64,000 nucleotides of DNA from contig CAKJYJ010000003.1 in the NCBI GenBank assembly GCA_918262735.1, forward strand, positions 272,883 to 336,882, written 5' to 3'. Source of the DNA: Clostridiales bacterium (GTDB lineage Bacteria > Bacillota > Clostridia > Christensenellales > UBA1242). A program made the translations under genes and the position numbers. This document shows positions 1 to 64,000 of this stretch, one piece after another. The notes under the pieces were generated by a model that ran no database searches, was not told where the DNA came from, and saw only the letters and a list, made by a program, of their open reading frames with translations. Within the stretch, counting starts at the first letter, position 1; every line of letters starts with the position of its first letter.

Positions 1-190
1 ATAACTTAAGAATTGTTAATATTTCATTGATAACATTTGGCATAATTAGGCTGTTTTGTTCAACCGACATGCCCAATTTTGAACTTTCTGAAATTTCATC
101 AAACAAGTTATAATATCCATTTGGTGCCACATCTAAAAGCGACATATTAACTGTTTCCGCTCCCAATTTAATAATGGCTATTTTTTCCAT
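1..190 (-). CDS. Ppx/GppA-type phosphatase, N-terminal part
   Basis: Partial gene running off the left edge; 63 codons are visible. It starts MEKIAIIKLGAETVNMSLLDV, followed by a segment like LFDEISESSKLGM. This matches the N-terminal beta-strand layout of exopolyphosphatase/guanosine pentaphosphatase (ASKHA fold), in which a D/K-x-G-S/A loop precedes a strand and a 'xxRLG' segment. Here the usual Asp-Leu-Gly-Ser is Lys-Leu-Gly-Ala, so the catalytic loop may be altered. The ATG at 190 has a good AAGGTGAT ribosome site and lies 13 nt after the ferredoxin stop, so the two are probably cotranscribed. The family call rests on a short segment and is tentative. Confidence 0.5.
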   Translation of the reverse strand, partial: MEKIAIIKLGAETVNMSLLDVAPNGYYNLFDEISESSKLGMSVEQNSLIMPNVINEILTILKL

Positions 191-203
191 AATTTATCAC
201 CTT

Positions 204-374
204 CTAATATTCGATTTTTATTGCTTCAACGGGACAAGACGCTTCGCAAGTGCCACATTTTATGCACTTATTAGTATCTATAACCGCTTTTCCATCTTCA
301 TCAAAACTAATTGCTTCAACTGGGCAAAGTTGAACACATGTGCCACAGCCAATACATTTATCTTTGTCTACCAT
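204..374 (-). CDS. 2[4Fe-4S] bacterial ferredoxin
   Basis: A 56-residue ferredoxin with two classical CxxCxxCxxxCP cluster motifs, CIGCGTCVQLCP near residue 8 and CIKCGTCEASCP near residue 37. It would carry two [4Fe-4S] clusters and act as a low-potential cytosolic electron carrier in anaerobic metabolism. The start at 374 is chosen over an upstream in-frame ATG because ATTAGGAG lies 6 nt ahead of MVDKDKC and because 56 residues is the usual family length; the upstream extension is basic and unrelated. The gene is followed 13 nt later by the Ppx-like gene on the same strand. Confidence 0.95.
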   Translation of the reverse strand: MVDKDKCIGCGTCVQLCPVEAISFDEDGKAVIDTNKCIKCGTCEASCPVEAIKIEY

Positions 375-513
375 AAAACTTCTCCTAATTGTACTACGAG
401 ATTTTAACATATAAATAAAAATTTGTAAACATTTTTTTAATAACAAATGTCATTTTCACAATAATATTTATCAAATCATCGTATATACACCGATTACAAA
501 CAAAAAAAACAAA

Positions 514-1257
514 TCAACCTAAAGCCAAATCCAAAATCATCATAACAATAAAACCCAAGAATAATCCTGTCATTGCGGCTTTACCATCAATACTAACAGC
601 TTCCGGCATTAAACTCGTACACGCAACACAAATCATCACCGCAGCGGCAAATACCAACATATACGGCAAAATAACTAGCATTTTTACCCCTATAATATAG
701 GCAATAAGCCCAGAAGGAACCTCAATAAAACCGACAGCCGATGAAACAAAAAAAGCCATCATTTTATTGCACCCATTTACACTAAGAGGAAAAGATAAAG
801 ATGAGCCCTCTGGTATGTTTTGTATACCAATACCAACAGATATCATTATTGCAGAAATAATTGCCTCATGGGTTCCAATTAAATTTGCTCCAGCAAAAGC
901 AAAACCAATACACATTCCCTCGGGTATGTTGTGTATTGCCATACTAATCGCAAGTAGTTTTATATCAGATTTATTATCAACACTTTTATTTTGAATGCTG
1001 TCCATAACATAAAACATTATATAAGCCAAAACAAAACACATACCAAAAACCAGCCATGATTTTATATTCAAAAGATCACAGTACTCAATTGCTGGTATTA
1101 TTAAAGAAAAAATGCTTGAAGCTAACATTACCCCGGCTGAAAACGAATGTAAAATAGATGTAATTCTATTGGTGTTTTTTTTAATTATAAAAACAGTTCC
1201 AGCCCCAACACTTGTTAATAAAAAACACATAAAAGAAAAAATGAATGTAAAGAACAT
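514..1257 (-). CDS. ZIP-family metal transporter (ZupT/GufA type)
   Basis: A 247-residue integral membrane protein with about eight hydrophobic segments. Transmembrane helix 4 contains HNIPEG and helix 5 contains QNIPEG, the paired metal-binding motifs of ZIP zinc/iron/manganese importers; the second motif has Gln where many family members have His. The role would be divalent metal uptake at the cytoplasmic membrane. Start: an in-frame ATG exists six codons upstream, but 1257 has GGAGAATAACT directly before it and is preferred. It is divergent from the solenoid/exporter operon at 1368, which may also concern metals; that link is inference. Substrate cannot be read from the sequence. Confidence 0.9.
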   Translation of the reverse strand: MFFTFIFSFMCFLLTSVGAGTVFIIKKNTNRITSILHSFSAGVMLASSIFSLIIPAIEYCDLLNIKSWLVFGMCFVLAYIMFYVMDSIQNKSVDNKSDIKLLAISMAIHNIPEGMCIGFAFAGANLIGTHEAIISAIMISVGIGIQNIPEGSSLSFPLSVNGCNKMMAFFVSSAVGFIEVPSGLIAYIIGVKMLVILPYMLVFAAAVMICVACTSLMPEAVSIDGKAAMTGLFLGFIVMMILDLALG

Positions 1258-1320
1258 AGTTATTCTCCAAAGCATTTTATTTTTACTACAAAAAAAGTGT
1301 GACTAACTTTATTATTTTAA

Positions 1321-1350
1321 TTGCTTTTTACACAAGTAATGGTATATACT
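1321..1350 (+). promoter_or_regulatory. sigma-70-type promoter for the solenoid/exporter operon
   Basis: TTGCTT (1321-1326), an 18-nt spacer, then TATACT (1345-1350). This places the transcription start about 10 nt before the AGGAG ribosome site of the gene at 1368. Confidence 0.55.
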
Positions 1351-1367
1351 TGATTTAGGAGAAATTT

Positions 1368-2219
1368 ATGTCATTTTTCAATTTGTTTAAGGAAAAAATC
1401 ATAGAGCCAACCATTCATGAAAATGAACAGGGTTTAACATTGCTTGATGGTGCACATATTCTTAATAATTGCAACAAAGTCAAATTAGATGGTTCTGCAA
1501 TTGTTTTAGAAAGCCACAACACAAATTATGACACAGTTCGCGGAAAATCAAAAATCCAAATTTTGGATGGTGGTAGAATCAACGAAGTTTGTGGCCACGT
1601 TAAGCTTGGGTTTATAAAAGATATGTATATAGCTCATGTTAAAGGTCACGTTGAAATCACAACAATTAACTCTGGAACAATTGATTATATTAAAGACCAC
1701 ACAACCATAAGAACATTAAATAATGGTAATATTAGATTTATTGATGACAGAGCAAGAATTGACACCATGAACAACGGAAAAATCCTTTATGTTAGAGGAA
1801 ATGCCAAAATTGGAACAATGATTAATGGAACAATTGAGGGTCTTGTTGATAACGCACAAATATCAACAATTCAAAATGGAAAAATTAATTATGTTCTTGA
1901 TAAATCATATATTGGAACAATTAACCATTCAATAATTGGAGAAGTTTGTGATAACACAGAAATTGGAACATTCTCTGATGGTGAGATATCCGTAATTGTT
2001 GGAAACTCAATTGTCTGCCAACAAATTGGTGGAAAAGTTACAAACAAACAACATGGCTCAATTATTGTGTATACATTAAGAAAAGATACTAAAAAAACTC
2101 GAAAAAAACAAGGTACCTTTGAAAATTCTACAGCAACAAATGAAGAGAAAGATTCAACCCAAGATGGTAATGACGTTAAATTCGGCGAACAAACATCAAT
2201 TCTGGATATGGAGGAGTAA
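1368..2219 (+). CDS. 17-residue tandem-repeat beta-solenoid protein, unknown function
   Basis: 283 residues. From about residue 60 to 230 the protein is built of roughly ten consecutive 17-residue repeats of the form xxxIxTIxxGxIxxIxD, for example HTTIRTLNNGNIRFIDD and NAKIGTMINGTIEGLVD. Regular Ile/Val spacing and Asn-Gly turns predict a right-handed beta-solenoid. There is no signal peptide or membrane segment, so it should be cytosolic. The N-terminus (about 25 residues) and a Lys/Glu-rich tail after residue 235 lie outside the repeats. AGGAG precedes the ATG by 5 nt. The stop is 3 nt before the next gene, a putative metal exporter, so the two are translationally coupled. I do not recognise a named family. 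Confidence 0.8.
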   Translation: MSFFNLFKEKIIEPTIHENEQGLTLLDGAHILNNCNKVKLDGSAIVLESHNTNYDTVRGKSKIQILDGGRINEVCGHVKLGFIKDMYIAHVKGHVEITTINSGTIDYIKDHTTIRTLNNGNIRFIDDRARIDTMNNGKILYVRGNAKIGTMINGTIEGLVDNAQISTIQNGKINYVLDKSYIGTINHSIIGEVCDNTEIGTFSDGEISVIVGNSIVCQQIGGKVTNKQHGSIIVYTLRKDTKKTRKKQGTFENSTATNEEKDSTQDGNDVKFGEQTSILDMEE

Positions 2220-2222
2220 TTA

Positions 2223-3137
2223 ATGGGTGAATTCTTTAAGGAATTGTTTAAGGTGCTTGGCGATGCTTCAATTGACACCTTAAAAACAATTCCTATTTTA
2301 TTTGGCGTTTACATTCTTGTTAGCTATTTTGAGCATAACACTCACCGCTATCTAAACTTTTTAAGAAAGGCAAAAAAATATGGCCCATTTGTTGGGGCAA
2401 CCGTTGGAATTGTTCCACAATGCGGTTTTTCAGTTGCAATGGCAGACTTATATAATAAAAAAAGTATTAGTATTGGAACGTTAATTTCTGTTTTCATTGC
2501 AACAAGTGACGAAGCAATACCAATTTTATTCTCGAACTACAATTTTATTTTACCTCTACTCTGCTTAATAGCAATAAAATTTGTGTATGCAATAATATGT
2601 GGATACTTAATTGATTTTATTGTTAACATAAAAAGAAAAAAACAAGAGTATATTATTGACGCGGCGGTGTTGCCACATAGTGAACCTTGTGAATGTGGGC
2701 ATGAAGACCATGACCACGAGCATTCAAATCATTGCTGTGCAGATAATATATTTATTGATGCAATTAAACATACATTAAAAATTGCCCTGTTTATATTCAT
2801 TGTAAATATTGTACTTAATTCAATAATTGAATGGTCAGGATTTGAAATAACCTCATTAAATCAAATAAACACACTTGCCCAACCTTTTATTAGCTCACTT
2901 ATTGGTTTAATTCCAAATTGTGCAGCATCCGTCCTTCTTGTTGAAATATATATGGCGGGTGGAATGACTTTTGGAGCGCTTTTATCTGGACTCGCAACTG
3001 GGGCTGGTGTTGGTCTATTGGTATTATTCAAGCATAATAAAAATGCAATAGGAAATAATTTGTTAATTGTTGGCACTGTTTATATTCTTGGCTGCATAAT
3101 TGGTGTCATAGTTAATCTATTTCATGTGGTTTTATAA
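2223..3137 (+). CDS. Putative heavy-metal exporter (ArsP_2 / 'putative manganese transporter' family)
   Basis: 304 residues, about ten hydrophobic segments in two related halves. Each half carries the family's P-x-C signature: IVPQCGFSVAM near residue 65 and LIPNCAASVLL near residue 235, as in the 10-TM 'putative heavy-metal exporter' proteins related to ArsP permeases. A cytosolic-loop cluster of His, Cys and acidic residues near residues 155-172 (CECGHEDHDHEHSNHCC) is a plausible metal sensor or chaperone loop. GGAGG of the preceding gene's last codons serves as its ribosome site. The substrate (Mn, other metals or arsenical) is not defined by sequence. No yybP-ykoY-like leader is apparent upstream of the operon. 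Confidence 0.8.
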   Translation: MGEFFKELFKVLGDASIDTLKTIPILFGVYILVSYFEHNTHRYLNFLRKAKKYGPFVGATVGIVPQCGFSVAMADLYNKKSISIGTLISVFIATSDEAIPILFSNYNFILPLLCLIAIKFVYAIICGYLIDFIVNIKRKKQEYIIDAAVLPHSEPCECGHEDHDHEHSNHCCADNIFIDAIKHTLKIALFIFIVNIVLNSIIEWSGFEITSLNQINTLAQPFISSLIGLIPNCAASVLLVEIYMAGGMTFGALLSGLATGAGVGLLVLFKHNKNAIGNNLLIVGTVYILGCIIGVIVNLFHVVL

Positions 3138-3164
3138 ACAATATTAATAATATATATTAAACAC

Positions 3165-3204
3165 AAAAAACACTTGACAGCAATGCTCTATCAAGTGTTT
3201 TTTT
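3165..3204. terminator. Bidirectional terminator between the exporter gene and secF
   Basis: AACACTTGA pairs with TCAAGTGTT around a 13-nt loop. A-runs on the left and T-runs on the right allow it to serve both converging genes. Confidence 0.9.
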
Positions 3205-3221
3205 ATTGTTAATATAAATGC

Positions 3222-4214
3222 TTATTCCTTATTCTTTTTATACTTTCTAACATATGTTAATGCAAACAATGAAGGCGTTACGTAAAGACCAGTAAACACA
3301 ATAACCAATATTGCTTCAATATAAGCTAAACATAAATTAAATACTGGATTCATAATGTTAAATAGAGATAACACAACCAATGAAGCAACAGCAAAACAGG
3401 TAATAAATAAATATTTATCAAACCCATGTAAAATCGCATCATCAACTAACTCATAATTAGAAAGTTTTACATATTTTTCGTTTGTTTTCTCAAGCCTTTT
3501 TGCCCTACGTTCAAATAAGAATACATATAGTAAACTCAAAATTGATACAAATGGCAATAATGATAACGTAAATAATCCAAGTTGAACTCTGGTTACCATG
3601 ATTAAGGCAAATACCAAAACATTGTTATATATCGATGCTAAAAGACCAAGAACCGAAGCATGAAGCCCCATTCTGAAAGCCATATACAAACATATTGCAA
3701 GTGTGGTTACAAATGTTGCCAAAATACTAGAAACTATTGTCCACGAAGAAACCTGCCCTTCAAATGTGGAAACAACAACCAAATTTCTATTTTCAATTTC
3801 CTCGGCACTTGTTTCTGTATAAAATTTATTAATCAAGCCTTCTTTTATGCCATCTACCAATGCTTGCTCATTTGCCTCATTTGAATTATATGCGATTTTT
3901 ACAACAAAAACTTTATTATAAGTTGTTAAATCATTTTCAATAGAATAAATATTTCCACGAACATTATTTTCTTCTAGCACAATATCAACATCTGCCTTCA
4001 GTTGGTTATAACCACCAAAATCTTCAAAATCCGTTGTCTGTGACATTACTGAAGCAATAACGCCACCCTTAAATTCCATACCCTTGTTAAAACCAAATGC
4101 AAACATAAACACAAGTGCCAAAACGGCAACAACGGCAGGAACAATCAAAGCTTTATACAATTTCTTAGAAAAACTATAATTATTTTTCACTATACATGTT
4201 TTTAACTTACTCAT
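3222..4214 (-). CDS. secF: Protein translocase subunit SecF
   Basis: 330 residues. One N-terminal transmembrane helix (about 20-42) is followed by a GMEFKGG motif (the family's G-x-D/E-F-x-G-G), a periplasm-facing type domain of about 110 residues, then five C-terminal helices, matching SecF. With SecD it uses the proton-motive force to help proteins through SecYEG. Its ATG lies inside the last codons of secD (8-nt overlap), so translation is coupled. The length is near the family norm. It converges on the metal-exporter gene across a shared terminator. Confidence 0.9.
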   Translation of the reverse strand: MSKLKTCIVKNNYSFSKKLYKALIVPAVVAVLALVFMFAFGFNKGMEFKGGVIASVMSQTTDFEDFGGYNQLKADVDIVLEENNVRGNIYSIENDLTTYNKVFVVKIAYNSNEANEQALVDGIKEGLINKFYTETSAEEIENRNLVVVSTFEGQVSSWTIVSSILATFVTTLAICLYMAFRMGLHASVLGLLASIYNNVLVFALIMVTRVQLGLFTLSLLPFVSILSLLYVFLFERRAKRLEKTNEKYVKLSNYELVDDAILHGFDKYLFITCFAVASLVVLSLFNIMNPVFNLCLAYIEAILVIVFTGLYVTPSLFALTYVRKYKKNKE

Positions 4215-5505
4215 TGCCTTCCCCCTTAGTGAATTTTAATCTTTTGTAGTCTTTACTATTAATATAAACATACCATGTGATAAAGTCCTTAAACATTACT
4301 ATTGTGTTAAATAGCCCAACAAACGCAACTATTGCCAATGAAATCCCAAATGTTGAAACGTAAGGAATATTCCATAAGCCCAAAACTAAACCGCCAATAA
4401 ATGCAATTACGTTTATGTCTAAAATTTTCAACCAAGATTTCTTAAAGCCAGTTTTCACTGCAAGTTGCAGTCGTTTTAAGTAATAGAACTCTGTTTTAAT
4501 TTTATTAAGGTATAACATATGACTAACAGTCATTAATCCAAGCCCCATCATTGCCCCCAAAACACCAGCTATTGACATTGTTGTTAAAGGAAGAGCCTGC
4601 ATTAAGAATATTGAAACTACCATACCAATTAATATGGAAAGATTCGCAACGAAACCCAAATCCCCAAACAAAACAGGCAAAACAACCAACATTGCAATTA
4701 CTATTAAAACAAAAGCAATCATTGTGAATAAAAGTGTGTTTTGACCCAAAGTTGGTGTGCTTTCACTATTGGTAATGGTTTGTATGTTAATTCCAGTTGA
4801 ACTCATTATTATCTGAAGCGCATAGTTTTGTGCGGTGTCTTTTGTGTATCCAGATGAATAAAATGACAGATAGTCGTTATTTGTTTCCTGAATCTCCAAT
4901 GAAGATTGCTTTTCACCATCAATGTAGAAATAAATATAAGAATTTGATGTTGCTGCAACCTGCCTAGACAATTCATGATATTTCTCTGCACCCTCTTTGG
5001 TGAATTCAATAACAATGCCATTATATTCTGTGTCTAAATTAACTTGCGTTGTTGTGTAAGCATTTTTAACATATGTTCCAACGATATCATACTCCCCAAG
5101 TTCATCTTCTGTTATTGTTTCTTGATCTTTTGAAGAAATGAAAAATGACTTAGGCTCCCCAATAATACTTAAAATATTTGAAGAATTATTTGTTGAATCT
5201 ATTTCAACTCTGATATAATCCCCCATTCTGAAAACACCAGCATTTGTAAAACCCTGAGACATTAGAATATCTCTAATTCTGTTAATTGTTCCATTAATTT
5301 CTTCGTCAGATGCATCTTCTGTTGTTATTTCATAAACAGCGGAACTACCATTGGTTATATCACTTGTTGCTGTTATGGAATTAAACAAACCATTGTAATT
5401 TGTGTTTGATGCTGGTAACTTAAAACTAGCAAAACATAAAACAATGGCAATTGCTAACAAAACACCAACGAAACAGAAATTAAATTTAGCTCTTTTTTTG
5501 TTCAT
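4207..5505 (-). CDS. secD: Protein translocase subunit SecD
   Basis: 432 residues: one N-terminal helix (about 10-28), a large extracytoplasmic region (about 30-250) ending in a P1-head-like segment, and five C-terminal helices from about 260. This matches SecD, the partner of SecF in the accessory translocase. The extracytoplasmic part is divergent from Proteobacteria, as is normal for clostridial SecD. GAGGAG sits 6 nt before the ATG. The gene is separated from the TIGR04086 gene upstream by its own promoter. Confidence 0.88.
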   Translation of the reverse strand: MNKKRAKFNFCFVGVLLAIAIVLCFASFKLPASNTNYNGLFNSITATSDITNGSSAVYEITTEDASDEEINGTINRIRDILMSQGFTNAGVFRMGDYIRVEIDSTNNSSNILSIIGEPKSFFISSKDQETITEDELGEYDIVGTYVKNAYTTTQVNLDTEYNGIVIEFTKEGAEKYHELSRQVAATSNSYIYFYIDGEKQSSLEIQETNNDYLSFYSSGYTKDTAQNYALQIIMSSTGINIQTITNSESTPTLGQNTLLFTMIAFVLIVIAMLVVLPVLFGDLGFVANLSILIGMVVSIFLMQALPLTTMSIAGVLGAMMGLGLMTVSHMLYLNKIKTEFYYLKRLQLAVKTGFKKSWLKILDINVIAFIGGLVLGLWNIPYVSTFGISLAIVAFVGLFNTIVMFKDFITWYVYINSKDYKRLKFTKGEGNE

Positions 5506-5556
5506 TATTTCTCCTCGTAAAAATTTTTTTGTAATAATACAAAATCACACTTTAGA

Positions 5557-5585
5557 ATTATATAAAACAAATTGACATAAGTCAA
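5557..5585 (-). promoter_or_regulatory. secDF promoter with palindrome over the -35 box
   Basis: Minus strand TTGACT (5580-5585), 17-nt spacer, TATAAT (5557-5562). The palindrome TTGAC-ATAA-GTCAA at 5572-5585 covers the -35 box and could be an operator. Confidence 0.75.
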
Positions 5586-5621
5586 TTAATTTTTGACAAA
5601 ATATTGAATTACATTCAATAA

Positions 5622-5645
5622 AAGCGGTTAAAACCATAACCGCTT
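5622..5645 (-). terminator. Terminator after the TIGR04086 gene
   Basis: AAGCGGTT and AACCGCTT form an 8-bp stem with an 8-nt loop, followed on the minus strand by TTTTATT. Confidence 0.75.
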
Positions 5646-5695
5646 GATAAATATATCACAAAAATCAAATTTTAACAAGAGAATATCAACATTTG

Positions 5696-6106
5696 TTATT
5701 TTCTTCTTGAAAATAGATTTACAGAAATTACACCAGATATTGCACCACAAATGCCACCAAAAATTAAATCATTTATTAAAGATGGATTAAAAGACAAACC
5801 ACCATTTAGAAGTGAAAATACAAAAAATGCCAAAACGGTGTATAAAAATCCTATTAAAAATCCAGCAATCAGCCCCATTTCATTCATTTTTTTTAATCCG
5901 ACAAATGTTCCCAATAAAATACTAAGTATTTTTATAACTTGATTAATTGGTTTTATGTAATCCACGCTAATGTCAACAAATCTAAGCAAAAATGCAAACA
6001 CACAAATAAGTATTAAAGAAACTGATGTGGCAAGTAAAACACCTTTAACAATAGATTTTATGAATAAACCTCTTTCCTCATTTTTTGATGCTTGAACAGT
6101 CCCCAT
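5696..6106 (-). CDS. TIGR04086 family (DUF3792) membrane protein
   Basis: 136 residues with four hydrophobic segments (about 20-40, 50-70, 78-100, 112-130) and a short charged N-terminus. Length, topology and Gly-rich helices match the TIGR04086/DUF3792 family, which in Clostridia often lies beside yajC and secDF as here. Function is not established. The ATG follows directly after the T-tract of a terminator hairpin, and the only possible Shine-Dalgarno is GGGGG within the 3' arm of that hairpin. Expression from the upstream promoter would therefore need both read-through and opening of the hairpin. Confidence 0.8.
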   Translation of the reverse strand: MGTVQASKNEERGLFIKSIVKGVLLATSVSLILICVFAFLLRFVDISVDYIKPINQVIKILSILLGTFVGLKKMNEMGLIAGFLIGFLYTVLAFFVFSLLNGGLSFNPSLINDLIFGGICGAISGVISVNLFSRRK

Positions 6107-6136
6107 AAAAAACCCCCATATTTTAAAATATGAGGG
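6107..6136 (-). terminator. Terminator hairpin that also contains the ribosome binding site of the next gene
   Basis: On the minus strand a 12-bp self-complementary stem (CCCTCATATTTT / AAAATATGGGGG, one G-U pair) is followed by six T and then at once by ATG of the TIGR04086 gene. GGGGG in the 3' arm, 6 nt before that ATG, is the only candidate Shine-Dalgarno. Confidence 0.85.
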
Positions 6137-6172
6137 TCAATTTTATAATATTACAAATATCAAAATAATGCC

Positions 6173-6259
6173 TTAGTTAAAGACATAACCAAACAACACA
6201 ACCAATAATACCAACGCCAAAATTGGAAAAACAATCTCCTCAAAAGTAGCTAAAATCAT
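6173..6259 (-). CDS. 28-residue single-helix membrane peptide, unrecognised
   Basis: A short ORF of 28 codons that begins MILATFEEI and ends LFGYVFN, with a continuous hydrophobic stretch of about 18 residues (from residue 9 on) that could span the membrane. It is supported by ACAGGAG 6 nt upstream of the ATG, a strong promoter at 6356-6383, and a terminator 37 nt beyond its stop. It lies where yajC often sits between tgt and secDF, but it lacks the yajC-length sequence and basic tail. It could be a stand-alone membrane microprotein, a type-I-toxin-like peptide, or a leader peptide that controls read-through into the TIGR04086 gene. Confidence 0.6.
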   Translation of the reverse strand: MILATFEEIVFPILALVLLVVLFGYVFN

Positions 6260-6355
6260 TTTGTCTCCTGTAAAAATATGTTTGTTGAGTTTTATGTGTA
6301 AATATTATTGAAAACTCACACAAAAAAAACAATTCACTATTTACCAACGGTGAAT

Positions 6356-6383
6356 ATTATACACGAAAAATATAAAAAATCAA
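6356..6383 (-). promoter_or_regulatory. Promoter of the 28-codon ORF
   Basis: Minus strand TTGATT (6378-6383), 16-nt spacer, TATAAT (6356-6361). The 5' leader of about 90 nt contains an 8-bp stem TGAGTTTT / AAAACTCA with a 17-nt loop shortly before the AGGAG. Confidence 0.75.
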
Positions 6384-6386
6384 GTG

Positions 6387-7502
<1,116 letters not shown>

Positions 7503-7516
7503 TTATTAATCAATCC

Positions 7517-8551
7517 TTATAACAATAACATTGCATCACCAAAACTGAAAAATCTATATTTTTCTTTAACTGCAACGTCATATATTTTTTTTATATCTTC
7601 CAATCCTTCAAATGCAGAAACAAGCATCAACAATGTACTTTGAGGCAAATGAAAATTGGTAATCAATCCATCAACAATCTTAAAATCATATGGTGGATAA
7701 ATAAAAATGCTTGTGTCCCCTTTTGTTGGCAATAATTCATTCTTTTTTATGGCTACACTTTCAAGAACCCTCACGGTTGTTGTTCCGCAAGCAATTATTC
7801 TTTTTCCTTCCTTTTTGGCTTTGTTAATTCTATTTGCAACCTCTTCTGAAATTTCAAAATATTCAGAATGCATTTCATGATTTAAAATGTTATCTTCTTT
7901 AACTGGCCTAAAGGTTCCCAGGCCAACATGCAACATAACCTCTAATACTTCAACACCCTTTTTCTTAACAGAATTTAACAATTCTTCTGTCCAGTGAAGC
8001 CCCGCTGTTGGTGCTGCTGATGAACCCTTTTCCTTACTATACACCGTTTGATAATCTTCATTATTTTCAAGTTTTTTGGTTATGTATGGTGGTAACGGCA
8101 TAGAACCAATTTCCTCTAGTATTTCTTCAAATCTACCATCATATATAAAACGTACTTTCAAAACACCATCGGTTAATCTTTCCAATAATTGCATTTTAAG
8201 TTTTTCACCAAATAATATGATTGTATCTTCTTTTATTCTTTTTGCTGGTTTTGCAATAACTTCCCAATCAGTTAAATTAACTCTCTTATTGAGTAACACT
8301 TCAATATTGGCACCAGTACCCTGTTTAACACCATATATTCTTGCAGGAAGAACTCTTGAATTATTAAGAACTAAAACATCATTTGGTGTTAAATAATCCA
8401 AGATATCACTAAACACCTTGTGTTCTATTTTTTTTGTTTTTTTATCATAAACAAGTAATCTTGCACTATCTCTTGGTTCTGCTGGCGATTGAGCAATTAA
8501 TTCTTCTGGCAAATAATAATCGTAGGTGCTTCTTTTAGTATATTCCGTCAT
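7517..8551 (-). CDS. queA: S-adenosylmethionine:tRNA ribosyltransferase-isomerase
   Basis: 344 residues. The N-terminal YDLPxELIAQxP-like segment ([21 protein letters not shown]), the central [13 protein letters not shown] and [14 protein letters not shown], and the C-terminal [18 protein letters not shown] blocks are diagnostic of QueA. It transfers the ribosyl part of SAM to preQ1 in tRNA to form epoxyqueuosine. It overlaps the ruvB 3' end by 17 nt, with AAGGCGG inside ruvB as its ribosome site, so the two are coupled. Confidence 0.97.
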
Positions 8552-9593
8552 CAGAAACCGCCTTTAATGAATCTAATTGTGCCTTTTTGTCGGCAGAAAG
8601 TTCAACTCCAAAATGTTCATAAGCAGAAGATAATGCAACTCTTCCTCTTGGAGTTCTTGCAATAAAGCCAAGTTGCAACAAATACGGCTCATAAACATCT
8701 TCTATGGTGGTTGCATCCTCACCAGTTGATGAGGCAAGTGTTTCAAGCCCAACCGGACCACCAAGAAATTTTTTAATTATTGCAAGCATCAATTTTCTGT
8801 CAATATTATCTAGCCCCAATTTATCAATTTCCATCAATTCAAGGGCTTTATTTGCCATTTTAATGTCAATTTTTCCTTCGCCTAAAACATCTGCGTAATC
8901 ACGCACTCTTTTTAGCAGTCTATTTGCAAGTCTTGGAGTTCCCCGGCTTCTTTTTGCAATTTCTGTGCAAGCATCATCGTCAAGTTTAACATTCAATATG
9001 TTTGCCGATCTGTTAATAATTATTTTTAATTCATCAACGGAATATAACTCTAACCTGCAAATAACTCCAAATCTATCTCTAAGCGGACCGGTGAGCATAC
9101 CTGCACGGGTTGTTGCTCCAATTAAAGTAAATGGTTGTATTTTTAGACGCATATTCCTTGCTGATGGTCCTTTACCCACAATAAAATCCAAAGCAAAATC
9201 TTCCATTGCTGGATATAAAACCTCTTCAACAGACTTGTTTAATCTATGTATTTCATCAATAAATAAAACATCATTTTTATTTAAGTTTGTAAGTATTGCG
9301 GCAAGATCAGCAGCATGTTCAATAGTTGGACCACTAGTAATTTTTATTTGGCTACCCATTTCAGTTGCAATAATATGCGACAATGTGGTTTTACCAAGTC
9401 CTGGAGGACCATACAATAAAACATGGTCCAGAGTTTCACCCCTATTTTTTGCCGCTTTAATATATATTTCTAAATTGTTTTTTATCTTCTCTTGACCAAC
9501 ATAATCCTTCATTGTCCTTGGTCTTAAAGAGTTTTCAATCTCCAAATCGGTTGCATTTTTGGTGCTAGTAATAAATCTATCAACATTTTCCAT
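8535..9593 (-). CDS. ruvB: Holliday junction branch migration helicase RuvB
   Basis: 352 residues, AAA+ ATPase. Walker [10 protein letters not shown] near residue 62, Walker B LFIDEIH near 110, sensor GATTRAGML near 160, arginine-finger region GPLRDRFG, and a C-terminal winged helix ([21 protein letters not shown]). It drives RuvA-bound Holliday junction migration in recombination. Its ATG overlaps the ruvA stop (TAATG). Confidence 0.98.
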
Positions 9594-10195
9594 TATTTAC
9601 CAATCCCCCTTAATGCTTTTTCAATTATTTCTTCAACTGTTGCGTCTTTTGTTGCAACCTCTTTAACTATCCTGTATGCGTCATTTTTGTTCATACCTAA
9701 ATTAATTAAAGTTGTTACCGCATCATCGATTATGCTATCATCAAAAGCGTTGCCAGAATATGATAAATCTCCACCCATTGCAATCGCTGTTAATGGATTA
9801 ATTTTATCCTTTAATTCAAGTATCATACGTTCAGCGGTTTTTTTACCCAAGCCCTTTATCTTACACAATGTTTTAACATCTTCGCCCACAATTGCACTCA
9901 TGAGTCCAGATATTGAAATATCTGACAAAATTGATATTGCCATTTTAGGACCAACGCCAGAAACGGTTATAAGCTTTAAGAATAAATCTTTCTCTTCTAG
10001 CGTTGAAAAACCATACAAGGACATTTCATCCTCACGTACCACCAAATATGTAAAAATTTTAACTGGCTCATTTTCAAAAACAAAAGAATTTAATGTTTGG
10101 TTTGAAACATTAATTTCATATCCTATTCCATTGTTTTCAAGGGCAATTTTGCCTTCTTCTTTGTGCGTTACAACACCAATTATATATGAATACAT
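9593..10195 (-). CDS. ruvA: Holliday junction DNA helicase subunit RuvA
   Basis: 200 residues, normal length. N-terminal OB fold ([28 protein letters not shown]), two helix-hairpin-helix motifs ([12 protein letters not shown] about 70-85; [19 protein letters not shown] about 107-125) and a C-terminal three-helix domain that contacts RuvB. It binds the four-way junction and loads RuvB. It lies 12 nt after ruvC; GGAAGGGA is its ribosome site. Confidence 0.97.
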
Positions 10196-10207
10196 TTAAT
10201 CCCTTCC

Positions 10208-10699
10208 TTATAATTTGTTAAAATTAATAACCGAACTTGTTTGTGCATGGCAAAGTGCGGCAGCAACCGCATCGGCAGCATCATCTGGTTTGGGTATGCT
10301 ATCCAAACCTAAAAGTGTTTTAACCATAAACTGCACTTGTGCTTTTTCTGCCCTTCCAACACCAGTTAACGCCTGCTTAATTTGCAGAGGTGTGTATTCA
10401 TAAACATCAATACCACACTCTTTACATGTTAAAACAATAACGCCTCTAGCCTCTGCAACAGGAATTATTGTTTTTTGATTTTTGAAATAAAATAATTCCT
10501 CAATTGAAACCACATCTGGTTTATATATTTCAATAATTTTTTTTAGTGTTTTATAAATAACAAATAAACGATTGGGTAATGTTTCTTCCTTTGGGGTTGA
10601 AACAACGCCATAATCCACAATTTTTGAATTATAGCCATCATAATCTATTAATCCATAACCAACCAAAGCATAGCCCGGATCAATTCCCAACACTCTCAT
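10208..10699 (-). CDS. ruvC: Crossover junction endodeoxyribonuclease RuvC
   Basis: 163 residues with the four acidic catalytic positions of the RNase H-like resolvase: Asp in LGIDPGYA (residue 6-7), Glu in VSIEELFY (about 66), and the C-terminal pair in DDAADAVAAALCH (about 139-142). It cuts Holliday junctions at the end of RuvAB migration. It sits between yebC and ruvA, 12 nt from each, in the usual Firmicute order. Confidence 0.97.
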   Translation of the reverse strand: MRVLGIDPGYALVGYGLIDYDGYNSKIVDYGVVSTPKEETLPNRLFVIYKTLKKIIEIYKPDVVSIEELFYFKNQKTIIPVAEARGVIVLTCKECGIDVYEYTPLQIKQALTGVGRAEKAQVQFMVKTLLGLDSIPKPDDAADAVAAALCHAQTSSVINFNKL

Positions 10700-10711
10700 A
10701 AAACAACCCTA

Positions 10712-11455
10712 TTATTCTTCGTCTTCCTCTTCTGGAAGATTTGCATTGTGTATAACCTCTTGAACATCATCGTTATCTTCCAGTAAATCTAGCATTTTTC
10801 TAAATGATGACAATTGTTTTTCATCTAAATCCATATAATTATCTGGAACCAAAGTGCTTTCATAAGATATAATTTTATAACCCGCTGCTTCTAAACCCTC
10901 AGCAACAGCTCCAACATTATTGGGTTCGGTTTCAACCGTAACACAATCATCCTCTTCAACAACATCTAATGCCCCGTTATCAAGTGCAGCCATCATAAGT
11001 TCATCAACATCTGTGTCAATGTTTTTTTCAACAATAACAATACCCTTTTGATTAAACATATAAGAAACACAACCCGTTGCCCCAAGATTTCCGCCAAATT
11101 TATCAAAAGCGTGTCTAACATCACCACCAGTTCTATTAATGTTATCGGTTAGTGTTCTTACAATAACGGCAACGCCACCGCAACCATACCCTTCATATGT
11201 TTTTTCTTCATAATTAACCGAGTCCGAATCTCCACTTGCTTTTTTAATGCTCCTTTGAATAGAGTCATTTGGCATGTTATTAGATTTTGCTTTTGCGATT
11301 AAATCTTTTAATTTACTATTAACATTAGGGTCTGCTCCGCCCATTTTAACACAAACGGCAATTTCTCTACCTATTTTTGTAAAAATTTTACCTCTTGCCG
11401 CATCTGTCTTACCTTTTTTTGCTTGTATATTGTGCCATTTTGAATGTCCTGACAT
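10712..11455 (-). CDS. yebC: YebC/PmpR-family protein (TACO1 homologue)
   Basis: 247 residues. It opens [15 protein letters not shown], the family signature, continues with a three-domain layout ([34 protein letters not shown]; a C-terminal ferredoxin-like part) and ends acidic. Family members act as DNA-binding regulators or, by more recent work, as translation factors that relieve stalling on proline tracts; which applies here cannot be read from the sequence. AAAGGAGAA precedes the ATG. Second gene of the operon, next to ruvC as in many bacteria. Confidence 0.96.
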
Positions 11456-11474
11456 ATTTTAATTCTCCTTTCAT

Positions 11475-12200
11475 TTAACAATTTGATATTTGATACATAA
11501 TTATACTGCCACTAACGCCTGCATTCAGACTTTCCAACCCATTTTGCATAGGAATTGATATTGCACCAGTTGAAATGTTATTTATTTCATTCGAAACTCC
11601 ATTTCCCTCGTTTCCAACAACAATTCCCGCATCATTTGAAACAGTGGTTTTATATATATTTTCTCCACCCATATCACAAACATATAGTGGCTTGTTCCAT
11701 TTTTTATAATTGGAAATAAATTCATCTTTACTAACTTGATATATTCTTGTTTTGAAAATTGCACCCATTGATGACCTAATTAATTTTTCATTGCTTATAT
11801 TCACAGAGTTTAGTAAATATATATCTAAAAAATTTGCCCCAAGTGCAGAACGTATTAAAGTCCCCACATTTCCAGGGTCCTGCAATTCATCTAAAACCAA
11901 AAAATTTCCACGTGGTGGTTGTATTACTCTGTTTTGCAATTTAACAACACCAACAATACCTTGTGAATTAACCGTTGTGCAAAAGGCACCAAAAACCTTT
12001 TCATCAACATCAATCAATTCTGCTCCACCATAGTCGGCTTTACCGACATACCCTTCTTTTTTAATTATGTACAACAGATTATTCCCAGACAAAACAGCCT
12101 CTTCAATTAACTTTGGATTATCAAAAAAGATTAATGATTTATCTTTCATTAATTTTTTTAATTCTTTAATTTTGGGGTTTTGCGTTGATGTTATAATCAT
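11475..12200 (-). CDS. TrmH/SpoU-family RNA 2'-O-methyltransferase
   Basis: 241 residues. An N-terminal substrate-binding domain (about 1-90) is followed by the SPOUT knot with its three motifs: LVLDELQDPGNVGTLIRSALG (motif 1, given here only in part), IVVGNEGNGVSNEI (motif 2) and SIPMQNGLESLNAGVSGSIIMYQ (motif 3). It methylates a ribose in rRNA or tRNA with SAM. The start at 12200 is chosen because the protein begins MIITSTQNPKIKELKKL, the usual family start, and because a promoter ends 9 nt before it. There is no Shine-Dalgarno, so the mRNA is probably leaderless or nearly so. It heads the ruv-queA-tgt operon. Confidence 0.93.
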   Translation of the reverse strand: MIITSTQNPKIKELKKLMKDKSLIFFDNPKLIEEAVLSGNNLLYIIKKEGYVGKADYGGAELIDVDEKVFGAFCTTVNSQGIVGVVKLQNRVIQPPRGNFLVLDELQDPGNVGTLIRSALGANFLDIYLLNSVNISNEKLIRSSMGAIFKTRIYQVSKDEFISNYKKWNKPLYVCDMGGENIYKTTVSNDAGIVVGNEGNGVSNEINNISTGAISIPMQNGLESLNAGVSGSIIMYQISNC

Positions 12201-12209
12201 ACTTTGTTT

Positions 12210-12238
12210 AGTATAAACTATTTTGTAATTTTTGGCAA
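12210..12238 (-). promoter_or_regulatory. Promoter of the TrmH-yebC-ruvCAB-queA-tgt operon (leaderless geometry)
   Basis: Minus strand TTGCCA (12233-12238), 17-nt spacer, TATACT (12210-12215), then 9 nt to ATG at 12200. No ribosome binding site fits between the expected transcription start and the ATG. Confidence 0.8.
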
Positions 12239-12283
12239 GGAAATGAAATAATAATTTCATAATTGATAATTATTTAATATTGA

Positions 12284-12307
12284 CAAAAAAACTCACAAAT
12301 CTGTGAG
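12284..12307 (-). terminator. Terminator after the ABC exporter pair
   Basis: CTCACA / TGTGAG stem with a 4-nt loop, followed on the minus strand by seven T. Confidence 0.85.
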
Positions 12308-12317
12308 CCTTTTTGTT

Positions 12318-14423
12318 TTATATCTCCTGAAACTGTGAGTTATATAAGTTAGAATAAAACCCATCTTTTGCTAATAATTCAGCATGATTACCACACTCAA
12401 CAATGTCGCCGTCTTTAACCACAATAATCTGGTCTGCATTTTTTATGGTTGAAAGCCTATGCGCAATAACAAAGCTGGTTCTGTTCTTTGTTAAATTATC
12501 CATTGATTTTTGTATTAACTGCTCTGTTCTTGTGTCAACAGAACTCGTTGCTTCATCTAAAATTAACATTGGAGAATTTTGTATCATTGCCCTGGCAATT
12601 GTTAACAACTGTTTTTGCCCTGCTGAAATATTTGTTTGGTCAGATAAAACAGTATTATAACCATTAGGTAGTGTTTTAATAAAATGATCAATCCCACAAT
12701 ACTGACAAGCATTTATAACCTCTTCATCACTAACACTTTTTTTTGAATAAACAATATTATCTTTAACTGTTCCTTCAAAAAGCCAAGTATCTTGAAGAAC
12801 CATGCTAAACATATCGTGAATATTATTTCTTGTTAAACTATTAATTGGCTTTCCGTCAATAAAAATATCCCCATAATATGCAATTGCAAAATCATAGTTA
12901 TTGGGTGTGTCTATTTCGTTTCCGGTAATAACAGGTATACCACATGGTTGTAACACCTTATTTGTGTATATCTTAAAGTCTTGGTCAAATTTTATTGCAC
13001 CATTCTTAAACAGCTCCAAGTAATTATCCGGAACTAAAAAATCGGTTTCCTCATTATTAACAATTAAATATCCTTTTGAATTTGTATCTAACAGAATACT
13101 TTTACCATTATCAAAAACTTTATACTCCGTCAATCTTCCACCCAAAATTAATCTTGGCTGGTTTAACTCGTAGAACCTCATTAATATATTAACAATGGTT
13201 GTTTTACCAGCACCAGTTGGCCCAACAATAGCCACTTTTTGACCAGCTTTTATATCAACCGAAAAGTTTTTTATAATGGTTTTATTATCAACATACCCAA
13301 ATCGAACATTTCTAAATGTAACATTCCCCAAAACATCACTTGGATTTAGTGAATTCTTTTTAGAACTTTCGTCAGATAGTTCATCTTCATCTAAAAACTC
13401 AAATATTCTTTCACTTGATGCAGCTGCTGATTGCACAGAAGATGTTACCTGTGCCATTTGCGATAACGAATTGCTAAACAGGTTAATGTATATCATAAAT
13501 GCAGTTATTGCACCGAAATCCACTCTCCCATTTGCATATAGAATTGCACCAACAACGCACACAGCAACAAATCCGAGATTACCAATAAATCCCATCAGTG
13601 GACCAATTAGCCCTGAATAAAACTGAGATTTCCAACCACTGTTATATAACCGTTTATTAATTACATTAAATTTTGCTTTTGACTCACTCTCTGCATTGTA
13701 TGCTTTAATGATCTTATGTCCAGAATAAACTTCTTCAATAAACCCATTAAGTTCACCCATATTTTTTTGTTGTTTAACAAAATATTTTTGTGAATTTTTC
13801 ATAACTAAAATCATAATAACAAAACCCAATATGGTCGCCAAAATAGCTGTTATTGCCATTAACCAATTCTTTATAAACATCATTATCAGTGTTCCAAAGA
13901 ATAAGAAGACCGAACTCACAATTGTAACTATGCTGTTATTCAAAGATTGTCCAATTAAATCAACATCGTTTGTTACTCGGCTTAAAATATCTCCTGTTGC
14001 GGTACCATCAATGTATTTTAGTGGCAGTTTATTAATTTTAACAGAGATATCACGCCTTAAATTTTTTGTTACTTTTTGGGTAACATTTGCCATAATTAAT
14101 CCCTGAACAAAATTAAATATAAAGTTTAGAACACAAAGAACTAATATAACCACACAAATGTTAGTTATTACCTTCATATCTAAAAACCACATCCCAGTTT
14201 GAGAGAGTCTGTTAAAACCATCTACAATTGCATTTGATAGTTCTTGCAATTTTGTTGGTGAATAAACACGAATAACAACAGCAAGAGTTGTTATTACTAG
14301 CGCAACAATAACCATTGGAAGATATTTTTTTGAATATCGAAGTAATTTTGCAATACTTTTTTTGAAATTCTTTGGTTTGTCATTATTATTAGCGAAGCGC
14401 CCGTTATTACCATTATGTGCCAT
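12318..14423 (-). CDS. Heterodimeric ABC exporter half, catalytically competent subunit with a 98-residue NBD insertion
   Basis: 701 residues. Six-helix exporter domain (about 30-330), then an ATPase domain: Walker A GPTGAGKTT (401-409), Q-loop Gln 544, signature ISAGQ (599-603), Walker B LILDE with catalytic Glu 624, switch His 655. ISAGQ instead of LSGGQ is typical of the BmrD/LmrD-type partner. Unusually, about 98 residues (421-518) lie between Walker A and the Q-loop where relatives have only a short beta segment, which makes the protein about 100 residues longer than usual. The insert is rich in beta-strand-like segments. It overlaps the partner gene by TAATG. Probable multidrug or lipid exporter; substrate unknown. 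Confidence 0.93.
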   Translation of the reverse strand: MAHNGNNGRFANNNDKPKNFKKSIAKLLRYSKKYLPMVIVALVITTLAVVIRVYSPTKLQELSNAIVDGFNRLSQTGMWFLDMKVITNICVVILVLCVLNFIFNFVQGLIMANVTQKVTKNLRRDISVKINKLPLKYIDGTATGDILSRVTNDVDLIGQSLNNSIVTIVSSVFLFFGTLIMMFIKNWLMAITAILATILGFVIMILVMKNSQKYFVKQQKNMGELNGFIEEVYSGHKIIKAYNAESESKAKFNVINKRLYNSGWKSQFYSGLIGPLMGFIGNLGFVAVCVVGAILYANGRVDFGAITAFMIYINLFSNSLSQMAQVTSSVQSAAASSERIFEFLDEDELSDESSKKNSLNPSDVLGNVTFRNVRFGYVDNKTIIKNFSVDIKAGQKVAIVGPTGAGKTTIVNILMRFYELNQPRLILGGRLTEYKVFDNGKSILLDTNSKGYLIVNNEETDFLVPDNYLELFKNGAIKFDQDFKIYTNKVLQPCGIPVITGNEIDTPNNYDFAIAYYGDIFIDGKPINSLTRNNIHDMFSMVLQDTWLFEGTVKDNIVYSKKSVSDEEVINACQYCGIDHFIKTLPNGYNTVLSDQTNISAGQKQLLTIARAMIQNSPMLILDEATSSVDTRTEQLIQKSMDNLTKNRTSFVIAHRLSTIKNADQIIVVKDGDIVECGNHAELLAKDGFYSNLYNSQFQEI

Positions 14424-16177
14424 TATTTTATTTCCTCCTCGCTAAGTTGTGATAATACTATTTCTTTATAGACCTCACAATTGTCTAAAAGCCAATCATG
14501 TTTCCCACTACCAACAACACAACCATTATCTAAAACAATGATATTATCGGCATCTTTAATTGTGCCAACCCTTTGTGCAACAAATATTTTTGTAACACCA
14601 CCGCACTTTTCTTTTAATGATTGACGAAGGCTATAATCAGTTTTATAATCAAGTGCCGAAAATGAATCATCAAAAATAAGTATCTCTGGATTTCTAAGCA
14701 AGGCTCTTGCTATCGATAGTCGTTGTTTTTGCCCACCAGACAAATTGCTTCCACCTTGTGTTACTTCGCTTTTATACTCTTCTTTTTTAGATTTAATAAA
14801 ATCATAACATTGTGATATTTTTGTTACATTATCTAACTCCTCAACAGAATATTGTTTTTTATCATTTGCACCAACACTCAGGTTAGATTCAATAGTTCCG
14901 GAAAACAAAATTGCATTCTGTGAAATGTACCCAACAATATTATGAATCTGTTCAAGCGTATAATTCTTTATATCTTCACCATCAATTAGTATTTGTCCCT
15001 CGCTTGTATCGTAAAACCTAGGAATTAAGTTTATTAGTGTACTTTTCCCGCTTCCTGTTGAACCAATAAATGCAATTGTCTCTCCCATTTTTGCCTTAAA
15101 ACTAACATCTTTAATTATATATTCTTCTGCATCTGGATATTTGAAAGAAACATTAATAAATTCTATCTCTCCACATTTCGTTTTACCATTAACACCTGCT
15201 CCATTTTTTATTGTTTCACTTGTGCTTAAAACTTCATTAATACGGTTTGCGGACACAATTGCTCGAGGCAAAATAATAAATATTAATGCAAGCATAATAA
15301 AGGCCATAATAACCCTTGTTGCATATTGGCTATAAGCCATCATATCACTAAAAAGACCGGCTTTTTGAATAAGCCCAGCATTGTTGATAATAATAACACC
15401 AATCCAATATATTGCAAGCGTAAGCCCACTCATAACAAGATTCATACCAGGGCTCAATAATGCCATTATTCTGCTAACAAATAAATGAGTGTTTGTTAAT
15501 TTACCATTAACACCCTCAAAACGATTTTCTTCGTATTCTTCAGCATTATATGCCCTAATCACACGTGTACCAAGTATATTTTCTCTTGTAACCCTGTTTA
15601 GATCGTCGGTTTGTTTTTGAATAACTTTAAACCTTGGAATAGCAAAAATTGTTACAATTGAAATCAACAACAAAATAACCATAACTGCAACAGATGTTGC
15701 AATTGACCATTGCCAACTTTTATTAACTATTTCAACTATTGCCCATATTGCCATAATTGGCGCTCTAATTAAAACCTGTAAACCCATTGCCACGGTATTT
15801 TGAACCTGAATTATATCGTTTGTTGACCTAGTTATTAAACTTGCGGTTGAAAATTTATTTATTTCTGCCAAAGAAAAACCCTGCACCTTATCAAACACCT
15901 TAGTTCTTAAAACAGTGCCAAAAGATGCAGATACTTTTGCAATCAAGAACCCCACAATAATTGCAAGTAACGCAACCGACAATGCACAAGCAAGCATTTT
16001 TATTCCATAATTCAAAATAATGGTTTTTGCCCCGCCAGTTGTTACCAAGTTTTCGGTTATTTGCTTCATATAGCCCGGTAGTTTCAAATCTAACCATACT
16101 TGCACAATAATTAAAATAACAGATGCAAATATCATGGTTAAATCTTTTTTTGTTAAGTTTTTGAATAGTCTAAACAT
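14423..16177 (-). CDS. Heterodimeric ABC exporter half, degenerate-site subunit
   Basis: 584 residues. Six transmembrane helices (about 15-310) and an ATPase domain with Walker A GSTGSGKST, Q-loop ISQNAILF, a canonical LSGGQ signature, but Walker B ILIFDD, where Asp replaces the catalytic Glu, and a switch segment VAQRVGTI where Gln replaces His. Those two changes mark the BmrC/LmrC-type subunit whose own site does not hydrolyse ATP well. Its canonical LSGGQ would complete the active site of the partner gene that follows with TAATG overlap. GGAG stands 5 nt ahead of the ATG. No regulator gene adjoins the pair. Confidence 0.94.
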   Translation of the reverse strand: MFRLFKNLTKKDLTMIFASVILIIVQVWLDLKLPGYMKQITENLVTTGGAKTIILNYGIKMLACALSVALLAIIVGFLIAKVSASFGTVLRTKVFDKVQGFSLAEINKFSTASLITRSTNDIIQVQNTVAMGLQVLIRAPIMAIWAIVEIVNKSWQWSIATSVAVMVILLLISIVTIFAIPRFKVIQKQTDDLNRVTRENILGTRVIRAYNAEEYEENRFEGVNGKLTNTHLFVSRIMALLSPGMNLVMSGLTLAIYWIGVIIINNAGLIQKAGLFSDMMAYSQYATRVIMAFIMLALIFIILPRAIVSANRINEVLSTSETIKNGAGVNGKTKCGEIEFINVSFKYPDAEEYIIKDVSFKAKMGETIAFIGSTGSGKSTLINLIPRFYDTSEGQILIDGEDIKNYTLEQIHNIVGYISQNAILFSGTIESNLSVGANDKKQYSVEELDNVTKISQCYDFIKSKKEEYKSEVTQGGSNLSGGQKQRLSIARALLRNPEILIFDDSFSALDYKTDYSLRQSLKEKCGGVTKIFVAQRVGTIKDADNIIVLDNGCVVGSGKHDWLLDNCEVYKEIVLSQLSEEEIK

Positions 16178-16250
16178 ATATTCTCCATTTTACGTTAAAA
16201 ACCATTGGCATGTTCAATCAAATATTGTTATATGCCATACAAATAAAACC

Positions 16251-16277
16251 TGCCAATTTATAGCAAAAAAATTGGCA
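16251..16277 (-). terminator. Terminator after the rsmE-mtaB-HIT operon
   Basis: TGCCAATTT pairs with AAATTGGCA (9 bp) around a 9-nt loop; on the minus strand GGTTTTATTT follows. Confidence 0.65.
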
Positions 16278-16287
16278 ATTTTATTAT

Positions 16288-16614
16288 TTATAATTTTTCA
16301 CCGCCTAAAACATGAACGTGCAAATGTGGAACCTCTTGCCCACCATTTTCACCTTGGTTAATTATAACTCTATATCCATCTTGTAGACCCAACTCGTGTG
16401 CCAACTTTGACAATTTGTTGAGCATTTTTCCAAGTATTTCAACATCTTTTTCTGTTTGCTCGCCAATAAGTGCATAATGATGCTTTGGAATCATTAAATA
16501 ATGCAACCTGGCTTTAGGGTTAATATCGGAAATGATAAAAAAATCCTCGTCTTCATAATATTTTTTTGAATTGATTTCACCCCTGTTTATTTTACAAAAA
16601 ATACAATTATCCAT
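16288..16614 (-). CDS. HIT-family (HINT-like) nucleotide hydrolase
   Basis: 108 residues. The C-terminal HLHVHVLGG is the histidine triad HxHxH; the N-terminal CIFCKINRGEI carries the paired cysteines common in HINT proteins. The family hydrolyses AMP-linked or related purine nucleotide conjugates. It lies 14 nt after mtaB, and in many Firmicutes HIT, mtaB and rsmE are neighbours, as here. Physiological substrate unknown. Confidence 0.95.
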   Translation of the reverse strand: MDNCIFCKINRGEINSKKYYEDEDFFIISDINPKARLHYLMIPKHHYALIGEQTEKDVEILGKMLNKLSKLAHELGLQDGYRVIINQGENGGQEVPHLHVHVLGGEKL

Positions 16615-16628
16615 AATATTTATTCTCC

Positions 16629-17873
16629 TTATTCTTTTTCGGCAAGTGCGCCGTCCTCATATTGTTTTTTAATTATAACGTTAACAAATTCATTTATTTT
16701 ACACATATCTGATATGTAACATTTTATGTAGTTTTCCGTGTGACCAATATAGTATTTTCCATCAAACTCTTCAACAAGCACTTTATGTGTTTTGCCGACA
16801 CAACTCATGATATATTTTTTATTTAATTCTTCATTAATAATAGCAAGCTTTTTTGCCCTTTCACGCTTTATCTTGCCGTTGACCTGAGGCATTTTTTCGG
16901 CAACCGTGCCACTCCTAGAAGAATATGGAAAAATATGAATGTTATAAAAACCAACCCTCTGGGCAAATTCACATGTTTTTTCAAATTCTTCATCAGTTTC
17001 GCCAGGAAACCCAACAATTATATCTGTTGTTATGCATGGGTTATTAAAATGTTGTCTAAGCATATTAACCGAATTCATAAAGTCTTCTGTGGTATACTTT
17101 CTATTCATTCTTTTAAGAACAGAATCGCACCCGCTTTGAAGCGACATATGAAAATGTGGACAGATATTTGAATCTTTGATTGATAGAATAAATTTTTCAT
17201 CAATTAATCCCTGTTCAATGCTACCTAGCCTAAACCTAATATCTTTGTAACTTTTAAGTTTTTCAACAAGAACATCAAGTGCTCGCACACCATTTATGCG
17301 GTAATCTGTTATATCAATTCCATTAATAACAATTTCTTTAACTTTGTTTTTTAAGCCGTCAACTTCCTTTAATATGCTTCCAAGTTCTCTTGACCTGCTT
17401 CTGCCCCTTAAATATGGAATAATACAATATGTGCAAAAGTTATTACATCCATCTTGAATTTTAATAAATGCTCTAGTTTTAGATGGCGTTACATAATAAT
17501 CTTCGTTATATTCAATTGGCAGAGGTTCAATAAAAACTCCATTCTTTTCCAAAGCATCAACCAAGCCAATTTTATTAGATGTTCCAGAAACATAACTAAC
17601 GCCTTGAATATCCTTAAATTGATTTGCATTTTTTTGTGAAGCACAACCACAAACAATTATTCTTCCATTTGGATTCTGTTCCTTAAATTTGGCAATTGTT
17701 TGCCTAGATTTTTTTTCTGCCTCATTCGTAACCGCACAAGAATTCAAAATGTAAACGTCTGCTGGAACAATTTCCGTGCTAACATCATGCCCTTTTTCTT
17801 CTAACTTTGCAATCAGGCCATCACTCTCGTATTGATTGACCTTACACCCAAGCGTGTACACAACAACTTTCAT
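16629..17873 (-). CDS. mtaB: tRNA t6A37 methylthiotransferase MtaB
   Basis: 414 residues. N-terminal UPF0004 domain (YTLGCKVNQYES, with further Cys at SCAVTNEAEKKSRQ and CGCASQ for one [4Fe-4S] cluster), a radical-SAM core with CNNFCTYCIIP (about 142-152) for the second cluster, and a C-terminal TRAM-like region. The LGCKVNQYE opening and SRQ after the second Cys place it in the MtaB rather than MiaB group. It converts t6A37 of ANN-decoding tRNAs to ms2t6A. It lies 27 nt after rsmE. Confidence 0.95.
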   Translation of the reverse strand: MKVVVYTLGCKVNQYESDGLIAKLEEKGHDVSTEIVPADVYILNSCAVTNEAEKKSRQTIAKFKEQNPNGRIIVCGCASQKNANQFKDIQGVSYVSGTSNKIGLVDALEKNGVFIEPLPIEYNEDYYVTPSKTRAFIKIQDGCNNFCTYCIIPYLRGRSRSRELGSILKEVDGLKNKVKEIVINGIDITDYRINGVRALDVLVEKLKSYKDIRFRLGSIEQGLIDEKFILSIKDSNICPHFHMSLQSGCDSVLKRMNRKYTTEDFMNSVNMLRQHFNNPCITTDIIVGFPGETDEEFEKTCEFAQRVGFYNIHIFPYSSRSGTVAEKMPQVNGKIKRERAKKLAIINEELNKKYIMSCVGKTHKVLVEEFDGKYYIGHTENYIKCYISDMCKINEFVNVIIKKQYEDGALAEKE

Positions 17874-17900
17874 ATATATCCTTTTTAATAATAAATAAAA

Positions 17901-18599
17901 CTAAACCCCAACCATATAACCAACAATACTCGCCATGGCAATACATGCAGTTTCTGCCCGTAGAATTCTGTTTCCTAGCCCAAAGCATTTCACCCCGACT
18001 GATAGCAGTTTATTTACTTCTTCATCACTAAAACCGCCCTCGCTACCAATAATTAATGCAATTTTTTTATCTTTGGCAATATTTACCAATTCTCTGTTGG
18101 TGTTTTTTTCATTTGCAAATAAAACAACATCATATTCTGGAAGCATTTTAAGCATATCGTTAAATGAAATACCATCATAAATTGATAGCGGTTTGCTCCT
18201 ACCACATTGTTTACATGCTTCTTGGCTAATTCTATTAAGCCTCTCTAGCTTATTATTGTTACCTTTTGCAATGGTGTAATCACTTTCGAATGTGTATAGA
18301 TTTGAAACTCCAAGTTCGGTTAATTTCTGAACAATTAAATCAATTTTCTCACCCTTAACCATACCTTGAAATACCGTAATATTTGTCTTTGGATTCTTTG
18401 TGTTTTTTTCAAACGATATTATTTCGGCAACAGCATATTTTTTAAACACCTCTTTAACTCGGCATAAATAATCATTGCCGTCTGTCCCTAGGCACAACAC
18501 CTCTTCACCAACGTCACATCTTAAAACATTAAAATGGTTAAACTCCTCACCTTCAAAAATAAAAAAATCACCATCTTTTTTTGCATAAAACTTTTTCAT
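17901..18599 (-). CDS. rsmE: 16S rRNA m3U1498 methyltransferase RsmE
   Basis: 232 residues from the chosen start. N-terminal PUA-like domain (about 1-65) and a C-terminal SPOUT knot with KGEKIDLIVQKLTELGV, IGSEGGFSDEEV and LGNRILRAETA, all diagnostic of RsmE. It methylates N3 of U1498 in 16S rRNA. The start at 18599 (MKKFYAKKDG) gives the family's usual N-terminus; a promoter ends 6 nt before it, so an ATG eight codons upstream would not be transcribed. No Shine-Dalgarno is present, which indicates a leaderless mRNA. First gene of rsmE-mtaB-HIT. Confidence 0.94.
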   Translation of the reverse strand: MKKFYAKKDGDFFIFEGEEFNHFNVLRCDVGEEVLCLGTDGNDYLCRVKEVFKKYAVAEIISFEKNTKNPKTNITVFQGMVKGEKIDLIVQKLTELGVSNLYTFESDYTIAKGNNNKLERLNRISQEACKQCGRSKPLSIYDGISFNDMLKMLPEYDVVLFANEKNTNRELVNIAKDKKIALIIGSEGGFSDEEVNKLLSVGVKCFGLGNRILRAETACIAMASIVGYMVGV

Positions 18600-18605
18600 A
18601 CTAGC

Positions 18606-18634
18606 ATTGTACACAATTCTCAAAAAATTAGCAA
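18606..18634 (-). promoter_or_regulatory. Promoter of rsmE-mtaB-HIT, leaderless geometry
   Basis: Minus strand TTGCTA (18629-18634), 17-nt spacer, TACAAT (18606-18611), 6 nt, ATG. With a standard start point, the A of ATG is +1. Confidence 0.85.
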
Positions 18635-18635
18635 G

Positions 18636-18663
18636 AAAAAAACCATTTATACAATGGTTTTTT
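18636..18663 (-). terminator. Terminator overlapping the stop of the HEXXH gene
   Basis: AAAAAACCATT pairs with AATGGTTTTTT across a 5-nt loop; the upstream gene's TAA lies inside the hairpin. Confidence 0.85.
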
Positions 18664-19582
18664 CATCACGTTCTTCGTTTATGTAAGCATTTATTGGTTG
18701 TCCATACTTCGACAGCGAACTATTAATCATTTTAAGCTCTTGGGGTTTTAATCTAATGAGCGGGGTGTCTAGCAAACAATTAACATTTTTAATATTATTT
18801 GTTTTAACACAAGCGTTTATTAATGCTGTATTCAAATTTGGAATTTGAACAATGTCTAATGATGATTTGAAAATATCAATTTGGTGTTCTGTTGCACCAT
18901 CAAAATTGTCCAAAAATTTTGATTGGTAACCCATAATATCATTTTTTATTGTATCTAAATTATATTTTAACACAGGGTATAGTTTGTATGCACACGAAAT
19001 CAATGTTTGTTCACTTTCTTCGAAAGAATCATGCAGATAATACTCGGTGCAATACTTTTTTAAATATTCTACCGTTTTTCTATGTGCATATTTTCTTGAT
19101 ATCTTTTCATTTTTATTGGTAAAATAGTAATAAAAAGACCCAGCAAGTGCAGTTTCTTCATCATAACAATAGTCATATAATAGTTGTCGAATATTCTCCA
19201 TATTGTATGGTAAAAAATATGGTAAATCCTGATTTCTATTTTCTATTGCAAGATTATTATTCTTTTCGGTCTTCAAATGCATTATTTCATGTAAAATTGT
19301 GTTAATGGCTTTAAATAAATAGTCTTTGTCTTTTGCCTTCTTTAATAGTTTTTTATTGATAATTATTTCGTCTTTACCAAAATAACAACACCCCCAACTA
19401 AGCATTCTTGTGAATGATAACTTTATTTTACTCAAATTAAAATTATATAGTTCTGTTTTTGCTATATTTATTAACAAATTACATAAATTCACCGCGTTTG
19501 ATCTTTTTATATATTCATCAAAACACGCTCGCAAATTACCTTCGCAATTTTCTGGAGTTAATTCAATCACTATGTCTTTCAT
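18647..19582 (-). CDS. Putative zinc metallopeptidase-like protein (HEIMH), unknown family
   Basis: 311 residues. TILHEIMHLKTE (His 98, Glu 99, His 102) is an HEXXH zinc motif in a helical context, and the later YDEETALAG segment (Glu 142 or 143) could give the third ligand, as in gluzincin-type peptidases. No signal peptide or membrane helix, so it is presumably cytosolic. The C-terminal 100 residues contain a region ALINACVKTNNIKNVNCLL that resembles an ankyrin-like or helical repeat, weakly. The start at 19582 follows from a consensus TTGACA promoter ending 7 nt upstream. It is monocistronic. I recognise no family; activity is inferred from the motif alone. Confidence 0.65.
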   Translation of the reverse strand: MKDIVIELTPENCEGNLRACFDEYIKRSNAVNLCNLLINIAKTELYNFNLSKIKLSFTRMLSWGCCYFGKDEIIINKKLLKKAKDKDYLFKAINTILHEIMHLKTEKNNNLAIENRNQDLPYFLPYNMENIRQLLYDYCYDEETALAGSFYYYFTNKNEKISRKYAHRKTVEYLKKYCTEYYLHDSFEESEQTLISCAYKLYPVLKYNLDTIKNDIMGYQSKFLDNFDGATEHQIDIFKSSLDIVQIPNLNTALINACVKTNNIKNVNCLLDTPLIRLKPQELKMINSSLSKYGQPINAYINEERDEKTIV

Positions 19583-19589
19583 ATTGAAA

Positions 19590-19618
19590 GTTTTAACACA
19601 TATTTTAATTAATGTCAA
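19590..19618 (-). promoter_or_regulatory. Promoter of the HEXXH gene, leaderless geometry
   Basis: Minus strand TTGACA (19613-19618), 17-nt spacer, TAAAAC (19590-19595), 7 nt, ATG at 19582. No Shine-Dalgarno. Confidence 0.75.
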
Positions 19619-19638
19619 TATCTGCAAAGAATATTAAT

Positions 19639-20898
19639 TTAACAAAAGCTCTTTAATGCTTTTTTAGTGCAATTTCCAACGCTAGAAACAACAAAAGACT
19701 TATTGTCCATAACGCTAGTCGCAAACTTTTTAATATCCTCAAGAGTAACTGACTGTAGTTCGTTTATAACTTCCCTATCTTTTCTGATGAATCCTTTAGT
19801 AATAATATCATTCCCGTTCATTTCGGCTATTTTTGAATTGCTTTCATTGGCATATTCAATGCTAGCAATAAATTTATTTTTTGCCCTAATTAATTCTTCA
19901 TTATTTATATTATTGTTTGCACACTCATATAAAATATGCTTAATTTCTTTAAGTGCAGTTTCAACTTTGTTGGTTGTGGTTGAAAACAGTATTTCGGAAA
20001 TAAGGTTTTCACCCATTGTTGAACACCCCGCATCAATGCTATAAACTAGTGCCTTTTTACTTCTTAAAACCTCAAAAAATCTACTACTCATTCCGTAACC
20101 AAGAATTGCATAATAAAGATTTAGTACCGCCCTTTCATGAAAGGTTCTTTTACCAAAATTGGTTAAAATATACACCACAGATTGTTTGTTATCCTTTTTC
20201 TTAGCAACATATTTTGCAAAGTTATCAACAATAACCTCTTGATTATAAGTTGGCTTGCCTAGAGATTTATTTGGCATTTTTGATATAAAATATTTGTTTA
20301 TTATTGAATTTATCTTTCTAAACGAAACATTACCTGAAACTGAAATAACTATGTTATGTGGCAAATAATGTTTTTTCTTAAAACTACTTAACCTCTCTGG
20401 TGTTACAGATTTAAGCGATTGGGTCGTTCCAATTATATCATGCCCATAACTTGTGTTGTTAAACATTTCTAAGAATGATAAAACCATTGCCTTTTTTGTT
20501 TGGTCATCTTCATCCATTTTTAATTCTTCTAAAATAACCTTTCTTTCGTTATTTGTTTCTTTTATATCAAAACTATAATTAAAAAACATATCGGCAAATA
20601 AAGACACCGTTTCATCTAAAACTCCCGACAAACACTTAAAATAAAAGCAAGTTTTTGTCATTGTTGTGTACGCATTATTCGACACACCAAGTTCATCAAG
20701 CCTTTTAAGAATATCTTCATATGATTTATTCTTAGTGCTTTTGAAAAACATATGCTCCAAAAAATGAGCATACCCATGCTCATTTTCATCTTCATCTTTT
20801 GCCCCAACATTAACAAAAATGTTAAAAGAAACAACGTCCACATCTTTCTTGGTATTAACAACCAATCTTAAATTATTTGAGTAAGTTTTTATTTTCAT
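19639..20898 (-). CDS. M16 family zinc peptidase (processing-protease type)
   Basis: 419 residues. AHFLEHMFFKST contains the inverted zinc motif HxxEH (about residues 45-49), and NNERKVILEEL about 75 residues later gives the third ligand Glu. The C-terminal half carries the second, inactive M16 lobe (including SRFFEVLRSKKALVYSI). Such proteins cleave peptides in the cytosol or at the cell surface; no signal peptide is seen here. It follows polA by 15 nt and uses AAGG 6 nt before its ATG. It ends an operon begun by a small membrane protein. Confidence 0.93.
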   Translation of the reverse strand: MKIKTYSNNLRLVVNTKKDVDVVSFNIFVNVGAKDEDENEHGYAHFLEHMFFKSTKNKSYEDILKRLDELGVSNNAYTTMTKTCFYFKCLSGVLDETVSLFADMFFNYSFDIKETNNERKVILEELKMDEDDQTKKAMVLSFLEMFNNTSYGHDIIGTTQSLKSVTPERLSSFKKKHYLPHNIVISVSGNVSFRKINSIINKYFISKMPNKSLGKPTYNQEVIVDNFAKYVAKKKDNKQSVVYILTNFGKRTFHERAVLNLYYAILGYGMSSRFFEVLRSKKALVYSIDAGCSTMGENLISEILFSTTTNKVETALKEIKHILYECANNNINNEELIRAKNKFIASIEYANESNSKIAEMNGNDIITKGFIRKDREVINELQSVTLEDIKKFATSVMDNKSFVVSSVGNCTKKALKSFC

Positions 20899-20913
20899 AT
20901 TATACCTTAATTA

Positions 20914-23403
20914 TTATTTACAATCATATAAGTTATTGCCACAACCAACAGAAACCAAAAGAGGAACTTCTGCAACATAAACATTTTGCATTTCATCAAT
21001 TAATATATCCTTAACTCTGTTTTCTTCTCCTGGATACACATCAACAATTAATTCGTCGTGAATTTGAAGTATTAACTTGCTGCTGAGTCCTTCATTTGCT
21101 AGCCTTTTATGAACGTTAATCATTGCGGTTTTAATGATATCACTTGCAGAACCCTGCAATGGAGAATTCATAGCAACCCTTTCGCCAAAAGTTCTTGTTA
21201 ATTGATTTGTTGCGTTTATTTCTGGAATGTATCTAACCCTATTATACAATGTTTTAACATATCCGTTTTGTTTTGCGCTCAGAACCAAATTATCCAGATA
21301 TTTTTTTATTGTTGGATATTTGTTAAAATATAAATCAATATACCTGTTGGCTTCAAAAACTGACGTTGAAATATTCTTTGACAAACCATAACCAGAAATG
21401 CCATATATTATGCCAAAATTAACGGCCTTTGCCATTCTTCTTTCATCATCAGTAACCTCATTTAATGGCTTGTTAAAAATTTGAGATGCTGTTGATTTAT
21501 GAATATCTGTGCCCTGTTTATAGGCATTTATCATAGCCTCATCTTTTGAAAAATTTGCAAGAAGCCTTAATTCAATTTGATTATAGTCGGCAGACATAAT
21601 TTTTCCGCCATTGAATCTGGATATAAATATCTTTCTTAAATATCTTCCCTCTTCATCTCTAACGGGAATGTTTTGAAGATTTGGCTCGCTTGAAGATAAC
21701 CTTCCCGTTGCGGTTAATGTTTGATTAAAAATTGTTTTAATCATTCCGTTTTTATCAATTAAGCTAAGATATGGTTCAATATATGTTGAATACAGTTTTT
21801 GAATTTTCCTATACCTTAAAATTAAAGTAATAACGGGATGTTGGTCAACCAGTTCGTTTAATATTTCAACCCCTGTTGAATGCTTTTTATTCCCTTTATC
21901 TGAAATTTTTAATTCATTAAACAAAAAATCTGATAACTGTTTTGCCGAACGAACATTTAATGATTTGTTGTCTGAATATGACACTATTTCTTTTTCAATT
22001 TGTTTTATTTCATCGCCATATTTTGTTTTTAGTTCGTTTAACGAATTAATATCAAGCTTAAAACCAAGTTCTTCCATATCATACAAAACATACTCTAATG
22101 GTAATTCAACATTGTAGTAAAGATTGGTCATATCATTCTTTTCTATCTCTTGTTTTTGTGCTAAATAAACATTGTAATAATCTGAAACTGAATTAATGTT
22201 GCCACCTTTGCCATTAGACAAAACATAATCTGCTAAATTAATATCAAAAACATTTGTTATTTTATTTGTGTTAAAAATGTGCATATGGGTCTTCAAGTCA
22301 TTAACAATTTTTAATACATTTTCATCCTCTGCAATATTTTTTAACTTTTCAATAACAACGGCATCATCAATTGGATCCAAATCAAACAAAGACCTTTCCA
22401 TCTGCAACTTATATGCACAACCATTAAATGCAAAAGAGTAATTATTCTGTAAATCAAAACAGATATAATTGCCATTAAATTTATTAATGATATCTAAAAA
22501 ACTAGCATTACTTTTTATTTCCTCAACATCATTGTTTGTTTTTACTTCATCGGAAAAAATATCATCTTTTTTCAATAATGACTTAAAACTATATTTTTCA
22601 AAATATTCCTTTGTTTCTCTGCCAAAAGGAAAATCATAATTGAATTCATCAACATTATAATCAATTTTACAATCCGTTACTATTGTTGCAAGTTTGTAAC
22701 TCATATAGCACATTTCTTTTCCGTTTTCAAGATTGTTTCTTATTCTTGTTGAAACTCCATCTAAATTTGCATATATGTTATCAATATTATTAAACTGGTT
22801 TATTAATCCAATTGCTGATTTTTCTCCAATACCACTAACGCCTGGAATATTATCTGAACTATCGCCAGCAAGAGCTTTGTAGTCGATTACTTGAGCCGGG
22901 GTTAACCCATAAAGCTCTTTTATGTTATTCAAATTAACTTCTTTAATTTCAGAAATGCCCTTTTGTGTTAACCATACTTTTGTGTTGTTATCAATTAACT
23001 GAAGGCTATCTCGGTCACCAGTTATAATAATATTTTCACAACCAGAATGTTTGACGATTGTGCCAATAATGTCGTCTGCCTCAATTCCTTCTTGTTCAAT
23101 ACATGTAATGTTCATTGATTTTAATATATCTTTTAGAATTTGAAATTGCATGCCAAGTTCGTCCGGTGTTTTTTTTCTGGTTCCCTTATACATTTCAAAT
23201 ATATCATTTCTAAAAGTTTTTCTTGCATGGTCAAACGCCACAGCAATATAATCCGGTTTGTGCTGTAGTATTAACCTAATTAAACAATTAATAAAACCAA
23301 AAACGGCGTTTGAATAAACACCGTTTGAGTCAGCTAAAAGTGGTAATGCATAAAATGCTCTATTAATTAAACTATTACCATCAATAACAAATAATTTTTT
23401 CAT
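20914..23403 (-). CDS. polA: DNA polymerase I
   Basis: 829 residues. An N-terminal 5' nuclease domain (about 1-290) opens LFVIDGNSLINRAFYAL and includes IEADDIIGT and a helix-hairpin-helix (GVSGIGEKSA). The middle (about 300-480) occupies the 3'-5' exonuclease fold, but the expected DxE of motif ExoI is FDLQN, so proofreading is probably lost. The polymerase domain has motif A MSADYNQIELRLLA, motif B KAVNFGIIYG and motif C IHDELIV. It fills gaps and removes RNA primers in replication and repair. It sits between a small membrane gene and the M16 peptidase. Confidence 0.97.
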   Translation of the reverse strand: MKKLFVIDGNSLINRAFYALPLLADSNGVYSNAVFGFINCLIRLILQHKPDYIAVAFDHARKTFRNDIFEMYKGTRKKTPDELGMQFQILKDILKSMNITCIEQEGIEADDIIGTIVKHSGCENIIITGDRDSLQLIDNNTKVWLTQKGISEIKEVNLNNIKELYGLTPAQVIDYKALAGDSSDNIPGVSGIGEKSAIGLINQFNNIDNIYANLDGVSTRIRNNLENGKEMCYMSYKLATIVTDCKIDYNVDEFNYDFPFGRETKEYFEKYSFKSLLKKDDIFSDEVKTNNDVEEIKSNASFLDIINKFNGNYICFDLQNNYSFAFNGCAYKLQMERSLFDLDPIDDAVVIEKLKNIAEDENVLKIVNDLKTHMHIFNTNKITNVFDINLADYVLSNGKGGNINSVSDYYNVYLAQKQEIEKNDMTNLYYNVELPLEYVLYDMEELGFKLDINSLNELKTKYGDEIKQIEKEIVSYSDNKSLNVRSAKQLSDFLFNELKISDKGNKKHSTGVEILNELVDQHPVITLILRYRKIQKLYSTYIEPYLSLIDKNGMIKTIFNQTLTATGRLSSSEPNLQNIPVRDEEGRYLRKIFISRFNGGKIMSADYNQIELRLLANFSKDEAMINAYKQGTDIHKSTASQIFNKPLNEVTDDERRMAKAVNFGIIYGISGYGLSKNISTSVFEANRYIDLYFNKYPTIKKYLDNLVLSAKQNGYVKTLYNRVRYIPEINATNQLTRTFGERVAMNSPLQGSASDIIKTAMINVHKRLANEGLSSKLILQIHDELIVDVYPGEENRVKDILIDEMQNVYVAEVPLLVSVGCGNNLYDCK

Positions 23404-23409
23404 TAAATC

Positions 23410-23733
23410 CTATCCTAAAAATACTGTGCTTGTTGTTCCTGCAAAAAGTGATGTGATGATGTTTGGTGCAAAAATACACAATGCAAATACAACTAATAAT
23501 AATAAAAGTACCACAAATAATATTTTTGACATCAATTTGCCAAATAAACTTGCAAATGCGAACAAACACACCAGCACAATTGGCCCAAATCTACTTACAT
23601 ATTCGATTATTTGGCCGTATGCAGACAAGTCTACCCAATGAGTTAAATTGTTAATACTCGCAAAAGATAAAAGAGCTAGCATTGCAATTGTTACGCATGA
23701 AAGTACAAAATAGTATAATCTTCTTTTTTCCAT
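23410..23733 (-). CDS. Small three-helix membrane protein, unrecognised
   Basis: 107 residues with three hydrophobic segments (about 7-27, 45-67 and 69-95) and a short basic N-terminus MEKRRLYY. AGGGGG is 6 nt before the ATG. The stop lies 6 nt before polA, with which it shares a promoter. I recognise no family and no catalytic motif. Confidence 0.75.
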   Translation of the reverse strand: MEKRRLYYFVLSCVTIAMLALLSFASINNLTHWVDLSAYGQIIEYVSRFGPIVLVCLFAFASLFGKLMSKILFVVLLLLLVVFALCIFAPNIITSLFAGTTSTVFLG

Positions 23734-23755
23734 ATTTCCCCCTAATTTCTATTTT

Positions 23756-23784
23756 ATTCTATCACATACAAAGATTATTGTCAA
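23756..23784 (-). promoter_or_regulatory. Promoter of the membrane protein-polA-M16 operon
   Basis: Minus strand TTGACA (23779-23784), 17-nt spacer, TAGAAT (23756-23761), with a normal leader and AGGGGG ribosome site. Confidence 0.85.
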
Positions 23785-23797
23785 TTAATGTAACATA

Positions 23798-24847
23798 TTA
23801 GTTTTGGACACACAACTCAACAATTCCATTGGTCTGAGATTGTTGTTTAACCGGAACAAGCCCAAACTTTTCACTTCGCCTTGCTGGAAGTTTGTATTCA
23901 CCTTTTATGAACTCTTCTGGTGTGTATGGCAATGCGTCCGACGTTATTTGACTGAGCATATTGTTAACCAAATTAGTGTTTTCTCTAATCTGTGAATTAT
24001 TATAAACCCCTGATTTATTAGAAATAAAATCTTTTTTATTGAACGTTAAAAGAACCACCCCTGCAAGATTCGCCTCAGCCATTATTCTTGAGTCCCCATA
24101 AGCCCCAAGTGAGTTTATATCATCTTTCATTCTGGAACCATCTGTAATGTATGTTGTTCTATATTCTTTTGAAAGGGTTTCAACGGCATCTAAAACATCT
24201 TTTTCTCTAATGCTAACCAATATGCATTCCGACAACAATTGATTAATCATTTGTTGTGAAAAAGTCTTAAAATTAACCATTTCATCATCTGAGCCAATAT
24301 GATTTAATATTTCCCTATATCCATCTTCAACAAGGCATAGCCCAATTTCTCCATTTAAGTACCTTTCAATAACTTTTCCGGCATATAATTGTTGTGTTAG
24401 CGTTTTATAGTCATTTTTTATTTCTATATATGTTTTGTATACATTTTCAAGAATTTGTTTTTGGTTTTTTAATTCCTCAATTTTATGCTTTTTTTGCTCT
24501 ATTGCTTGTGGTGGAAGATTAATTGGTAACCTATTTCCACTGCCATCACGAGTAAACCCATTTACCAAATCTGTGTATGCGTCAATCATTTTTTCAGCAT
24601 TTTTTATTAATGAGTTGATGTTTGATTTATATTCGTCAAGCATTTTTTCAAATGAATCATTTTTGTGCTTATTGTAATATTTATCTCCAACAAGCTGTAT
24701 TAACTGACTTTTAATATCATTAATGTCGTTCTCTAAAATACTAATTTGTGCATTAAATTCATCTCTGCCCGAATTCTTGTAAACATCAAACAACCCCAAA
24801 CTAAAAAAGAACACACAGGAATCCAACACAACATTAACCTTACTCAT
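23798..24847 (-). CDS. PIN-like domain protein with a large coiled-coil insertion
   Basis: 349 residues. It begins NVVLDSCVFFF (first catalytic Asp, residue 9) and ends its core with YGDSRIMAEANLAGVVLLTFNKKDF, the Asp-helix-strand-Asp arrangement of PIN nucleases; DVLDAVETL supplies a possible middle acid. Between them lie about 150 residues of Lys/Glu-rich helix (about 25-190), likely coiled coil, which ordinary VapC toxins of 130 residues lack. Its ATG overlaps the end of the preceding gene (ATGAGTAA), so translation is coupled. It could be an RNase toxin or an RNA-processing enzyme; fold confidence is moderate, function inferred. Confidence 0.65.
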   Translation of the reverse strand: MSKVNVVLDSCVFFFSLGLFDVYKNSGRDEFNAQISILENDINDIKSQLIQLVGDKYYNKHKNDSFEKMLDEYKSNINSLIKNAEKMIDAYTDLVNGFTRDGSGNRLPINLPPQAIEQKKHKIEELKNQKQILENVYKTYIEIKNDYKTLTQQLYAGKVIERYLNGEIGLCLVEDGYREILNHIGSDDEMVNFKTFSQQMINQLLSECILVSIREKDVLDAVETLSKEYRTTYITDGSRMKDDINSLGAYGDSRIMAEANLAGVVLLTFNKKDFISNKSGVYNNSQIRENTNLVNNMLSQITSDALPYTPEEFIKGEYKLPARRSEKFGLVPVKQQSQTNGIVELCVQN

Positions 24848-25190
24848 TGTTATCACCACCCTTCTTGGTGTCAATAAACACAGTTTTTTGTTTTATTGCC
24901 TTTGCAAATTTATTTACGTTTTTTGTGTTTTGTGCTGAGATGTTTAATCTTTCATTTTCTGACAAGGAGTTGTAAACTTTATCATATTCCTCTCTTTCAA
25001 CAAAAATATCATTACTAATGTTCTGTGCTAACTTACCATCTTCTAATAATTTTTTTGAGGCTTGATTTGTTGACCTGTTATAATGTGGTTTATCATTAGA
25101 GATAATTTCATCAAATTGTTTGTTAAAATTCTCATATTCAAGGTCTAAATTATTAATAAGCCCTGTTTCGTTTTCATTATCAAATGCCAT
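24840..25190 (-). CDS. Small acidic/polar protein coupled to the PIN-domain gene, unrecognised
   Basis: 116 residues, hydrophilic, rich in Asn, Glu, Asp and Lys, with no Cys, no membrane segment and no visible helix-turn-helix. A strong AAAGGAGG precedes MAFDNENETGL and a dedicated promoter lies upstream. The gene overlaps the PIN-domain gene by 8 nt, the arrangement usual for antitoxin-toxin pairs, but its sequence matches none of the antitoxin families I know. An adaptor or scaffold role is equally possible. Confidence 0.7.
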   Translation of the reverse strand: MAFDNENETGLINNLDLEYENFNKQFDEIISNDKPHYNRSTNQASKKLLEDGKLAQNISNDIFVEREEYDKVYNSLSENERLNISAQNTKNVNKFAKAIKQKTVFIDTKKGGDNNE

Positions 25191-25214
25191 AACAAACCTC
25201 CTTTATTTGTCATT

Positions 25215-25243
25215 ATTTTATCAAAATAAAATAAAAAAGTCAA
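25215..25243 (-). promoter_or_regulatory. Promoter of the PIN-domain pair
   Basis: Minus strand TTGACT (25238-25243), 17-nt spacer, TAAAAT (25215-25220). Confidence 0.8.
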
Positions 25244-25306
25244 TATCAATCATTGCCATATTCAACTTACATTAAATATAATAACAATTCAATATTGACA
25301 TATTTT

Positions 25307-26425
25307 TTATCCTGCCCATGCCTCTGGCATAACCCTGTTATTGGCAAACCAAACTGTATCTTTTAATTTTGTGTTATTGTTTGAACATTCCACACTAACA
25401 CCTTTACTAGATGATGAAACAATAATATTACCATTCATTGATTCAAAGCCATCATTTTCGTATTTACCCTTTTCGTCATTATACTTTATTCTTCCAAGCG
25501 TTGTTACGTACACCCTATCGGTGTATGGGCTTATTCTGTCAACAAAATCCTGTGTTGGAAATCTATTATTATTGTCTTGTGTGTATTCAACATTTCCGGC
25601 ACAGCAACAAACACAACATATTTCTGGCGTTATTGCCTGCAAAAGCGTTGTGCTAGAACTTGTTTTTGAACCATGATGACCAGCTTTATATAGTTCGCAA
25701 TGAGGCAATTCATTTGATGACACCAAACTTGCTTCTCCATCTTTTTCAAGATCACCAGTAAATAAAAAGTTTCTTGTTCCTTGTGTAAATAGTGTGCAAA
25801 CCGAATAATCATTTTCTGTTTCAGATTCTTCTGTGTAATACTTTTGATTTAATATCTTCATTGTTATGTCACCAAAAATACTATATATGTCCTGAGCCCC
25901 ATTTTGATTATTAACACACTCTAAAGCTGTGTAATGCACTGCACCTCTGGCTACCGCCTCGTCTCTTTCTCTTAAATAGTTGCCATGCATTTTATTTGTA
26001 CTATTTTTGTTTGTTTTTGCAAAATCAATAATTGTTCCAACTTTATATAAGTCAAAAATGCTATTAGCTCCTGAATTTGTTGCAAAACCGGCATAATGAT
26101 CCTCATGGGCGTGCGTAACAATAACATATTCTAACTTGTTGTCTTTAACATAATTATTAATATATGATGTTATTGTTGGAATTGAATCGGTCTTTGACCC
26201 AGCATCTATTAAAATGTCCACATCTCCAGCCTTAATATATGTACAATCCCCTGTATGTTCATTTCCAAGCTCTAAAAAATGAAAACTAATGTCACCAGCA
26301 ACATAAACTTCAATATGTGATATTTCATCATTCGTTTTGTATATAAAATATCCACTTGCACCTGCGACTGCGCCAACAAGCAGTGCAAAAACCATTATAA
26401 CAAATCTAAAAAAGCCATTAGTCAT
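25307..26425 (-). CDS. ComEC/Rec2-like metallo-beta-lactamase-fold hydrolase, membrane anchored
   Basis: 372 residues. An N-terminal membrane helix (about 6-27) precedes an MBL domain with THAHEDH (HxHxDH), ILIDAGSKTDS, a later FTGDLEKDGE and LYKAGHHGSKTSS; the last block (KVGHHGS type) is typical of the ComEC-like competence hydrolases rather than of beta-lactamases. It would act outside the membrane on nucleic acid or a phosphodiester substrate. Start at 26425 because the ATG overlaps the preceding stop (ATGACTAA) and GGGGAGGA lies ahead. Last gene of the cca-rmuC-pgm-uvrC-tdk operon. Confidence 0.88.
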   Translation of the reverse strand: MTNGFFRFVIMVFALLVGAVAGASGYFIYKTNDEISHIEVYVAGDISFHFLELGNEHTGDCTYIKAGDVDILIDAGSKTDSIPTITSYINNYVKDNKLEYVIVTHAHEDHYAGFATNSGANSIFDLYKVGTIIDFAKTNKNSTNKMHGNYLRERDEAVARGAVHYTALECVNNQNGAQDIYSIFGDITMKILNQKYYTEESETENDYSVCTLFTQGTRNFLFTGDLEKDGEASLVSSNELPHCELYKAGHHGSKTSSSTTLLQAITPEICCVCCCAGNVEYTQDNNNRFPTQDFVDRISPYTDRVYVTTLGRIKYNDEKGKYENDGFESMNGNIIVSSSSKGVSVECSNNNTKLKDTVWFANNRVMPEAWAG

Positions 26426-26795
26426 TGTTTTCCTCCCCAACAACTTTAACAAGTTTATAAAGTGTGTAGTTTCTAAATCTAAAGTTATCAACAGTATATT
26501 TTATAATATATTCACCCTCATTTTGAGTGTCAACCTCGCCGTCTATATTAACCATTTCGGAAATGTCTTTTCCAAAGGCGATTGCTTTTGCACCACCTTC
26601 AACATATTCGTCGCCAACATTCAATGTTATTTCCGTTTCGCCATTAATTGCAAAAACATCATTCCTCATAACAAATAATGACGTTCCAACGCCCACGGCG
26701 GCCCCAAGTATTAAAAAAATACATAAGATTACCATAGTCGTTCTATCAAGTTTTTTAACAACTTTTCTTATTTGTTTACTCTTTCTTTTAGCCAT
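26418..26795 (-). CDS. Membrane-anchored protein with one bacterial Ig-like (DUF5011-type) domain
   Basis: 125 residues. Basic N-terminus, one transmembrane helix (about 21-43), then a single domain starting NGETEITLNVGDEYVEGGAKA and ending GEYIIKYTVDN, the pattern of DUF5011/surface Ig-like repeats (INVGDxYxDxGAxA ... PGxYxVxYxV). Most such domains occur in multiples in large surface proteins; here one domain stands alone on a membrane anchor and overlaps the tdk and MBL genes by 8 nt each. It may be a partner of the adjacent extracytoplasmic hydrolase; this is inference. Confidence 0.8.
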   Translation of the reverse strand: MAKRKSKQIRKVVKKLDRTTMVILCIFLILGAAVGVGTSLFVMRNDVFAINGETEITLNVGDEYVEGGAKAIAFGKDISEMVNIDGEVDTQNEGEYIIKYTVDNFRFRNYTLYKLVKVVGEENND

Positions 26796-27387
26796 TATTA
26801 TTCTCCTTTGCTTTTAACAATTTACAATAACATATGTAACACATTGGTTGATAGTTTATTTCGTCTTTTTCAATAGCAACAACGTCGCCCTCGGTTGATA
26901 GTTCACCATTAACAAATCTTGCGTTCACATTTGCCTTTCGTCCGCAAGAACAAACCGATTTTAATTCTTGCAAACTATCCGCCAGTTCAATTAATCGTTT
27001 GCTACCCTCAAACAATTCGGTTTTAAAATCTGTTAATAAACCATAGCACAAAACGGTGTATTCAATTGATAAGTTTTTTAGTTGTTCAACCTGCTTTTTT
27101 GTTAAAAATTGACACTCGTCAACAATTATAACATCATAATCGTTTTGAGCATTTAATTTGTTAAAAAACTCAACCAGGTTTTCATTTTTATTAAAAGTTA
27201 TACAAGCCGAACTTAAACCAATTCTAGACTTAACAATTATTTTTCCATCAGATATATCTCGGTTGTCCATATCGGCTTTAAGTAAAAGTACTCTAAACCC
27301 CTGTTGTTCATAGTTAAACTTACACATTAAGGCACTTGCTGTTTTACTGCTACCCATAACGCCATATTTATAGTATAATTTACTCAT
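26788..27387 (-). CDS. tdk: Thymidine kinase
   Basis: 199 residues, type II thymidine kinase. P-loop GVMGSSKTASAL near residue 9, the VDECQFL segment (Walker B with catalytic Glu) near 93, a lasso region, and zinc Cys pairs CSCGRK and CYICYC. It phosphorylates thymidine for salvage. GGAG precedes the ATG, which lies within the last codons of uvrC (8-nt overlap). Confidence 0.95.
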   Translation of the reverse strand: MSKLYYKYGVMGSSKTASALMCKFNYEQQGFRVLLLKADMDNRDISDGKIIVKSRIGLSSACITFNKNENLVEFFNKLNAQNDYDVIIVDECQFLTKKQVEQLKNLSIEYTVLCYGLLTDFKTELFEGSKRLIELADSLQELKSVCSCGRKANVNARFVNGELSTEGDVVAIEKDEINYQPMCYICYCKLLKAKENNNG

Positions 27388-29203
27388 TTGTTGCTCCTTT
27401 CAAGTGTTTTTGTATTTTTTCTGCCAGCTCTCTATTAATTCCCTTAATTAAACACAACTCATCAACGCTGGCATTCTTTATATTTTCTAATGTCTTAAAT
27501 TCAGTGTAGAGTGCAATTCTTTTTTTAAGCCCAATGCCATTAATCTCATCTAATGGGTCATGAAATTGTGATGAATTTCTTATGCTTCGGTGAAAAGTTA
27601 TCGCAAAACGGTGTGCCTCATCTCTTATTCTTTGAAGCAGTTTTAGCTCATCGCTAGAACGTTTTAGTATGATTGGTGCTTTATTACCAACAACATAAAT
27701 CTCTTCAAACTGTTTTGCAAGACTTATTATATTAATATCTGAGAACCCCGTTTCTTTTAGAACCTCATATGTGCTAGATAGTTGCCCTTTTCCACCATCA
27801 ATGATAATTAAATCTGGCTTGTTTGAAAAACTATCATCTTCACCCTTTTTAAGCTCGTTTAATCTTCTCTCTAATGTTTCTTTTAGTGATGCAAAATCGT
27901 CCGAACCTTCAACCGATTTTATCTTAAACTTTCTATACAGTTTTTTACTAGCCTCACCATTAATAAAAACAACCATACTTGCAACTTTGTTCGTGCCACT
28001 AATATGTGAAATATCATAACATTCCATTCTTTTGGGAATAGCTTTAAGTTCAAGTGTATTTTTTAGATTAATCAATGCCCCAACAGTTCGTCTGAACTTT
28101 AATTTATCTTCTCTAACTCTTTTATATAAATGTTCCTGAGCATTCTGTTCTGCCATTTTAATAATATTTGCCTTCGTTGAAATCTTTGGACAAGAAACCT
28201 GCGTTTTTGTGCCATATTGCACATTAAGAAAATCAACAAAATCGTCATTATTTAAATTGATATTGGTTAGTATTTCATCTGGCAAACTTTTATTTGAATA
28301 GTATGCAACAATAAAATCCTGTAAACTTTCAACCGGTGAAATTGATGCGTCCATAATTGAATAGTCCTGCACTCCAAGGATTTTTCCACTTCTAATAGTT
28401 AAAACACAAACCGCACCAAACTCATCATCGGTAATATAGGCAAATGCATCATATGATACATCTTTTGGAATATTAGAAACAACTTTATCTTTAAGTTTTT
28501 TTATAATTCTTAAATTATCTCTCATTTCTAATGCTTTTTCAAAGTTTTCAACGCTTGCAAAGTTGTTCATCTTTTCTGTTACTATTTGTTCAACTTCTTG
28601 GTCATTACCCCGTAAAAAATCCATTGCATTATGAACAATTTTATTATACTCCTCTTTGCTTACATAACCCATACAGGGAGCTTTACACAAACCGATACTA
28701 TAGTTTAAGCATGCCCTTTTAACATTTTTACCAAACTTTTGCCTACATTTTCTAACCGGAAACGCCATGTTTAATAGATTAAGAACATCTTTTGCAGAAA
28801 CACCTGTTATATATGGACCAAAATATTTTGAACCATCGTTTTTTATTTTTCTGGTTACTTCAAAATATGGAAAATCATCCTTTAAGTTAACTTTAATATA
28901 TGCAAATGTTTTAGAGTCTTTCAATAAAATATTATAAAAAGGTTGATATTTTTTAATTAAATTGTTTTCTAGTGCAAAAGCATCTTGTTCAGATGGAGTT
29001 AAATAATACTCAAAATCACAAACATGTTCAACCATCGCTTGAACTTTTGCTAGTTTGTGCGAATTATTAAAGTACTGGCTGACCCTATTTTTAAGATTTT
29101 TTGCCTTACCAACATAAATAACAGTGCCATTTTCATCTTTCATGATGTAAACGCCACTGTTTGTTGAAATATTATCTAACTTTTCCTTAATAATGCTGTT
29201 CAT
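27380..29203 (-). CDS. uvrC: Excinuclease ABC subunit C
   Basis: 607 residues. N-terminal GIY-YIG nuclease domain (SGVYIMKDENGTVIYVGKA, residues about 16-35), a Cys cluster (CRQKFGKNVKRACLNYSIGLCKAPC), UVR domain (about 200-235), the RNase H-like endonuclease core (ECYDISH; IIDGGKGQLSS) and C-terminal helix-hairpin-helix motifs. It makes both incisions in nucleotide excision repair with UvrB. It lies 3 nt after the phosphoglucomutase gene and overlaps tdk; uvrA and uvrB are not in the window. Confidence 0.97.
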   Translation of the reverse strand: MNSIIKEKLDNISTNSGVYIMKDENGTVIYVGKAKNLKNRVSQYFNNSHKLAKVQAMVEHVCDFEYYLTPSEQDAFALENNLIKKYQPFYNILLKDSKTFAYIKVNLKDDFPYFEVTRKIKNDGSKYFGPYITGVSAKDVLNLLNMAFPVRKCRQKFGKNVKRACLNYSIGLCKAPCMGYVSKEEYNKIVHNAMDFLRGNDQEVEQIVTEKMNNFASVENFEKALEMRDNLRIIKKLKDKVVSNIPKDVSYDAFAYITDDEFGAVCVLTIRSGKILGVQDYSIMDASISPVESLQDFIVAYYSNKSLPDEILTNINLNNDDFVDFLNVQYGTKTQVSCPKISTKANIIKMAEQNAQEHLYKRVREDKLKFRRTVGALINLKNTLELKAIPKRMECYDISHISGTNKVASMVVFINGEASKKLYRKFKIKSVEGSDDFASLKETLERRLNELKKGEDDSFSNKPDLIIIDGGKGQLSSTYEVLKETGFSDINIISLAKQFEEIYVVGNKAPIILKRSSDELKLLQRIRDEAHRFAITFHRSIRNSSQFHDPLDEINGIGLKKRIALYTEFKTLENIKNASVDELCLIKGINRELAEKIQKHLKGATNE

Positions 29204-29206
29204 TAA

Positions 29207-30841
29207 TTACTCTATTCCAAACAATTCCTTTTTGATTGCCTCAACAACTTCATTTGCAAGCTTTTTGCTCTCATCTAAAGTTTTTCCACTTGCGTGGATA
29301 TAAAATTTTAATTTAGGTTCGGTGCCACTTGGTCTTATAATAAATGAAAAATCTTTTGTTTTGTATTCAATAAAATTAGATTTTTCCAAACCTGTTTTAT
29401 CGGTTAAATAATCAACAACTTCTGTTATTTTTCTCTTTAAGAATACTTTAACACCTTTTTCTCTTAACTGATTAACACTTTCATTCATTCTTTCAAGTGC
29501 ATTTTCACCATCAAAAATAATGTGTGAGTTTAATGAATAAATATTGCCAAACTTAGAGTATATTTCATTTAAGTATTCTTCAACAGAGCTTCCAGAATTC
29601 TTCAAATAACTTGCAATTTCACAGAATTTTAGTAATGCAAAAATACCATCTTTATCATAAAAATTGTCTTTCACAATATAGCCACAACTTTCTTCATATG
29701 CCATAATAAAGCCATCTTTGCCATATTTATCTTCAAGAGCAACTTTTGCACGACCAAGATTTTTGAATCCGGTTAGCGTTTTCTCATATTTTATTCCATA
29801 GTAATCACACATATTAAAGAACATTGGAGATGAAACAACTGTTGAAACGGCAAATTTGTTCTTTTCTCTTTCATTGTTCTCAAAAATGTAGTTTAAGAAT
29901 AAGAATCCAATCTCATTACCAGTTAATTGTCTGTATCCTTTTGTGCTCTTTATCATTGCCCCCATTCTGTCGCCGTCTGGATCGGTTGCAACAATAACGT
30001 CAGCATCAAACATATCTGTTTTTTTAAGGCTTTCTTTATAAGAATCTACCATTTCAGGATTTGGATATGGACATGTTTTAAACATTCCGCTCGCATGTTT
30101 CTGGCTAAAAGGCGTTACTATTTTTTTAAACCCGGTTCCCTTTAGTGCTTTAATAACATACTCATACGCCGTACCGTTTAATGGCGTGTATATTATGTTT
30201 AATGATGAATTAAGCCTATTTTTATAAAATTCACCCAAAAAATTCTTTTTTACCCTGTTAGATATTCCGTGAATATTTCTATTATTGTGTTTTTTCGTTA
30301 AGTAATAGTTGTTGTAGAGTTCAACTTCATCTAGTTTTGAATATAATTTATTAATTTCCTTTTCAACGTCACCAGAAATTTGAATTCCATCACAACCAGA
30401 TATTTTTATTCCATTATATTCCTTTCTATTGTGGCTTGCGGTAATCATTATTCCCATATCTGATTTTGTTTGCCCTATTGAGAAAATTAAAACAGGAGTT
30501 GGAACAAAATGATTGTATAGATTTACATGTACCCCACCATCAGCCAACACTTTTGCAAAAATTTTAGAAAATTCCTTTGAATTGTTTCTTGTGTCGAACC
30601 CAATAACAATTCGATTATACCCCTTTTTTTGAAAATAAATTAAAACGGCATTTGCAAGTTTACAAATATTAACTTTGTTTAACCTGTTTGTTCCTAAATC
30701 CATTATTCCACGCAGTCCAGCGGTTCCAAATTCAAGTTTTCCACAAAAATTTGAATTAATATCCTCGTCTGTCATTTTTTGTAGCTGTTCTTTAATCTCT
30801 TTATCTTCAATATTCAACCATTTATTATACAGCTTATTCAT
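29207..30841 (-). CDS. Phosphoglucomutase/phosphomannomutase family
   Basis: 544 residues of the alpha-D-phosphohexomutase superfamily. Phosphoserine loop ITASHNRKEYNG (Ser near 137), metal loop DPDGDRMG (about 285), sugar loop YEESCGY, and phosphate-binding RPSGTEPKLKFY at the C-terminus. The length and order match the PgcA/PGM2 group, which interconverts glucose-1-phosphate and glucose-6-phosphate or pentose phosphates. The start at 30841 is preferred because GGAGG precedes it and the ATG overlaps the rmuC stop (ATGAATAA); an earlier ATG at 30856 lacks a ribosome site. Confidence 0.94.
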   Translation of the reverse strand: MNKLYNKWLNIEDKEIKEQLQKMTDEDINSNFCGKLEFGTAGLRGIMDLGTNRLNKVNICKLANAVLIYFQKKGYNRIVIGFDTRNNSKEFSKIFAKVLADGGVHVNLYNHFVPTPVLIFSIGQTKSDMGIMITASHNRKEYNGIKISGCDGIQISGDVEKEINKLYSKLDEVELYNNYYLTKKHNNRNIHGISNRVKKNFLGEFYKNRLNSSLNIIYTPLNGTAYEYVIKALKGTGFKKIVTPFSQKHASGMFKTCPYPNPEMVDSYKESLKKTDMFDADVIVATDPDGDRMGAMIKSTKGYRQLTGNEIGFLFLNYIFENNEREKNKFAVSTVVSSPMFFNMCDYYGIKYEKTLTGFKNLGRAKVALEDKYGKDGFIMAYEESCGYIVKDNFYDKDGIFALLKFCEIASYLKNSGSSVEEYLNEIYSKFGNIYSLNSHIIFDGENALERMNESVNQLREKGVKVFLKRKITEVVDYLTDKTGLEKSNFIEYKTKDFSFIIRPSGTEPKLKFYIHASGKTLDESKKLANEVVEAIKKELFGIE

Positions 30842-32135
30842 CACTTTCCTCCACATCTAATAAATCGGTGCCATCTTCCAAAACATCATAAACTTCATTT
30901 GATGAATCAATCGCAATATTTTTCAGTTTTCTTTCAATTGTTCTTGATTTCTTTGTTGCGTTATCTATTGTGTTTGAAATCTCATTAATCTTCTTTTGGG
31001 TTTTTGCAAGTAATTCAACAAATTTACCAAACTCTTGTTTTATTGTTCCAAGTAAATTCCACACCTCGCTAGACCTCTTTTCAATTGTTAGTGTTCTAAA
31101 TCCCATTTGTAAACTGTTTAGAAGAGATGCGAGTGTTGTTGGTCCACAAACTGTGATTTTAAAGTCACGTTGCAACGCTTCAACAAGCCCAGGTCTTCTT
31201 AAAACCTCGGCATACAGCCCCTCTATTGAAAGGTACATTACAGCAAAATCGGTTGTTGTTGGAACTTCAATATACTTTTCTTTAATTGATTTTGCTTCAT
31301 CTTTTATGCGTTTTTCTAATGCCTTTAAGCATTGTTCAATTTCTGTCACATCTCCCTTTTCACTTGCCTCACATAACCTTTGGTAGTCTTCAATTGGAAA
31401 TTTTGCATCAATCGGCAAATAAACTTGATTATTGTTACTTCCCGGAAGTTTAATAACATAGTCAACACGTTCTAAACTGCCTTCTTTTATAACCACCTGC
31501 GAAGCATATTGTTCAGGAGACATCATTTGTTCTAGTAAATTTCCAAGCTGAACCTCTCCCCAAATACCTCTAGTTTTTACATTTGTTAAAACTTTTTTAA
31601 GGTCTCCGACTCCACTGGCAAGATTTTTCATTTCACCAAGTCCCTCATAAACACTTTGAAGCCGTTGATTAATAATGTTGAACGATTCTGAAAGTCGCCT
31701 ATCTAAACTTGCATTTAATTTCTCATCAACTGTCTGCCTCATTTGTTCAAGTTTTTTTTCATTGTCGTTTTGAAGTCTAACAAGCCCCTCTTGCAAAACG
31801 ATAGTCGCATTTTTCATGCTCTCTGAATTATTTTCAAGAATCTTTGTCAGTCTATTCATAATTGCATCTAATTGTTGAAGTTCAAGAGATGCATTTTTTG
31901 TTATTGAATTTATTACACTATCATTATTAGATGCCATGCTGTTAATAATGATATTATTAATTCTCTCACTCAGTTTATTCTGCTCATCAAAACACATCTG
32001 AATATATTTTCTAAGCTCCATATAATCACGCTGAGTTACCCCGAATGTGCTGCTTTTTTTAGACAACAAAAAATATATATTGATGCCCATCAATATAACA
32101 ATTACACACAGACTAATAACTTCCAACGCAATCAA
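30834..32135 (-). CDS. rmuC: RmuC-family DNA recombination protein
   Basis: 433 residues. N-terminal membrane helix (about 4-24), a long coiled coil (about 40-165), then the RmuC domain with RGIWGEVQLGNLLEQ and PTTTDFAVMYLSIEGLYAEVL, which places a restriction-nuclease-like fold near the membrane. RmuC limits DNA inversions and acts in recombination or anti-foreign-DNA functions. The start codon is TTG, with GAGG 9 nt upstream; the gene overlaps the cca-like gene by 23 nt. Confidence 0.93.
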   Translation of the reverse strand: MIALEVISLCVIVILMGINIYFLLSKKSSTFGVTQRDYMELRKYIQMCFDEQNKLSERINNIIINSMASNNDSVINSITKNASLELQQLDAIMNRLTKILENNSESMKNATIVLQEGLVRLQNDNEKKLEQMRQTVDEKLNASLDRRLSESFNIINQRLQSVYEGLGEMKNLASGVGDLKKVLTNVKTRGIWGEVQLGNLLEQMMSPEQYASQVVIKEGSLERVDYVIKLPGSNNNQVYLPIDAKFPIEDYQRLCEASEKGDVTEIEQCLKALEKRIKDEAKSIKEKYIEVPTTTDFAVMYLSIEGLYAEVLRRPGLVEALQRDFKITVCGPTTLASLLNSLQMGFRTLTIEKRSSEVWNLLGTIKQEFGKFVELLAKTQKKINEISNTIDNATKKSRTIERKLKNIAIDSSNEVYDVLEDGTDLLDVEESDE

Positions 32136-33378
32136 TATTTTTTACCTCTTTTAATAAGCTAGACTTTTCATTTTCAACTTCGTTTTCAAATACTTCATCC
32201 AACAATCTTTTCAGAATATCCCCAATGTCTTTTTCTTTAATTTTGGGGTATGCTTTTTTAATATCATTGCCATCAATACATAAATCTTTAATTCTTACTG
32301 GTATTTTTTGATTAAGCAAATATCTGTAGAAGAAGTTGTATCTTTCATACAGTTTTCTGTTTGTGTACTTTAAGTACTCTCGTATAACATTAAAATTATC
32401 AAAATATTTGAAGAAATACTCTTTATTTCCTCTTCTGTTTAGTGCATCAAAATACCCACATACAATTTTTGAACAATAGTCCAAATTTTTACTACCAACG
32501 CACAAACCCTTACTTCCAAGCAGGTCTTTTAAATAGTAATCAACACAATCTGGATTGACCGCATTCACAATGTCGATTAATAAAGCAATAAATCTATCTT
32601 CCTCTTTAACGCTTTTAAGCATTGTGTATTTAACTTTATTGCAAGGAACATAAAAAGTTGGAAAAATGCCCAAATCATTAAACATTTCCATAGCTCTAAT
32701 ATGTGAATTTGGACGACTGTTTTCATATTTTCTATCAGCTTCAAGCATTAGTTTTAACTCGTTATATTTCCTTTGTCCAGAAATATCCTTTAGCCTATAA
32801 ACCATTTGCTTTGCTGTGTTATATGTTGACTTTTCAATCTTAAAATTTAGCTCTGAGGCCTGCCTTATCATTCTAAGAATTCTAAGACCGTCATTAATAA
32901 AAACAAATGATGGGGTTTCAACGCATTTTATTCTTTTTTTAGAAATGTCATAAGCACCAGAATATATGTCAACAAACCTATTCCTTGTAACACTATAATA
33001 AATTGTGTTACATGTAAAATCTCGCCTTTTTGCATCTTCCCTTATGTCGGAAACAAATTCAGTTATATCTGGAGTGTGCCTACCAGTATCATCATATATT
33101 TCTTTTCTGAAAGTTGTGTGTTCATACTCCTCATTACCAATTTTAATTAAAACGGTTCCCATTTTTTTGCTTTTGTCAACCACCTTAAAATCGCTGTATT
33201 TCAGCAGTGATTTTAACTCGGATGGTGATATTTCACTGGCAATGTCTATATCTGTTGCGCAAAAACCCATGAGGGCGTTTCTAACATACCCCCCAACGAT
33301 AAATAATTCGGCTCTATTCTTTAGTTTTAACGCAAGTTTTTCCAAATTAGCGCTAACTGGTATTTTTTTATTAGCCAT
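32113..33378 (-). CDS. CCA tRNA nucleotidyltransferase / poly(A) polymerase family
   Basis: 421 residues. Class II nucleotidyltransferase head: FIVGGYVRNALMGFCATDIDIAS (GG...R..L.G and DxD metal site, about residues 26-48), then RRDFTCNTIYY and the neck segment IRMIRQASELNF. It adds or repairs the 3' CCA of tRNAs, although both tRNA genes in this window encode CCA. The start at 33378 (MANKKIP) is fixed by a promoter ending 7 nt upstream; there is no Shine-Dalgarno. It heads the seven-gene operon ending in the MBL-fold hydrolase. Confidence 0.92.
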   Translation of the reverse strand: MANKKIPVSANLEKLALKLKNRAELFIVGGYVRNALMGFCATDIDIASEISPSELKSLLKYSDFKVVDKSKKMGTVLIKIGNEEYEHTTFRKEIYDDTGRHTPDITEFVSDIREDAKRRDFTCNTIYYSVTRNRFVDIYSGAYDISKKRIKCVETPSFVFINDGLRILRMIRQASELNFKIEKSTYNTAKQMVYRLKDISGQRKYNELKLMLEADRKYENSRPNSHIRAMEMFNDLGIFPTFYVPCNKVKYTMLKSVKEEDRFIALLIDIVNAVNPDCVDYYLKDLLGSKGLCVGSKNLDYCSKIVCGYFDALNRRGNKEYFFKYFDNFNVIREYLKYTNRKLYERYNFFYRYLLNQKIPVRIKDLCIDGNDIKKAYPKIKEKDIGDILKRLLDEVFENEVENEKSSLLKEVKNIDCVGSY

Positions 33379-33385
33379 GTCATTG

Positions 33386-33414
33386 AGTATAGCATATAAA
33401 CAAGTATAGCGCAA
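33386..33414 (-). promoter_or_regulatory. Promoter of the cca-rmuC-pgm-uvrC-tdk operon, leaderless geometry
   Basis: Minus strand TTGCGC (33409-33414), 17-nt spacer, TATACT (33386-33391), 7 nt, ATG at 33378. No ribosome binding site is available. Confidence 0.8.
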
Positions 33415-33458
33415 ATAAATTTTTAATTAGTTTCTACAAAATATTCAAACTTTGTTAT

Positions 33459-34439
33459 TTATAACAAATAATTCCTTAAAATTGCGTATGTCATATACAA
33501 AACATACAAAACTATTAAAACAATTCCCCACAACCTTGTGATTTGCATTTTTCTAATTGCAATAAACACAAAAAATAATGTTAGTACAAATAAAATCAAT
33601 AAATCAATAATTAATTCACTTGAAACACTAATGTTTGTTATTGTTCCAACCGCCCCCAATATTAAAACTATATTTAGAATGTTTGAACCAATAATGTTTC
33701 CAACAGCAAGGTCTGACTCTCCCTTTTTTGAAGCTATAATTGAGGTGGCAAGCTCTGGCAGGCTTGTTCCAAGAGCAACAATAGTTAATCCCACAAGGGT
33801 TTCACTCATTCCAGCCTTAATTGCTAAAAACTGGGCAGACCTAGAAACAAATTCACCCCCAAAAACAACAGCAACAAGACCAAGTATAACATAAACAACA
33901 ATTTGCCAATTTTTTAGGATTTTTGCATTTTCGTTTTGCTCTGTTTTTTCCTCTTTTTGCCCATTTTTTGCATTTTTAACGTTTTTAACAATATAGTACA
34001 CAAAGATAAGTAGCAATATGATGCTTTCAGTTCTGGAAATAATGTTATTTTCCTGTCCATTTAATAAAATATCACAAGAAAAAATCAATAATAAACCTGT
34101 AACTAAAATTAACATTGGAAAATCAAATTTTTTGCTTGATTCTTTAACTTTAACACAAGAAATAGTGGCAACAATTCCCAATATTAAAAGCATATTTGAT
34201 AAATTTGAACCAATAACATTACCAACTGCCATATCAACACTTCCCGATATTGCACTTGAAACGCTAACCGCAAGTTCTGGCAAACTTGTGCCAATTGCAA
34301 CAACTGTAAGACCAATTATTATTGCTGGAACTTTTAATTTTTTTGCAATTGCACTTGCTCCGGACACAAAAAAATCAGCCCCTTTTATTAGAAAAACGAG
34401 ACCCAAAATTAATAAACCAATATTTAGTAATATTTCCAT
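33459..34439 (-). CDS. Sodium/calcium exchanger family (CaCA, YrbG type)
   Basis: 326 residues, ten hydrophobic segments in two inverted halves, each with the alpha-repeat: VVAIGTSLPELAVSV followed by GNVIGSNLSNMLL near residue 50-85, and IVALGTSLPELATSI followed by GNIIGSNILNIVL near 215-255. The acidic Pro-Glu residues form the cation site. It would export Ca2+ or similar ions in exchange for Na+ or H+. There is no Shine-Dalgarno; TTGATT, 17 nt, TAAAAA (with extended TGC) ends 7 nt before the ATG, so this mRNA may also be leaderless, with a weaker -10 box. Confidence 0.93.
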   Translation of the reverse strand: MEILLNIGLLILGLVFLIKGADFFVSGASAIAKKLKVPAIIIGLTVVAIGTSLPELAVSVSSAISGSVDMAVGNVIGSNLSNMLLILGIVATISCVKVKESSKKFDFPMLILVTGLLLIFSCDILLNGQENNIISRTESIILLLIFVYYIVKNVKNAKNGQKEEKTEQNENAKILKNWQIVVYVILGLVAVVFGGEFVSRSAQFLAIKAGMSETLVGLTIVALGTSLPELATSIIASKKGESDLAVGNIIGSNILNIVLILGAVGTITNISVSSELIIDLLILFVLTLFFVFIAIRKMQITRLWGIVLIVLYVLYMTYAILRNYLL

Positions 34440-34493
34440 ACTTTAATTTTTAGCAAAAACAGCTAAAAAAATCAACAAGTTTTCAATTTTTGC

Positions 34494-34572
34494 AAAAAAA
34501 AACCATTGCAATTGCGACGCAATCTTGAATTACTACACGGTAAATCAAGCCCACAGTTGGTGAGTGCAATGG
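34494..34572 (-). terminator. Terminator built as a branched RNA with three hairpins, after ftsZ
   Basis: On the minus strand an 8-bp closing stem (CCATTGCA at 34565-34572 with TGCAATGG at 34503-34510) encloses three smaller hairpins: a weak CCA/TGG one (34550-34564), a 10-bp one CTTGATTTAC/GTAATTCAAG with one mismatch (34524-34549), and ATTGC/GCAAT (34511-34523). Nine T follow directly. It terminates ftsZ transcription but is far more elaborate than a normal terminator and may be the 3' end of a small RNA. Confidence 0.65.
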
Positions 34573-34595
34573 AATGGGAGTATTTTTTTAATTAT

Positions 34596-35816
34596 TTATC
34601 TATGTTCTCTAAGTTTTTTTAAGTATGGTGGAATAACATCATCTGGAACTTCAAGCCTTGATGTTTGAACACCATCATTGTTAACAAAATTTGCCTTAAC
34701 TTCAGGTTTAGCAAAAGCGTTTGGCTCTTTTTGTGTGTATGCAGTTTCTTGTTGTTGTGGATTTCTACCTATTGGAAAACCATCATATCTTCTATTTGAA
34801 AAATTATTTACAGCTTCAACATTTTGTTTAACTTTGTTAAGATTTTTATCTTCTAGAGTGTGATTCTCAGATTGGAAACCCGTTGCAATAATTGTAATTT
34901 CAACCTCGTCATTAAGCGATTCGTCAATTCCTGAACCAAAGATGATGTTACAATTTGCATCAACAACTTCTTTAACAAGGTCGGCAGCCTCATAAACTTC
35001 ATCTAATGGTAAGTCTAATCCACCTTTCACATTGATAATAACGCCCGTTGCGCCTTCAATTGTTGTTTCAAGAAGTGGACTAGAAACAGCTTGTCTAACA
35101 GCCTCAATCGTTTTATTTTCGCCTTTTGATCTACCAATACCCATATGAGCAAGTCCACGATTTTTCATTACAGAACGAACATCGGCAAAATCCAAATTGA
35201 TTAAACTTGGTGTTACAATTAAGTCAGAAATACCTTGAATACCTTGACGCAAAACATCATCAGCATACATAAATGCCTCAATGATTGGTGTTCCTTTTGG
35301 AACAAGTTTTAATAGTTTATCATTTGGAATTATAACCAATGTATCAACATATTTTCTTAAATTTTCAAGACCCTTTTCACAATTGTCTATTCTTGTTTTT
35401 CCTTCAAAACCAAAAGGTTTTGTTACAACTGCAATTGTTAATATTCCCATTTCTTTTGCAATTTGGGCAACAACTGGTGCAGCACCAGTTCCAGTTCCAC
35501 CGCCCATTCCGGCTGTTATGAAAACAAGGTCACAATCTTTTAACATTTCAGAAATACTTGCCTTGGATTCCTCTGCGGCCTTTTGACCAACTTCTGGGTC
35601 TGCCCCAGCACCAAGACCACGTGTTAATTTTTCACCGATTTGCAACCTGTGCTCTGCTTTAGAAAGCAAAAGTGCTTGTTTATCTGTGTTGATTGCAACA
35701 AATTGTGCGCTTGTGATATTTGCATCAATCATTCTGTTAACGGCATTATTTCCACCGCCACCAACACCTATAACTTTAATATTTGCTACCGCCCCAACAT
35801 TTAAATTATTATACAT
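34596..35816 (-). CDS. ftsZ: Cell division GTPase FtsZ
   Basis: 406 residues. Nucleotide-binding [14 protein letters not shown] near residue 18, tubulin signature [13 protein letters not shown] near 104, and the synergy-loop region ([11 protein letters not shown]). A linker of about 70 residues leads to the C-terminal peptide [10 protein letters not shown] that binds FtsA and other partners. It polymerises into the division ring. AAGGGAG is its ribosome site; it follows ftsA in the usual order, under the consensus promoter at 37107-37135. Confidence 0.98.
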
Positions 35817-35834
35817 TTTTATTTACTCCCTTTT

Positions 35835-37001
35835 TTATCTTTTTGTTATTTTTTTTATTAAGTTCAAAAACCAATTGGTTTTACGCTTATTTTCCTGAGT
35901 TATACCCATATTCAAAAGACCAAGTTCAACAGAATAATTTGGTTTTGTGAATTGAAGGCTTGGTGGAGATATTATTTCAACATTTACCCCAAAGGTCTTT
36001 GATAAATAATCTCTCGCTCCTTTTATAAAACAAATTCCGCCGCCTGTCAAGTAAAATGGCATTTTATATAGTTGATTTTTGGGAATTGTGTCTAAACAAC
36101 GATTAATTAATGAACAAATCATATCTAATCTTGCACAAACTATTTCATTTGCTTCAACCATAGAAATTGGTATTGTTTGATTTTGCCTATGAACTTCATA
36201 CCCATCACCAAGTTCAGGAACAACAGACAAAACAATTTGTTTTTTCAGTTCTTCCGCTTCTCTATATGAAATGTTTAGGCACTCACTAAGGTCACTAACA
36301 ACCTGTCCACCCCCAGCAGAAAATGAATTCAAAAGCCTTAGTCCATTCCCCTCTGTTATTGACACCGATGAAGATATAAATCCGCAATCAATTATAACAC
36401 TTGGATTTTCCCTTTTACTTGGCGAAAGCAGATAGGTGTTTTCTGCAAGAGTGGCAGATATATATTCCACCAAACTTATTCCAAACTGCCTTAGTGCAAC
36501 GTTGACTTTTGAAATAAATTGTTTTTCTGCATAAATATAACTAATTTCACCACTAATTCTACTTGTTCTTTCCCCAATTGGATTAAGAAGTTTTCTTCCA
36601 TCATCCAAAATAAAATATATTGGCGAACAACTTATTAAAACATAATTAGGATTATCTTTAAGTTCATTTGATTGTTCATAAATATCAAGAACGTCCGCAT
36701 CTTCAAGTTTAAACTTATCACCGAAACTACGTACGAATGATTTTGTCATACAAGTACAAAAGTCCGCAGGTACTCCAACAAAAACTTTTTTGATATTCTC
36801 ACCCGCACTTATCTCAGCTTTTGCAAGAGCATTCCCAATATCCTCAACCAACTTTTCTGGCTCCACAAATTCTCCATTGTAGTAGCCACTATAACTTTGT
36901 TCAAATGAACCAATAACATTAATTGTGTTATTAATTCCCTTATTGCCAATGAAAACGCCAATTTTTGATGTGCCAATTTCCATTACAGCAACATTTTTCA
37001 T
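35835..37001 (-). CDS. ftsA: FtsA-like actin-fold cell division protein
   Basis: 388 residues, ASKHA/actin fold. Phosphate-1 loop AVMEIGTSKIGVFIG (residues 5-19), SHS2-type subdomain (about 85-165), phosphate-2 SVIIDCGFISSSVSI (about 211), and adenosine loop YLTGGGICFIKG (about 318). It ends with a basic, Trp/Phe-containing amphipathic helix (TNWFLNLIKKITKR), the membrane-targeting sequence that ties FtsZ to the membrane. It is divergent but its place directly before ftsZ supports the call. The GGAGGAG ribosome site is about 14 nt from the ATG, longer than usual. Confidence 0.88.
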   Translation of the reverse strand: MKNVAVMEIGTSKIGVFIGNKGINNTINVIGSFEQSYSGYYNGEFVEPEKLVEDIGNALAKAEISAGENIKKVFVGVPADFCTCMTKSFVRSFGDKFKLEDADVLDIYEQSNELKDNPNYVLISCSPIYFILDDGRKLLNPIGERTSRISGEISYIYAEKQFISKVNVALRQFGISLVEYISATLAENTYLLSPSKRENPSVIIDCGFISSSVSITEGNGLRLLNSFSAGGGQVVSDLSECLNISYREAEELKKQIVLSVVPELGDGYEVHRQNQTIPISMVEANEIVCARLDMICSLINRCLDTIPKNQLYKMPFYLTGGGICFIKGARDYLSKTFGVNVEIISPPSLQFTKPNYSVELGLLNMGITQENKRKTNWFLNLIKKITKR

Positions 37002-37067
37002 TTTTAAGTAACCACTCCTCCTTTATAAATTTGTGAATTATTTTGCCAAAATTATGTTCTTTTTGTC

Positions 37068-37087
37068 TTATGCAAAATTACGCATAA
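37068..37087. promoter_or_regulatory. Palindrome in the ftsA leader, possible operator
   Basis: TTATGC and GCATAA separated by 8 nt, about 20-40 nt downstream of the ftsA -10 box and before its ribosome site. Confidence 0.4.
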
Positions 37088-37106
37088 TTATTAATTGGTT
37101 GTTATT

Positions 37107-37135
37107 ATTATACATAATCATTCATCAGTTGTCAA
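37107..37135 (-). promoter_or_regulatory. Perfect consensus promoter of ftsA-ftsZ
   Basis: Minus strand TTGACA (37130-37135), 17-nt spacer, TATAAT (37107-37112): full match to the vegetative sigma consensus. Confidence 0.92.
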
Positions 37136-37227
37136 CGAAACATTAATAAAAATTTTATTATTTTCAATATTTTTTTTAATTAAATGCTGGTATTTTGTGT
37201 TTTTTATCAACTTTTTTATTATAAAAT

Positions 37228-37256
37228 TTGCTTTTTATTACAAAATTTGATAAAAT
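37228..37256 (+). promoter_or_regulatory. Promoter of the 152-residue gene
   Basis: TTGCTT (37228-37233), 17-nt spacer, TAAAAT (37251-37256), followed by GGAGG at 37268. Confidence 0.75.
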
Positions 37257-37278
37257 ACGGCAAAGGTGTGGAGGAAAA

Positions 37279-37737
37279 GTGAGAGATATATCTGAGTATA
37301 AACTTCTCGGCAATTATCTTATTAAACTGTATGAAAATTACGGTGTCGACTCTATCGGCTATGAACAAGCACATTCTTTAACCGAAAAATTGTTTACAAA
37401 TGATTTTATAAAAGTTAATTATAGATTATTGCCTTTTGAAGAAAAAAACAGTATCGTTAAAAACATGATTAATAGCGGGGTTTTTAGAACTAACCACAAT
37501 AACAGAATCATACCATTCAAACAGGTATATAACTATGATGTGTCAAAAAACATTAATGCAGTTTACACATGTGATAAAAACTTATCTTTCAAGATAACAA
37601 AACAAGATGGTTCTGTTGATAAAAATGTTCTAATTCAACAAATGAAAAACATATACAGTAAGGACTTAAGCTTAAATCTGCAAAACGAAATAAACCAAAT
37701 TATGTCGAGTTATAAACCAAATCAAAAAATAAGATAA
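37279..37737 (+). CDS. Hypothetical protein, 152 residues, GTG start
   Basis: The coding region starts with GTG at 37279, where GGAGG lies 4 nt upstream; an in-frame ATG at 37228 falls inside the -35 box and cannot be used. The protein is soluble, mixed helix, with a Tyr-rich N-terminus (ISEYKLLGNYLIKLYENYGVD) and no Cys cluster or recognisable catalytic motif. It has its own promoter and terminator, so it is monocistronic, and is divergent from ftsA. I do not recognise a family. Confidence 0.75.
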   Translation: MRDISEYKLLGNYLIKLYENYGVDSIGYEQAHSLTEKLFTNDFIKVNYRLLPFEEKNSIVKNMINSGVFRTNHNNRIIPFKQVYNYDVSKNINAVYTCDKNLSFKITKQDGSVDKNVLIQQMKNIYSKDLSLNLQNEINQIMSSYKPNQKIR

Positions 37738-37762
37738 AAGCGGTGGCGTACCACCGCTTTTT
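37737..37762. terminator. Bidirectional terminator
   Basis: AAAGCGGTGG pairs with CCACCGCTTT around CGTA; T-runs on both strands serve the gene at 37279 and the converging SDR-like gene. Confidence 0.92.
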
Positions 37763-37794
37763 ATGTGCTTAAAGTTTTTTATCGTTAAGAATAA

Positions 37795-38607
37795 TTATTC
37801 AGAGTCAATAAGCTTTATTCCTTTTTGCGTTCTTCGCCTCTCCTCTAGTTTATTTTTTATATCAGGCAAAAATTTAGCAAATAATTCATTTATATGTGCA
37901 TATGTTCCAACAACAATATGTTTATGTTTTTTTGAGATGCCCTTAATTATTCTGTCCGTTAGTTTATCAACAGACATAACCCGCTTACTTACTCGTTCTA
38001 TTATTTCCTTGCTTTGATTTGCGTATATGTCCGTTTTTGCTCTACCAACCTTAACTAAACACACATAAACATTTTTTAATTCCTCACTTAAAACCTCAGT
38101 GTATGATTGTAGTGCTGACGCACTTGAAACATAAGCACTGGAGCCAATATTTCCATATTCGTGTAAAAGATAAGATATATTGATAATTCCCGCGTGTCTA
38201 CTATTCTTTAAAAATGGTAATAAGTGTCTTGTTGAAAAAACACTGGAATAAAAATTAGTATTCATTGTTTGAATAATCTCTCTTTGATCAATCATATCAA
38301 ATTTATTAAATTTTGGTATATTGACCGTTGTGTTAATTAGTATGTCAACAGATTTAGAATTATCCGTTAAGTAATTGGCAAAATTTTCCCAGTTTTTTTC
38401 TAATGATGTCTTAAAACAATGTACTTCCAAATTTGTCCCATATTCCCCAACATTATCCGTGATTATGTCTAACCCAGATTGATTTTCTGATATTGCAAAA
38501 ACTTTGCAGTTGTATATTTCAATCAACTTGTATGTTAAATATCTACCAACCAGTGTTGTTGCCCCAACAATAACAATATTCTTTCCTCTAATCCAAAAAT
38601 CTTTCAC
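37795..38607 (-). CDS. SDR-fold protein lacking the catalytic lysine
   Basis: 270 residues, short-chain dehydrogenase/reductase fold. Nucleotide loop IVGATTLVGRYL (about 13-24), the NTTVN segment in place of NNAG (about 90), active-site Ser in INISYLL, and Tyr in SSAYVSSASALQSY. The expected YxxxK reads YVSSA, so the catalytic Lys is missing and oxidoreductase activity is doubtful; a binding or regulatory (NmrA-like) role is possible. The start codon is GTG with TAGGAG upstream. It stands alone, divergent from the DUF4364 operon. Confidence 0.82.
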   Translation of the reverse strand: MKDFWIRGKNIVIVGATTLVGRYLTYKLIEIYNCKVFAISENQSGLDIITDNVGEYGTNLEVHCFKTSLEKNWENFANYLTDNSKSVDILINTTVNIPKFNKFDMIDQREIIQTMNTNFYSSVFSTRHLLPFLKNSRHAGIINISYLLHEYGNIGSSAYVSSASALQSYTEVLSEELKNVYVCLVKVGRAKTDIYANQSKEIIERVSKRVMSVDKLTDRIIKGISKKHKHIVVGTYAHINELFAKFLPDIKNKLEERRRTQKGIKLIDSE

Positions 38608-38664
38608 AATTTGCTCCTATTTTACAAATATTTTGATATTTTTTACCAATTATTATTCATACTA

Positions 38665-38694
38665 TTGCGTTTTTATATTAAATTATGTTATAAT
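38665..38694 (+). promoter_or_regulatory. Promoter of the DUF4364-ABC operon, leaderless geometry
   Basis: TTGCGT (38665-38670), 18-nt spacer with TG one base before the -10 box, TATAAT (38689-38694), 6 nt, ATG at 38701. The A of ATG would be +1. Confidence 0.85.
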
Positions 38695-38700
38695 TTACGC

Positions 38701-39267
38701 ATGGAGCAAAAGAAAAAAGAATTAACTCTTCCTGTTGAAGACCCAATGCTATGCAAACTAATAATACTTTTTACTTTAGATAAAATGGAATTTCCTTTAA
38801 CCGAGAACACCATTTTTGATATTTGTTACTATCGCAACAATTGGCTCTCATACATGGATTGCAAGGATTATCTATACAAACTTGTTGAATCTAACTTAAT
38901 TTATAAAACCGAGTGCAAAGATGGTGAGGTAAGATTCAATATAACTTATGATGGAAGAAATTGTCTTGACCATTTCTACACAAAAATTGACGATAAACTT
39001 AGAGAAGATATCACCGAATATACAAAAGTTAACAGAATGCATTTCAAACGTTCGCAAGAATACGTTTCAACCTTCTTTAAATCTGAAGATGGCTCATATA
39101 TCGTTGTTCTTAAAATCCGTTCAGACAGCATTCAAGATGAGCCTTTATTTGAAGTAAAAATAAAAGCACCAACAAGACAAGGCGCAATTGAAGCCTGCAG
39201 AAAGTGGCAAGAACAGGCGCACACGGCATATGAAAGCATTTATGAAATGTTTATAGGCGATAATTAA
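38701..39267 (+). CDS. DUF4364 family protein
   Basis: 188 residues. The N-terminal part (LCKLIILFTLDKMEFPLTENTIFDICYYR ..., quoted in short: ILFTLDKMEFPLTENTI) is a winged-helix-like domain followed by YDGRNCLDHF and a beta-rich C-terminal half, the layout of clostridial DUF4364 proteins. Function is unknown; the winged helix suggests DNA binding. The start at 38701 is set by the TATAAT box 6 nt upstream; an ORF extension to 38611 would precede the promoter. It lies 23 nt before the ABC transporter genes and may regulate them. Confidence 0.85.
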   Translation: MEQKKKELTLPVEDPMLCKLIILFTLDKMEFPLTENTIFDICYYRNNWLSYMDCKDYLYKLVESNLIYKTECKDGEVRFNITYDGRNCLDHFYTKIDDKLREDITEYTKVNRMHFKRSQEYVSTFFKSEDGSYIVVLKIRSDSIQDEPLFEVKIKAPTRQGAIEACRKWQEQAHTAYESIYEMFIGDN

Positions 39268-39290
39268 AATATATTTGTAGGAGTTTTTTA

Positions 39291-40223
39291 GTGAATAATG
39301 TTTTAGAATTAAAAGGATTAACCAAAAATTTTGGCGAAAGAGTCGCTGTAAACAGCGTTTCTTTTTCAATTATGCCTGGCGAAATATTTGGTTTTTTAGG
39401 TGCAAATGGCGCCGGAAAATCAACCACAATAAAAATGCTTACTGGCCTTACCACAATAACCAGTGGTGATGCTTTTATTTGCGGAAATTCTGTTAAATAT
39501 AGATTTGAAGATGCAATAAAAAATGTTGGGGCCATTGTTGAAGTTCCTGAGTTTTATAATTATTTAACCGGCTATCAAAATTTGAAATACTTTGCAAAAC
39601 TTTCAAATATAAAAGACAAAAATCAAATTGATAGAGTTGTTTCAATTGTTGGATTAACCGACAGAATTAATGAAAAAGTTAGTAAGTACTCTCTTGGAAT
39701 GAAACAAAGATTGGGTGTTGCTCAAGCACTACTCAACTCCCCTAGACTGTTAATTTTGGACGAGCCAACAAACGGTCTTGACGCAAATGGGATAAGAGAG
39801 TTTAGAGTTCTTCTTAAAAATTTAGCCCATAAAGAAGGCATTGCTATTCTTATTTCTAGTCATATTTTAGCAGAAATGCAACTTCTTTGTGACACTATTG
39901 GAATTATTGACAATGGAAATTTAATTGAGGTTAATAATATTGATAAAATAAAACAATCTGCAAGCATATATGGTTCGAGATACATTAAATGCAATGCTCC
40001 AAACTATGCAGGAAGAATTATTGAATCTGATTATAGAATTGCCGTTAAAGTATGTAATAATAAAGTGCTGTTTAACGCAGATGATGCAACAATTGCCCGC
40101 ATTATTATAAAGCTTACCGAAAAAAGAATTTCTGTTTTTGGTGCCGGCGAAGTTGATGCTTCTCTTGAAGATATTTTCCTCACGGTTGTAAACGAAGGAA
40201 AATCTGGCACAGGAATAATGTAG
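39291..40223 (+). CDS. ABC transporter ATPase (BcrA/CcmA type)
   Basis: 310 residues, GTG start with TAGGAG upstream. Walker A GANGAGKST (about 40-48), signature YSLGMKQRLGVAQ, Walker B LLILDEPTNGLD, switch His in LISSHILAEM. The C-terminal 90 residues form the dimer/partner region typical of bacitracin-resistance and lantibiotic-immunity-like ABC-2 systems. It partners the permease gene 10 nt downstream. Substrate unknown. Confidence 0.95.
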   Translation: MNNVLELKGLTKNFGERVAVNSVSFSIMPGEIFGFLGANGAGKSTTIKMLTGLTTITSGDAFICGNSVKYRFEDAIKNVGAIVEVPEFYNYLTGYQNLKYFAKLSNIKDKNQIDRVVSIVGLTDRINEKVSKYSLGMKQRLGVAQALLNSPRLLILDEPTNGLDANGIREFRVLLKNLAHKEGIAILISSHILAEMQLLCDTIGIIDNGNLIEVNNIDKIKQSASIYGSRYIKCNAPNYAGRIIESDYRIAVKVCNNKVLFNADDATIARIIIKLTEKRISVFGAGEVDASLEDIFLTVVNEGKSGTGIM

Positions 40224-40233
40224 GGGGTAAGAA

Positions 40234-42000
40234 ATGAAAAAAATATTTAGAATGGCAAATGCCGAACTTAGTAAAATATTTATGAGACCAAGTATGTTTG
40301 TTTTGGCAACAGTTTTGGTTGTTGCTCTTGTGCTTTCATTCACCTTCTACAAACCAAACCCAACAAGCACAAAATATACATATGATTATAGCTTTACCGG
40401 CCAAATATACACCGCTTTTGAAAATGATTACAAAGATTTAGAATCAGAACTTTTAACATCTAAACAAAGCATTGATGACTACCTGGATGAAGAAAATGAC
40501 ACTTGTGGTGAATTTAAGGAAAAATTTCAATCGTTAAAAACTCAGTTTTATGATGTTTTATATAACACAATTTTAGATGCACCTAAAAACACTACTTATC
40601 CAAGCGAGGCAACACTTCAAAGAATTTCTCAAGAGTTTTTAACATTTAGTGAAAAAGTTAGAGATGTTCGTGTTTTAATGATGGAAAAAATTAAGGATAA
40701 ATACACAAATATCTTTATAAAAAATTCAGATTACAATGATATTTTTGGCAGATTAAAAAGTTTGGGCGAAAACCTACCAACACAAGAGCAATTACAGTCA
40801 TTTACCAATCAACAAATAATGGATAGGTATGACCTAATAAAAGAATCATACAACATAGAAGGAATGAATATAAAAGTTCAATCGCTCGAAAAAATAGAAA
40901 TCGATAGCGAAAAACTAACAGAACTATTGGACAAATACTTCTATAGTAACGTTATTATTCCAATAGATAGTGGCGAAATCACACCAGAGCACACTGGCAA
41001 ATTAAAAGAATTGTATGATGATGTTATAAATTACTACACCGAACAAGGAAGCACGGATGACAAAGCGGTTGTTAATACCCTTAACGATAAAATTGCCAAG
41101 TATTACGACTATATTACCATATGTTCAACATTGATTAAAAACAACTTTGAGCTTCTTAGAATTGGTGATAAAACAGATGACCAAATTGCAAGTTATAATG
41201 GTTTTTCTGGTGTTTCAGTTTATGAATTGAATAATAAAGTTACAACTTATGAATATTTCTTTAACAACAACACATTTGGCTACGAATATTTAAGAGCATT
41301 CAATTTTGGCTCAAATAGTGGCACATCAACAAACGCATATGATTTTACTTTCTATGCAATGCAAATATTATCTTTGCTAATTACAATATTTATTATCTTC
41401 TTTGCTTGTGGAATGATCAGTGGCGAACAAAATGCCGGAACACTTAAAATGGTTGCAACAAGACCATACACAAGAAACAAAATATATTCTGGGAAATTCC
41501 TTGCTTGTGTTAATGTTGCACTAATTCTACTAGGACTTTCATTTGTTGCATCATTTGTTGTTGGGGTTGCCGTATTTGGATTCACTATGCAAAACGTTTT
41601 GGTTGTTGTTAATGCAAAAAGTGTTATTATATTAAACCCACTTTTGCTGATGCTAATATACATTTTGAGCATATTGGTTGATGTTGTATTCTATATTGCT
41701 CTTGCAATTTTAGTTTCAATGTTAATTAAACAAACAACTGTTAGCACAGCAGTAACATCTGGCATACTTTTGATTTCAACAATCATTGCCGGTTCAGTTA
41801 GGTCTAGTTGGATTAGATTAATTCCATCACTTAACACTGGCCTATATAAATTCTTTACTTCTTCTATAACCGGAATGTTTAGTTTCTCTGTTGTGCCAAA
41901 TGTGACCATGGTATTTAGCGTGCTTATGTTGATTATTTCCATCACAGCATTTGACATTCTTGGAAGACTACTCTTCACACACAGAAGTATTGATAAATAA
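40234..42000 (+). CDS. ABC-2 type permease with large extracytoplasmic domain
   Basis: 588 residues. One helix near the N-terminus (about 20-40), a long hydrophilic domain (about 45-370, Asp/Glu/Lys-rich and helical), then five or six helices from 375 to 585, as in ABC-2 permeases of the NatB/YhgE-like or bacitracin groups. The motif GMISGEQNAGTLKMVATRPYTR after the second helix is the usual coupling segment of this class (SxExxxGTL...). It forms an exporter with the preceding ATPase. Confidence 0.9.
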   Translation: MKKIFRMANAELSKIFMRPSMFVLATVLVVALVLSFTFYKPNPTSTKYTYDYSFTGQIYTAFENDYKDLESELLTSKQSIDDYLDEENDTCGEFKEKFQSLKTQFYDVLYNTILDAPKNTTYPSEATLQRISQEFLTFSEKVRDVRVLMMEKIKDKYTNIFIKNSDYNDIFGRLKSLGENLPTQEQLQSFTNQQIMDRYDLIKESYNIEGMNIKVQSLEKIEIDSEKLTELLDKYFYSNVIIPIDSGEITPEHTGKLKELYDDVINYYTEQGSTDDKAVVNTLNDKIAKYYDYITICSTLIKNNFELLRIGDKTDDQIASYNGFSGVSVYELNNKVTTYEYFFNNNTFGYEYLRAFNFGSNSGTSTNAYDFTFYAMQILSLLITIFIIFFACGMISGEQNAGTLKMVATRPYTRNKIYSGKFLACVNVALILLGLSFVASFVVGVAVFGFTMQNVLVVVNAKSVIILNPLLLMLIYILSILVDVVFYIALAILVSMLIKQTTVSTAVTSGILLISTIIAGSVRSSWIRLIPSLNTGLYKFFTSSITGMFSFSVVPNVTMVFSVLMLIISITAFDILGRLLFTHRSIDK

Positions 42001-42021
42001 AAACTTATAAATAAAAAATGT

Positions 42022-42050
42022 AAAAAATGAGGATAGCCCCTCATTTTTTT
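42022..42050. terminator. Bidirectional terminator
   Basis: AAAAAATGAGG pairs with CCTCATTTTTT across a short loop; it separates the ABC permease gene from the converging secreted-protein gene. Confidence 0.9.
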
Positions 42051-42649
42051 TGAGCATTTAGATATTCGTTTAATAGTTTTTCATGTTCAAACGCATATTT
42101 AACACATGCTTGGTGATCTGGGTCGACGCGCTTGGTTCCATGTGTTTTACTTCCCAAAAAATGAATACATGTGTGCCCGCCCTCACCAGTTTCCAGAATG
42201 TCAAAACCATGTGGCATACCATTGGTTGAGCCCGCATAAAATTTACCATCAATTTCAACCCAAACAGGTCTTCTTGCCCAACTCCATTCTCCCCCATATA
42301 TTTTTTTGAATTTTGCGGTATTTTCGGGGTCTATTGCCTGAACGTCAGCATGGTTATACCCGCCCATTCTTTTAACAAAGTACTCACTCATGCTATATAT
42401 ATCAATAACTCTAACCGTTACATATTTTGTGAAATAACTGTCCATATAATCAAACCAATTCAAATTAACAACGGGCACAGATGTCTTGCTTAATCCAACA
42501 TTTGTTTCTTCCTCATTAATATCATTTATATATTTTTGCTCAGCGTTAGTTAGAAGTAACGAATTTGAACTCGGATATGGAACAATACACGAGAAAAAAG
42601 CACAACACAGAATTATTGAAAAAATCATTGATAAATAATTTGTTCTCAT
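42041..42649 (-). CDS. Secreted protein with conserved GHTCIHF...VDPDHQ domain
   Basis: 202 residues. An N-terminal signal (MRTNYLSMIFSIILCCAFFSC) may be cleaved at a loose lipobox (FFSC). The C-terminal 110 residues include RRPVWVEIDGKFYAGSTNGM, GGHTCIHFLGSKTHGTKRV and DPDHQACV, a set of conserved His, Cys and Asp residues that I associate with a domain found in clostridial cell-wall proteins; I cannot name it with certainty. There is no clear Shine-Dalgarno; a weak TTGAAT-18-CACAAT promoter ends 8 nt before the ATG, so it may be leaderless. Confidence 0.65.
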   Translation of the reverse strand: MRTNYLSMIFSIILCCAFFSCIVPYPSSNSLLLTNAEQKYINDINEEETNVGLSKTSVPVVNLNWFDYMDSYFTKYVTVRVIDIYSMSEYFVKRMGGYNHADVQAIDPENTAKFKKIYGGEWSWARRPVWVEIDGKFYAGSTNGMPHGFDILETGEGGHTCIHFLGSKTHGTKRVDPDHQACVKYAFEHEKLLNEYLNAQKK

Positions 42650-42687
42650 AGTTCTATATTGTGCATATTAAATACATTTTTATTCAA

Positions 42688-44706
42688 CTATAAATTGAAT
42701 GGCTTTTTACCATTATATAACATTTCAAGTTTGTGCATCGCTCTTGTTGAAGCAACATATAATGCCTGTCTATCAATTTCTGTGCAATAGTTTTCATTGT
42801 CAACATCAACAACAATACAAGCATCAAATTCTAAACCCTTAACCAAGAATGTTGGAGCAAGCATAACACCATCAGAGTATGAAAGCGTTGAAATTGTTAA
42901 ATAGTTATATTTTAATTTCCCTTGAAGAATTTTGTTTAATTCATCTGCTTTTTTTATTGATTTACATAAAATTCCTATGGTTTTTCGTTTGTTTTCTATG
43001 CAATTTTCAACAAAATTGATTATTTTTTGAATTTTATCATCTTGTGATGAATATTTTTCCCACGAAACATCGTCTCCATGTCTATCTATTATTTCAACAT
43101 TAGTTCTGTTTATTATTTGATTAGCAAAATTTGTTATTTCATATGTTGAACGATATGATTTATTAAGTGTGATTAATTGATTTTTAATTGTGTCTAGTTT
43201 GTTAAAATCATTAAGAATCGTTGTTTCATATCCTGCAACATTTTGCCCAACATCACCAAGTATTGTTTTCATACATGGAAACATTTGATTAACAATGTAA
43301 TAGTTTAGTGAACTATAATCTTGGAACTCGTCAATAACCAAATGCTTAATTCTGTTGTATTTATTAATTCCAAACAAATATTGTTTAATGTATAAAAGAG
43401 CAACTGCGTCTTCAAAATTAATCTTCTTTCCACGCTTAAAAGTTAAACCGTAATACTGTTTTAAGAAGGTTGAATAAACATCATAAATATTAGTTATTTT
43501 TAACATTGAAGCCAAAATCTTTTTTGCTTTTGCCGAAGTAAGTTTCAACTCTGGCTCAACTATGTCCATAATAAAGTCTTTAATCCATTCCATTCTTATT
43601 GCAACTGGCTTATCCTTATACAAATCAAAGTAAAGCTGTTCAATTTTTTCTTTTGGAGCAACAAGAAAATCATCATAAATAAAATCGGTTGCATTGAAAT
43701 TTTCCATAAAGTATTTATAACAAAATTCCCTTATGTCATCACAGAATTTCATACTACTCTTTAACGATGCAGTTGGTATTTCAAAGGTATTAGATAAAAG
43801 TCTTTCAACCTGTTCAGATTTCGACTCTATTTTTTCTTTTACTTCCAAATTCATTTTAATTAGTTCGTCCATAACAGTTTCGGCAATATTCTCCTCTCCT
43901 AGTTCTGGAAGAACATTTGAAATATAATCCGAGAAGAATTTATTTGGCGAAATAATTAGTATTGAACTAGAGTTTAATGTTTTTCTGTGCTTATATAACA
44001 AATATGCAATTCTGTGTAATGCAATAGACGTTTTACCAGAACCAGCAACTCCTTGAACAATTAAGTTATTTGGCGAGTCGTTTCTAATAATTGCGTTTTG
44101 TTCCCTTTGGATTGTTGAAACAATGTTTTTCATTTTTTCACTGCTCGTTTTAGCCAAAACTTCTTGTAGCACCGCATCATCAATTTTAATGTTACTTTCT
44201 AAGCAGAATACCAATTCTCCATTTTCAATTTTATACTGCCTTTTGCTTTTAATTTGACCTTCAACCCTATCCTGAGTTTCACCAACATAGTAATACCCTG
44301 GACCAACATCAAAATTGTAATATAATTCACTAAATGGAGCTCGCCAGTCAACAATATACACTTTCCCATCAACCTTAACACCACGCAGACCAATTCTATA
44401 TGATAAAAACTCGTCGCCCTTATCAAAATCGATTCCACCAAAATATGGTGATTTTAACGATGCTCTTAGAGAAATAATTTGATTAATACTCTCTTTTTGC
44501 TCATTTTCAAGCATATCCATCTGGCTTTGTGCAAATGCCTTTTCTGCATTATCCATTTCATATATGCTTTCCCACATATATGCCTGATTTTCTTTCATTT
44601 TTTTTAAGAATGTTTCATTTGCCTTTTCGGCTTCTTCCATTTTTTTATTAAGAATAACCAAAACACTTTTTAAAAAATCTTTTTCTTCTTGGCTTACGGT
44701 AGACAT
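42688..44706 (-). CDS. helD: HelD-type RNA polymerase-recycling helicase
   Basis: 672 residues. An N-terminal coiled coil (about 1-75) and the segment GDEFLSYRIGLRG...VDWRAPFSELYY precede superfamily-1 motifs: VQGVAGSGKTSIALHRIAYL (motif I), VIDEFQDYS (motif II), TLNKSYRSTYEI and a C-terminal YVASTRAMHKLE. This layout is that of Firmicute HelD, which uses its coiled coil and ATPase to free stalled RNA polymerase, rather than of DNA-repair UvrD. It lies downstream of an ArsR-type gene but behind that gene's terminator. Confidence 0.93.
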   Translation of the reverse strand: MSTVSQEEKDFLKSVLVILNKKMEEAEKANETFLKKMKENQAYMWESIYEMDNAEKAFAQSQMDMLENEQKESINQIISLRASLKSPYFGGIDFDKGDEFLSYRIGLRGVKVDGKVYIVDWRAPFSELYYNFDVGPGYYYVGETQDRVEGQIKSKRQYKIENGELVFCLESNIKIDDAVLQEVLAKTSSEKMKNIVSTIQREQNAIIRNDSPNNLIVQGVAGSGKTSIALHRIAYLLYKHRKTLNSSSILIISPNKFFSDYISNVLPELGEENIAETVMDELIKMNLEVKEKIESKSEQVERLLSNTFEIPTASLKSSMKFCDDIREFCYKYFMENFNATDFIYDDFLVAPKEKIEQLYFDLYKDKPVAIRMEWIKDFIMDIVEPELKLTSAKAKKILASMLKITNIYDVYSTFLKQYYGLTFKRGKKINFEDAVALLYIKQYLFGINKYNRIKHLVIDEFQDYSSLNYYIVNQMFPCMKTILGDVGQNVAGYETTILNDFNKLDTIKNQLITLNKSYRSTYEITNFANQIINRTNVEIIDRHGDDVSWEKYSSQDDKIQKIINFVENCIENKRKTIGILCKSIKKADELNKILQGKLKYNYLTISTLSYSDGVMLAPTFLVKGLEFDACIVVDVDNENYCTEIDRQALYVASTRAMHKLEMLYNGKKPFNL

Positions 44707-44751
44707 TAATTATTATTTTCCTTTTAATTAATCTTTATTTTGTATTTTAGA

Positions 44752-44807
44752 CAAAAAATAAGGTATCGGTTATAAGTAATTTGTTAATCGACTTACACCC
44801 ATACCTT
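44752..44807 (-). terminator. Terminator after the ArsR-type gene
   Basis: Long imperfect hairpin: AAGGTAT and ATACCTT at the base with an extended GU-containing inner stem, ATTTTTTG on the minus strand. The ArsR stop codon lies at its edge. Confidence 0.75.
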
Positions 44808-45097
44808 TATATGTGTTTTTTTACAATGTCAAGTATGTTTGAAATACCACTATCTGTTAATGAATAATAAATTTTGTTACCATCTCTACTTGTGCTCACA
44901 ACATCAATTCCTCTAAGAAGAGCAAGTTGATGTGAAACCGCACTTTGAGACATATTAACTAGTTGTTGTATTTCATAAACAGATTTTGGCTTATCTTTAA
45001 TTGCATAAAGAATTTTAACTCTTGTTGAATCTGACATAACCTTCATAAAAAGGCTCATCTTCATCACCTCAAGCTCACTCGGCATTTTTTTATCCAT
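44807..45097 (-). CDS. ArsR-family transcriptional regulator
   Basis: 96 residues. Winged helix with the family core SDSTRVKILYAI (about 22-33), helix-turn-helix VYEIQQLVNMSQSAVSHQLALLRG and wing TSRDGNKIYYSL. It lacks the Cys motif of arsenic/cadmium sensors in helix 3, and has only one His near the C-terminus, so the signal is unclear. AAGGGG is its ribosome site. A palindrome over its own -10 box suggests autorepression. No metal transporter adjoins it. Confidence 0.93.
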   Translation of the reverse strand: MDKKMPSELEVMKMSLFMKVMSDSTRVKILYAIKDKPKSVYEIQQLVNMSQSAVSHQLALLRGIDVVSTSRDGNKIYYSLTDSGISNILDIVKKHI

Positions 45098-45123
45098 TTT
45101 TCCCCTTGAAACAAAAGACTGGT

Positions 45124-45156
45124 GATATTTTATAATATCAAGGTCTAATTTGTCAA
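45124..45156 (-). promoter_or_regulatory. arsR-type promoter with overlapping operator
   Basis: Minus strand TTGACA (45151-45156), 18-nt spacer, TAAAAT (45127-45132). The palindrome GATATT-N4-AATATC (45124-45139) covers the -10 box, as expected for an autorepressor site. Confidence 0.75.
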
Positions 45157-45190
45157 TATTTTTTCAACAAAACACAAAAATTTTTATTAC

Positions 45191-45236
45191 AAAAAAAACA
45201 TCGCAACAACAACTAACACAGTTGCCGTTCCGATGT
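45191..45236 (-). terminator. Terminator after the ruvX-DUF1292 genes
   Basis: ACATCG/CGATGT base plus a 10-bp inner stem AACGGCAACT/AGTTGTTGTT (two G-U pairs), then eight T on the minus strand. Confidence 0.85.
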
Positions 45237-45249
45237 GGTTTTTATACTA

Positions 45250-45579
45250 TTACTTTTTTTGTTCGTCTAAGAGTTTATAATACTCATCAAAAACCCTCAT
45301 TGCAATTGACTCTTCAGTTTCAATAATTAATGAAGATTCTCCATTTTCTTGCTCATTAATTGCAAAAACAATAGCCTCATCATCTGCAACTCCTGGAAGG
45401 TCGTCAAGTGGTTTTAGAATTGTGTATAACTTATCGTCAAGTGGTATAACAGCAACTTGGTCAAACTTAAACGCTTTTCCTTGTTCATCATATAGTGTTA
45501 CGGGATCTTCATTATCTTCATCTAGTAAGACATCAAGAAGGTCTAAATCCTCAACTGGTTCTTGTTTCTCTTTTTTCAT
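45250..45579 (-). CDS. DUF1292 domain protein
   Basis: 109 residues, very acidic. The core DPVTLYDEQGKAFKFDQVAVIPLDDKLY and the later FDEYYKLL match DUF1292, a small Firmicute family (YrzB type) almost always found next to ruvX, as here with a 10-nt gap. Function is unknown. A longer acidic N-terminus (EDLDLLDVLLDEDNED) precedes the domain. Confidence 0.9.
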   Translation of the reverse strand: MKKEKQEPVEDLDLLDVLLDEDNEDPVTLYDEQGKAFKFDQVAVIPLDDKLYTILKPLDDLPGVADDEAIVFAINEQENGESSLIIETEESIAMRVFDEYYKLLDEQKK

Positions 45580-45589
45580 ATAAATCTCC

Positions 45590-46009
45590 TTATTTCCTAG
45601 AATTTAGGTAATTTTGAAGTATAATTCCCGCAGCAATTTTATCAATGAGCCCTTTTCTTTTAATGGCTGGAACTTTTGCCTCAGCCAAAATATCCTCTGC
45701 TTCAACGGAAGATAATCGTTCATCAACATAAACAACTGGAAGGTTTAGCCTGTTTGAAAGGATTGTGCCAAAATTTTTGGTTACTTCAATTCTGTTGCCA
45801 GAAGTTCCATCCATATTTAATGGAAGCCCAATAACAATAAGTTCAACATCTTGCTTTTTTGCTAAATCCTGAAAATATGTTAGGTCTGCCTCCAAATTAA
45901 CTCTGGTGTATGTGTCATATGGGCTTGCGATTGTTTGAAGCAAATCTGAAAACGCAATTCCTATTCTAACATCACCATAATCTAGGCACATAATTCTTTT
46001 ATACTGCAT
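45590..46009 (-). CDS. ruvX: RuvX/YqgF pre-16S rRNA nuclease
   Basis: 139 residues, normal length. RNase H-like core: MCLDYGDVRIGIAFSD (first Asp), VIGLPLNMDGTSGN, VYVDERLSSVEAE and the C-terminal KIAAGIILQNYL. The protein processes the 5' end of 16S rRNA and was named for its resemblance to Holliday resolvases. A promoter ends about 15 nt upstream with AGG as a weak ribosome site. Confidence 0.96.
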   Translation of the reverse strand: MQYKRIMCLDYGDVRIGIAFSDLLQTIASPYDTYTRVNLEADLTYFQDLAKKQDVELIVIGLPLNMDGTSGNRIEVTKNFGTILSNRLNLPVVYVDERLSSVEAEDILAEAKVPAIKRKGLIDKIAAGIILQNYLNSRK

Positions 46010-46024
46010 CTTTTACCTATTGTA

Positions 46025-46053
46025 ATTTTATTATGTTTTGCACATAAAGTCAA
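46025..46053 (-). promoter_or_regulatory. Promoter of ruvX-DUF1292
   Basis: Minus strand TTGACT (46048-46053), 17-nt spacer, TAAAAT (46025-46030); a very short leader of about 9-10 nt with AGGT. Confidence 0.75.
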
Positions 46054-46076
46054 ATAAATTAACGTATTTTTACTAT

Positions 46077-47072
46077 TTATTTATCTGTTCCTATCAGCTT
46101 GCGAACTTCTGCCAAATACTCTTTTGCAACAGCCCTTGCTCGCTTTGCTCCGTCTTGTAGCATTTTATCAACAAGTTCTTTATGTTCCATGTAATAAAAA
46201 TATTTCTCTCTCATTGGTTTAATGTAGTTATTTGCAACTTCAAACAATTCTTTTTTTGCTTCTCCCCAGCCAAGACCATTCCTTAGTTTTTCCTCAAATT
46301 CATTTGCTTTTTCACTGCTAACAAATAGTTTATAAAACTTATTCAATGTGCAATCAACATCTTTTGGTTCCCCTGGGAGTTTACTATCTGTTACTATTTT
46401 GTTTATTGTTTTTCTTAAAACTTCTTCTGTTGTGAATAACTGAATTGTGTTTCCGTAACTCTTGCTCATTTTTCTACCATCAAGCCCAACTAGTAATTGA
46501 CAGCTTTCCTGAATTAACTCCTCTGGTTCATTGAAAACGCTTCCATATTTTTTATTGAAATAATGAGCAATATCCCTTGCAATTTCAATGTGTTGTTTTT
46601 GGTCTAGCCCAACAGGAACATAATCGGAGCCAAAAAGCAAGATATCTGAAGCCATTAAAATTGGATAATTATATAGCCCCATATTAATGCCAAAATCAAC
46701 ATCTGCACCACATTCATTGTTCTTTTCAACCACAGCTTTATATGCATGAGCTCTGTTCATTAACCCCTTTGGGGTTACATTACATAAAATCCAAAAAAGT
46801 TCAAAGTCTTCTGGAATATCTGATTGTTTGTAAAAAACGACCTTGTTTGGATCAAGCCCACAAGCAAGCCATGTGCAAGCCACATTATATAAATACTCTT
46901 GCATTTGTTCAGCATTTTCTAGCGTTGTTAGTGCATGGTAATCCGCAATAAAATAATAACCTTCGTAGTCATTATTTTGGCTAAGCTCAATTGCAGGTTT
47001 AATCATTCCAAAATAGTTTCCAAGGTGTACATAACCCGTTGGTTTAATTCCGCTTAATACTCTTTTTTTCAT
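46077..47072 (-). CDS. trpS: Tryptophanyl-tRNA synthetase
   Basis: 331 residues, class I synthetase. HIGH-type motif GYVHLGNYFG near residue 12, substrate segment GFDLNK-like CGLDPNKVVFYKQSDIPE, and KMSKS motif GLDGRKMSKSYGN near 195. The start at 47072 (MKKRVLSGIKPTG) has AAGGGA upstream; a longer ORF would run back through a terminator and the tRNA-Trp gene and is rejected. The cognate tRNA-Trp gene lies 75 nt upstream, with a terminator between. Confidence 0.97.
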   Translation of the reverse strand: MKKRVLSGIKPTGYVHLGNYFGMIKPAIELSQNNDYEGYYFIADYHALTTLENAEQMQEYLYNVACTWLACGLDPNKVVFYKQSDIPEDFELFWILCNVTPKGLMNRAHAYKAVVEKNNECGADVDFGINMGLYNYPILMASDILLFGSDYVPVGLDQKQHIEIARDIAHYFNKKYGSVFNEPEELIQESCQLLVGLDGRKMSKSYGNTIQLFTTEEVLRKTINKIVTDSKLPGEPKDVDCTLNKFYKLFVSSEKANEFEEKLRNGLGWGEAKKELFEVANNYIKPMREKYFYYMEHKELVDKMLQDGAKRARAVAKEYLAEVRKLIGTDK

Positions 47073-47112
47073 ATTTTCCCTTTTATTTTTTTGCAAAAAA
47101 CACAATTTTTCT

Positions 47113-47143
47113 AAAAAAAGCCATAACCTTAGTGGTTTTGGCT
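47113..47143 (-). terminator. Terminator between tRNA-Trp and trpS
   Basis: AGCCAAAACC pairs with GGTTATGGCT (one mismatch) around a 5-nt loop, then seven T on the minus strand. Confidence 0.85.
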
Positions 47144-47146
47144 CTT

Positions 47147-47222
47147 TGGCAGGTGAGGCAGGACTTGAACCCGCAACAAACGGTTTTGGAGACCGTCGCT
47201 CTACCAATTGAACTACTCACCT
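47147..47222 (-). tRNA. tRNA-Trp (CCA anticodon)
   Basis: Cloverleaf: acceptor AGGTGAG/CTCACCT, anticodon stem ACGGT/ACCGT enclosing CTCCAAA (anticodon CCA), T-arm GCGGG-TTCAAGT-CCTGC. Discriminator G at 47150 and an encoded CCA at 47147-47149. It is the cognate tRNA of the trpS gene downstream. Confidence 0.97.
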
Positions 47223-47234
47223 AAACACTGGCTA

Positions 47235-47263
47235 ATTGTACATTACAAATGCAAATTAGTCAA
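47235..47263 (-). promoter_or_regulatory. tRNA-Trp promoter
   Basis: Minus strand TTGACT (47258-47263), 17-nt spacer, TACAAT (47235-47240). Confidence 0.8.
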
Positions 47264-47280
47264 GTTTTTTATAAAATTTT

Positions 47281-48735
47281 TCACTTTAATCTTTCAATTT
47301 GTCGGTTAATTCTTCTAAGTGCTTCATCCTTACCCAAAAGGTATAACATCTCGGCACCACCGCCAGGGGTTATAATCTGCCCTGTCACCGCAATTCTAAC
47401 AGGCCACATTGTTTTGCCAATTTTATATTCTTTTAGGTTTGTGTAATCTTGAAGAACTTGATTCAAATTATCAACTTCCCAATTTTTAATGTTTTTAAGA
47501 ACTTCCTCTAAATCAACCAATATTTCTCTGCTTTGTGCTTTATCTAATTTATTCTTTTTATTTTCAAATAAATCCAAATCAAAGTCATCGTATTGGTCTA
47601 AGAATGCAAACATCTCTTGAATATCTGAAAATTTATTTATTCTAGATTGTGCAAGCGTTGACGCAAATTCCCATTTTTGTTTCAAGTAGTCTGGAAGATT
47701 AACAATGTATTTTTGCGAGTATTTAACAAATTCGTCGTGTGCCATTTTTTGAATATATATTTGATTAAACCAATCCAGTTTTTTATAGTCAAAAATAGCA
47801 TTGGTCTTTACTATACCGTCAATGTTAAATATTTCAACAAGTTCTTGCAAACTAAAGACCTCACGCTCTTGTTTTGGGCTCCAGCCAAGAAGTGCAATAT
47901 AATTCAAAATTGCATCAACCAAATAACCATTTTCAACCAGTTGAGCAAAACTGACAGCACCATGACGTTTTGCAAGTTTTGAAACCGTGCCATCTGGGTT
48001 TTGCCCCATAATTGTTGAAAGATGAACGGTTTTTGGTGGTTGCCAACCAAAAGCCTCATACAAAAGTTGATATTTTGGAGTTGAAGAAATATACTCTTTT
48101 CCCCTAACAACGTGTGTTATTTCCATTAAGTGATCATCAACAACATTTGCAAAATTGTATGTTGGCATACCATCACTTTTTAACAAAATTTGGTCATCAA
48201 GTGAATTGTTCTCAACGGTTATATCACCATATACTTCATCGTGAAAAGTTGTTGTTCCATCTAGTGGTACTTTTTGACGAATAACATATGACTTCCCTTC
48301 GCTCAAATTTTTTTCAACAACATCTTTTGGAAGGTTTCTGCATTTTCTGTTGTAACCATATGTTTGAACGGTCTCCTCTCCAGAATCAGCCTCCTCTTTA
48401 TGATTTGCGCAAAAACAATAATATGCGTGACCACTATCAATTAGTTTTAATGCATATTTTTTATAAATATCTTTTCTTTCGCTTTGCACATATGGACCAT
48501 ATCCGCCGTCTTTATCTGGCCCTTCATCATGAATAAGCCCCGTTTGTTTTAAGGTGTCATAAATAATTTGAGTTGCCCCCTCAACATAACGTTTTTGGTC
48601 TGTGTCTTCAATACGTAAAATAAACTTGCCACCTTCATGTTTTGCAAGCAAATACTCGTATAGTGCCGTTCTTAAATTACCAATATGCATATACCCTGTT
48701 GGGCTTGGTGCAAATCTACTTCTTACTTCCTTCAT
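47281..48735 (-). CDS. gltX: Glutamyl-tRNA synthetase
   Basis: 484 residues. FAPSPTGYMHIGNLRTALYEYL (HIGH motif in MHIGN, about residue 17), RIEDTDQKRY, the zinc-type Cys segment CFC...C, and the KMSKS-equivalent VSKLAKRHG near 250; a helical anticodon-binding domain follows. It charges tRNA-Glu (possibly also tRNA-Gln, if the cell uses the amidotransferase route; not visible here). GAGG precedes the ATG. Confidence 0.97.
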   Translation of the reverse strand: MKEVRSRFAPSPTGYMHIGNLRTALYEYLLAKHEGGKFILRIEDTDQKRYVEGATQIIYDTLKQTGLIHDEGPDKDGGYGPYVQSERKDIYKKYALKLIDSGHAYYCFCANHKEEADSGEETVQTYGYNRKCRNLPKDVVEKNLSEGKSYVIRQKVPLDGTTTFHDEVYGDITVENNSLDDQILLKSDGMPTYNFANVVDDHLMEITHVVRGKEYISSTPKYQLLYEAFGWQPPKTVHLSTIMGQNPDGTVSKLAKRHGAVSFAQLVENGYLVDAILNYIALLGWSPKQEREVFSLQELVEIFNIDGIVKTNAIFDYKKLDWFNQIYIQKMAHDEFVKYSQKYIVNLPDYLKQKWEFASTLAQSRINKFSDIQEMFAFLDQYDDFDLDLFENKKNKLDKAQSREILVDLEEVLKNIKNWEVDNLNQVLQDYTNLKEYKIGKTMWPVRIAVTGQIITPGGGAEMLYLLGKDEALRRINRQIERLK

Positions 48736-48785
48736 ACTTAACCTCGTAATTCAATTCTAAAACTTTTATGTATATAAGTCAATAA

Positions 48786-48815
48786 AAAAATAAAAAATGC
48801 AACTAAAGTTGCATT
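48786..48815 (-). terminator. RNase P RNA terminator
   Basis: AATGCAACT pairs with AGTTGCATT (9 bp, 2-nt loop), followed on the minus strand by TTTTATTTTTTT. Confidence 0.9.
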
Positions 48816-49163
48816 GACGTGGTTAGTCTATAAGCCGAGTTCTGTATTAAATGGTCATCTATCTAGCCGTGCTATTTCTAACACGATCAAGCGATATTTT
48901 TGTACCACGTGAAAGGACACACTAAATGTGGTAACTTAATCTTGCCTTAAATGGGGTTTGCATTGACCAGAGCGATCTCCCGCCTGCGGTGAGCTCTTAC
49001 CTCACCTTTTCACCTTTGCCACAAAACTGTGGTAGTTATTTTCTGTTGCACTTTCCTTAGAGTTGCCTCCACCGGCAGTTAACCGGCATTACTTCCTTTG
49101 AAGGCTCGGACTTTCCTCTCCGTTATCATCACAATAACGCAGCGACCATTTGGCTAGCCACCT
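48816..49163 (-). ncRNA. rnpB: RNase P RNA
   Basis: Minus-strand RNA of about 348 nt with the invariant blocks of bacterial RNase P RNA: GAGGAAAGTCCGAGC near the 5' end, GTGCAACAGAAA, AAGGTGAAAAGGTGAGGTAAGAGCTC (in part), ATGCAAACCCC, and GGCTTATAGACTAACCAC near the 3' end, whose last part pairs with the 5' GTGGCTAGCC region as helix P1. It is the catalytic RNA that trims tRNA 5' leaders. Its ends are set by the promoter at 49170-49198 and the terminator at 48786-48815. Confidence 0.97.
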
Positions 49164-49169
49164 AACGTT

Positions 49170-49198
49170 AATATACATTATAATAAAACTTTTGTCAA
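49170..49198 (-). promoter_or_regulatory. rnpB promoter
   Basis: Minus strand TTGACA (49193-49198), 17-nt spacer, TATATT (49170-49175); start point near 49163. Confidence 0.88.
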
Positions 49199-49230
49199 TG
49201 TCTTTACAAAAAGAATTATTACAGCAATTA

Positions 49231-49256
49231 AAAAGACAGGTATTAAACCTGCCTTT
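49231..49256 (-). terminator. Terminator after the leucine-rich-repeat lipoprotein gene
   Basis: AAAGGCAGGT pairs with ACCTGTCTTT (one G-U) around 5 nt; TTAATT follows on the minus strand. Confidence 0.7.
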
Positions 49257-49274
49257 AATATATTAGTTATTAAA

Positions 49275-50951
49275 TTACTCTATTGCACTAAACTTATAGT
49301 ACTCAACGTCCCCATAGGTAAATGTGTCATCAGCTTTTTCAAAACCTTTTTGTGAAATAACATCTGAGTAATCGGAATAGTCTAAGTCTACTGGAATATA
49401 GAAACTACCCACAGCAATATAACCATTACCCTCAAACATTTTTAAGCCTTGTAAATATAGGGCGGCGTTACAATAGCAATCTAAATACTCAACAGATGCT
49501 GGAACAATAATTGCATCTATATTTTCACAATTATGAAAAGCCTCATAACCGATATACTTTAATGTGTTTGGAAGTTCAACCTCTTCTAGTAAAGTTCCAT
49601 AGAATGCACCTTCACCAATGGCGGTTAAACCTTCTGGAAGATTAATGCTTACTAAAGGCATACTATCAAAAGCATAACCCCCAATAACCTTGCAGTTTTC
49701 ATTAATGGTTACTTCGAATTCACCAATTTCATCATTATTATTCACATATGCAACCAAATATAAATATGGGTTTTCAGCATTTCCCCAATAATAGCAGCGT
49801 TCATCACCATTTGGGTCAATGTTATAGTAAACTTCGTTGCCTTCTCCCCCTAGGTCTGGCACAATATCCCATAAATCTTGAATTGCGGTTTCTCTATCTA
49901 ATATTTCCCATTTATTAATACTGTCCCCATTACAATAATAAGTGTCGTAAATATCACCTGTCCCATACATATTTGATGCAATTATCATGTTTGTTATGTA
50001 TGAGCAGTAACCAAAAGCACCTTGCCCAATTGCTTTAAGTGTTGAAGGAACATTAACTTTTGTTACGCATGAAGCATGGAACCCATATTCCCCAATAACA
50101 ACACAATTCTCATTTACATTTGCAACCAACTCACCCTCTGGTTCTTCTTCTAAATAATATGAAGCGCCGGCAAAAAATAAGTACATATATGGATTGCCCG
50201 GGTTACCAAGATAATATAAATCAGTTTCCTCTTCATAAGTTAAGAATGTATCCATTATGGTTTCATAAGCCCCGTCTGGTACATCCCCTTCTGGATATTC
50301 TGTGCCAATGATTGCTTCTGTTAAATATCTTATTTCATAATACAATCCATTAATCAAACCTGTTCTGTTGTTTAGAGTAATACCTTCAAGGCTTTCAAGA
50401 TAATAATATCCTTCAATCATAGACTCGCTGTTTTCTGGGTCTTCATATGAATACCAGCTTGAAAATATATGTTCATCTAAATAATCCACTGTTGATGGAA
50501 TTGTGATTGTTTTAATATTTGCTACACCTTCATTAAATTCATCAGTCCAATCTCCGTTTTCGGCTTCAGCATCAAAAGTATATAACAAATTTTCAATTCC
50601 AACAACCTTATAGGTATTGTTATCTTCGTCTCTAACGTACGCAGGAATAACAAGATCGGTAATGTTGTTACCCGTTATCCCATCAACAAAAGCCAAACCA
50701 ACATCCTCTTGCAAATTGTAGTGTGTGATATTATCTTGGTCTAAGTCATCATATTGTAATAAATAGAACCCTAGCCCCGTATCTTCAATTGCAACTGGAG
50801 TCGTGTCATCGTCATATGAAACTTCTGGTGCTGGTTCTGGGCCTGGTCCCGGTGCTGGTGCTGGGGTGTTTCCACCGCCACAGCCAACTAGACCAAAGCC
50901 GGTTACAGCAAGAACAAGTGTTAACAAAATCCCAAAGATTTTCTTTTTCAT
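49275..50951 (-). CDS. BspA-type leucine-rich-repeat surface lipoprotein
   Basis: 558 residues. A lipoprotein signal ends in LVGC (Cys 24), followed by a Gly-Gly-Gly and Pro/Ala-rich linker. The rest carries LRR_5 (BspA) repeats such as VTKVNVPSTLKAIGQGAFGYC, INENCKVIGGYAF and PNTLKYIGYEAFHNCENI, most regular in the C-terminal third. It would be anchored to the outer face of the membrane and bind host or environmental ligands. The body is markedly acidic (Asp, Glu, Tyr-rich). AAAGGAG precedes the ATG. Monocistronic. Confidence 0.93.
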   Translation of the reverse strand: MKKKIFGILLTLVLAVTGFGLVGCGGGNTPAPAPGPGPEPAPEVSYDDDTTPVAIEDTGLGFYLLQYDDLDQDNITHYNLQEDVGLAFVDGITGNNITDLVIPAYVRDEDNNTYKVVGIENLLYTFDAEAENGDWTDEFNEGVANIKTITIPSTVDYLDEHIFSSWYSYEDPENSESMIEGYYYLESLEGITLNNRTGLINGLYYEIRYLTEAIIGTEYPEGDVPDGAYETIMDTFLTYEEETDLYYLGNPGNPYMYLFFAGASYYLEEEPEGELVANVNENCVVIGEYGFHASCVTKVNVPSTLKAIGQGAFGYCSYITNMIIASNMYGTGDIYDTYYCNGDSINKWEILDRETAIQDLWDIVPDLGGEGNEVYYNIDPNGDERCYYWGNAENPYLYLVAYVNNNDEIGEFEVTINENCKVIGGYAFDSMPLVSINLPEGLTAIGEGAFYGTLLEEVELPNTLKYIGYEAFHNCENIDAIIVPASVEYLDCYCNAALYLQGLKMFEGNGYIAVGSFYIPVDLDYSDYSDVISQKGFEKADDTFTYGDVEYYKFSAIE

Positions 50952-51089
50952 AATTTTTCTCCTTTTACCTTTTTTTATTAAAAACTAAAAATATTAACCA
51001 ACAAAATATCTATGTCGACTTTTACTTTCGCTGGATTTATTTTTTCGCATATCAAAATAAAACTATATGTTTGCAATGTAATATGCTCT

Positions 51090-51677
51090 TCATTGATATT
51101 TTAGCATATTTGTACCATACCCTGTCAAATTGTTATTTGATATTATAAACTTTTTTATTTCAGCATTATTAAAATTCCTTAAATGTTGTGGATTATTGTA
51201 ATCAATTATTATCCCCTTTATTAAATCTTCTAATAGTGTTGCCGAACAATTATGTGTTATAACCAACACATTTTTATATGATTTTGTTACAAGCTCATTC
51301 AAGAATAGTTTACACCTGTTACAAACACTTTCATAACTTTCCATTCCATATTCATTTAAGCGTTTGTTCTTGGCAATTTTTTCTTCTTTTGTTAAATCAT
51401 CTTTATGTTTTCCGGTAAAATAGCCTTGATCTATTTCAATTAGGTTTAAATTCTTAACAACTTTTACGTTATGATATTTATTCATAATATTTGCTGTTTG
51501 TATCGTTCTAAAAAGTGGTGATGCGTATATAATGTCAAAATCGACATCTTTATATTCCTCTGACACCTTATTGGTTAGTTCAATCCCTTTTTCGCTTAAC
51601 CTATTATTTGTTCTGCCCTGCGTTATCCCCTTTTCGTTCCAAATGGTTGTACCATGGCGCATAATGTAAATATTCAT
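51090..51677 (-). CDS. Histidine phosphatase superfamily protein (phosphoglycerate-mutase-like)
   Basis: 195 residues. MNIYIMRHGTTIWNEKG carries the phospho-accepting RHG (residues 7-9), YASPLFRTIQTA the second Arg, and NVLVITHNCSA the second catalytic His. The family includes phosphatases of sugar phosphates, alpha-ribazole phosphate and others; the substrate is not evident. AAAGGAA is the ribosome site. It lies next to tRNA-Ser, transcribed away from it. Confidence 0.93.
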   Translation of the reverse strand: MNIYIMRHGTTIWNEKGITQGRTNNRLSEKGIELTNKVSEEYKDVDFDIIYASPLFRTIQTANIMNKYHNVKVVKNLNLIEIDQGYFTGKHKDDLTKEEKIAKNKRLNEYGMESYESVCNRCKLFLNELVTKSYKNVLVITHNCSATLLEDLIKGIIIDYNNPQHLRNFNNAEIKKFIISNNNLTGYGTNMLKYQ

Positions 51678-51811
51678 AAATGGTGTTTCCTTTAATTACA
51701 ATTATCTATATATCATGGAAAAAGTCAAACAATTCGGTGTCATTTTCTGTAAATTGATGTGCCAATAATCATATATTTTTGATTACTATAAAAAAAATAT
51801 TAAAAAAATGC

Positions 51812-51840
51812 TTGCAAATACATGCTTTGTTTGTTATAAT
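51812..51840 (+). promoter_or_regulatory. tRNA-Ser promoter
   Basis: TTGCAA (51812-51817), 17-nt spacer, TATAAT (51835-51840). Confidence 0.88.
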
Positions 51841-51857
51841 AACGAAGTCTTAAATAT

Positions 51858-51945
51858 GGAAAGTTGGCTGAGCGGTCGAAAGCGGCGGTCTTGAAAACCG
51901 TTGTAGTGAAAGCTACCTGGGGTTCGAATCCCTAACTTTCCGCCA
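51858..51945 (+). tRNA. tRNA-Ser (UGA anticodon)
   Basis: Acceptor GGAAAGT/ACTTTCC, anticodon stem GCGGT/ACCGT around CTTGAAA (anticodon TGA at 51892-51894), a long class II variable arm with GTAGTGAAAGCTAC, T-arm TGGGG-TTCGAAT-CCCTA, discriminator G and encoded CCA (51943-51945). Its 3' part recurs at 56997-57155. Confidence 0.97.
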
Positions 51946-51956
51946 AACGATACTAG

Positions 51957-51985
51957 TACGAAACAGAACTCTGTTTCGTATTTTT
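51957..51985 (+). terminator. tRNA-Ser terminator
   Basis: TACGAAACAG pairs with CTGTTTCGTA (10 bp, AACT loop), then TTTTTATTT. Confidence 0.9.
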
Positions 51986-52031
51986 ATTTGTGGGATTGTT
52001 TTGGAATCATTTTTCCATTTAAAAGATATGT

Positions 52032-52065
52032 TAAAAAAAAGGTCAAATCAAAATGATCTGACCTT
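52032..52065 (-). terminator. Terminator after the InlB-repeat lipoprotein gene
   Basis: AAGGTCAGATCA pairs with TGATTTGACCTT (12 bp, one G-U), eight T on the minus strand. Confidence 0.9.
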
Positions 52066-52085
52066 GGATCAATAAATGTTTAATA

Positions 52086-53804
52086 TTAATCTTTTGTAAA
52101 AATTTTCAATAACGGGTTATTTGTTTCTGAGAATAACCACAAATTTTCATCCCAATTATTTATAACGAATTGTAAAATGTATAATTTGTTTTTTTCCATC
52201 CATGATGAATCAATTAAATTATCCGCTAAAACACTTTGTTCTTCATCACAATAACATGTATCATATGATGTGCCTGTAGCATTAGCTATAAATGCAGAAC
52301 CATATGAATTATTTATTATAGATGATTGAGCTGAAACATTTGACGTAGAATAACAATAGTGATAACTTCCGGATGCATCGTATGCAACAAATCCACCCGC
52401 GTAAGCTTTTCCACAATCGCTAGATGTTGATTGAGCACTTACACTACCTGTAGAATAAGAATTAAATATATCAACTTTACCCATTGTTCTAAACGTTTGT
52501 CCTATAAATCCTCCCGCAAACGAAGAGTATGATGCTGAATTATTTGATAATTCAATATTAACATTTGAATAGCAGTTCTTAATACTAATGTTTGAAGTAT
52601 TAGAATGTGCATTGGCGCATCCAATTAAACCTCCAGCGCAAATATTTGAAACACTGCTTGATAGTGCTTGTATTTGTATGCTTCCAGTAGTAAAACAACA
52701 GTCAACTTGTGCAGAATATTCTATTCTTCCGATTAGTGCTCCGGCAGTTACTGAATCTAAATTAGTAAGAGAAAAATTGATGCTTATATTTTCAATGCCT
52801 AAATTACTTATTTTAGCGTTTGAAATCATCCCAAAAAAACCAGCACACACACTTTCGGTATTAATTCTAAAATTTGATATTACATACCCATTTCCATCAA
52901 ATTCACCAGTAAAACAATGCTCAAAACTCCCAATTGGTGTCCAATTACAGTTATTTAAATCAATATTGGAATATAACTTTATTTTTTTTGACCATGAATT
53001 GGAGTTGCTCAGCACATCAATAAAATTAGAAATTGAAGTTATTTCATCTTCATTAATCATAGCAAGTGCATTTGTCCATCTTGCATATAATTTGGTATTA
53101 CTTGCTGGCATTTTATTAAATGAAAATTTTGTGTTAAAGTTATTGTCGGTATACCAATCAACAAATTGATATCCTGCTTTAGTTGGACTGTCTGGTTTTA
53201 TTATTGTCGTCCCAAAATAATCTGTAATAGAGGAAACAGAACTTCCGCCATTACTTTCAAAGCTTAAAGTGTATTGGTTAATGGAAAACTTTGCATACAG
53301 TTCTAGATTTCCCATTGTTCCTTTACTTATTTTTTCTGTCTTATTATGATATTCACTATCGGCATACCAACCATCAAATGTATATCCTTGTTTAACAGCA
53401 TCACTCAAATAAAAATTACTCTCTATTGTATAATATGTGGGGTTATTGTTTGTTCCGCCATCTAAATGATAGTTGATATAATATTGATTTTCTTGCCACT
53501 TTGCATAGAGTTTTATATTGCCTTTTGCACCTTTTGAAATGCTATTGATGCTTACTGCGAAAATGCTATCAATATACCAGCCGCAAAATGTATAACCATT
53601 TCGACTCGGTGAATATAAAACGATCTCATCTTCACAAGTATAAGAGAATACATTGTTAGGGTTGTTTATGCCGCCGTTTAAGTCATACTGAATTGAATAA
53701 ACCTCAGTTTCTTCAGTTGTGTCTTGATTGTCGCAAGCAGTAAAGATTAACAATACTGGCAAACAAATAATCATGGCAAATATAATTTTAATATAATTTT
53801 TCAT
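52086..53804 (-). CDS. InlB B-repeat (Flg_new) surface lipoprotein
   Basis: 572 residues. Signal ending FTAC (lipidated Cys 24), then three beta-grasp Listeria-Bacteroides repeats (about 36-105, 106-175, 176-243), each of the form YxIxYxLNGG ... GYTFxGWYxDSxF ... LYAKW. The remainder (about 250-560) is Ser/Asn-rich beta-helix with GLUG-like elements such as FTGEFDGNGYVISNF and NICAGGLIGCANAHSNTSN. A surface adhesin or enzyme-accessory role is likely. It lies 28 nt after a nuclease-like gene and both are within the stretch bounded by tRNA-Ser repeats. Confidence 0.9.
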   Translation of the reverse strand: MKNYIKIIFAMIICLPVLLIFTACDNQDTTEETEVYSIQYDLNGGINNPNNVFSYTCEDEIVLYSPSRNGYTFCGWYIDSIFAVSINSISKGAKGNIKLYAKWQENQYYINYHLDGGTNNNPTYYTIESNFYLSDAVKQGYTFDGWYADSEYHNKTEKISKGTMGNLELYAKFSINQYTLSFESNGGSSVSSITDYFGTTIIKPDSPTKAGYQFVDWYTDNNFNTKFSFNKMPASNTKLYARWTNALAMINEDEITSISNFIDVLSNSNSWSKKIKLYSNIDLNNCNWTPIGSFEHCFTGEFDGNGYVISNFRINTESVCAGFFGMISNAKISNLGIENISINFSLTNLDSVTAGALIGRIEYSAQVDCCFTTGSIQIQALSSSVSNICAGGLIGCANAHSNTSNISIKNCYSNVNIELSNNSASYSSFAGGFIGQTFRTMGKVDIFNSYSTGSVSAQSTSSDCGKAYAGGFVAYDASGSYHYCYSTSNVSAQSSIINNSYGSAFIANATGTSYDTCYCDEEQSVLADNLIDSSWMEKNKLYILQFVINNWDENLWLFSETNNPLLKIFTKD

Positions 53805-53832
53805 TTTTACTCCTCAAACAATATTTATTAAA

Positions 53833-54528
53833 TTAGCTAGCAATGTTTTTCTTTGTTATTTCCAGGTGTTCAACAATATCTCTTGCTTTACAACCCATCG
53901 CTACATAGTCAGTTTTATTAATAATAAATTCTCCTATAAATTCTTTTTTTTCATTAAAAATAATTAATCTGTTTGCAGCATTCAAAAAGATTATATCAAA
54001 ATCGTGTTCTTTAAACTTTTCTTTTAGTTTTGATTCAAGTTTTCCATAATTTGGATTTATTGGTGGATTCTCATTAAATAAAAACAAACCTAATTTTTCA
54101 AATCCAGCTTTTTTATAATTTGATAATTTTTCAATTTTTTGCTTATAGGCATTAATTACATTTTGTATTCTTTCATCATCACTCATTCCATGTTTAATCA
54201 TTGTACCAGGGAATTTAATATGAATACCACATCGATTTAAACTTTGTAACGCATTTGTACGTTTTGTGTCTTTTATTGTTGGATTGATATATGTGGCAAA
54301 ATTACCATCAATGTATCCCTCGGATTCAGATTTTATATTAGTAACCTCAATGCCTAAAGATTTATCGATACTTTGAAGATCTGGTTTATCTAAACACTCC
54401 AAACATTTATATTTTTCATCGTAACTGATTAACATTAATCGAGCCCATTGTTCTTCCATTTTATCCCATAATCGTTTTGTTAATGGTTTATCAAAAACCA
54501 TTTTATAATATTTTTCTTCAATCTGCAT
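53833..54528 (-). CDS. Putative PD-(D/E)XK-fold protein, unknown function
   Basis: 231 residues. CLECLDKPDLQSIDKSLGIEV followed by TN gives an Asp in a KPD-turn and, 11-12 residues on, GIEVT, the Asp...Glu-x-Thr/Lys spacing seen in nucleases of the PD-(D/E)XK superfamily where the last residue is often Thr. The C-terminal half (FDIIFLNAANRLIIFNEK) looks like further alpha/beta core. No signal peptide. The start at 54528 is marked by a TATAAT box 6 nt upstream and no Shine-Dalgarno. Nuclease activity is inferred from one motif only. It shares an operon with the lipoprotein gene. Confidence 0.55.
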   Translation of the reverse strand: MQIEEKYYKMVFDKPLTKRLWDKMEEQWARLMLISYDEKYKCLECLDKPDLQSIDKSLGIEVTNIKSESEGYIDGNFATYINPTIKDTKRTNALQSLNRCGIHIKFPGTMIKHGMSDDERIQNVINAYKQKIEKLSNYKKAGFEKLGLFLFNENPPINPNYGKLESKLKEKFKEHDFDIIFLNAANRLIIFNEKKEFIGEFIINKTDYVAMGCKARDIVEHLEITKKNIAS

Positions 54529-54534
54529 GCTTAT

Positions 54535-54562
54535 ATTATAGCATATATTTATATTTTTTCAA
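54535..54562 (-). promoter_or_regulatory. Promoter of the PD-(D/E)XK-lipoprotein operon, leaderless geometry
   Basis: Minus strand TTGAAA (54557-54562), 16-nt spacer with extended TGC, TATAAT (54535-54540), 6 nt, ATG at 54528. Confidence 0.85.
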
Positions 54563-54982
54563 CAATGTATTAATAATAACTAAAATCGTAAATATGAAAG
54601 TTTCGTATAAACAATCTTTGACTCCGCCATAATTGGAGCACCTAGAAGGTGCTTTTTTGTTAGTAATTTCGGGCTTTATAAATTAGAACAACTTTCTGGC
54701 ATATCACATAACACAATGATAAACTTATTAAATGCTAGATATAATGCAGCGAATATGCGAACTGTTTTTATCATTATTTATTGCTTAAATATGACAGTAA
54801 TCGAATTCTTTAATAGTCCATTGTTTGATTTTGAAGATATAAATATTGACTAGAAAAGTGTATTGTTTTTATTAAAATCAACTAAAAATATAAAAATTCA
54901 ACTGAATATATTGTCAAAAAATATCTTTTTTAATACTTTTTATGATATAATTTCAATGTTAAAGAGATAAAAGGAGTAATAT
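54563..54982. other. Gene-free stretch with a tRNA-3'-end-like motif, a terminator and a promoter
   Basis: No credible gene. ACTCCGCCA at 54621-54629 looks like a tRNA 3' end and is followed by a hairpin AGCACCT/AGGTGCT (54637-54653) with six T, like a tRNA terminator; no cloverleaf precedes it. An extended -10 box TGATATAAT (54942-54950) without a good -35 lies before the helix-turn-helix gene, and AAAGGAG precedes its ATG. Confidence 0.5.
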
Positions 54983-56791
54983 ATGTTAGGAGATAAAATA
55001 GCCCAACTTCGTAAAATGAAAAATCTTACTCAAGTAGATTTAAGTAAAATACTAAATGTTTCCCCACAAGCAGTTTCTAAATGGGAAAAAAATGTATCTC
55101 AACCCAATTTTGATGTTTTAACTCAAATTGCAGAATATTTTAATGTATCCTTGGATTATTTTAGAGAAGAAGATAAACAGGTTATAAATGATGTTAAGCC
55201 ACAAAAAGAAGTTGAAGTAAAAAACAAGTTTACTTTTTCAAATTTTTTATATAATTACAGACAATGGTTTTTATCAGGATTGTCTTTTATTATAATCTTG
55301 TTGTTTTTCTGTAATTTTGCAGTTGTAGATTATCCAATTATTAAGTTCTCATTCAATGGTTTTCAATCAATCATAGCATTATTTATGGGTGAAGGATTTA
55401 TGAATTATCTATATGGATTAAATGCTTCTTCATATAATGAAAATTTAACAACCATAACTTCTTTTATTTGTATTTGTTATGCTTTGCTTTTAATTACTTC
55501 AATCAGTATTATCATAAGAAATATGATAAACTATTTTACCAAAAAGGAAAATGTTAATACTCTTAATTTAAGTAATGCAATTTTTTCTTTATTGTTTATG
55601 TTCTCGCTAATCGTTTTACGATTTATTTTAGGCAAACATTTTTCCAGCAATTTTGGAATAGCAAAAGTTTCAGCGATTGGAATATGGTTTATGCTAGCTT
55701 TAATATTGCTTGTTTTCTCGTTGACTTTATATTTTAAGAGATGTAAGTACAATAATGAAATATATGCAAATGAAAATATATCTTTTAGGAAGAATTATTT
55801 GCAATACTTAATTTTGTTAATTTGTTTAATGATAGTTAGTTTTTCAATTCCATCAATAGTGTTTAATATAAATGAAGGTGTTGTTTATAGTTTGTATCAA
55901 GCACCAGAATTAAAGTATAGTGCATATCAACAGGTTATCATTTCTATTATTGGTATTGTGATTTTACTTATCAATTATTTCAATAATAAAGTTCAAAAAC
56001 TTGGTATTTGGGGTTTAATAACAGGTTTAATACTTTTAACAGGACAAATATATAACACATATTTTACGACTTATACAGTTCAATCACAAATAAGTTCTTA
56101 TACTGCAGCTTTTTATATTCCACTTGTTTTATTTTTGGCAATGATTTACATATCAATACAACATATCGTATTGTTAAGAAAAGTAAAACAAGAATATAAT
56201 AATAATTTGAATTTTCAAGCAGAATTTGAAAAATATTATTTAGAAAAAGAAAAGCATATTAACACAAGTGGAACTTGGCTTTCTGTTATTTTTGGAGTAG
56301 GGTTAATTATAATTGGTATTTTCATTGGTTATTTTATTAGACGATTTATTGAAAACAGACCTTTAAGTGATGGGATTAAAATTCCTATTATCATTATGAT
56401 AGTGGGAATATGTATGTTAGTCACTCCATTGATATTTGCATTACAAAAAAACAAAAAAAACTGTTTAATAAAAAATCAATACATTGCCCCAATTGAAACA
56501 GCTTTAGAAATATCAATTCCGACAGGTTTGTTTATAGGAATGGGATACTTTTTTGGTATGTTTTCAAACTCCGCTATGAGTATGCTTTGGGTTGGTATTA
56601 TATGGCTTTTCGGCGGCTTTATTGCTAATATGAACGAAAACGTTATATTGAAAAACTTTTATGTTGAAAAAAATATTATATCATTTGAACAAAATGAACA
56701 AGCAATATCCAAAAAAAGAACTTTTATTTTACAGGTGTCATTATTGTTTATTTTAACAATAACAGCCATTTTGTTGTTCACATTTTTATAG
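54983..56791 (+). CDS. Xre-type helix-turn-helix domain fused to a polytopic membrane protein
   Basis: 602 residues. Residues 1-65 are a Cro/CI-type DNA-binding domain (IAQLRKMKNLTQVDLSKIL, then VSPQAVSKWEKN). After a charged linker (66-85) about 13-14 hydrophobic helices fill residues 90-600, with a cytosolic-looking coiled segment near 400-425. Such fusions occur in Firmicutes as membrane-tethered regulators, but the family of this membrane part is not one I recognise. AAAGGAG lies 7 nt before the ATG. It is convergent-free and stands alone inside the tRNA-Ser-bounded stretch. Confidence 0.85.
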   Translation: MLGDKIAQLRKMKNLTQVDLSKILNVSPQAVSKWEKNVSQPNFDVLTQIAEYFNVSLDYFREEDKQVINDVKPQKEVEVKNKFTFSNFLYNYRQWFLSGLSFIIILLFFCNFAVVDYPIIKFSFNGFQSIIALFMGEGFMNYLYGLNASSYNENLTTITSFICICYALLLITSISIIIRNMINYFTKKENVNTLNLSNAIFSLLFMFSLIVLRFILGKHFSSNFGIAKVSAIGIWFMLALILLVFSLTLYFKRCKYNNEIYANENISFRKNYLQYLILLICLMIVSFSIPSIVFNINEGVVYSLYQAPELKYSAYQQVIISIIGIVILLINYFNNKVQKLGIWGLITGLILLTGQIYNTYFTTYTVQSQISSYTAAFYIPLVLFLAMIYISIQHIVLLRKVKQEYNNNLNFQAEFEKYYLEKEKHINTSGTWLSVIFGVGLIIIGIFIGYFIRRFIENRPLSDGIKIPIIIMIVGICMLVTPLIFALQKNKKNCLIKNQYIAPIETALEISIPTGLFIGMGYFFGMFSNSAMSMLWVGIIWLFGGFIANMNENVILKNFYVEKNIISFEQNEQAISKKRTFILQVSLLFILTITAILLFTFL

Positions 56792-56803
56792 ATAATAAAA
56801 AAC

Positions 56804-56886
56804 TGCTCACTTTTTCTACCAAAATTCTACCAAAAACTGTTTTTTTACTTGCAATCTTTGATAATCAATGGTAAAATAAGTGAGCA
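56804..56886. repeat. 18-bp imperfect inverted repeat enclosing a tandem 11-bp repeat
   Basis: 56804-56821 and 56869-56886 are inverted copies of TGCTCACTTxTTxTACCA (16 of 18 pair). Inside, TTCTACCAAAA is repeated exactly in tandem (56814-56835). No gene overlaps. The rest of 56887-56996 shows nothing recognisable. Confidence 0.7.
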
Positions 56887-56996
56887 TTAAGATAATGGAT
56901 AAAAACATTTGAATTGCTAGTGTTTACTTGATAAAAAGGTTCGTTGTTAATCTTTGGCGGGGTTATATAAAAAAAGACAAATTTTCATTGAGAAGA

Positions 56997-57155
56997 CTTG
57001 AAAACCGTTGTAGTGAAAGCTACCTGGGGTTCGTTCCTGTCGGAACCTGACCGAAACATAGTTTCTCCCGGCTTGCCATTTCGCTTTGCTCATTCTCTAA
57101 AAACTTGCCACCGGCAACTTTTCTATACGAGTCGCCCCCTAACTTTCCGCCAAAC
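56997..57155 (+). repeat. 3' fragment of tRNA-Ser split by a structured 103-nt insertion
   Basis: 56997-57033 equals 51890-51926 of tRNA-Ser (37 of 37 nt, anticodon loop to T-loop) and 57137-57155 equals its 3' end through CCA and AAAC. Between them 103 nt (57034-57136) replace the T-loop AAT. The insert, with its flank, forms three hairpins: GTTCC/GGAAC (57033-57046), GAAAC/GTTTC (57053-57065), TTGCC/GGCAA (57105-57117). The 5' half of the tRNA is absent, so it is not a functional serine tRNA. Confidence 0.9.
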
Positions 57156-57157
57156 AT

Positions 57158-57193
57158 AACGTAAATCTTATGAACTGGGATTTACGTTTTTTT
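57158..57193 (+). terminator. Terminator after the tRNA-Ser fragment
   Basis: AACGTAAATC pairs with GATTTACGTT (10 bp), followed by T-rich sequence. Confidence 0.85.
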
Positions 57194-57319
57194 ATTGAAA
57201 TAAAAAAATCAGGGAGCAAAAATTTTATATGTAATTTTATACAAAAATGGTGCAAAATGAAATATTTTATGTTATAATCTACTTGAATTCTAAAATGTTA
57301 TTATAAAGGGGTTATAAAA

Positions 57320-58063
57320 ATGTCGTTTCATGATTGGTGGACAAATGAAAACAATCCTTCTATTCCACAGCAAGAATATTTATATGGAACTAGGCATATA
57401 ATTATGCTTGCTGTAGCATTAGTTTTGGTTGTCGTTTTATCAATAGTTTTTGCAAGAAAAAGTCAAAAAGCAAAAAATATACTACTTACAATTTTGATTT
57501 CAATACTTTTATTTTTTGAAATATCATCAAGAGTTGTAAACCTTGCGATATGCACAGATTTTTCATGGCAGAATATTTTGAAAATTTTGCTTCCTATGCA
57601 TATTTGTTCTGTTGCTGTTGTAACACTTATTATTGGGTATTTTTCGAAAAATAAAATACTTATGAACTTTTCAACAGTTGTTGGTTTTCTGGCAACAATT
57701 GCATTTTTGTTGTATCCGGCTGTTGGTATAAACAAAATGTACATATCTTTCACATGTTTATATTCTATTACCTCACATATAGTTGGTTTTGTTGTAAGTT
57801 GTTTACTTATCAATTTGGGTTTTGTAAAACTTAAATTTAATGATATTTGGCAAACATTTTTATGTTTTGCAATTATGTTCGCATATGGTGTATTGTTAGA
57901 TTTTGTTATTTTGCCAGGGTCGGATTATATGTATTTGGTTAATGATCCATTAAGCCTTGATATAACCTTCCCTTATCAAATAATATACGGTGCATTGATT
58001 GCCTTGTATATCTTGGTGTTTTACGTTGTGTTAAATATAAAAAACAAAAAACATTCAGTGTAA
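57320..58063 (+). CDS. YwaF/TIGR02206 family membrane protein
   Basis: 247 residues, seven hydrophobic segments. LPMHICSVAVVTLIIG (about 91-106) matches the LPLHLCxxx signature of TIGR02206/YwaF, and the overall spacing and FPYQIIYGAL near the C-terminus fit. Function unknown. AAAGGGG is the ribosome site; an extended -10 box TGTTATAAT at 57271-57278 lies upstream. Twelve nt separate it from the deaminase gene, so they are probably cotranscribed. Confidence 0.88.
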   Translation: MSFHDWWTNENNPSIPQQEYLYGTRHIIMLAVALVLVVVLSIVFARKSQKAKNILLTILISILLFFEISSRVVNLAICTDFSWQNILKILLPMHICSVAVVTLIIGYFSKNKILMNFSTVVGFLATIAFLLYPAVGINKMYISFTCLYSITSHIVGFVVSCLLINLGFVKLKFNDIWQTFLCFAIMFAYGVLLDFVILPGSDYMYLVNDPLSLDITFPYQIIYGALIALYILVFYVVLNIKNKKHSV

Positions 58064-58075
58064 AGGAAATTAATT

Positions 58076-58498
58076 ATGGATATTTGGGACAAATTAATTG
58101 ATGAGGCAAAAAAACAATATGCACCTGAGGAAATTTCACCATTCATTACAGCGCACCATGTTGCCTGTGCTTTGGAAGCAGAAGATGGAACAATTTATGG
58201 TGGATTTTGCATTGAAGGAGCAAGTGGCGTTATTGCCCTATGCGCGGAAAGAACTGCCGCATTAAACATGTATATTCAAAGCGGGCAAAAAGTTGTTAGG
58301 CGACTAACCTGCTATATAAATGGAGTGCCAGATGGCAACGGTGGTTGGACTCCTTGCGGTGCGTGCCGAGAATTTTTTTTGCAACTTTCTGACAAAAATA
58401 AAGATATGGAAATCCTGTTGGATTACAAAAACAGAAAAACCATTACACTTGGCGAAATGATGCCAGATTGGTGGGGTTGGAAGAGATATAATAAATAA
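58076..58498 (+). CDS. Cytidine deaminase-family protein
   Basis: 140 residues. Zinc and catalytic motifs CAERTAALN (Cys-Ala-Glu, about residue 61) and PCGACREFF (about 98) are those of the cytidine/blasticidin-S deaminase superfamily. The N-terminal strand ITAHHVACALEAEDGTIYGG fits. The exact substrate (cytidine or another amino-pyrimidine) is not settled; the sequence is not a close match to the standard Cdd N-terminus. It follows the YwaF-like gene. Confidence 0.92.
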   Translation: MDIWDKLIDEAKKQYAPEEISPFITAHHVACALEAEDGTIYGGFCIEGASGVIALCAERTAALNMYIQSGQKVVRRLTCYINGVPDGNGGWTPCGACREFFLQLSDKNKDMEILLDYKNRKTITLGEMMPDWWGWKRYNK

Positions 58499-58616
58499 CC
58501 CAAGTCCATAGAAGCATTGCATTGTCCAATTATGTTATTGGTTTTTTGTGTTAAATGAAAATAAGGAATATCAACAAAAATAACCATTTTTTATAACACA
58601 AATGTGTATAATCATT

Positions 58617-58644
58617 TTGAAAAAACAGTAAAAAATGTTACAAT
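58617..58644 (+). promoter_or_regulatory. Promoter of the 116-residue gene
   Basis: TTGAAA (58617-58622), 16-nt spacer, TACAAT (58639-58644). Confidence 0.65.
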
Positions 58645-58709
58645 TGTTAATGCATAAAACCCTAATGGTCGATGCTGCAAAACATTCTTGTTATTAAAGG
58701 AGAAATAAA

Positions 58710-59060
58710 ATGGGATATAGTTTGAACAAATTAAAAGAAGAATTAACTGTTAAAGGATTGGCTGATGACGGTCTTGTTGCTTGGGGTAATTCCGGCTCTG
58801 GTGTTTTGGGTGGGGCATTTGGAGGAATGCAGGTTATTTATAAAAAAGGAACAACAATATTTGTTACACCTTTTAACAATAAAGAAATTGTATTCTCTGA
58901 AACAACCACAATCGATAAACAATCCATTGTTTCTGCTGCTGTTAAAGGGCTGCTTGGTAAAAAACTTGTAATAAAAATGAATGATGGTAAAACATTAAAA
59001 TTTGCAATCACCCAGGGTGCTGGGAATGTTAAAGCAATTTTACAAAATCTTGGTATTTAA
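58710..59060 (+). CDS. Hypothetical protein, 116 residues, PH-like or beta-rich
   Basis: Small soluble protein with alternating beta segments (MQVIYKKGTTIFVTPFNNKEIVF; KKLVIKMNDGKTLKFAI) and a C-terminal helix (VKAILQNLGI), a pattern that resembles bacterial PH-like domains. AAAGGAG precedes the ATG. It has its own promoter and terminator. No named family recognised. Confidence 0.75.
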   Translation: MGYSLNKLKEELTVKGLADDGLVAWGNSGSGVLGGAFGGMQVIYKKGTTIFVTPFNNKEIVFSETTTIDKQSIVSAAVKGLLGKKLVIKMNDGKTLKFAITQGAGNVKAILQNLGI

Positions 59061-59088
59061 CCACAAAAATGCTAAATTATAATAGTAC

Positions 59089-59118
59089 AAAAAGACACAT
59101 ACAATTTGTGTCTTTTTT
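59089..59118 (+). terminator. Terminator after the 116-residue gene
   Basis: AAAAAGACACA pairs with TGTGTCTTTTT around a 7-nt loop. Confidence 0.9.
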
Positions 59119-59510
59119 ATACTCTAATTTAATAATTGAAAATTTATCTCTGCTCTTGTGACTAGAAAGCCATAATTTGCATCGACAAACGTTATTGTGT
59201 TGGTGAAAAATGTCGAAAGGAATTAATTGAGAACCCAACCCAAATTTTTTGTCAATAATTTCCTCTAAACATATTGTTTTATAAACCACGATTTCCCCAT
59301 ATTTTACAAATAGTTTAATTCCTAGTCTAAAAAAACGTGTCCGCGAGAATTTAATACTTATTCTTTTTGTTAACAAAATGTTTACGATTGGTTTTTAAAA
59401 CTATTAACAAAAATTAACATTATTACTTGAACGATTTTCTGTATTGTATGTTCTTTACACATAATCAAAATTTTTTTCAAAATTAAAAATAAAGTATTAT
59501 GATTTTTTAC
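59119..59510. other. Stretch without a supported gene
   Basis: A leftward reading frame spans 59077-59376, but it starts without a ribosome site, ends inside a terminator, and matches nothing known. It may be the relic of a lost gene. Otherwise AT-rich sequence with no RNA gene visible. Confidence 0.5.
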
Positions 59511-59539
59511 TTGACATTTTCTTTTTTATATGCAACAAT
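59511..59539 (+). promoter_or_regulatory. Probable promoter of the GGDEF gene
   Basis: TTGACA (59511-59516), 17-nt spacer, AACAAT (59534-59539); a leader of about 55 nt follows. Confidence 0.55.
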
Positions 59540-59601
59540 ATTGTAATTGTTATTATAGTTCTGAATATAAAACAATTCATAGGTATAAGGGTTTGACTAC
59601 C

Positions 59602-60981
59602 ATGAGACAAAATCGTACAAACGGAATCCCCGTTATTCTATTTGCTTTGCCTCTTTTGATAATTACAGTTGTACTACATGTAACAATTGCGGTATTAATT
59701 GCAAATATTAACAATGAAAGTAATCAACTCGCAGATTTAATTCAACGTTCTGGCACTTATCAGATGGATGCAACAAGCATGCAAGCCAGCAACACATTAA
59801 TGAATGAAACATGCGGTGCCTATATCAAATCCCCCATTGGAGATGACCATACACCCAATTTCGGCTCACTTATGACATATGCGACTGAGTTAAGTTCTGA
59901 TCGCCGTAGTCCAGAAGTATTGAACCGTTTTCGAGAGTATGATGTTGACGATGAGGTTTTTTTATGCATTGAAACCGCAAGTTATTATTCAGAACTCATC
60001 ATGCAAATTCAAATTCACGCAATTTCTGTTATGGCTTCTGTTTATCCTCTGCCAAACATTCCTGAGCTCTCTGCTATTCCTATAATAGAGTTAACACAAG
60101 ATGAACTTGATATGACAAACGAAAATAGAGTTGAATACGCACAACAATTGCTTCTAGATAATGAATATGCTCATCTGCGATTCTATGTTTCTGAAAATAT
60201 CGATAAATGTAATCAGTTGTTACGAGATGAATTTGAAATAGAATCAACAAGAACCGCACAATATGTTACTCTTTTGCGAAATGTTCTTTGGTTAATGCTA
60301 ACGGTTGTTGTTATTTCATTAACCACCGCTTTCATATACTTTTGTATTTTAATGGTAAAACCATTACGCAAGTATTCAAAAGATATTAGAGAAAATCGAA
60401 GCTTAACACAAACTGGACGCATTTTAGAAATGCAACAGCTGGTAACCGCATTTAATGGGCTTTGGAACAATAGGAATAAATTGGAATTAATACTTCGTGA
60501 AGCCGCAGAAAATGACGCATTAACCGGGCTTCCTAACAGATATTGTATGGAACACGATTTAATTGATAGTAATTTTAACGAGAATTCTCTCGCAATTCTT
60601 TTGTTTGATGTTGACTTCCTAAAACAAACTAACGACAATCTGGGTCATATGGCGGGAGACAAATTAATCTGCACCGCTGCCGCATGCATTAAGGAATGCT
60701 TTGGTTTAGAAAACGCACATAACTGTTATCGAATTGGTGGAGACGAATTTGTTTCGTTTATACCAAGATGCACAGAAAAAGATATTAAAAATAGACTTGA
60801 AAAATTTAGTAATACCATTAAAAAAGAAAATATTTCAGTTTCGGTAGGATATGGCTTCTCTAATAAAATTGAAAATAACAATTTTATGTATTTAATGTCT
60901 GAGGCGGACAAAAAAATGTATGAACAAAAAAAGCATAATCACAGCAAAAATACGCTTTATAAAAATGGAGTTGATAATTAA
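59602..60981 (+). CDS. Membrane-bound diguanylate cyclase (GGDEF)
   Basis: 459 residues. Two membrane helices (about 10-34 and 225-250) flank an extracytoplasmic sensor region of about 190 residues; a short HAMP-like linker leads to the GGDEF domain with NDALTGLPNR, FDVDFLKQTND and the intact active site RIGGDEF. It should make cyclic di-GMP. No RxxD inhibitory site is seen at the usual position before GGDEF. The start at 59602 is chosen because hydrophobic sequence follows directly and AAGGG lies about 11 nt upstream. Codon use is less AT-biased than its neighbours, which suggests later acquisition. Confidence 0.9.
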   Translation: MRQNRTNGIPVILFALPLLIITVVLHVTIAVLIANINNESNQLADLIQRSGTYQMDATSMQASNTLMNETCGAYIKSPIGDDHTPNFGSLMTYATELSSDRRSPEVLNRFREYDVDDEVFLCIETASYYSELIMQIQIHAISVMASVYPLPNIPELSAIPIIELTQDELDMTNENRVEYAQQLLLDNEYAHLRFYVSENIDKCNQLLRDEFEIESTRTAQYVTLLRNVLWLMLTVVVISLTTAFIYFCILMVKPLRKYSKDIRENRSLTQTGRILEMQQLVTAFNGLWNNRNKLELILREAAENDALTGLPNRYCMEHDLIDSNFNENSLAILLFDVDFLKQTNDNLGHMAGDKLICTAAACIKECFGLENAHNCYRIGGDEFVSFIPRCTEKDIKNRLEKFSNTIKKENISVSVGYGFSNKIENNNFMYLMSEADKKMYEQKKHNHSKNTLYKNGVDN

Positions 60982-60987
60982 TTTGTA

Positions 60988-61014
60988 AAATTCGGATGAT
61001 CTCCGAATTTTTTT
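60988..61014 (+). terminator. Terminator after the GGDEF gene
   Basis: AATTCGGA pairs with TCCGAATT around 5 nt, then T-rich run. Confidence 0.9.
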
Positions 61015-61058
61015 TGCATAATTAAAAGTGTATTTACTTACTTTAATCATTTTTTGTC

Positions 61059-61087
61059 TTGAAAATTCAGATTAAATGTGTTAAAAT
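61059..61087 (+). promoter_or_regulatory. Promoter of the SGNH hydrolase gene
   Basis: TTGAAA (61059-61064), 17-nt spacer, TAAAAT (61082-61087), short leader with GAGGA. Confidence 0.8.
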
Positions 61088-61106
61088 AATAAACGAGGAA
61101 ATGAAA

Positions 61107-61742
61107 TTGAAAATCTTATGTTATGGTGATTCAAACACTTGGGGATATGTTCCAAATATAGATGGCTATTCTAAAAATGCAATAGTAAAACAATACTCCC
61201 AAAAAGATTGTTGGTGGTTTGGCTTAACAAAGAATAATGAGGTTTTTGTAAATGGTTTGTGTGGACGTTGCATTGCCCACGAAAACAAATGGCTCGCAGA
61301 TAGAAATGCGTCTAAAACAATTAAAAACGAACTAAAACAATATTCTGATTTGGATTGTATTATTGTTCAATTGGGAACAAATGATTGCAAAACAGAATAT
61401 GGCGACACTCCCCTTAAAATTACAAGTAATATCAAAAATCTTTTAGATTACTTAAAAAAACAAACAGGCGCAAAAATTATTTTGATAAGTCCTGCTATGA
61501 TTATAGAAAACAACAAAATTACTAAAAAATACTATGTTGGCGGTCAAAAAAAGAGCCAAGAACTTGATTATTTGTATAGACAATTGGCACAAAAAAATGG
61601 CTACACATTTGTGTCTGGCGTTGATTTAGAAATTGGCGAAGATGGCGAACATTTAACAATTAATGGACACAAAGAATTAAATGATAGAATATTGTATGCA
61701 CTAAATAAAATTTCAAATAAAGACCAACAATTTGATTATTGA
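61107..61742 (+). CDS. SGNH/GDSL-family hydrolase
   Basis: 211 residues from a TTG start (an ATG two codons earlier is only 2 nt from GAGG, whereas the TTG is 8 nt away and gives the family's usual MKILCYGDSNTWGY). Block I GDSNTWGY holds the nucleophile Ser, block III VQLGTNDCK the Asn, and the C-terminal GEHLTINGHKELN the His. It is probably an esterase or deacetylase on small esters or glycans. No signal peptide, so it acts in the cytosol. A start upstream at 61059 lies in the promoter and is rejected. Confidence 0.88.
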   Translation: MKILCYGDSNTWGYVPNIDGYSKNAIVKQYSQKDCWWFGLTKNNEVFVNGLCGRCIAHENKWLADRNASKTIKNELKQYSDLDCIIVQLGTNDCKTEYGDTPLKITSNIKNLLDYLKKQTGAKIILISPAMIIENNKITKKYYVGGQKKSQELDYLYRQLAQKNGYTFVSGVDLEIGEDGEHLTINGHKELNDRILYALNKISNKDQQFDY

Positions 61743-61767
61743 TTTTCATTTCTTTGTGTGGTGTAAT
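61739..61767 (+). promoter_or_regulatory. Possible promoter of the small-protein/kinase pair
   Basis: TTGATT (61739-61744), 17-nt spacer, TGTAAT (61762-61767); it overlaps the end of the hydrolase gene. Confidence 0.55.
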
Positions 61768-61793
61768 TATAAAATAGAATAATGGAGTTAAAA

Positions 61794-62060
61794 ATGAACA
61801 ATATAACAAGTTATGAATTTGAAGAATTTAGGTCTCGCATGTTTTTGGCTGACAAGCATTATGAAGACGCTTGGGTGGCATTAAACTGTGGCTGTACCCA
61901 TGACGCAATTAAAAAATTAAACACTGCAAAGAAGTATTATAAAGAAGCACTTCAAATCACAATAAATAAAAACGCAGGTTGTGTTACAGAAGCTCGCATG
62001 GGCATACAAAAATGCAATGAGTTATTAACATCAATTAAAAATGAATCTAAAGATATGTAA
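61794..62060 (+). CDS. Small helical protein paired with the kinase, unrecognised
   Basis: 88 residues, predicted mostly helical (SYEFEEFRSRMFLADKHYED; HDAIKKLNTAKKYYKEALQ), with three or four Cys (CGC near 31-33, later Cys). The helix pairs resemble a TPR-like arrangement; no DNA-binding motif. The start at 61794 has GGAG 6 nt upstream; an ATG four codons earlier overlaps that site. It ends 19 nt before the kinase gene, so the two form one unit. Function unknown. Confidence 0.7.
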   Translation: MNNITSYEFEEFRSRMFLADKHYEDAWVALNCGCTHDAIKKLNTAKKYYKEALQITINKNAGCVTEARMGIQKCNELLTSIKNESKDM

Positions 62061-62079
62061 AGACATAAAGGGAAAATAT

Positions 62080-63093
62080 ATGACCCAAAAACCGATATTA
62101 AAAAATGTAAATAAGTTTTCAAATATCAAACTCGCAAGAGGAATTAATATTGAAACACTTAATTTTACTTCTCGAGCAAAAAAAGATATAAAAAACCTCG
62201 GCGTTTCAACAAAGGAATACGGCAAGGTTTGGTTTATTATGCCAGATGGCTCAAAGGCACTATTCAAAACATATAACGTTTTTTCTAATGTTAAAAACAA
62301 AAAATTAAGGGTTATTAATGAACTCTTATGCTACAATTTGGCAAAACAGATTAATATGCCTTGTGCAAAATATGAACCTGCTCATATTGAAAATCAAGTT
62401 GGTTTAATTACATATAATTTCCTAAAAGATGGCGAATACACAAATAGTCTGTTTGAACTGTTGAATGTTGATAAAGATTTAAGTGGTAACATATTTGACA
62501 CTCTTGAAGCCTTAGATAGTTACAGTAAAATTGGTTATACTTACAACAAACGAGAAACATTGAAAAAATTATATATGTACACCGTGTTTGACACCATTAC
62601 CCTTCAATCTGACCGACACGAAGGCAATATTCATTTTGTCTTTAATGACAACACCGCAGAAATAAAACTTGCACCAGCTTTTGACAATGAATACGCCTTT
62701 TCAATTGACCTAGTTTACGATATGTATAAAAAGTATAAAAACACCGATAAAAGCATTGAAGATTTAAGAGATAATTACTCATTAAAAGCAAAATACTTTA
62801 CCGTTATGGATGAACTCAGAAGCACAAAAATGGCATTTAAAAACAATGTGAGTAATATTTGTGCCATTGCAAAAGCCGATAAAGAATTTGCACATATATT
62901 AAATAACGTCATAAATAAGTTAGATGTTCACAAGGCATTTGAAATGTTGGAAAAACAGCACTACACAATTTCTGATGAATATAAAGAATATGTTGAAACC
63001 GTGGTTAATGAAAATATTAATGTAATAAAAACTGCCCTTTCAAAAGTAACAAAAGATGAAGTGGAATATTTTGACGAAGAACTAATAAGATAG
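62080..63093 (+). CDS. HipA/CtkA-like protein kinase
   Basis: 337 residues. TLQSDRHEGNIHFVF (about residue 180) holds the catalytic Asp and the downstream Asn of a HipA/CtkA-type loop, and LAPAFDNEYAF the metal-binding Asp of a DN/DFG equivalent. PDGSKALFKTY gives a likely ATP-lysine strand (Lys in LFKTY). It lacks the HipA N-terminal subdomain, which resembles the shorter CtkA kinases. AAAGGGA is the ribosome site for the start at 62080; an in-frame ATG at 62041 lies inside the previous gene. It follows an 88-residue helical protein, not a HipB-like repressor. Confidence 0.78.
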   Translation: MTQKPILKNVNKFSNIKLARGINIETLNFTSRAKKDIKNLGVSTKEYGKVWFIMPDGSKALFKTYNVFSNVKNKKLRVINELLCYNLAKQINMPCAKYEPAHIENQVGLITYNFLKDGEYTNSLFELLNVDKDLSGNIFDTLEALDSYSKIGYTYNKRETLKKLYMYTVFDTITLQSDRHEGNIHFVFNDNTAEIKLAPAFDNEYAFSIDLVYDMYKKYKNTDKSIEDLRDNYSLKAKYFTVMDELRSTKMAFKNNVSNICAIAKADKEFAHILNNVINKLDVHKAFEMLEKQHYTISDEYKEYVETVVNENINVIKTALSKVTKDEVEYFDEELIR

Positions 63094-63114
63094 CATTTTA
63101 GCAAAAATGATGTA

Positions 63115-63143
63115 TTGACAAAAATATATTAGTATGATACTAT
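63115..63143 (+). promoter_or_regulatory. Promoter of the NUDIX gene
   Basis: TTGACA (63115-63120), 17-nt spacer, TACTAT (63138-63143). The leader of about 145 nt is long and contains a five-codon ORF (ATG at 63207) and a weak hairpin. Confidence 0.75.
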
Positions 63144-63295
63144 TTTTACAACAAATTATTTCGACCATTCCGGTTTGTTTGTATTGGAGAATTAACTTCT
63201 TTAGAATGGCAAAAAAATAACAGAATAAGACTGTTGTTGTTTTGCTTTTTGTGGGAAGTTTTTTTTAACAGTCAAAGAAAAAAGGGAGAATGTAT

Positions 63296-63784
63296 ATGGA
63301 AGAATTAAAAACACTAAACACAACAATTTTGCTAATTGAAAAAAATGGCAAAATACTTTTGGGACAAAAGAAAAGAGGGTTCGCAAAAGGATTTTTTATT
63401 GGTATTGGGGGAAAACAAGACCCAAATGAAACAATTGAACAAACAATGATTAGAGAAACACAAGAAGAAATTGGTGTTACTCCAACAAAATACGAACGAG
63501 TTGGCATTATTTATTTTGACACACATTACAAAGGTGAACACGTTAATTTAATACTCAACATTTATAAATCAACTGAATATGTTGGGCACCCAATTGAAAC
63601 CGATGAAATCTTGCCAAAATGGTTTGACAAAAAGAATATCCCATACAGCCTTATGCTTGAAGATGATAAACTTTGGATGGAAATTGTTCTTGCTGGCAAA
63701 AAGGTTACTGGAAAGGTTGTTTTTGATGAAAACTTAAAAATGCAAAGTAACACAATTAGAGAGTGTGAAGGCAAAGAAATGTAA
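63296..63784 (+). CDS. NUDIX hydrolase (8-oxo-dGTP diphosphatase type)
   Basis: 162 residues. NUDIX box GGKQDPNETIEQTMIRETQE followed by EIGV near residue 40-63 fits Gx5Ex7REUxEExGU. The 'KKRGFAKGFFIGIGGK' strand before it resembles MutT/MTH1-like enzymes that cleave oxidised purine nucleotides. The start at 63296 is preferred: AAGGGAG lies 7 nt ahead, while the ATG at 63290 overlaps that site. Monocistronic with its own promoter and terminator. Confidence 0.92.
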   Translation: MEELKTLNTTILLIEKNGKILLGQKKRGFAKGFFIGIGGKQDPNETIEQTMIRETQEEIGVTPTKYERVGIIYFDTHYKGEHVNLILNIYKSTEYVGHPIETDEILPKWFDKKNIPYSLMLEDDKLWMEIVLAGKKVTGKVVFDENLKMQSNTIRECEGKEM

Positions 63785-63789
63785 AAAAT

Positions 63790-63825
63790 AATCTAAATGC
63801 GAAATCAATGCATTTAGATTTTTTG
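63790..63825 (+). terminator. Terminator after the NUDIX gene
   Basis: AATCTAAATGC pairs with GCATTTAGATT (11 bp), then TTTTG. Confidence 0.92.
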
Positions 63826-63836
63826 TTTTATTTTTA

Positions 63837-63865
63837 TTGAAAAAAACAAATATTTATTATATAAT
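63837..63865 (+). promoter_or_regulatory. Promoter of the pyrophosphatase-like gene
   Basis: TTGAAA (63837-63842), 17-nt spacer, TATAAT (63860-63865). Confidence 0.85.
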
Positions 63866-63896
63866 ACCTAAAAATTTAATAAAAATGAGGTTTTTA

Positions 63897-64000
63897 ATGG
63901 ATATTAAAGAGTATTTAGGTAAAATTGTGGATGTTAAGATGGACAGACCTCTTGGCACAACTCACCCAAAGCATGGCTTTGTTTACCCTGTTAATTATGG
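63897..64000 (+). CDS. Inorganic pyrophosphatase-like protein, N-terminal part
   Basis: Partial gene cut by the right edge; 34 codons. It begins MDIKEYLGKIVDVKMDRPLG and continues with THPKHGFVYPVNYG, the N-terminus of the clostridial family I pyrophosphatase-like proteins (DRPxGSxHPKHxxxxYPVNYGY). It would hydrolyse pyrophosphate in the cytosol. TGAGG is 6 nt before the ATG. The catalytic Asp cluster is beyond the window. Confidence 0.8.
   Translation, partial: MDIKEYLGKIVDVKMDRPLGTTHPKHGFVYPVNY

Follow-up and report, generated by a model that had tools for sequence, protein, structure and literature searches.

The sublocations of islands that target tRNA and tmRNA genes were reportedly treated by Williams in 2002. 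The tRNA islands collected in Islander regenerate their target gene, leave a displaced fragment at the far end, cross over at the anticodon or T-loop and form tandem arrays; Islander filters for an integrase (PMC4383910). The element presented here, E, was found at the junctions of short units which share with these islands the intact target and displaced fragment in the same orientation, the crossover at the anticodon or T loop and the arrangement in tandem. The units differ from islands in that they contain no integrase gene and may be as short as approximately 150 bp, and in that each junction carries E and an inverted tRNA arm. Due to the integrase filter, such units would be missed by Islander.

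Integron arrays resemble the E units as well, being composed of short cassettes that line up behind a single target and terminate in a foldable site. The outer arms of integron attC are inverted copies of the target core, an arrangement also present in E sites, but not in the copy of the window (the whole stretch of 64,000 nucleotides that was analysed). On the other hand, the target of E units is a tRNA arm, no GTTRRRY/RYYYAAC boxes were seen by inspection of the copies, the core of E sites being the tRNA arm GTTCRAnTCCC, the core hairpin of E is conserved in sequence rather than variable, and no IntI was found among the Xer proteins tested. Since neither IntI nor the R-box consensus was found, the system was not filed as an integron, though its working resembles that of an integron array. 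REP sequences and Rickettsia palindromic elements are, like E, approximately 100 nt long, palindromic, geneless and present in many copies, but E is tied to tRNA and tmRNA genes and to replacement tRNA ends. Gut-1 RNA (RF01706) occurs in the same environment, and two copies were found within duplicated units at a tRNA-Ala gene (L175:570-643 and 1010-1083); there it is cargo and distinct from E.

We read E as a folded, attC-like attachment site; tRNA and tmRNA genes would house short cassettes whose junctions it marks, and a recombinase acting in trans would serve it. We give this reading a probability of roughly 0.5. The family seems not to have been described previously, as no description of E-type elements was found in the literature outside subscription journals and bioRxiv.

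The tRNA-Ser locus of the window

The locus comprises the following features (positions in the window).

51858-51945, + strand: intact tRNA-Ser(UGA), interpreted as the target gene after regeneration (ARAGORN; Rfam tRNA, 57.2 bits)
51955-51982, + strand: terminator of the intact tRNA-Ser, part of a leader of approximately 75 nt (51946-52020) common to a gene-bearing tRNA-Ser cassette in L166
51946-56996, no strand: putative body of the inserted unit, 27.5% GC, of inferred extent, bounded by the direct repeats 51890-51926 and 56997-57033
52086-53804, - strand: probable cargo, secreted or lipoprotein-like protein with Listeria-Bacteroides repeats (PF09479; Pfam 3.6e-43)
53833-54528, - strand: probable cargo, 231-aa protein without match in Pfam, NCBIfam and PADLOC
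54983-56791, + strand: probable cargo, 602-aa HTH (PF01381) protein, with membrane segments by inspection
56997-57033, + strand: displaced tRNA-Ser fragment, which runs from the anticodon loop into the T-loop and forms the left repeat half (37/37 identity)
57034-57136, - strand: E element, C-type, in the T-loop, with the core reading on the - strand; partial matches in L002-L006, C-type relatives in L189, L166, L190 and L200
57033-57046, no strand: 5'-terminal hairpin of E, GTTCCTGTCGGAAC, folding position confirmed
57053-57065, no strand: hairpin GAAACATAGTTTC of E, variable in sequence among relatives
57100-57122, - strand: conserved core AAAAGTTGCCGGTGGCAAGTTTT (G000:C3:329982-330004(-)), matched in no fewer than 112 stretches from other genomes
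57137-57155, + strand: displaced tRNA-Ser 3' end with CCA (19/19 identity)
57158-57188, + strand: terminator behind the displaced fragment, unlike the one that follows the intact tRNA

The preliminary description had taken the locus for a tRNA-Ser 3' fragment interrupted by a folded insert, and its account of the sequence was reproduced. The repeats are exact, with 51890-51926 identical to 56997-57033 over 37 nt and 51930-51948 identical to 57137-57155 over 19 nt, and the insert at 57034-57136 is 103 nt long and replaces AAT of the T-loop. The insert is GC-richer than its surroundings (48.5% compared to 27% for the flanking 1 kb) and ranks in the top 0.4% among windows of 103 nt. The three hairpins described in it, at 57033-57046, 57053-57065 and 57105-57117, are present, as is the terminator after CCA. 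A group I intron was rightly dismissed: the insert is too short, lies in the wrong place and has no Rfam match. The intact tRNA was called by both ARAGORN and Rfam, the displaced fragment by neither. Folded as RNA, the whole fragment was only modestly better than chance (z -1.65), and the structural case rests on the relatives.

Among all other fetched loci the leader behind the intact tRNA-Ser had a single match, the start of the tRNA-Ser unit in L166 (E 7.8e-10), and without the tRNA part this match scored 75 against a shuffled maximum of 49. The unit in L166 is gene-bearing, and the match supports the reading of the 5.1 kb behind the tRNA-Ser of the window as one such inserted unit. No integrase gene was detected inside it in the ORF and Pfam check. 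For an empty version of the site we looked at the synteny of the right-hand gene, which was not conserved even within the genus, and the orthologous tRNA-Ser(UGA) genes of relatives had no E in the approximately 330 nt read downstream.

Related elements at other tRNA and tmRNA genes

In the source genome (G000; 1.26 Mb, 15 contigs) the insert as query gave one full match, as well as partial matches beside tRNA-Lys, tmRNA, tRNA-Asn, tRNA-Arg and tRNA-Gly. A second query, made from the copies of the same genome, added tRNA-Glu, tRNA-Leu and a second tRNA-Arg. At least 10 related elements, the insert among them, were recorded there, every one at a tRNA or tmRNA gene (Ser, Lys, Asn, two Arg, Gly, three Glu, Leu and tmRNA), and each copy lies between an intact gene and a second copy of the 3' end of the same gene. 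The three units at tRNA-Glu form an array with a 155-bp period. A different element, type B (GGGCTCCCGAAAA..TTTTTGGGAAGAGGAAAAAC..GTTTTGACGA), was observed at tRNA sites of this kind in the source genome (L055:593-792, L054:8434-8800, L069:1091-1327, L055:6053-6307 and L056:1706-2130), and in two cases it appears to be nested in the hairpin of an A-type E.

A survey of the genus, family and order gave matches in 12 of 40 genomes, mostly beside tRNA genes; the stretches fetched from genomes were those around tRNA genes. Copies at other tRNA genes were thus recovered by the search against related genomes that the preliminary description had proposed, and the outcome of one orthologous site only is excluded. 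The exact 23-nt hairpin core, AAAAGTTGCCNGTGGCAAGTTTT, was scanned for in a collection with one genome per species, and the at least 112 stretches given in the list above are a lower bound. Among the matches listed, the carriers were mostly gut or rumen Clostridia, and tRNA-associated cores were also found in Alphaproteobacteria (L106, L122, L156) and Gastranaerophilales (L132, L160). Sixteen types of tRNA and tmRNA genes were associated with the core. An intact gene of this kind lay within 200 nt of 74 out of 132 core positions and within 600 nt of 88, compared to 7.0% and 15.6% of the bases of the same loci, respectively. Of 391 genomes from the class, 8 contained the core, with 19 matches in total, and a permuted hairpin matched once.

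Some core matches, in Treponema, Lachnospiraceae, Kuenenbacteria and a planctomycete, lay away from tRNA genes, which counts against the attachment-site reading; those outside the gut lineages may be chance terminators. The Treponema copies (L153, L173, L117) share a longer common element, not at tRNA genes, which in two of them adjoins a phosphate-dikinase-like gene. Plasmids searched with a Glu-type site gave no match, and a single core match was obtained in viral contigs (L210), in a fetched stretch without tRNA.

Anatomy and folding of the sites

Three sequence types, A, C and D, were distinguished, all with a common core hairpin. The usual layout is an intact tRNA, its terminator, an inverted tRNA-arm copy, E, a direct copy of the tRNA 3' end and a second terminator. 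Within the fetched loci, the 3' end of 75 tRNA and tmRNA genes recurred at a distance of up to 6 kb, a set which includes a few ordinary neighbouring tRNA genes, and most of these copies were preceded by E or an E-like insert. An inverted arm copy of at least 10 nt to the same tRNA was present in 47 of the 75 cases, compared to 5.2% of pairings with other tRNAs and none of 75 shuffles. It was mostly a copy of the T-arm; the anticodon arm was used in Lys, Ile, Met and Gly copies, and the D-arm, by inspection, in one Leu copy (L069). Crossover was located at the anticodon or T loop in the copies examined, with the exception of this D-arm case. Mirror cases were also observed (L078, L075, L080, L085), with E upstream of the tRNA, and with the promoter region and the tRNA 5' half copied.

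The earlier guess of a small mobile palindromic element targeting T-loops can be kept in large part, since the source genome and many others contain related inserts in further tRNA and tmRNA genes, but the anticodon and D arms are occupied as well. It also missed that E ends a larger unit with a replacement tRNA 3' end, a terminator and sometimes genes, and that an inverted tRNA-arm copy is usual.

The window copy is atypical, as its direct repeat starts in the anticodon loop and the inverted arm is absent, and it may therefore represent a unit or older island in the anticodon loop, plus a separate E in the T-loop of the leftover. Both traits, the first being a classical crossover site (PMC4383910), fit a different explanation, in which islands of the Islander type with tyrosine integrases were reduced to their ends. 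The stretch in the window would then be an island of this type that entered tRNA-Ser at the anticodon loop and decayed, and E would be a palindrome of unrelated origin, settled in dispensable tRNA leftovers. Ordinary integrases do adjoin tRNA-Arg genes of the source genome. We consider this explanation improbable because the junction carries E in the majority of the 75 cases, including units of approximately 150 bp that are too small for an island, because the inverted arms match the specific tRNA, and because the units form arrays.

Turning back to E as a folded attachment site, A-type sites folded as DNA gave a hairpin junction in which inverted arm and tRNA arm pair to form the outer stem (z -3.0, -5.2 and -7.7), and E of the window copy folded weakly (z -1.1). 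Compensatory change, with both sides changed and pairing kept, was found in 10 of 25 predicted pairs of the D-type, and mutual pairing of the core flanks was 5.29 versus 4.11 for re-paired controls (sd 0.08). Because the arms of E covary, its folding is under selection. E had the same orientation as the tRNA in 60 cases and the opposite orientation in 28, which argues for a function as DNA and makes a tRNA-derived structured RNA, the other proposal of the preliminary description, less likely. Covarying stems would also suit a structured or ribozyme-like RNA expressed from tRNA fragments, but such an RNA would hardly be found in both orientations, the downstream copies sit 3' of the tRNA terminator, and Rfam covariance models gave no match to E, neither at gathering threshold in the window and in seven loci of the source genome nor at E<=5 in eight loci. 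We regard it as very unlikely.

Arrays, gene-bearing units and the search for the enzyme

Empty and filled sites were found at a tRNA-Met/tRNA-Glu pair which is orthologous in G000-G003. The tRNA-Glu site is empty in the congeners G001 and G002, with no E in approximately 420 nt read downstream, and holds one unit in G003 and three in the source genome. All units of the latter array have the same terminator, and a different terminator follows the last displaced fragment; at tRNA-Glu of G032, which has a single unit, one terminator precedes E and a different one follows it. Insertion of a unit that brings along a 3' end and a terminator would produce such differences. In the source genome, at tRNA-Gly, tRNA-Leu and one tRNA-Arg, the terminator after the displaced copy is also unlike that after the intact gene, and neither this nor the case of G032 is given by plain local duplication. 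Other arrays, with near-identical flanks, may have grown by local duplication. One and the same terminator-bearing tail was seen 3' of CCA in several tRNA-Leu copies and one tRNA-Arg copy (L071:9486-9615, L069:1328-1467, L055:6308-6378, L054:1606-1762, L209:1423-1487 and 2577-2649). Several units carry genes: a lipoprotein gene in the tRNA-Ser unit of L166, an HTH protein and one other in the tRNA-Leu unit of L209, and two lipoproteins with one further protein in the unit of L106.

Arrays such as those of Arg L062 and the Glu units, where the flanks are near-identical, the two orientations of E and the mirror cases, in which promoter region and tRNA 5' half are duplicated, would be compatible with a transposable palindromic repeat, REP- or MITE-like, which targets tRNA-arm hairpins, the tRNA and terminator duplications being by-products of tandem duplication provoked by the hairpin. 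The differing terminators before and after E at several loci and the existence of units with genes are at odds with this, and the enzymes are lacking: no Y1 transposase was found in any of five genomes tested, nor a reverse transcriptase in three of them, G000, G005 and G012. We find this explanation unlikely, and mobilization by Y1 (IS200/IS605 or REP) or by reverse transcriptase was rejected on account of the absent genes.

If E is an attachment site, a cassette would start with the replacement 3' part of the tRNA and a terminator, carry genes or none, and end with the tRNA-arm copy in inverted orientation, followed by E. It would enter the loop of a tRNA arm, most often the T-loop, whereby the tRNA would be regenerated and the old 3' end displaced beyond E. 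The substrate may be single-stranded E, with inverted arm and tRNA arm paired as the outer stem as in integron attC, and the cassettes would move as circles, although neither a circle nor an excision was observed. As the inverted arm is matched to the target, the mechanism can be put to the test, since the arm should indicate the tRNA into which a site may insert. Tentatively, we suggest an undescribed integron-like system, in which tRNA and tmRNA arms would serve as insertion platform, the outer stem of the site would be supplied by the target tRNA arm, the enzyme would be encoded elsewhere, and transfer would take place between gut phyla. If true, cassettes that escape island finders, being too small and integrase-free, dock at the tRNA and tmRNA genes of uncultured gut bacteria. 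The system would then provide a route by which different phyla exchange genes, and would add an independent example of attachment at a folded site.

A profile from the recombinases of this order detected no tyrosine recombinase in the vicinity of tRNA-associated cores within the stretches fetched, from which we infer a recombinase in trans, host Xer included. It would most likely be of the tyrosine type, since the anticodon and T loops of tRNA are the usual crossover sites of these enzymes. In L108, with a core not at a tRNA, a tyrosine recombinase gene lies approximately 1.7 kb away. The viral contig L210 has the exact core at 2558-2580, approximately 400 nt downstream of a tyrosine recombinase gene (2960-3835); this pairing is an isolated case and proves nothing. 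The genome G005 has several arrays and a single tyrosine recombinase (the only PF00589 match), a XerS-like host protein. The XerS-like proteins of the source genome and G005, which were the Xer proteins tested, scored 79.7 and 71.9 bits, respectively, with the integron-integrase model (cut-off 265), and neither was thus recognized as IntI. XerS-like recombinases of these small genomes are located at L215:1027-2091 and L216:1051-2094, and the gene of G005 adjoins a lexA-like gene.
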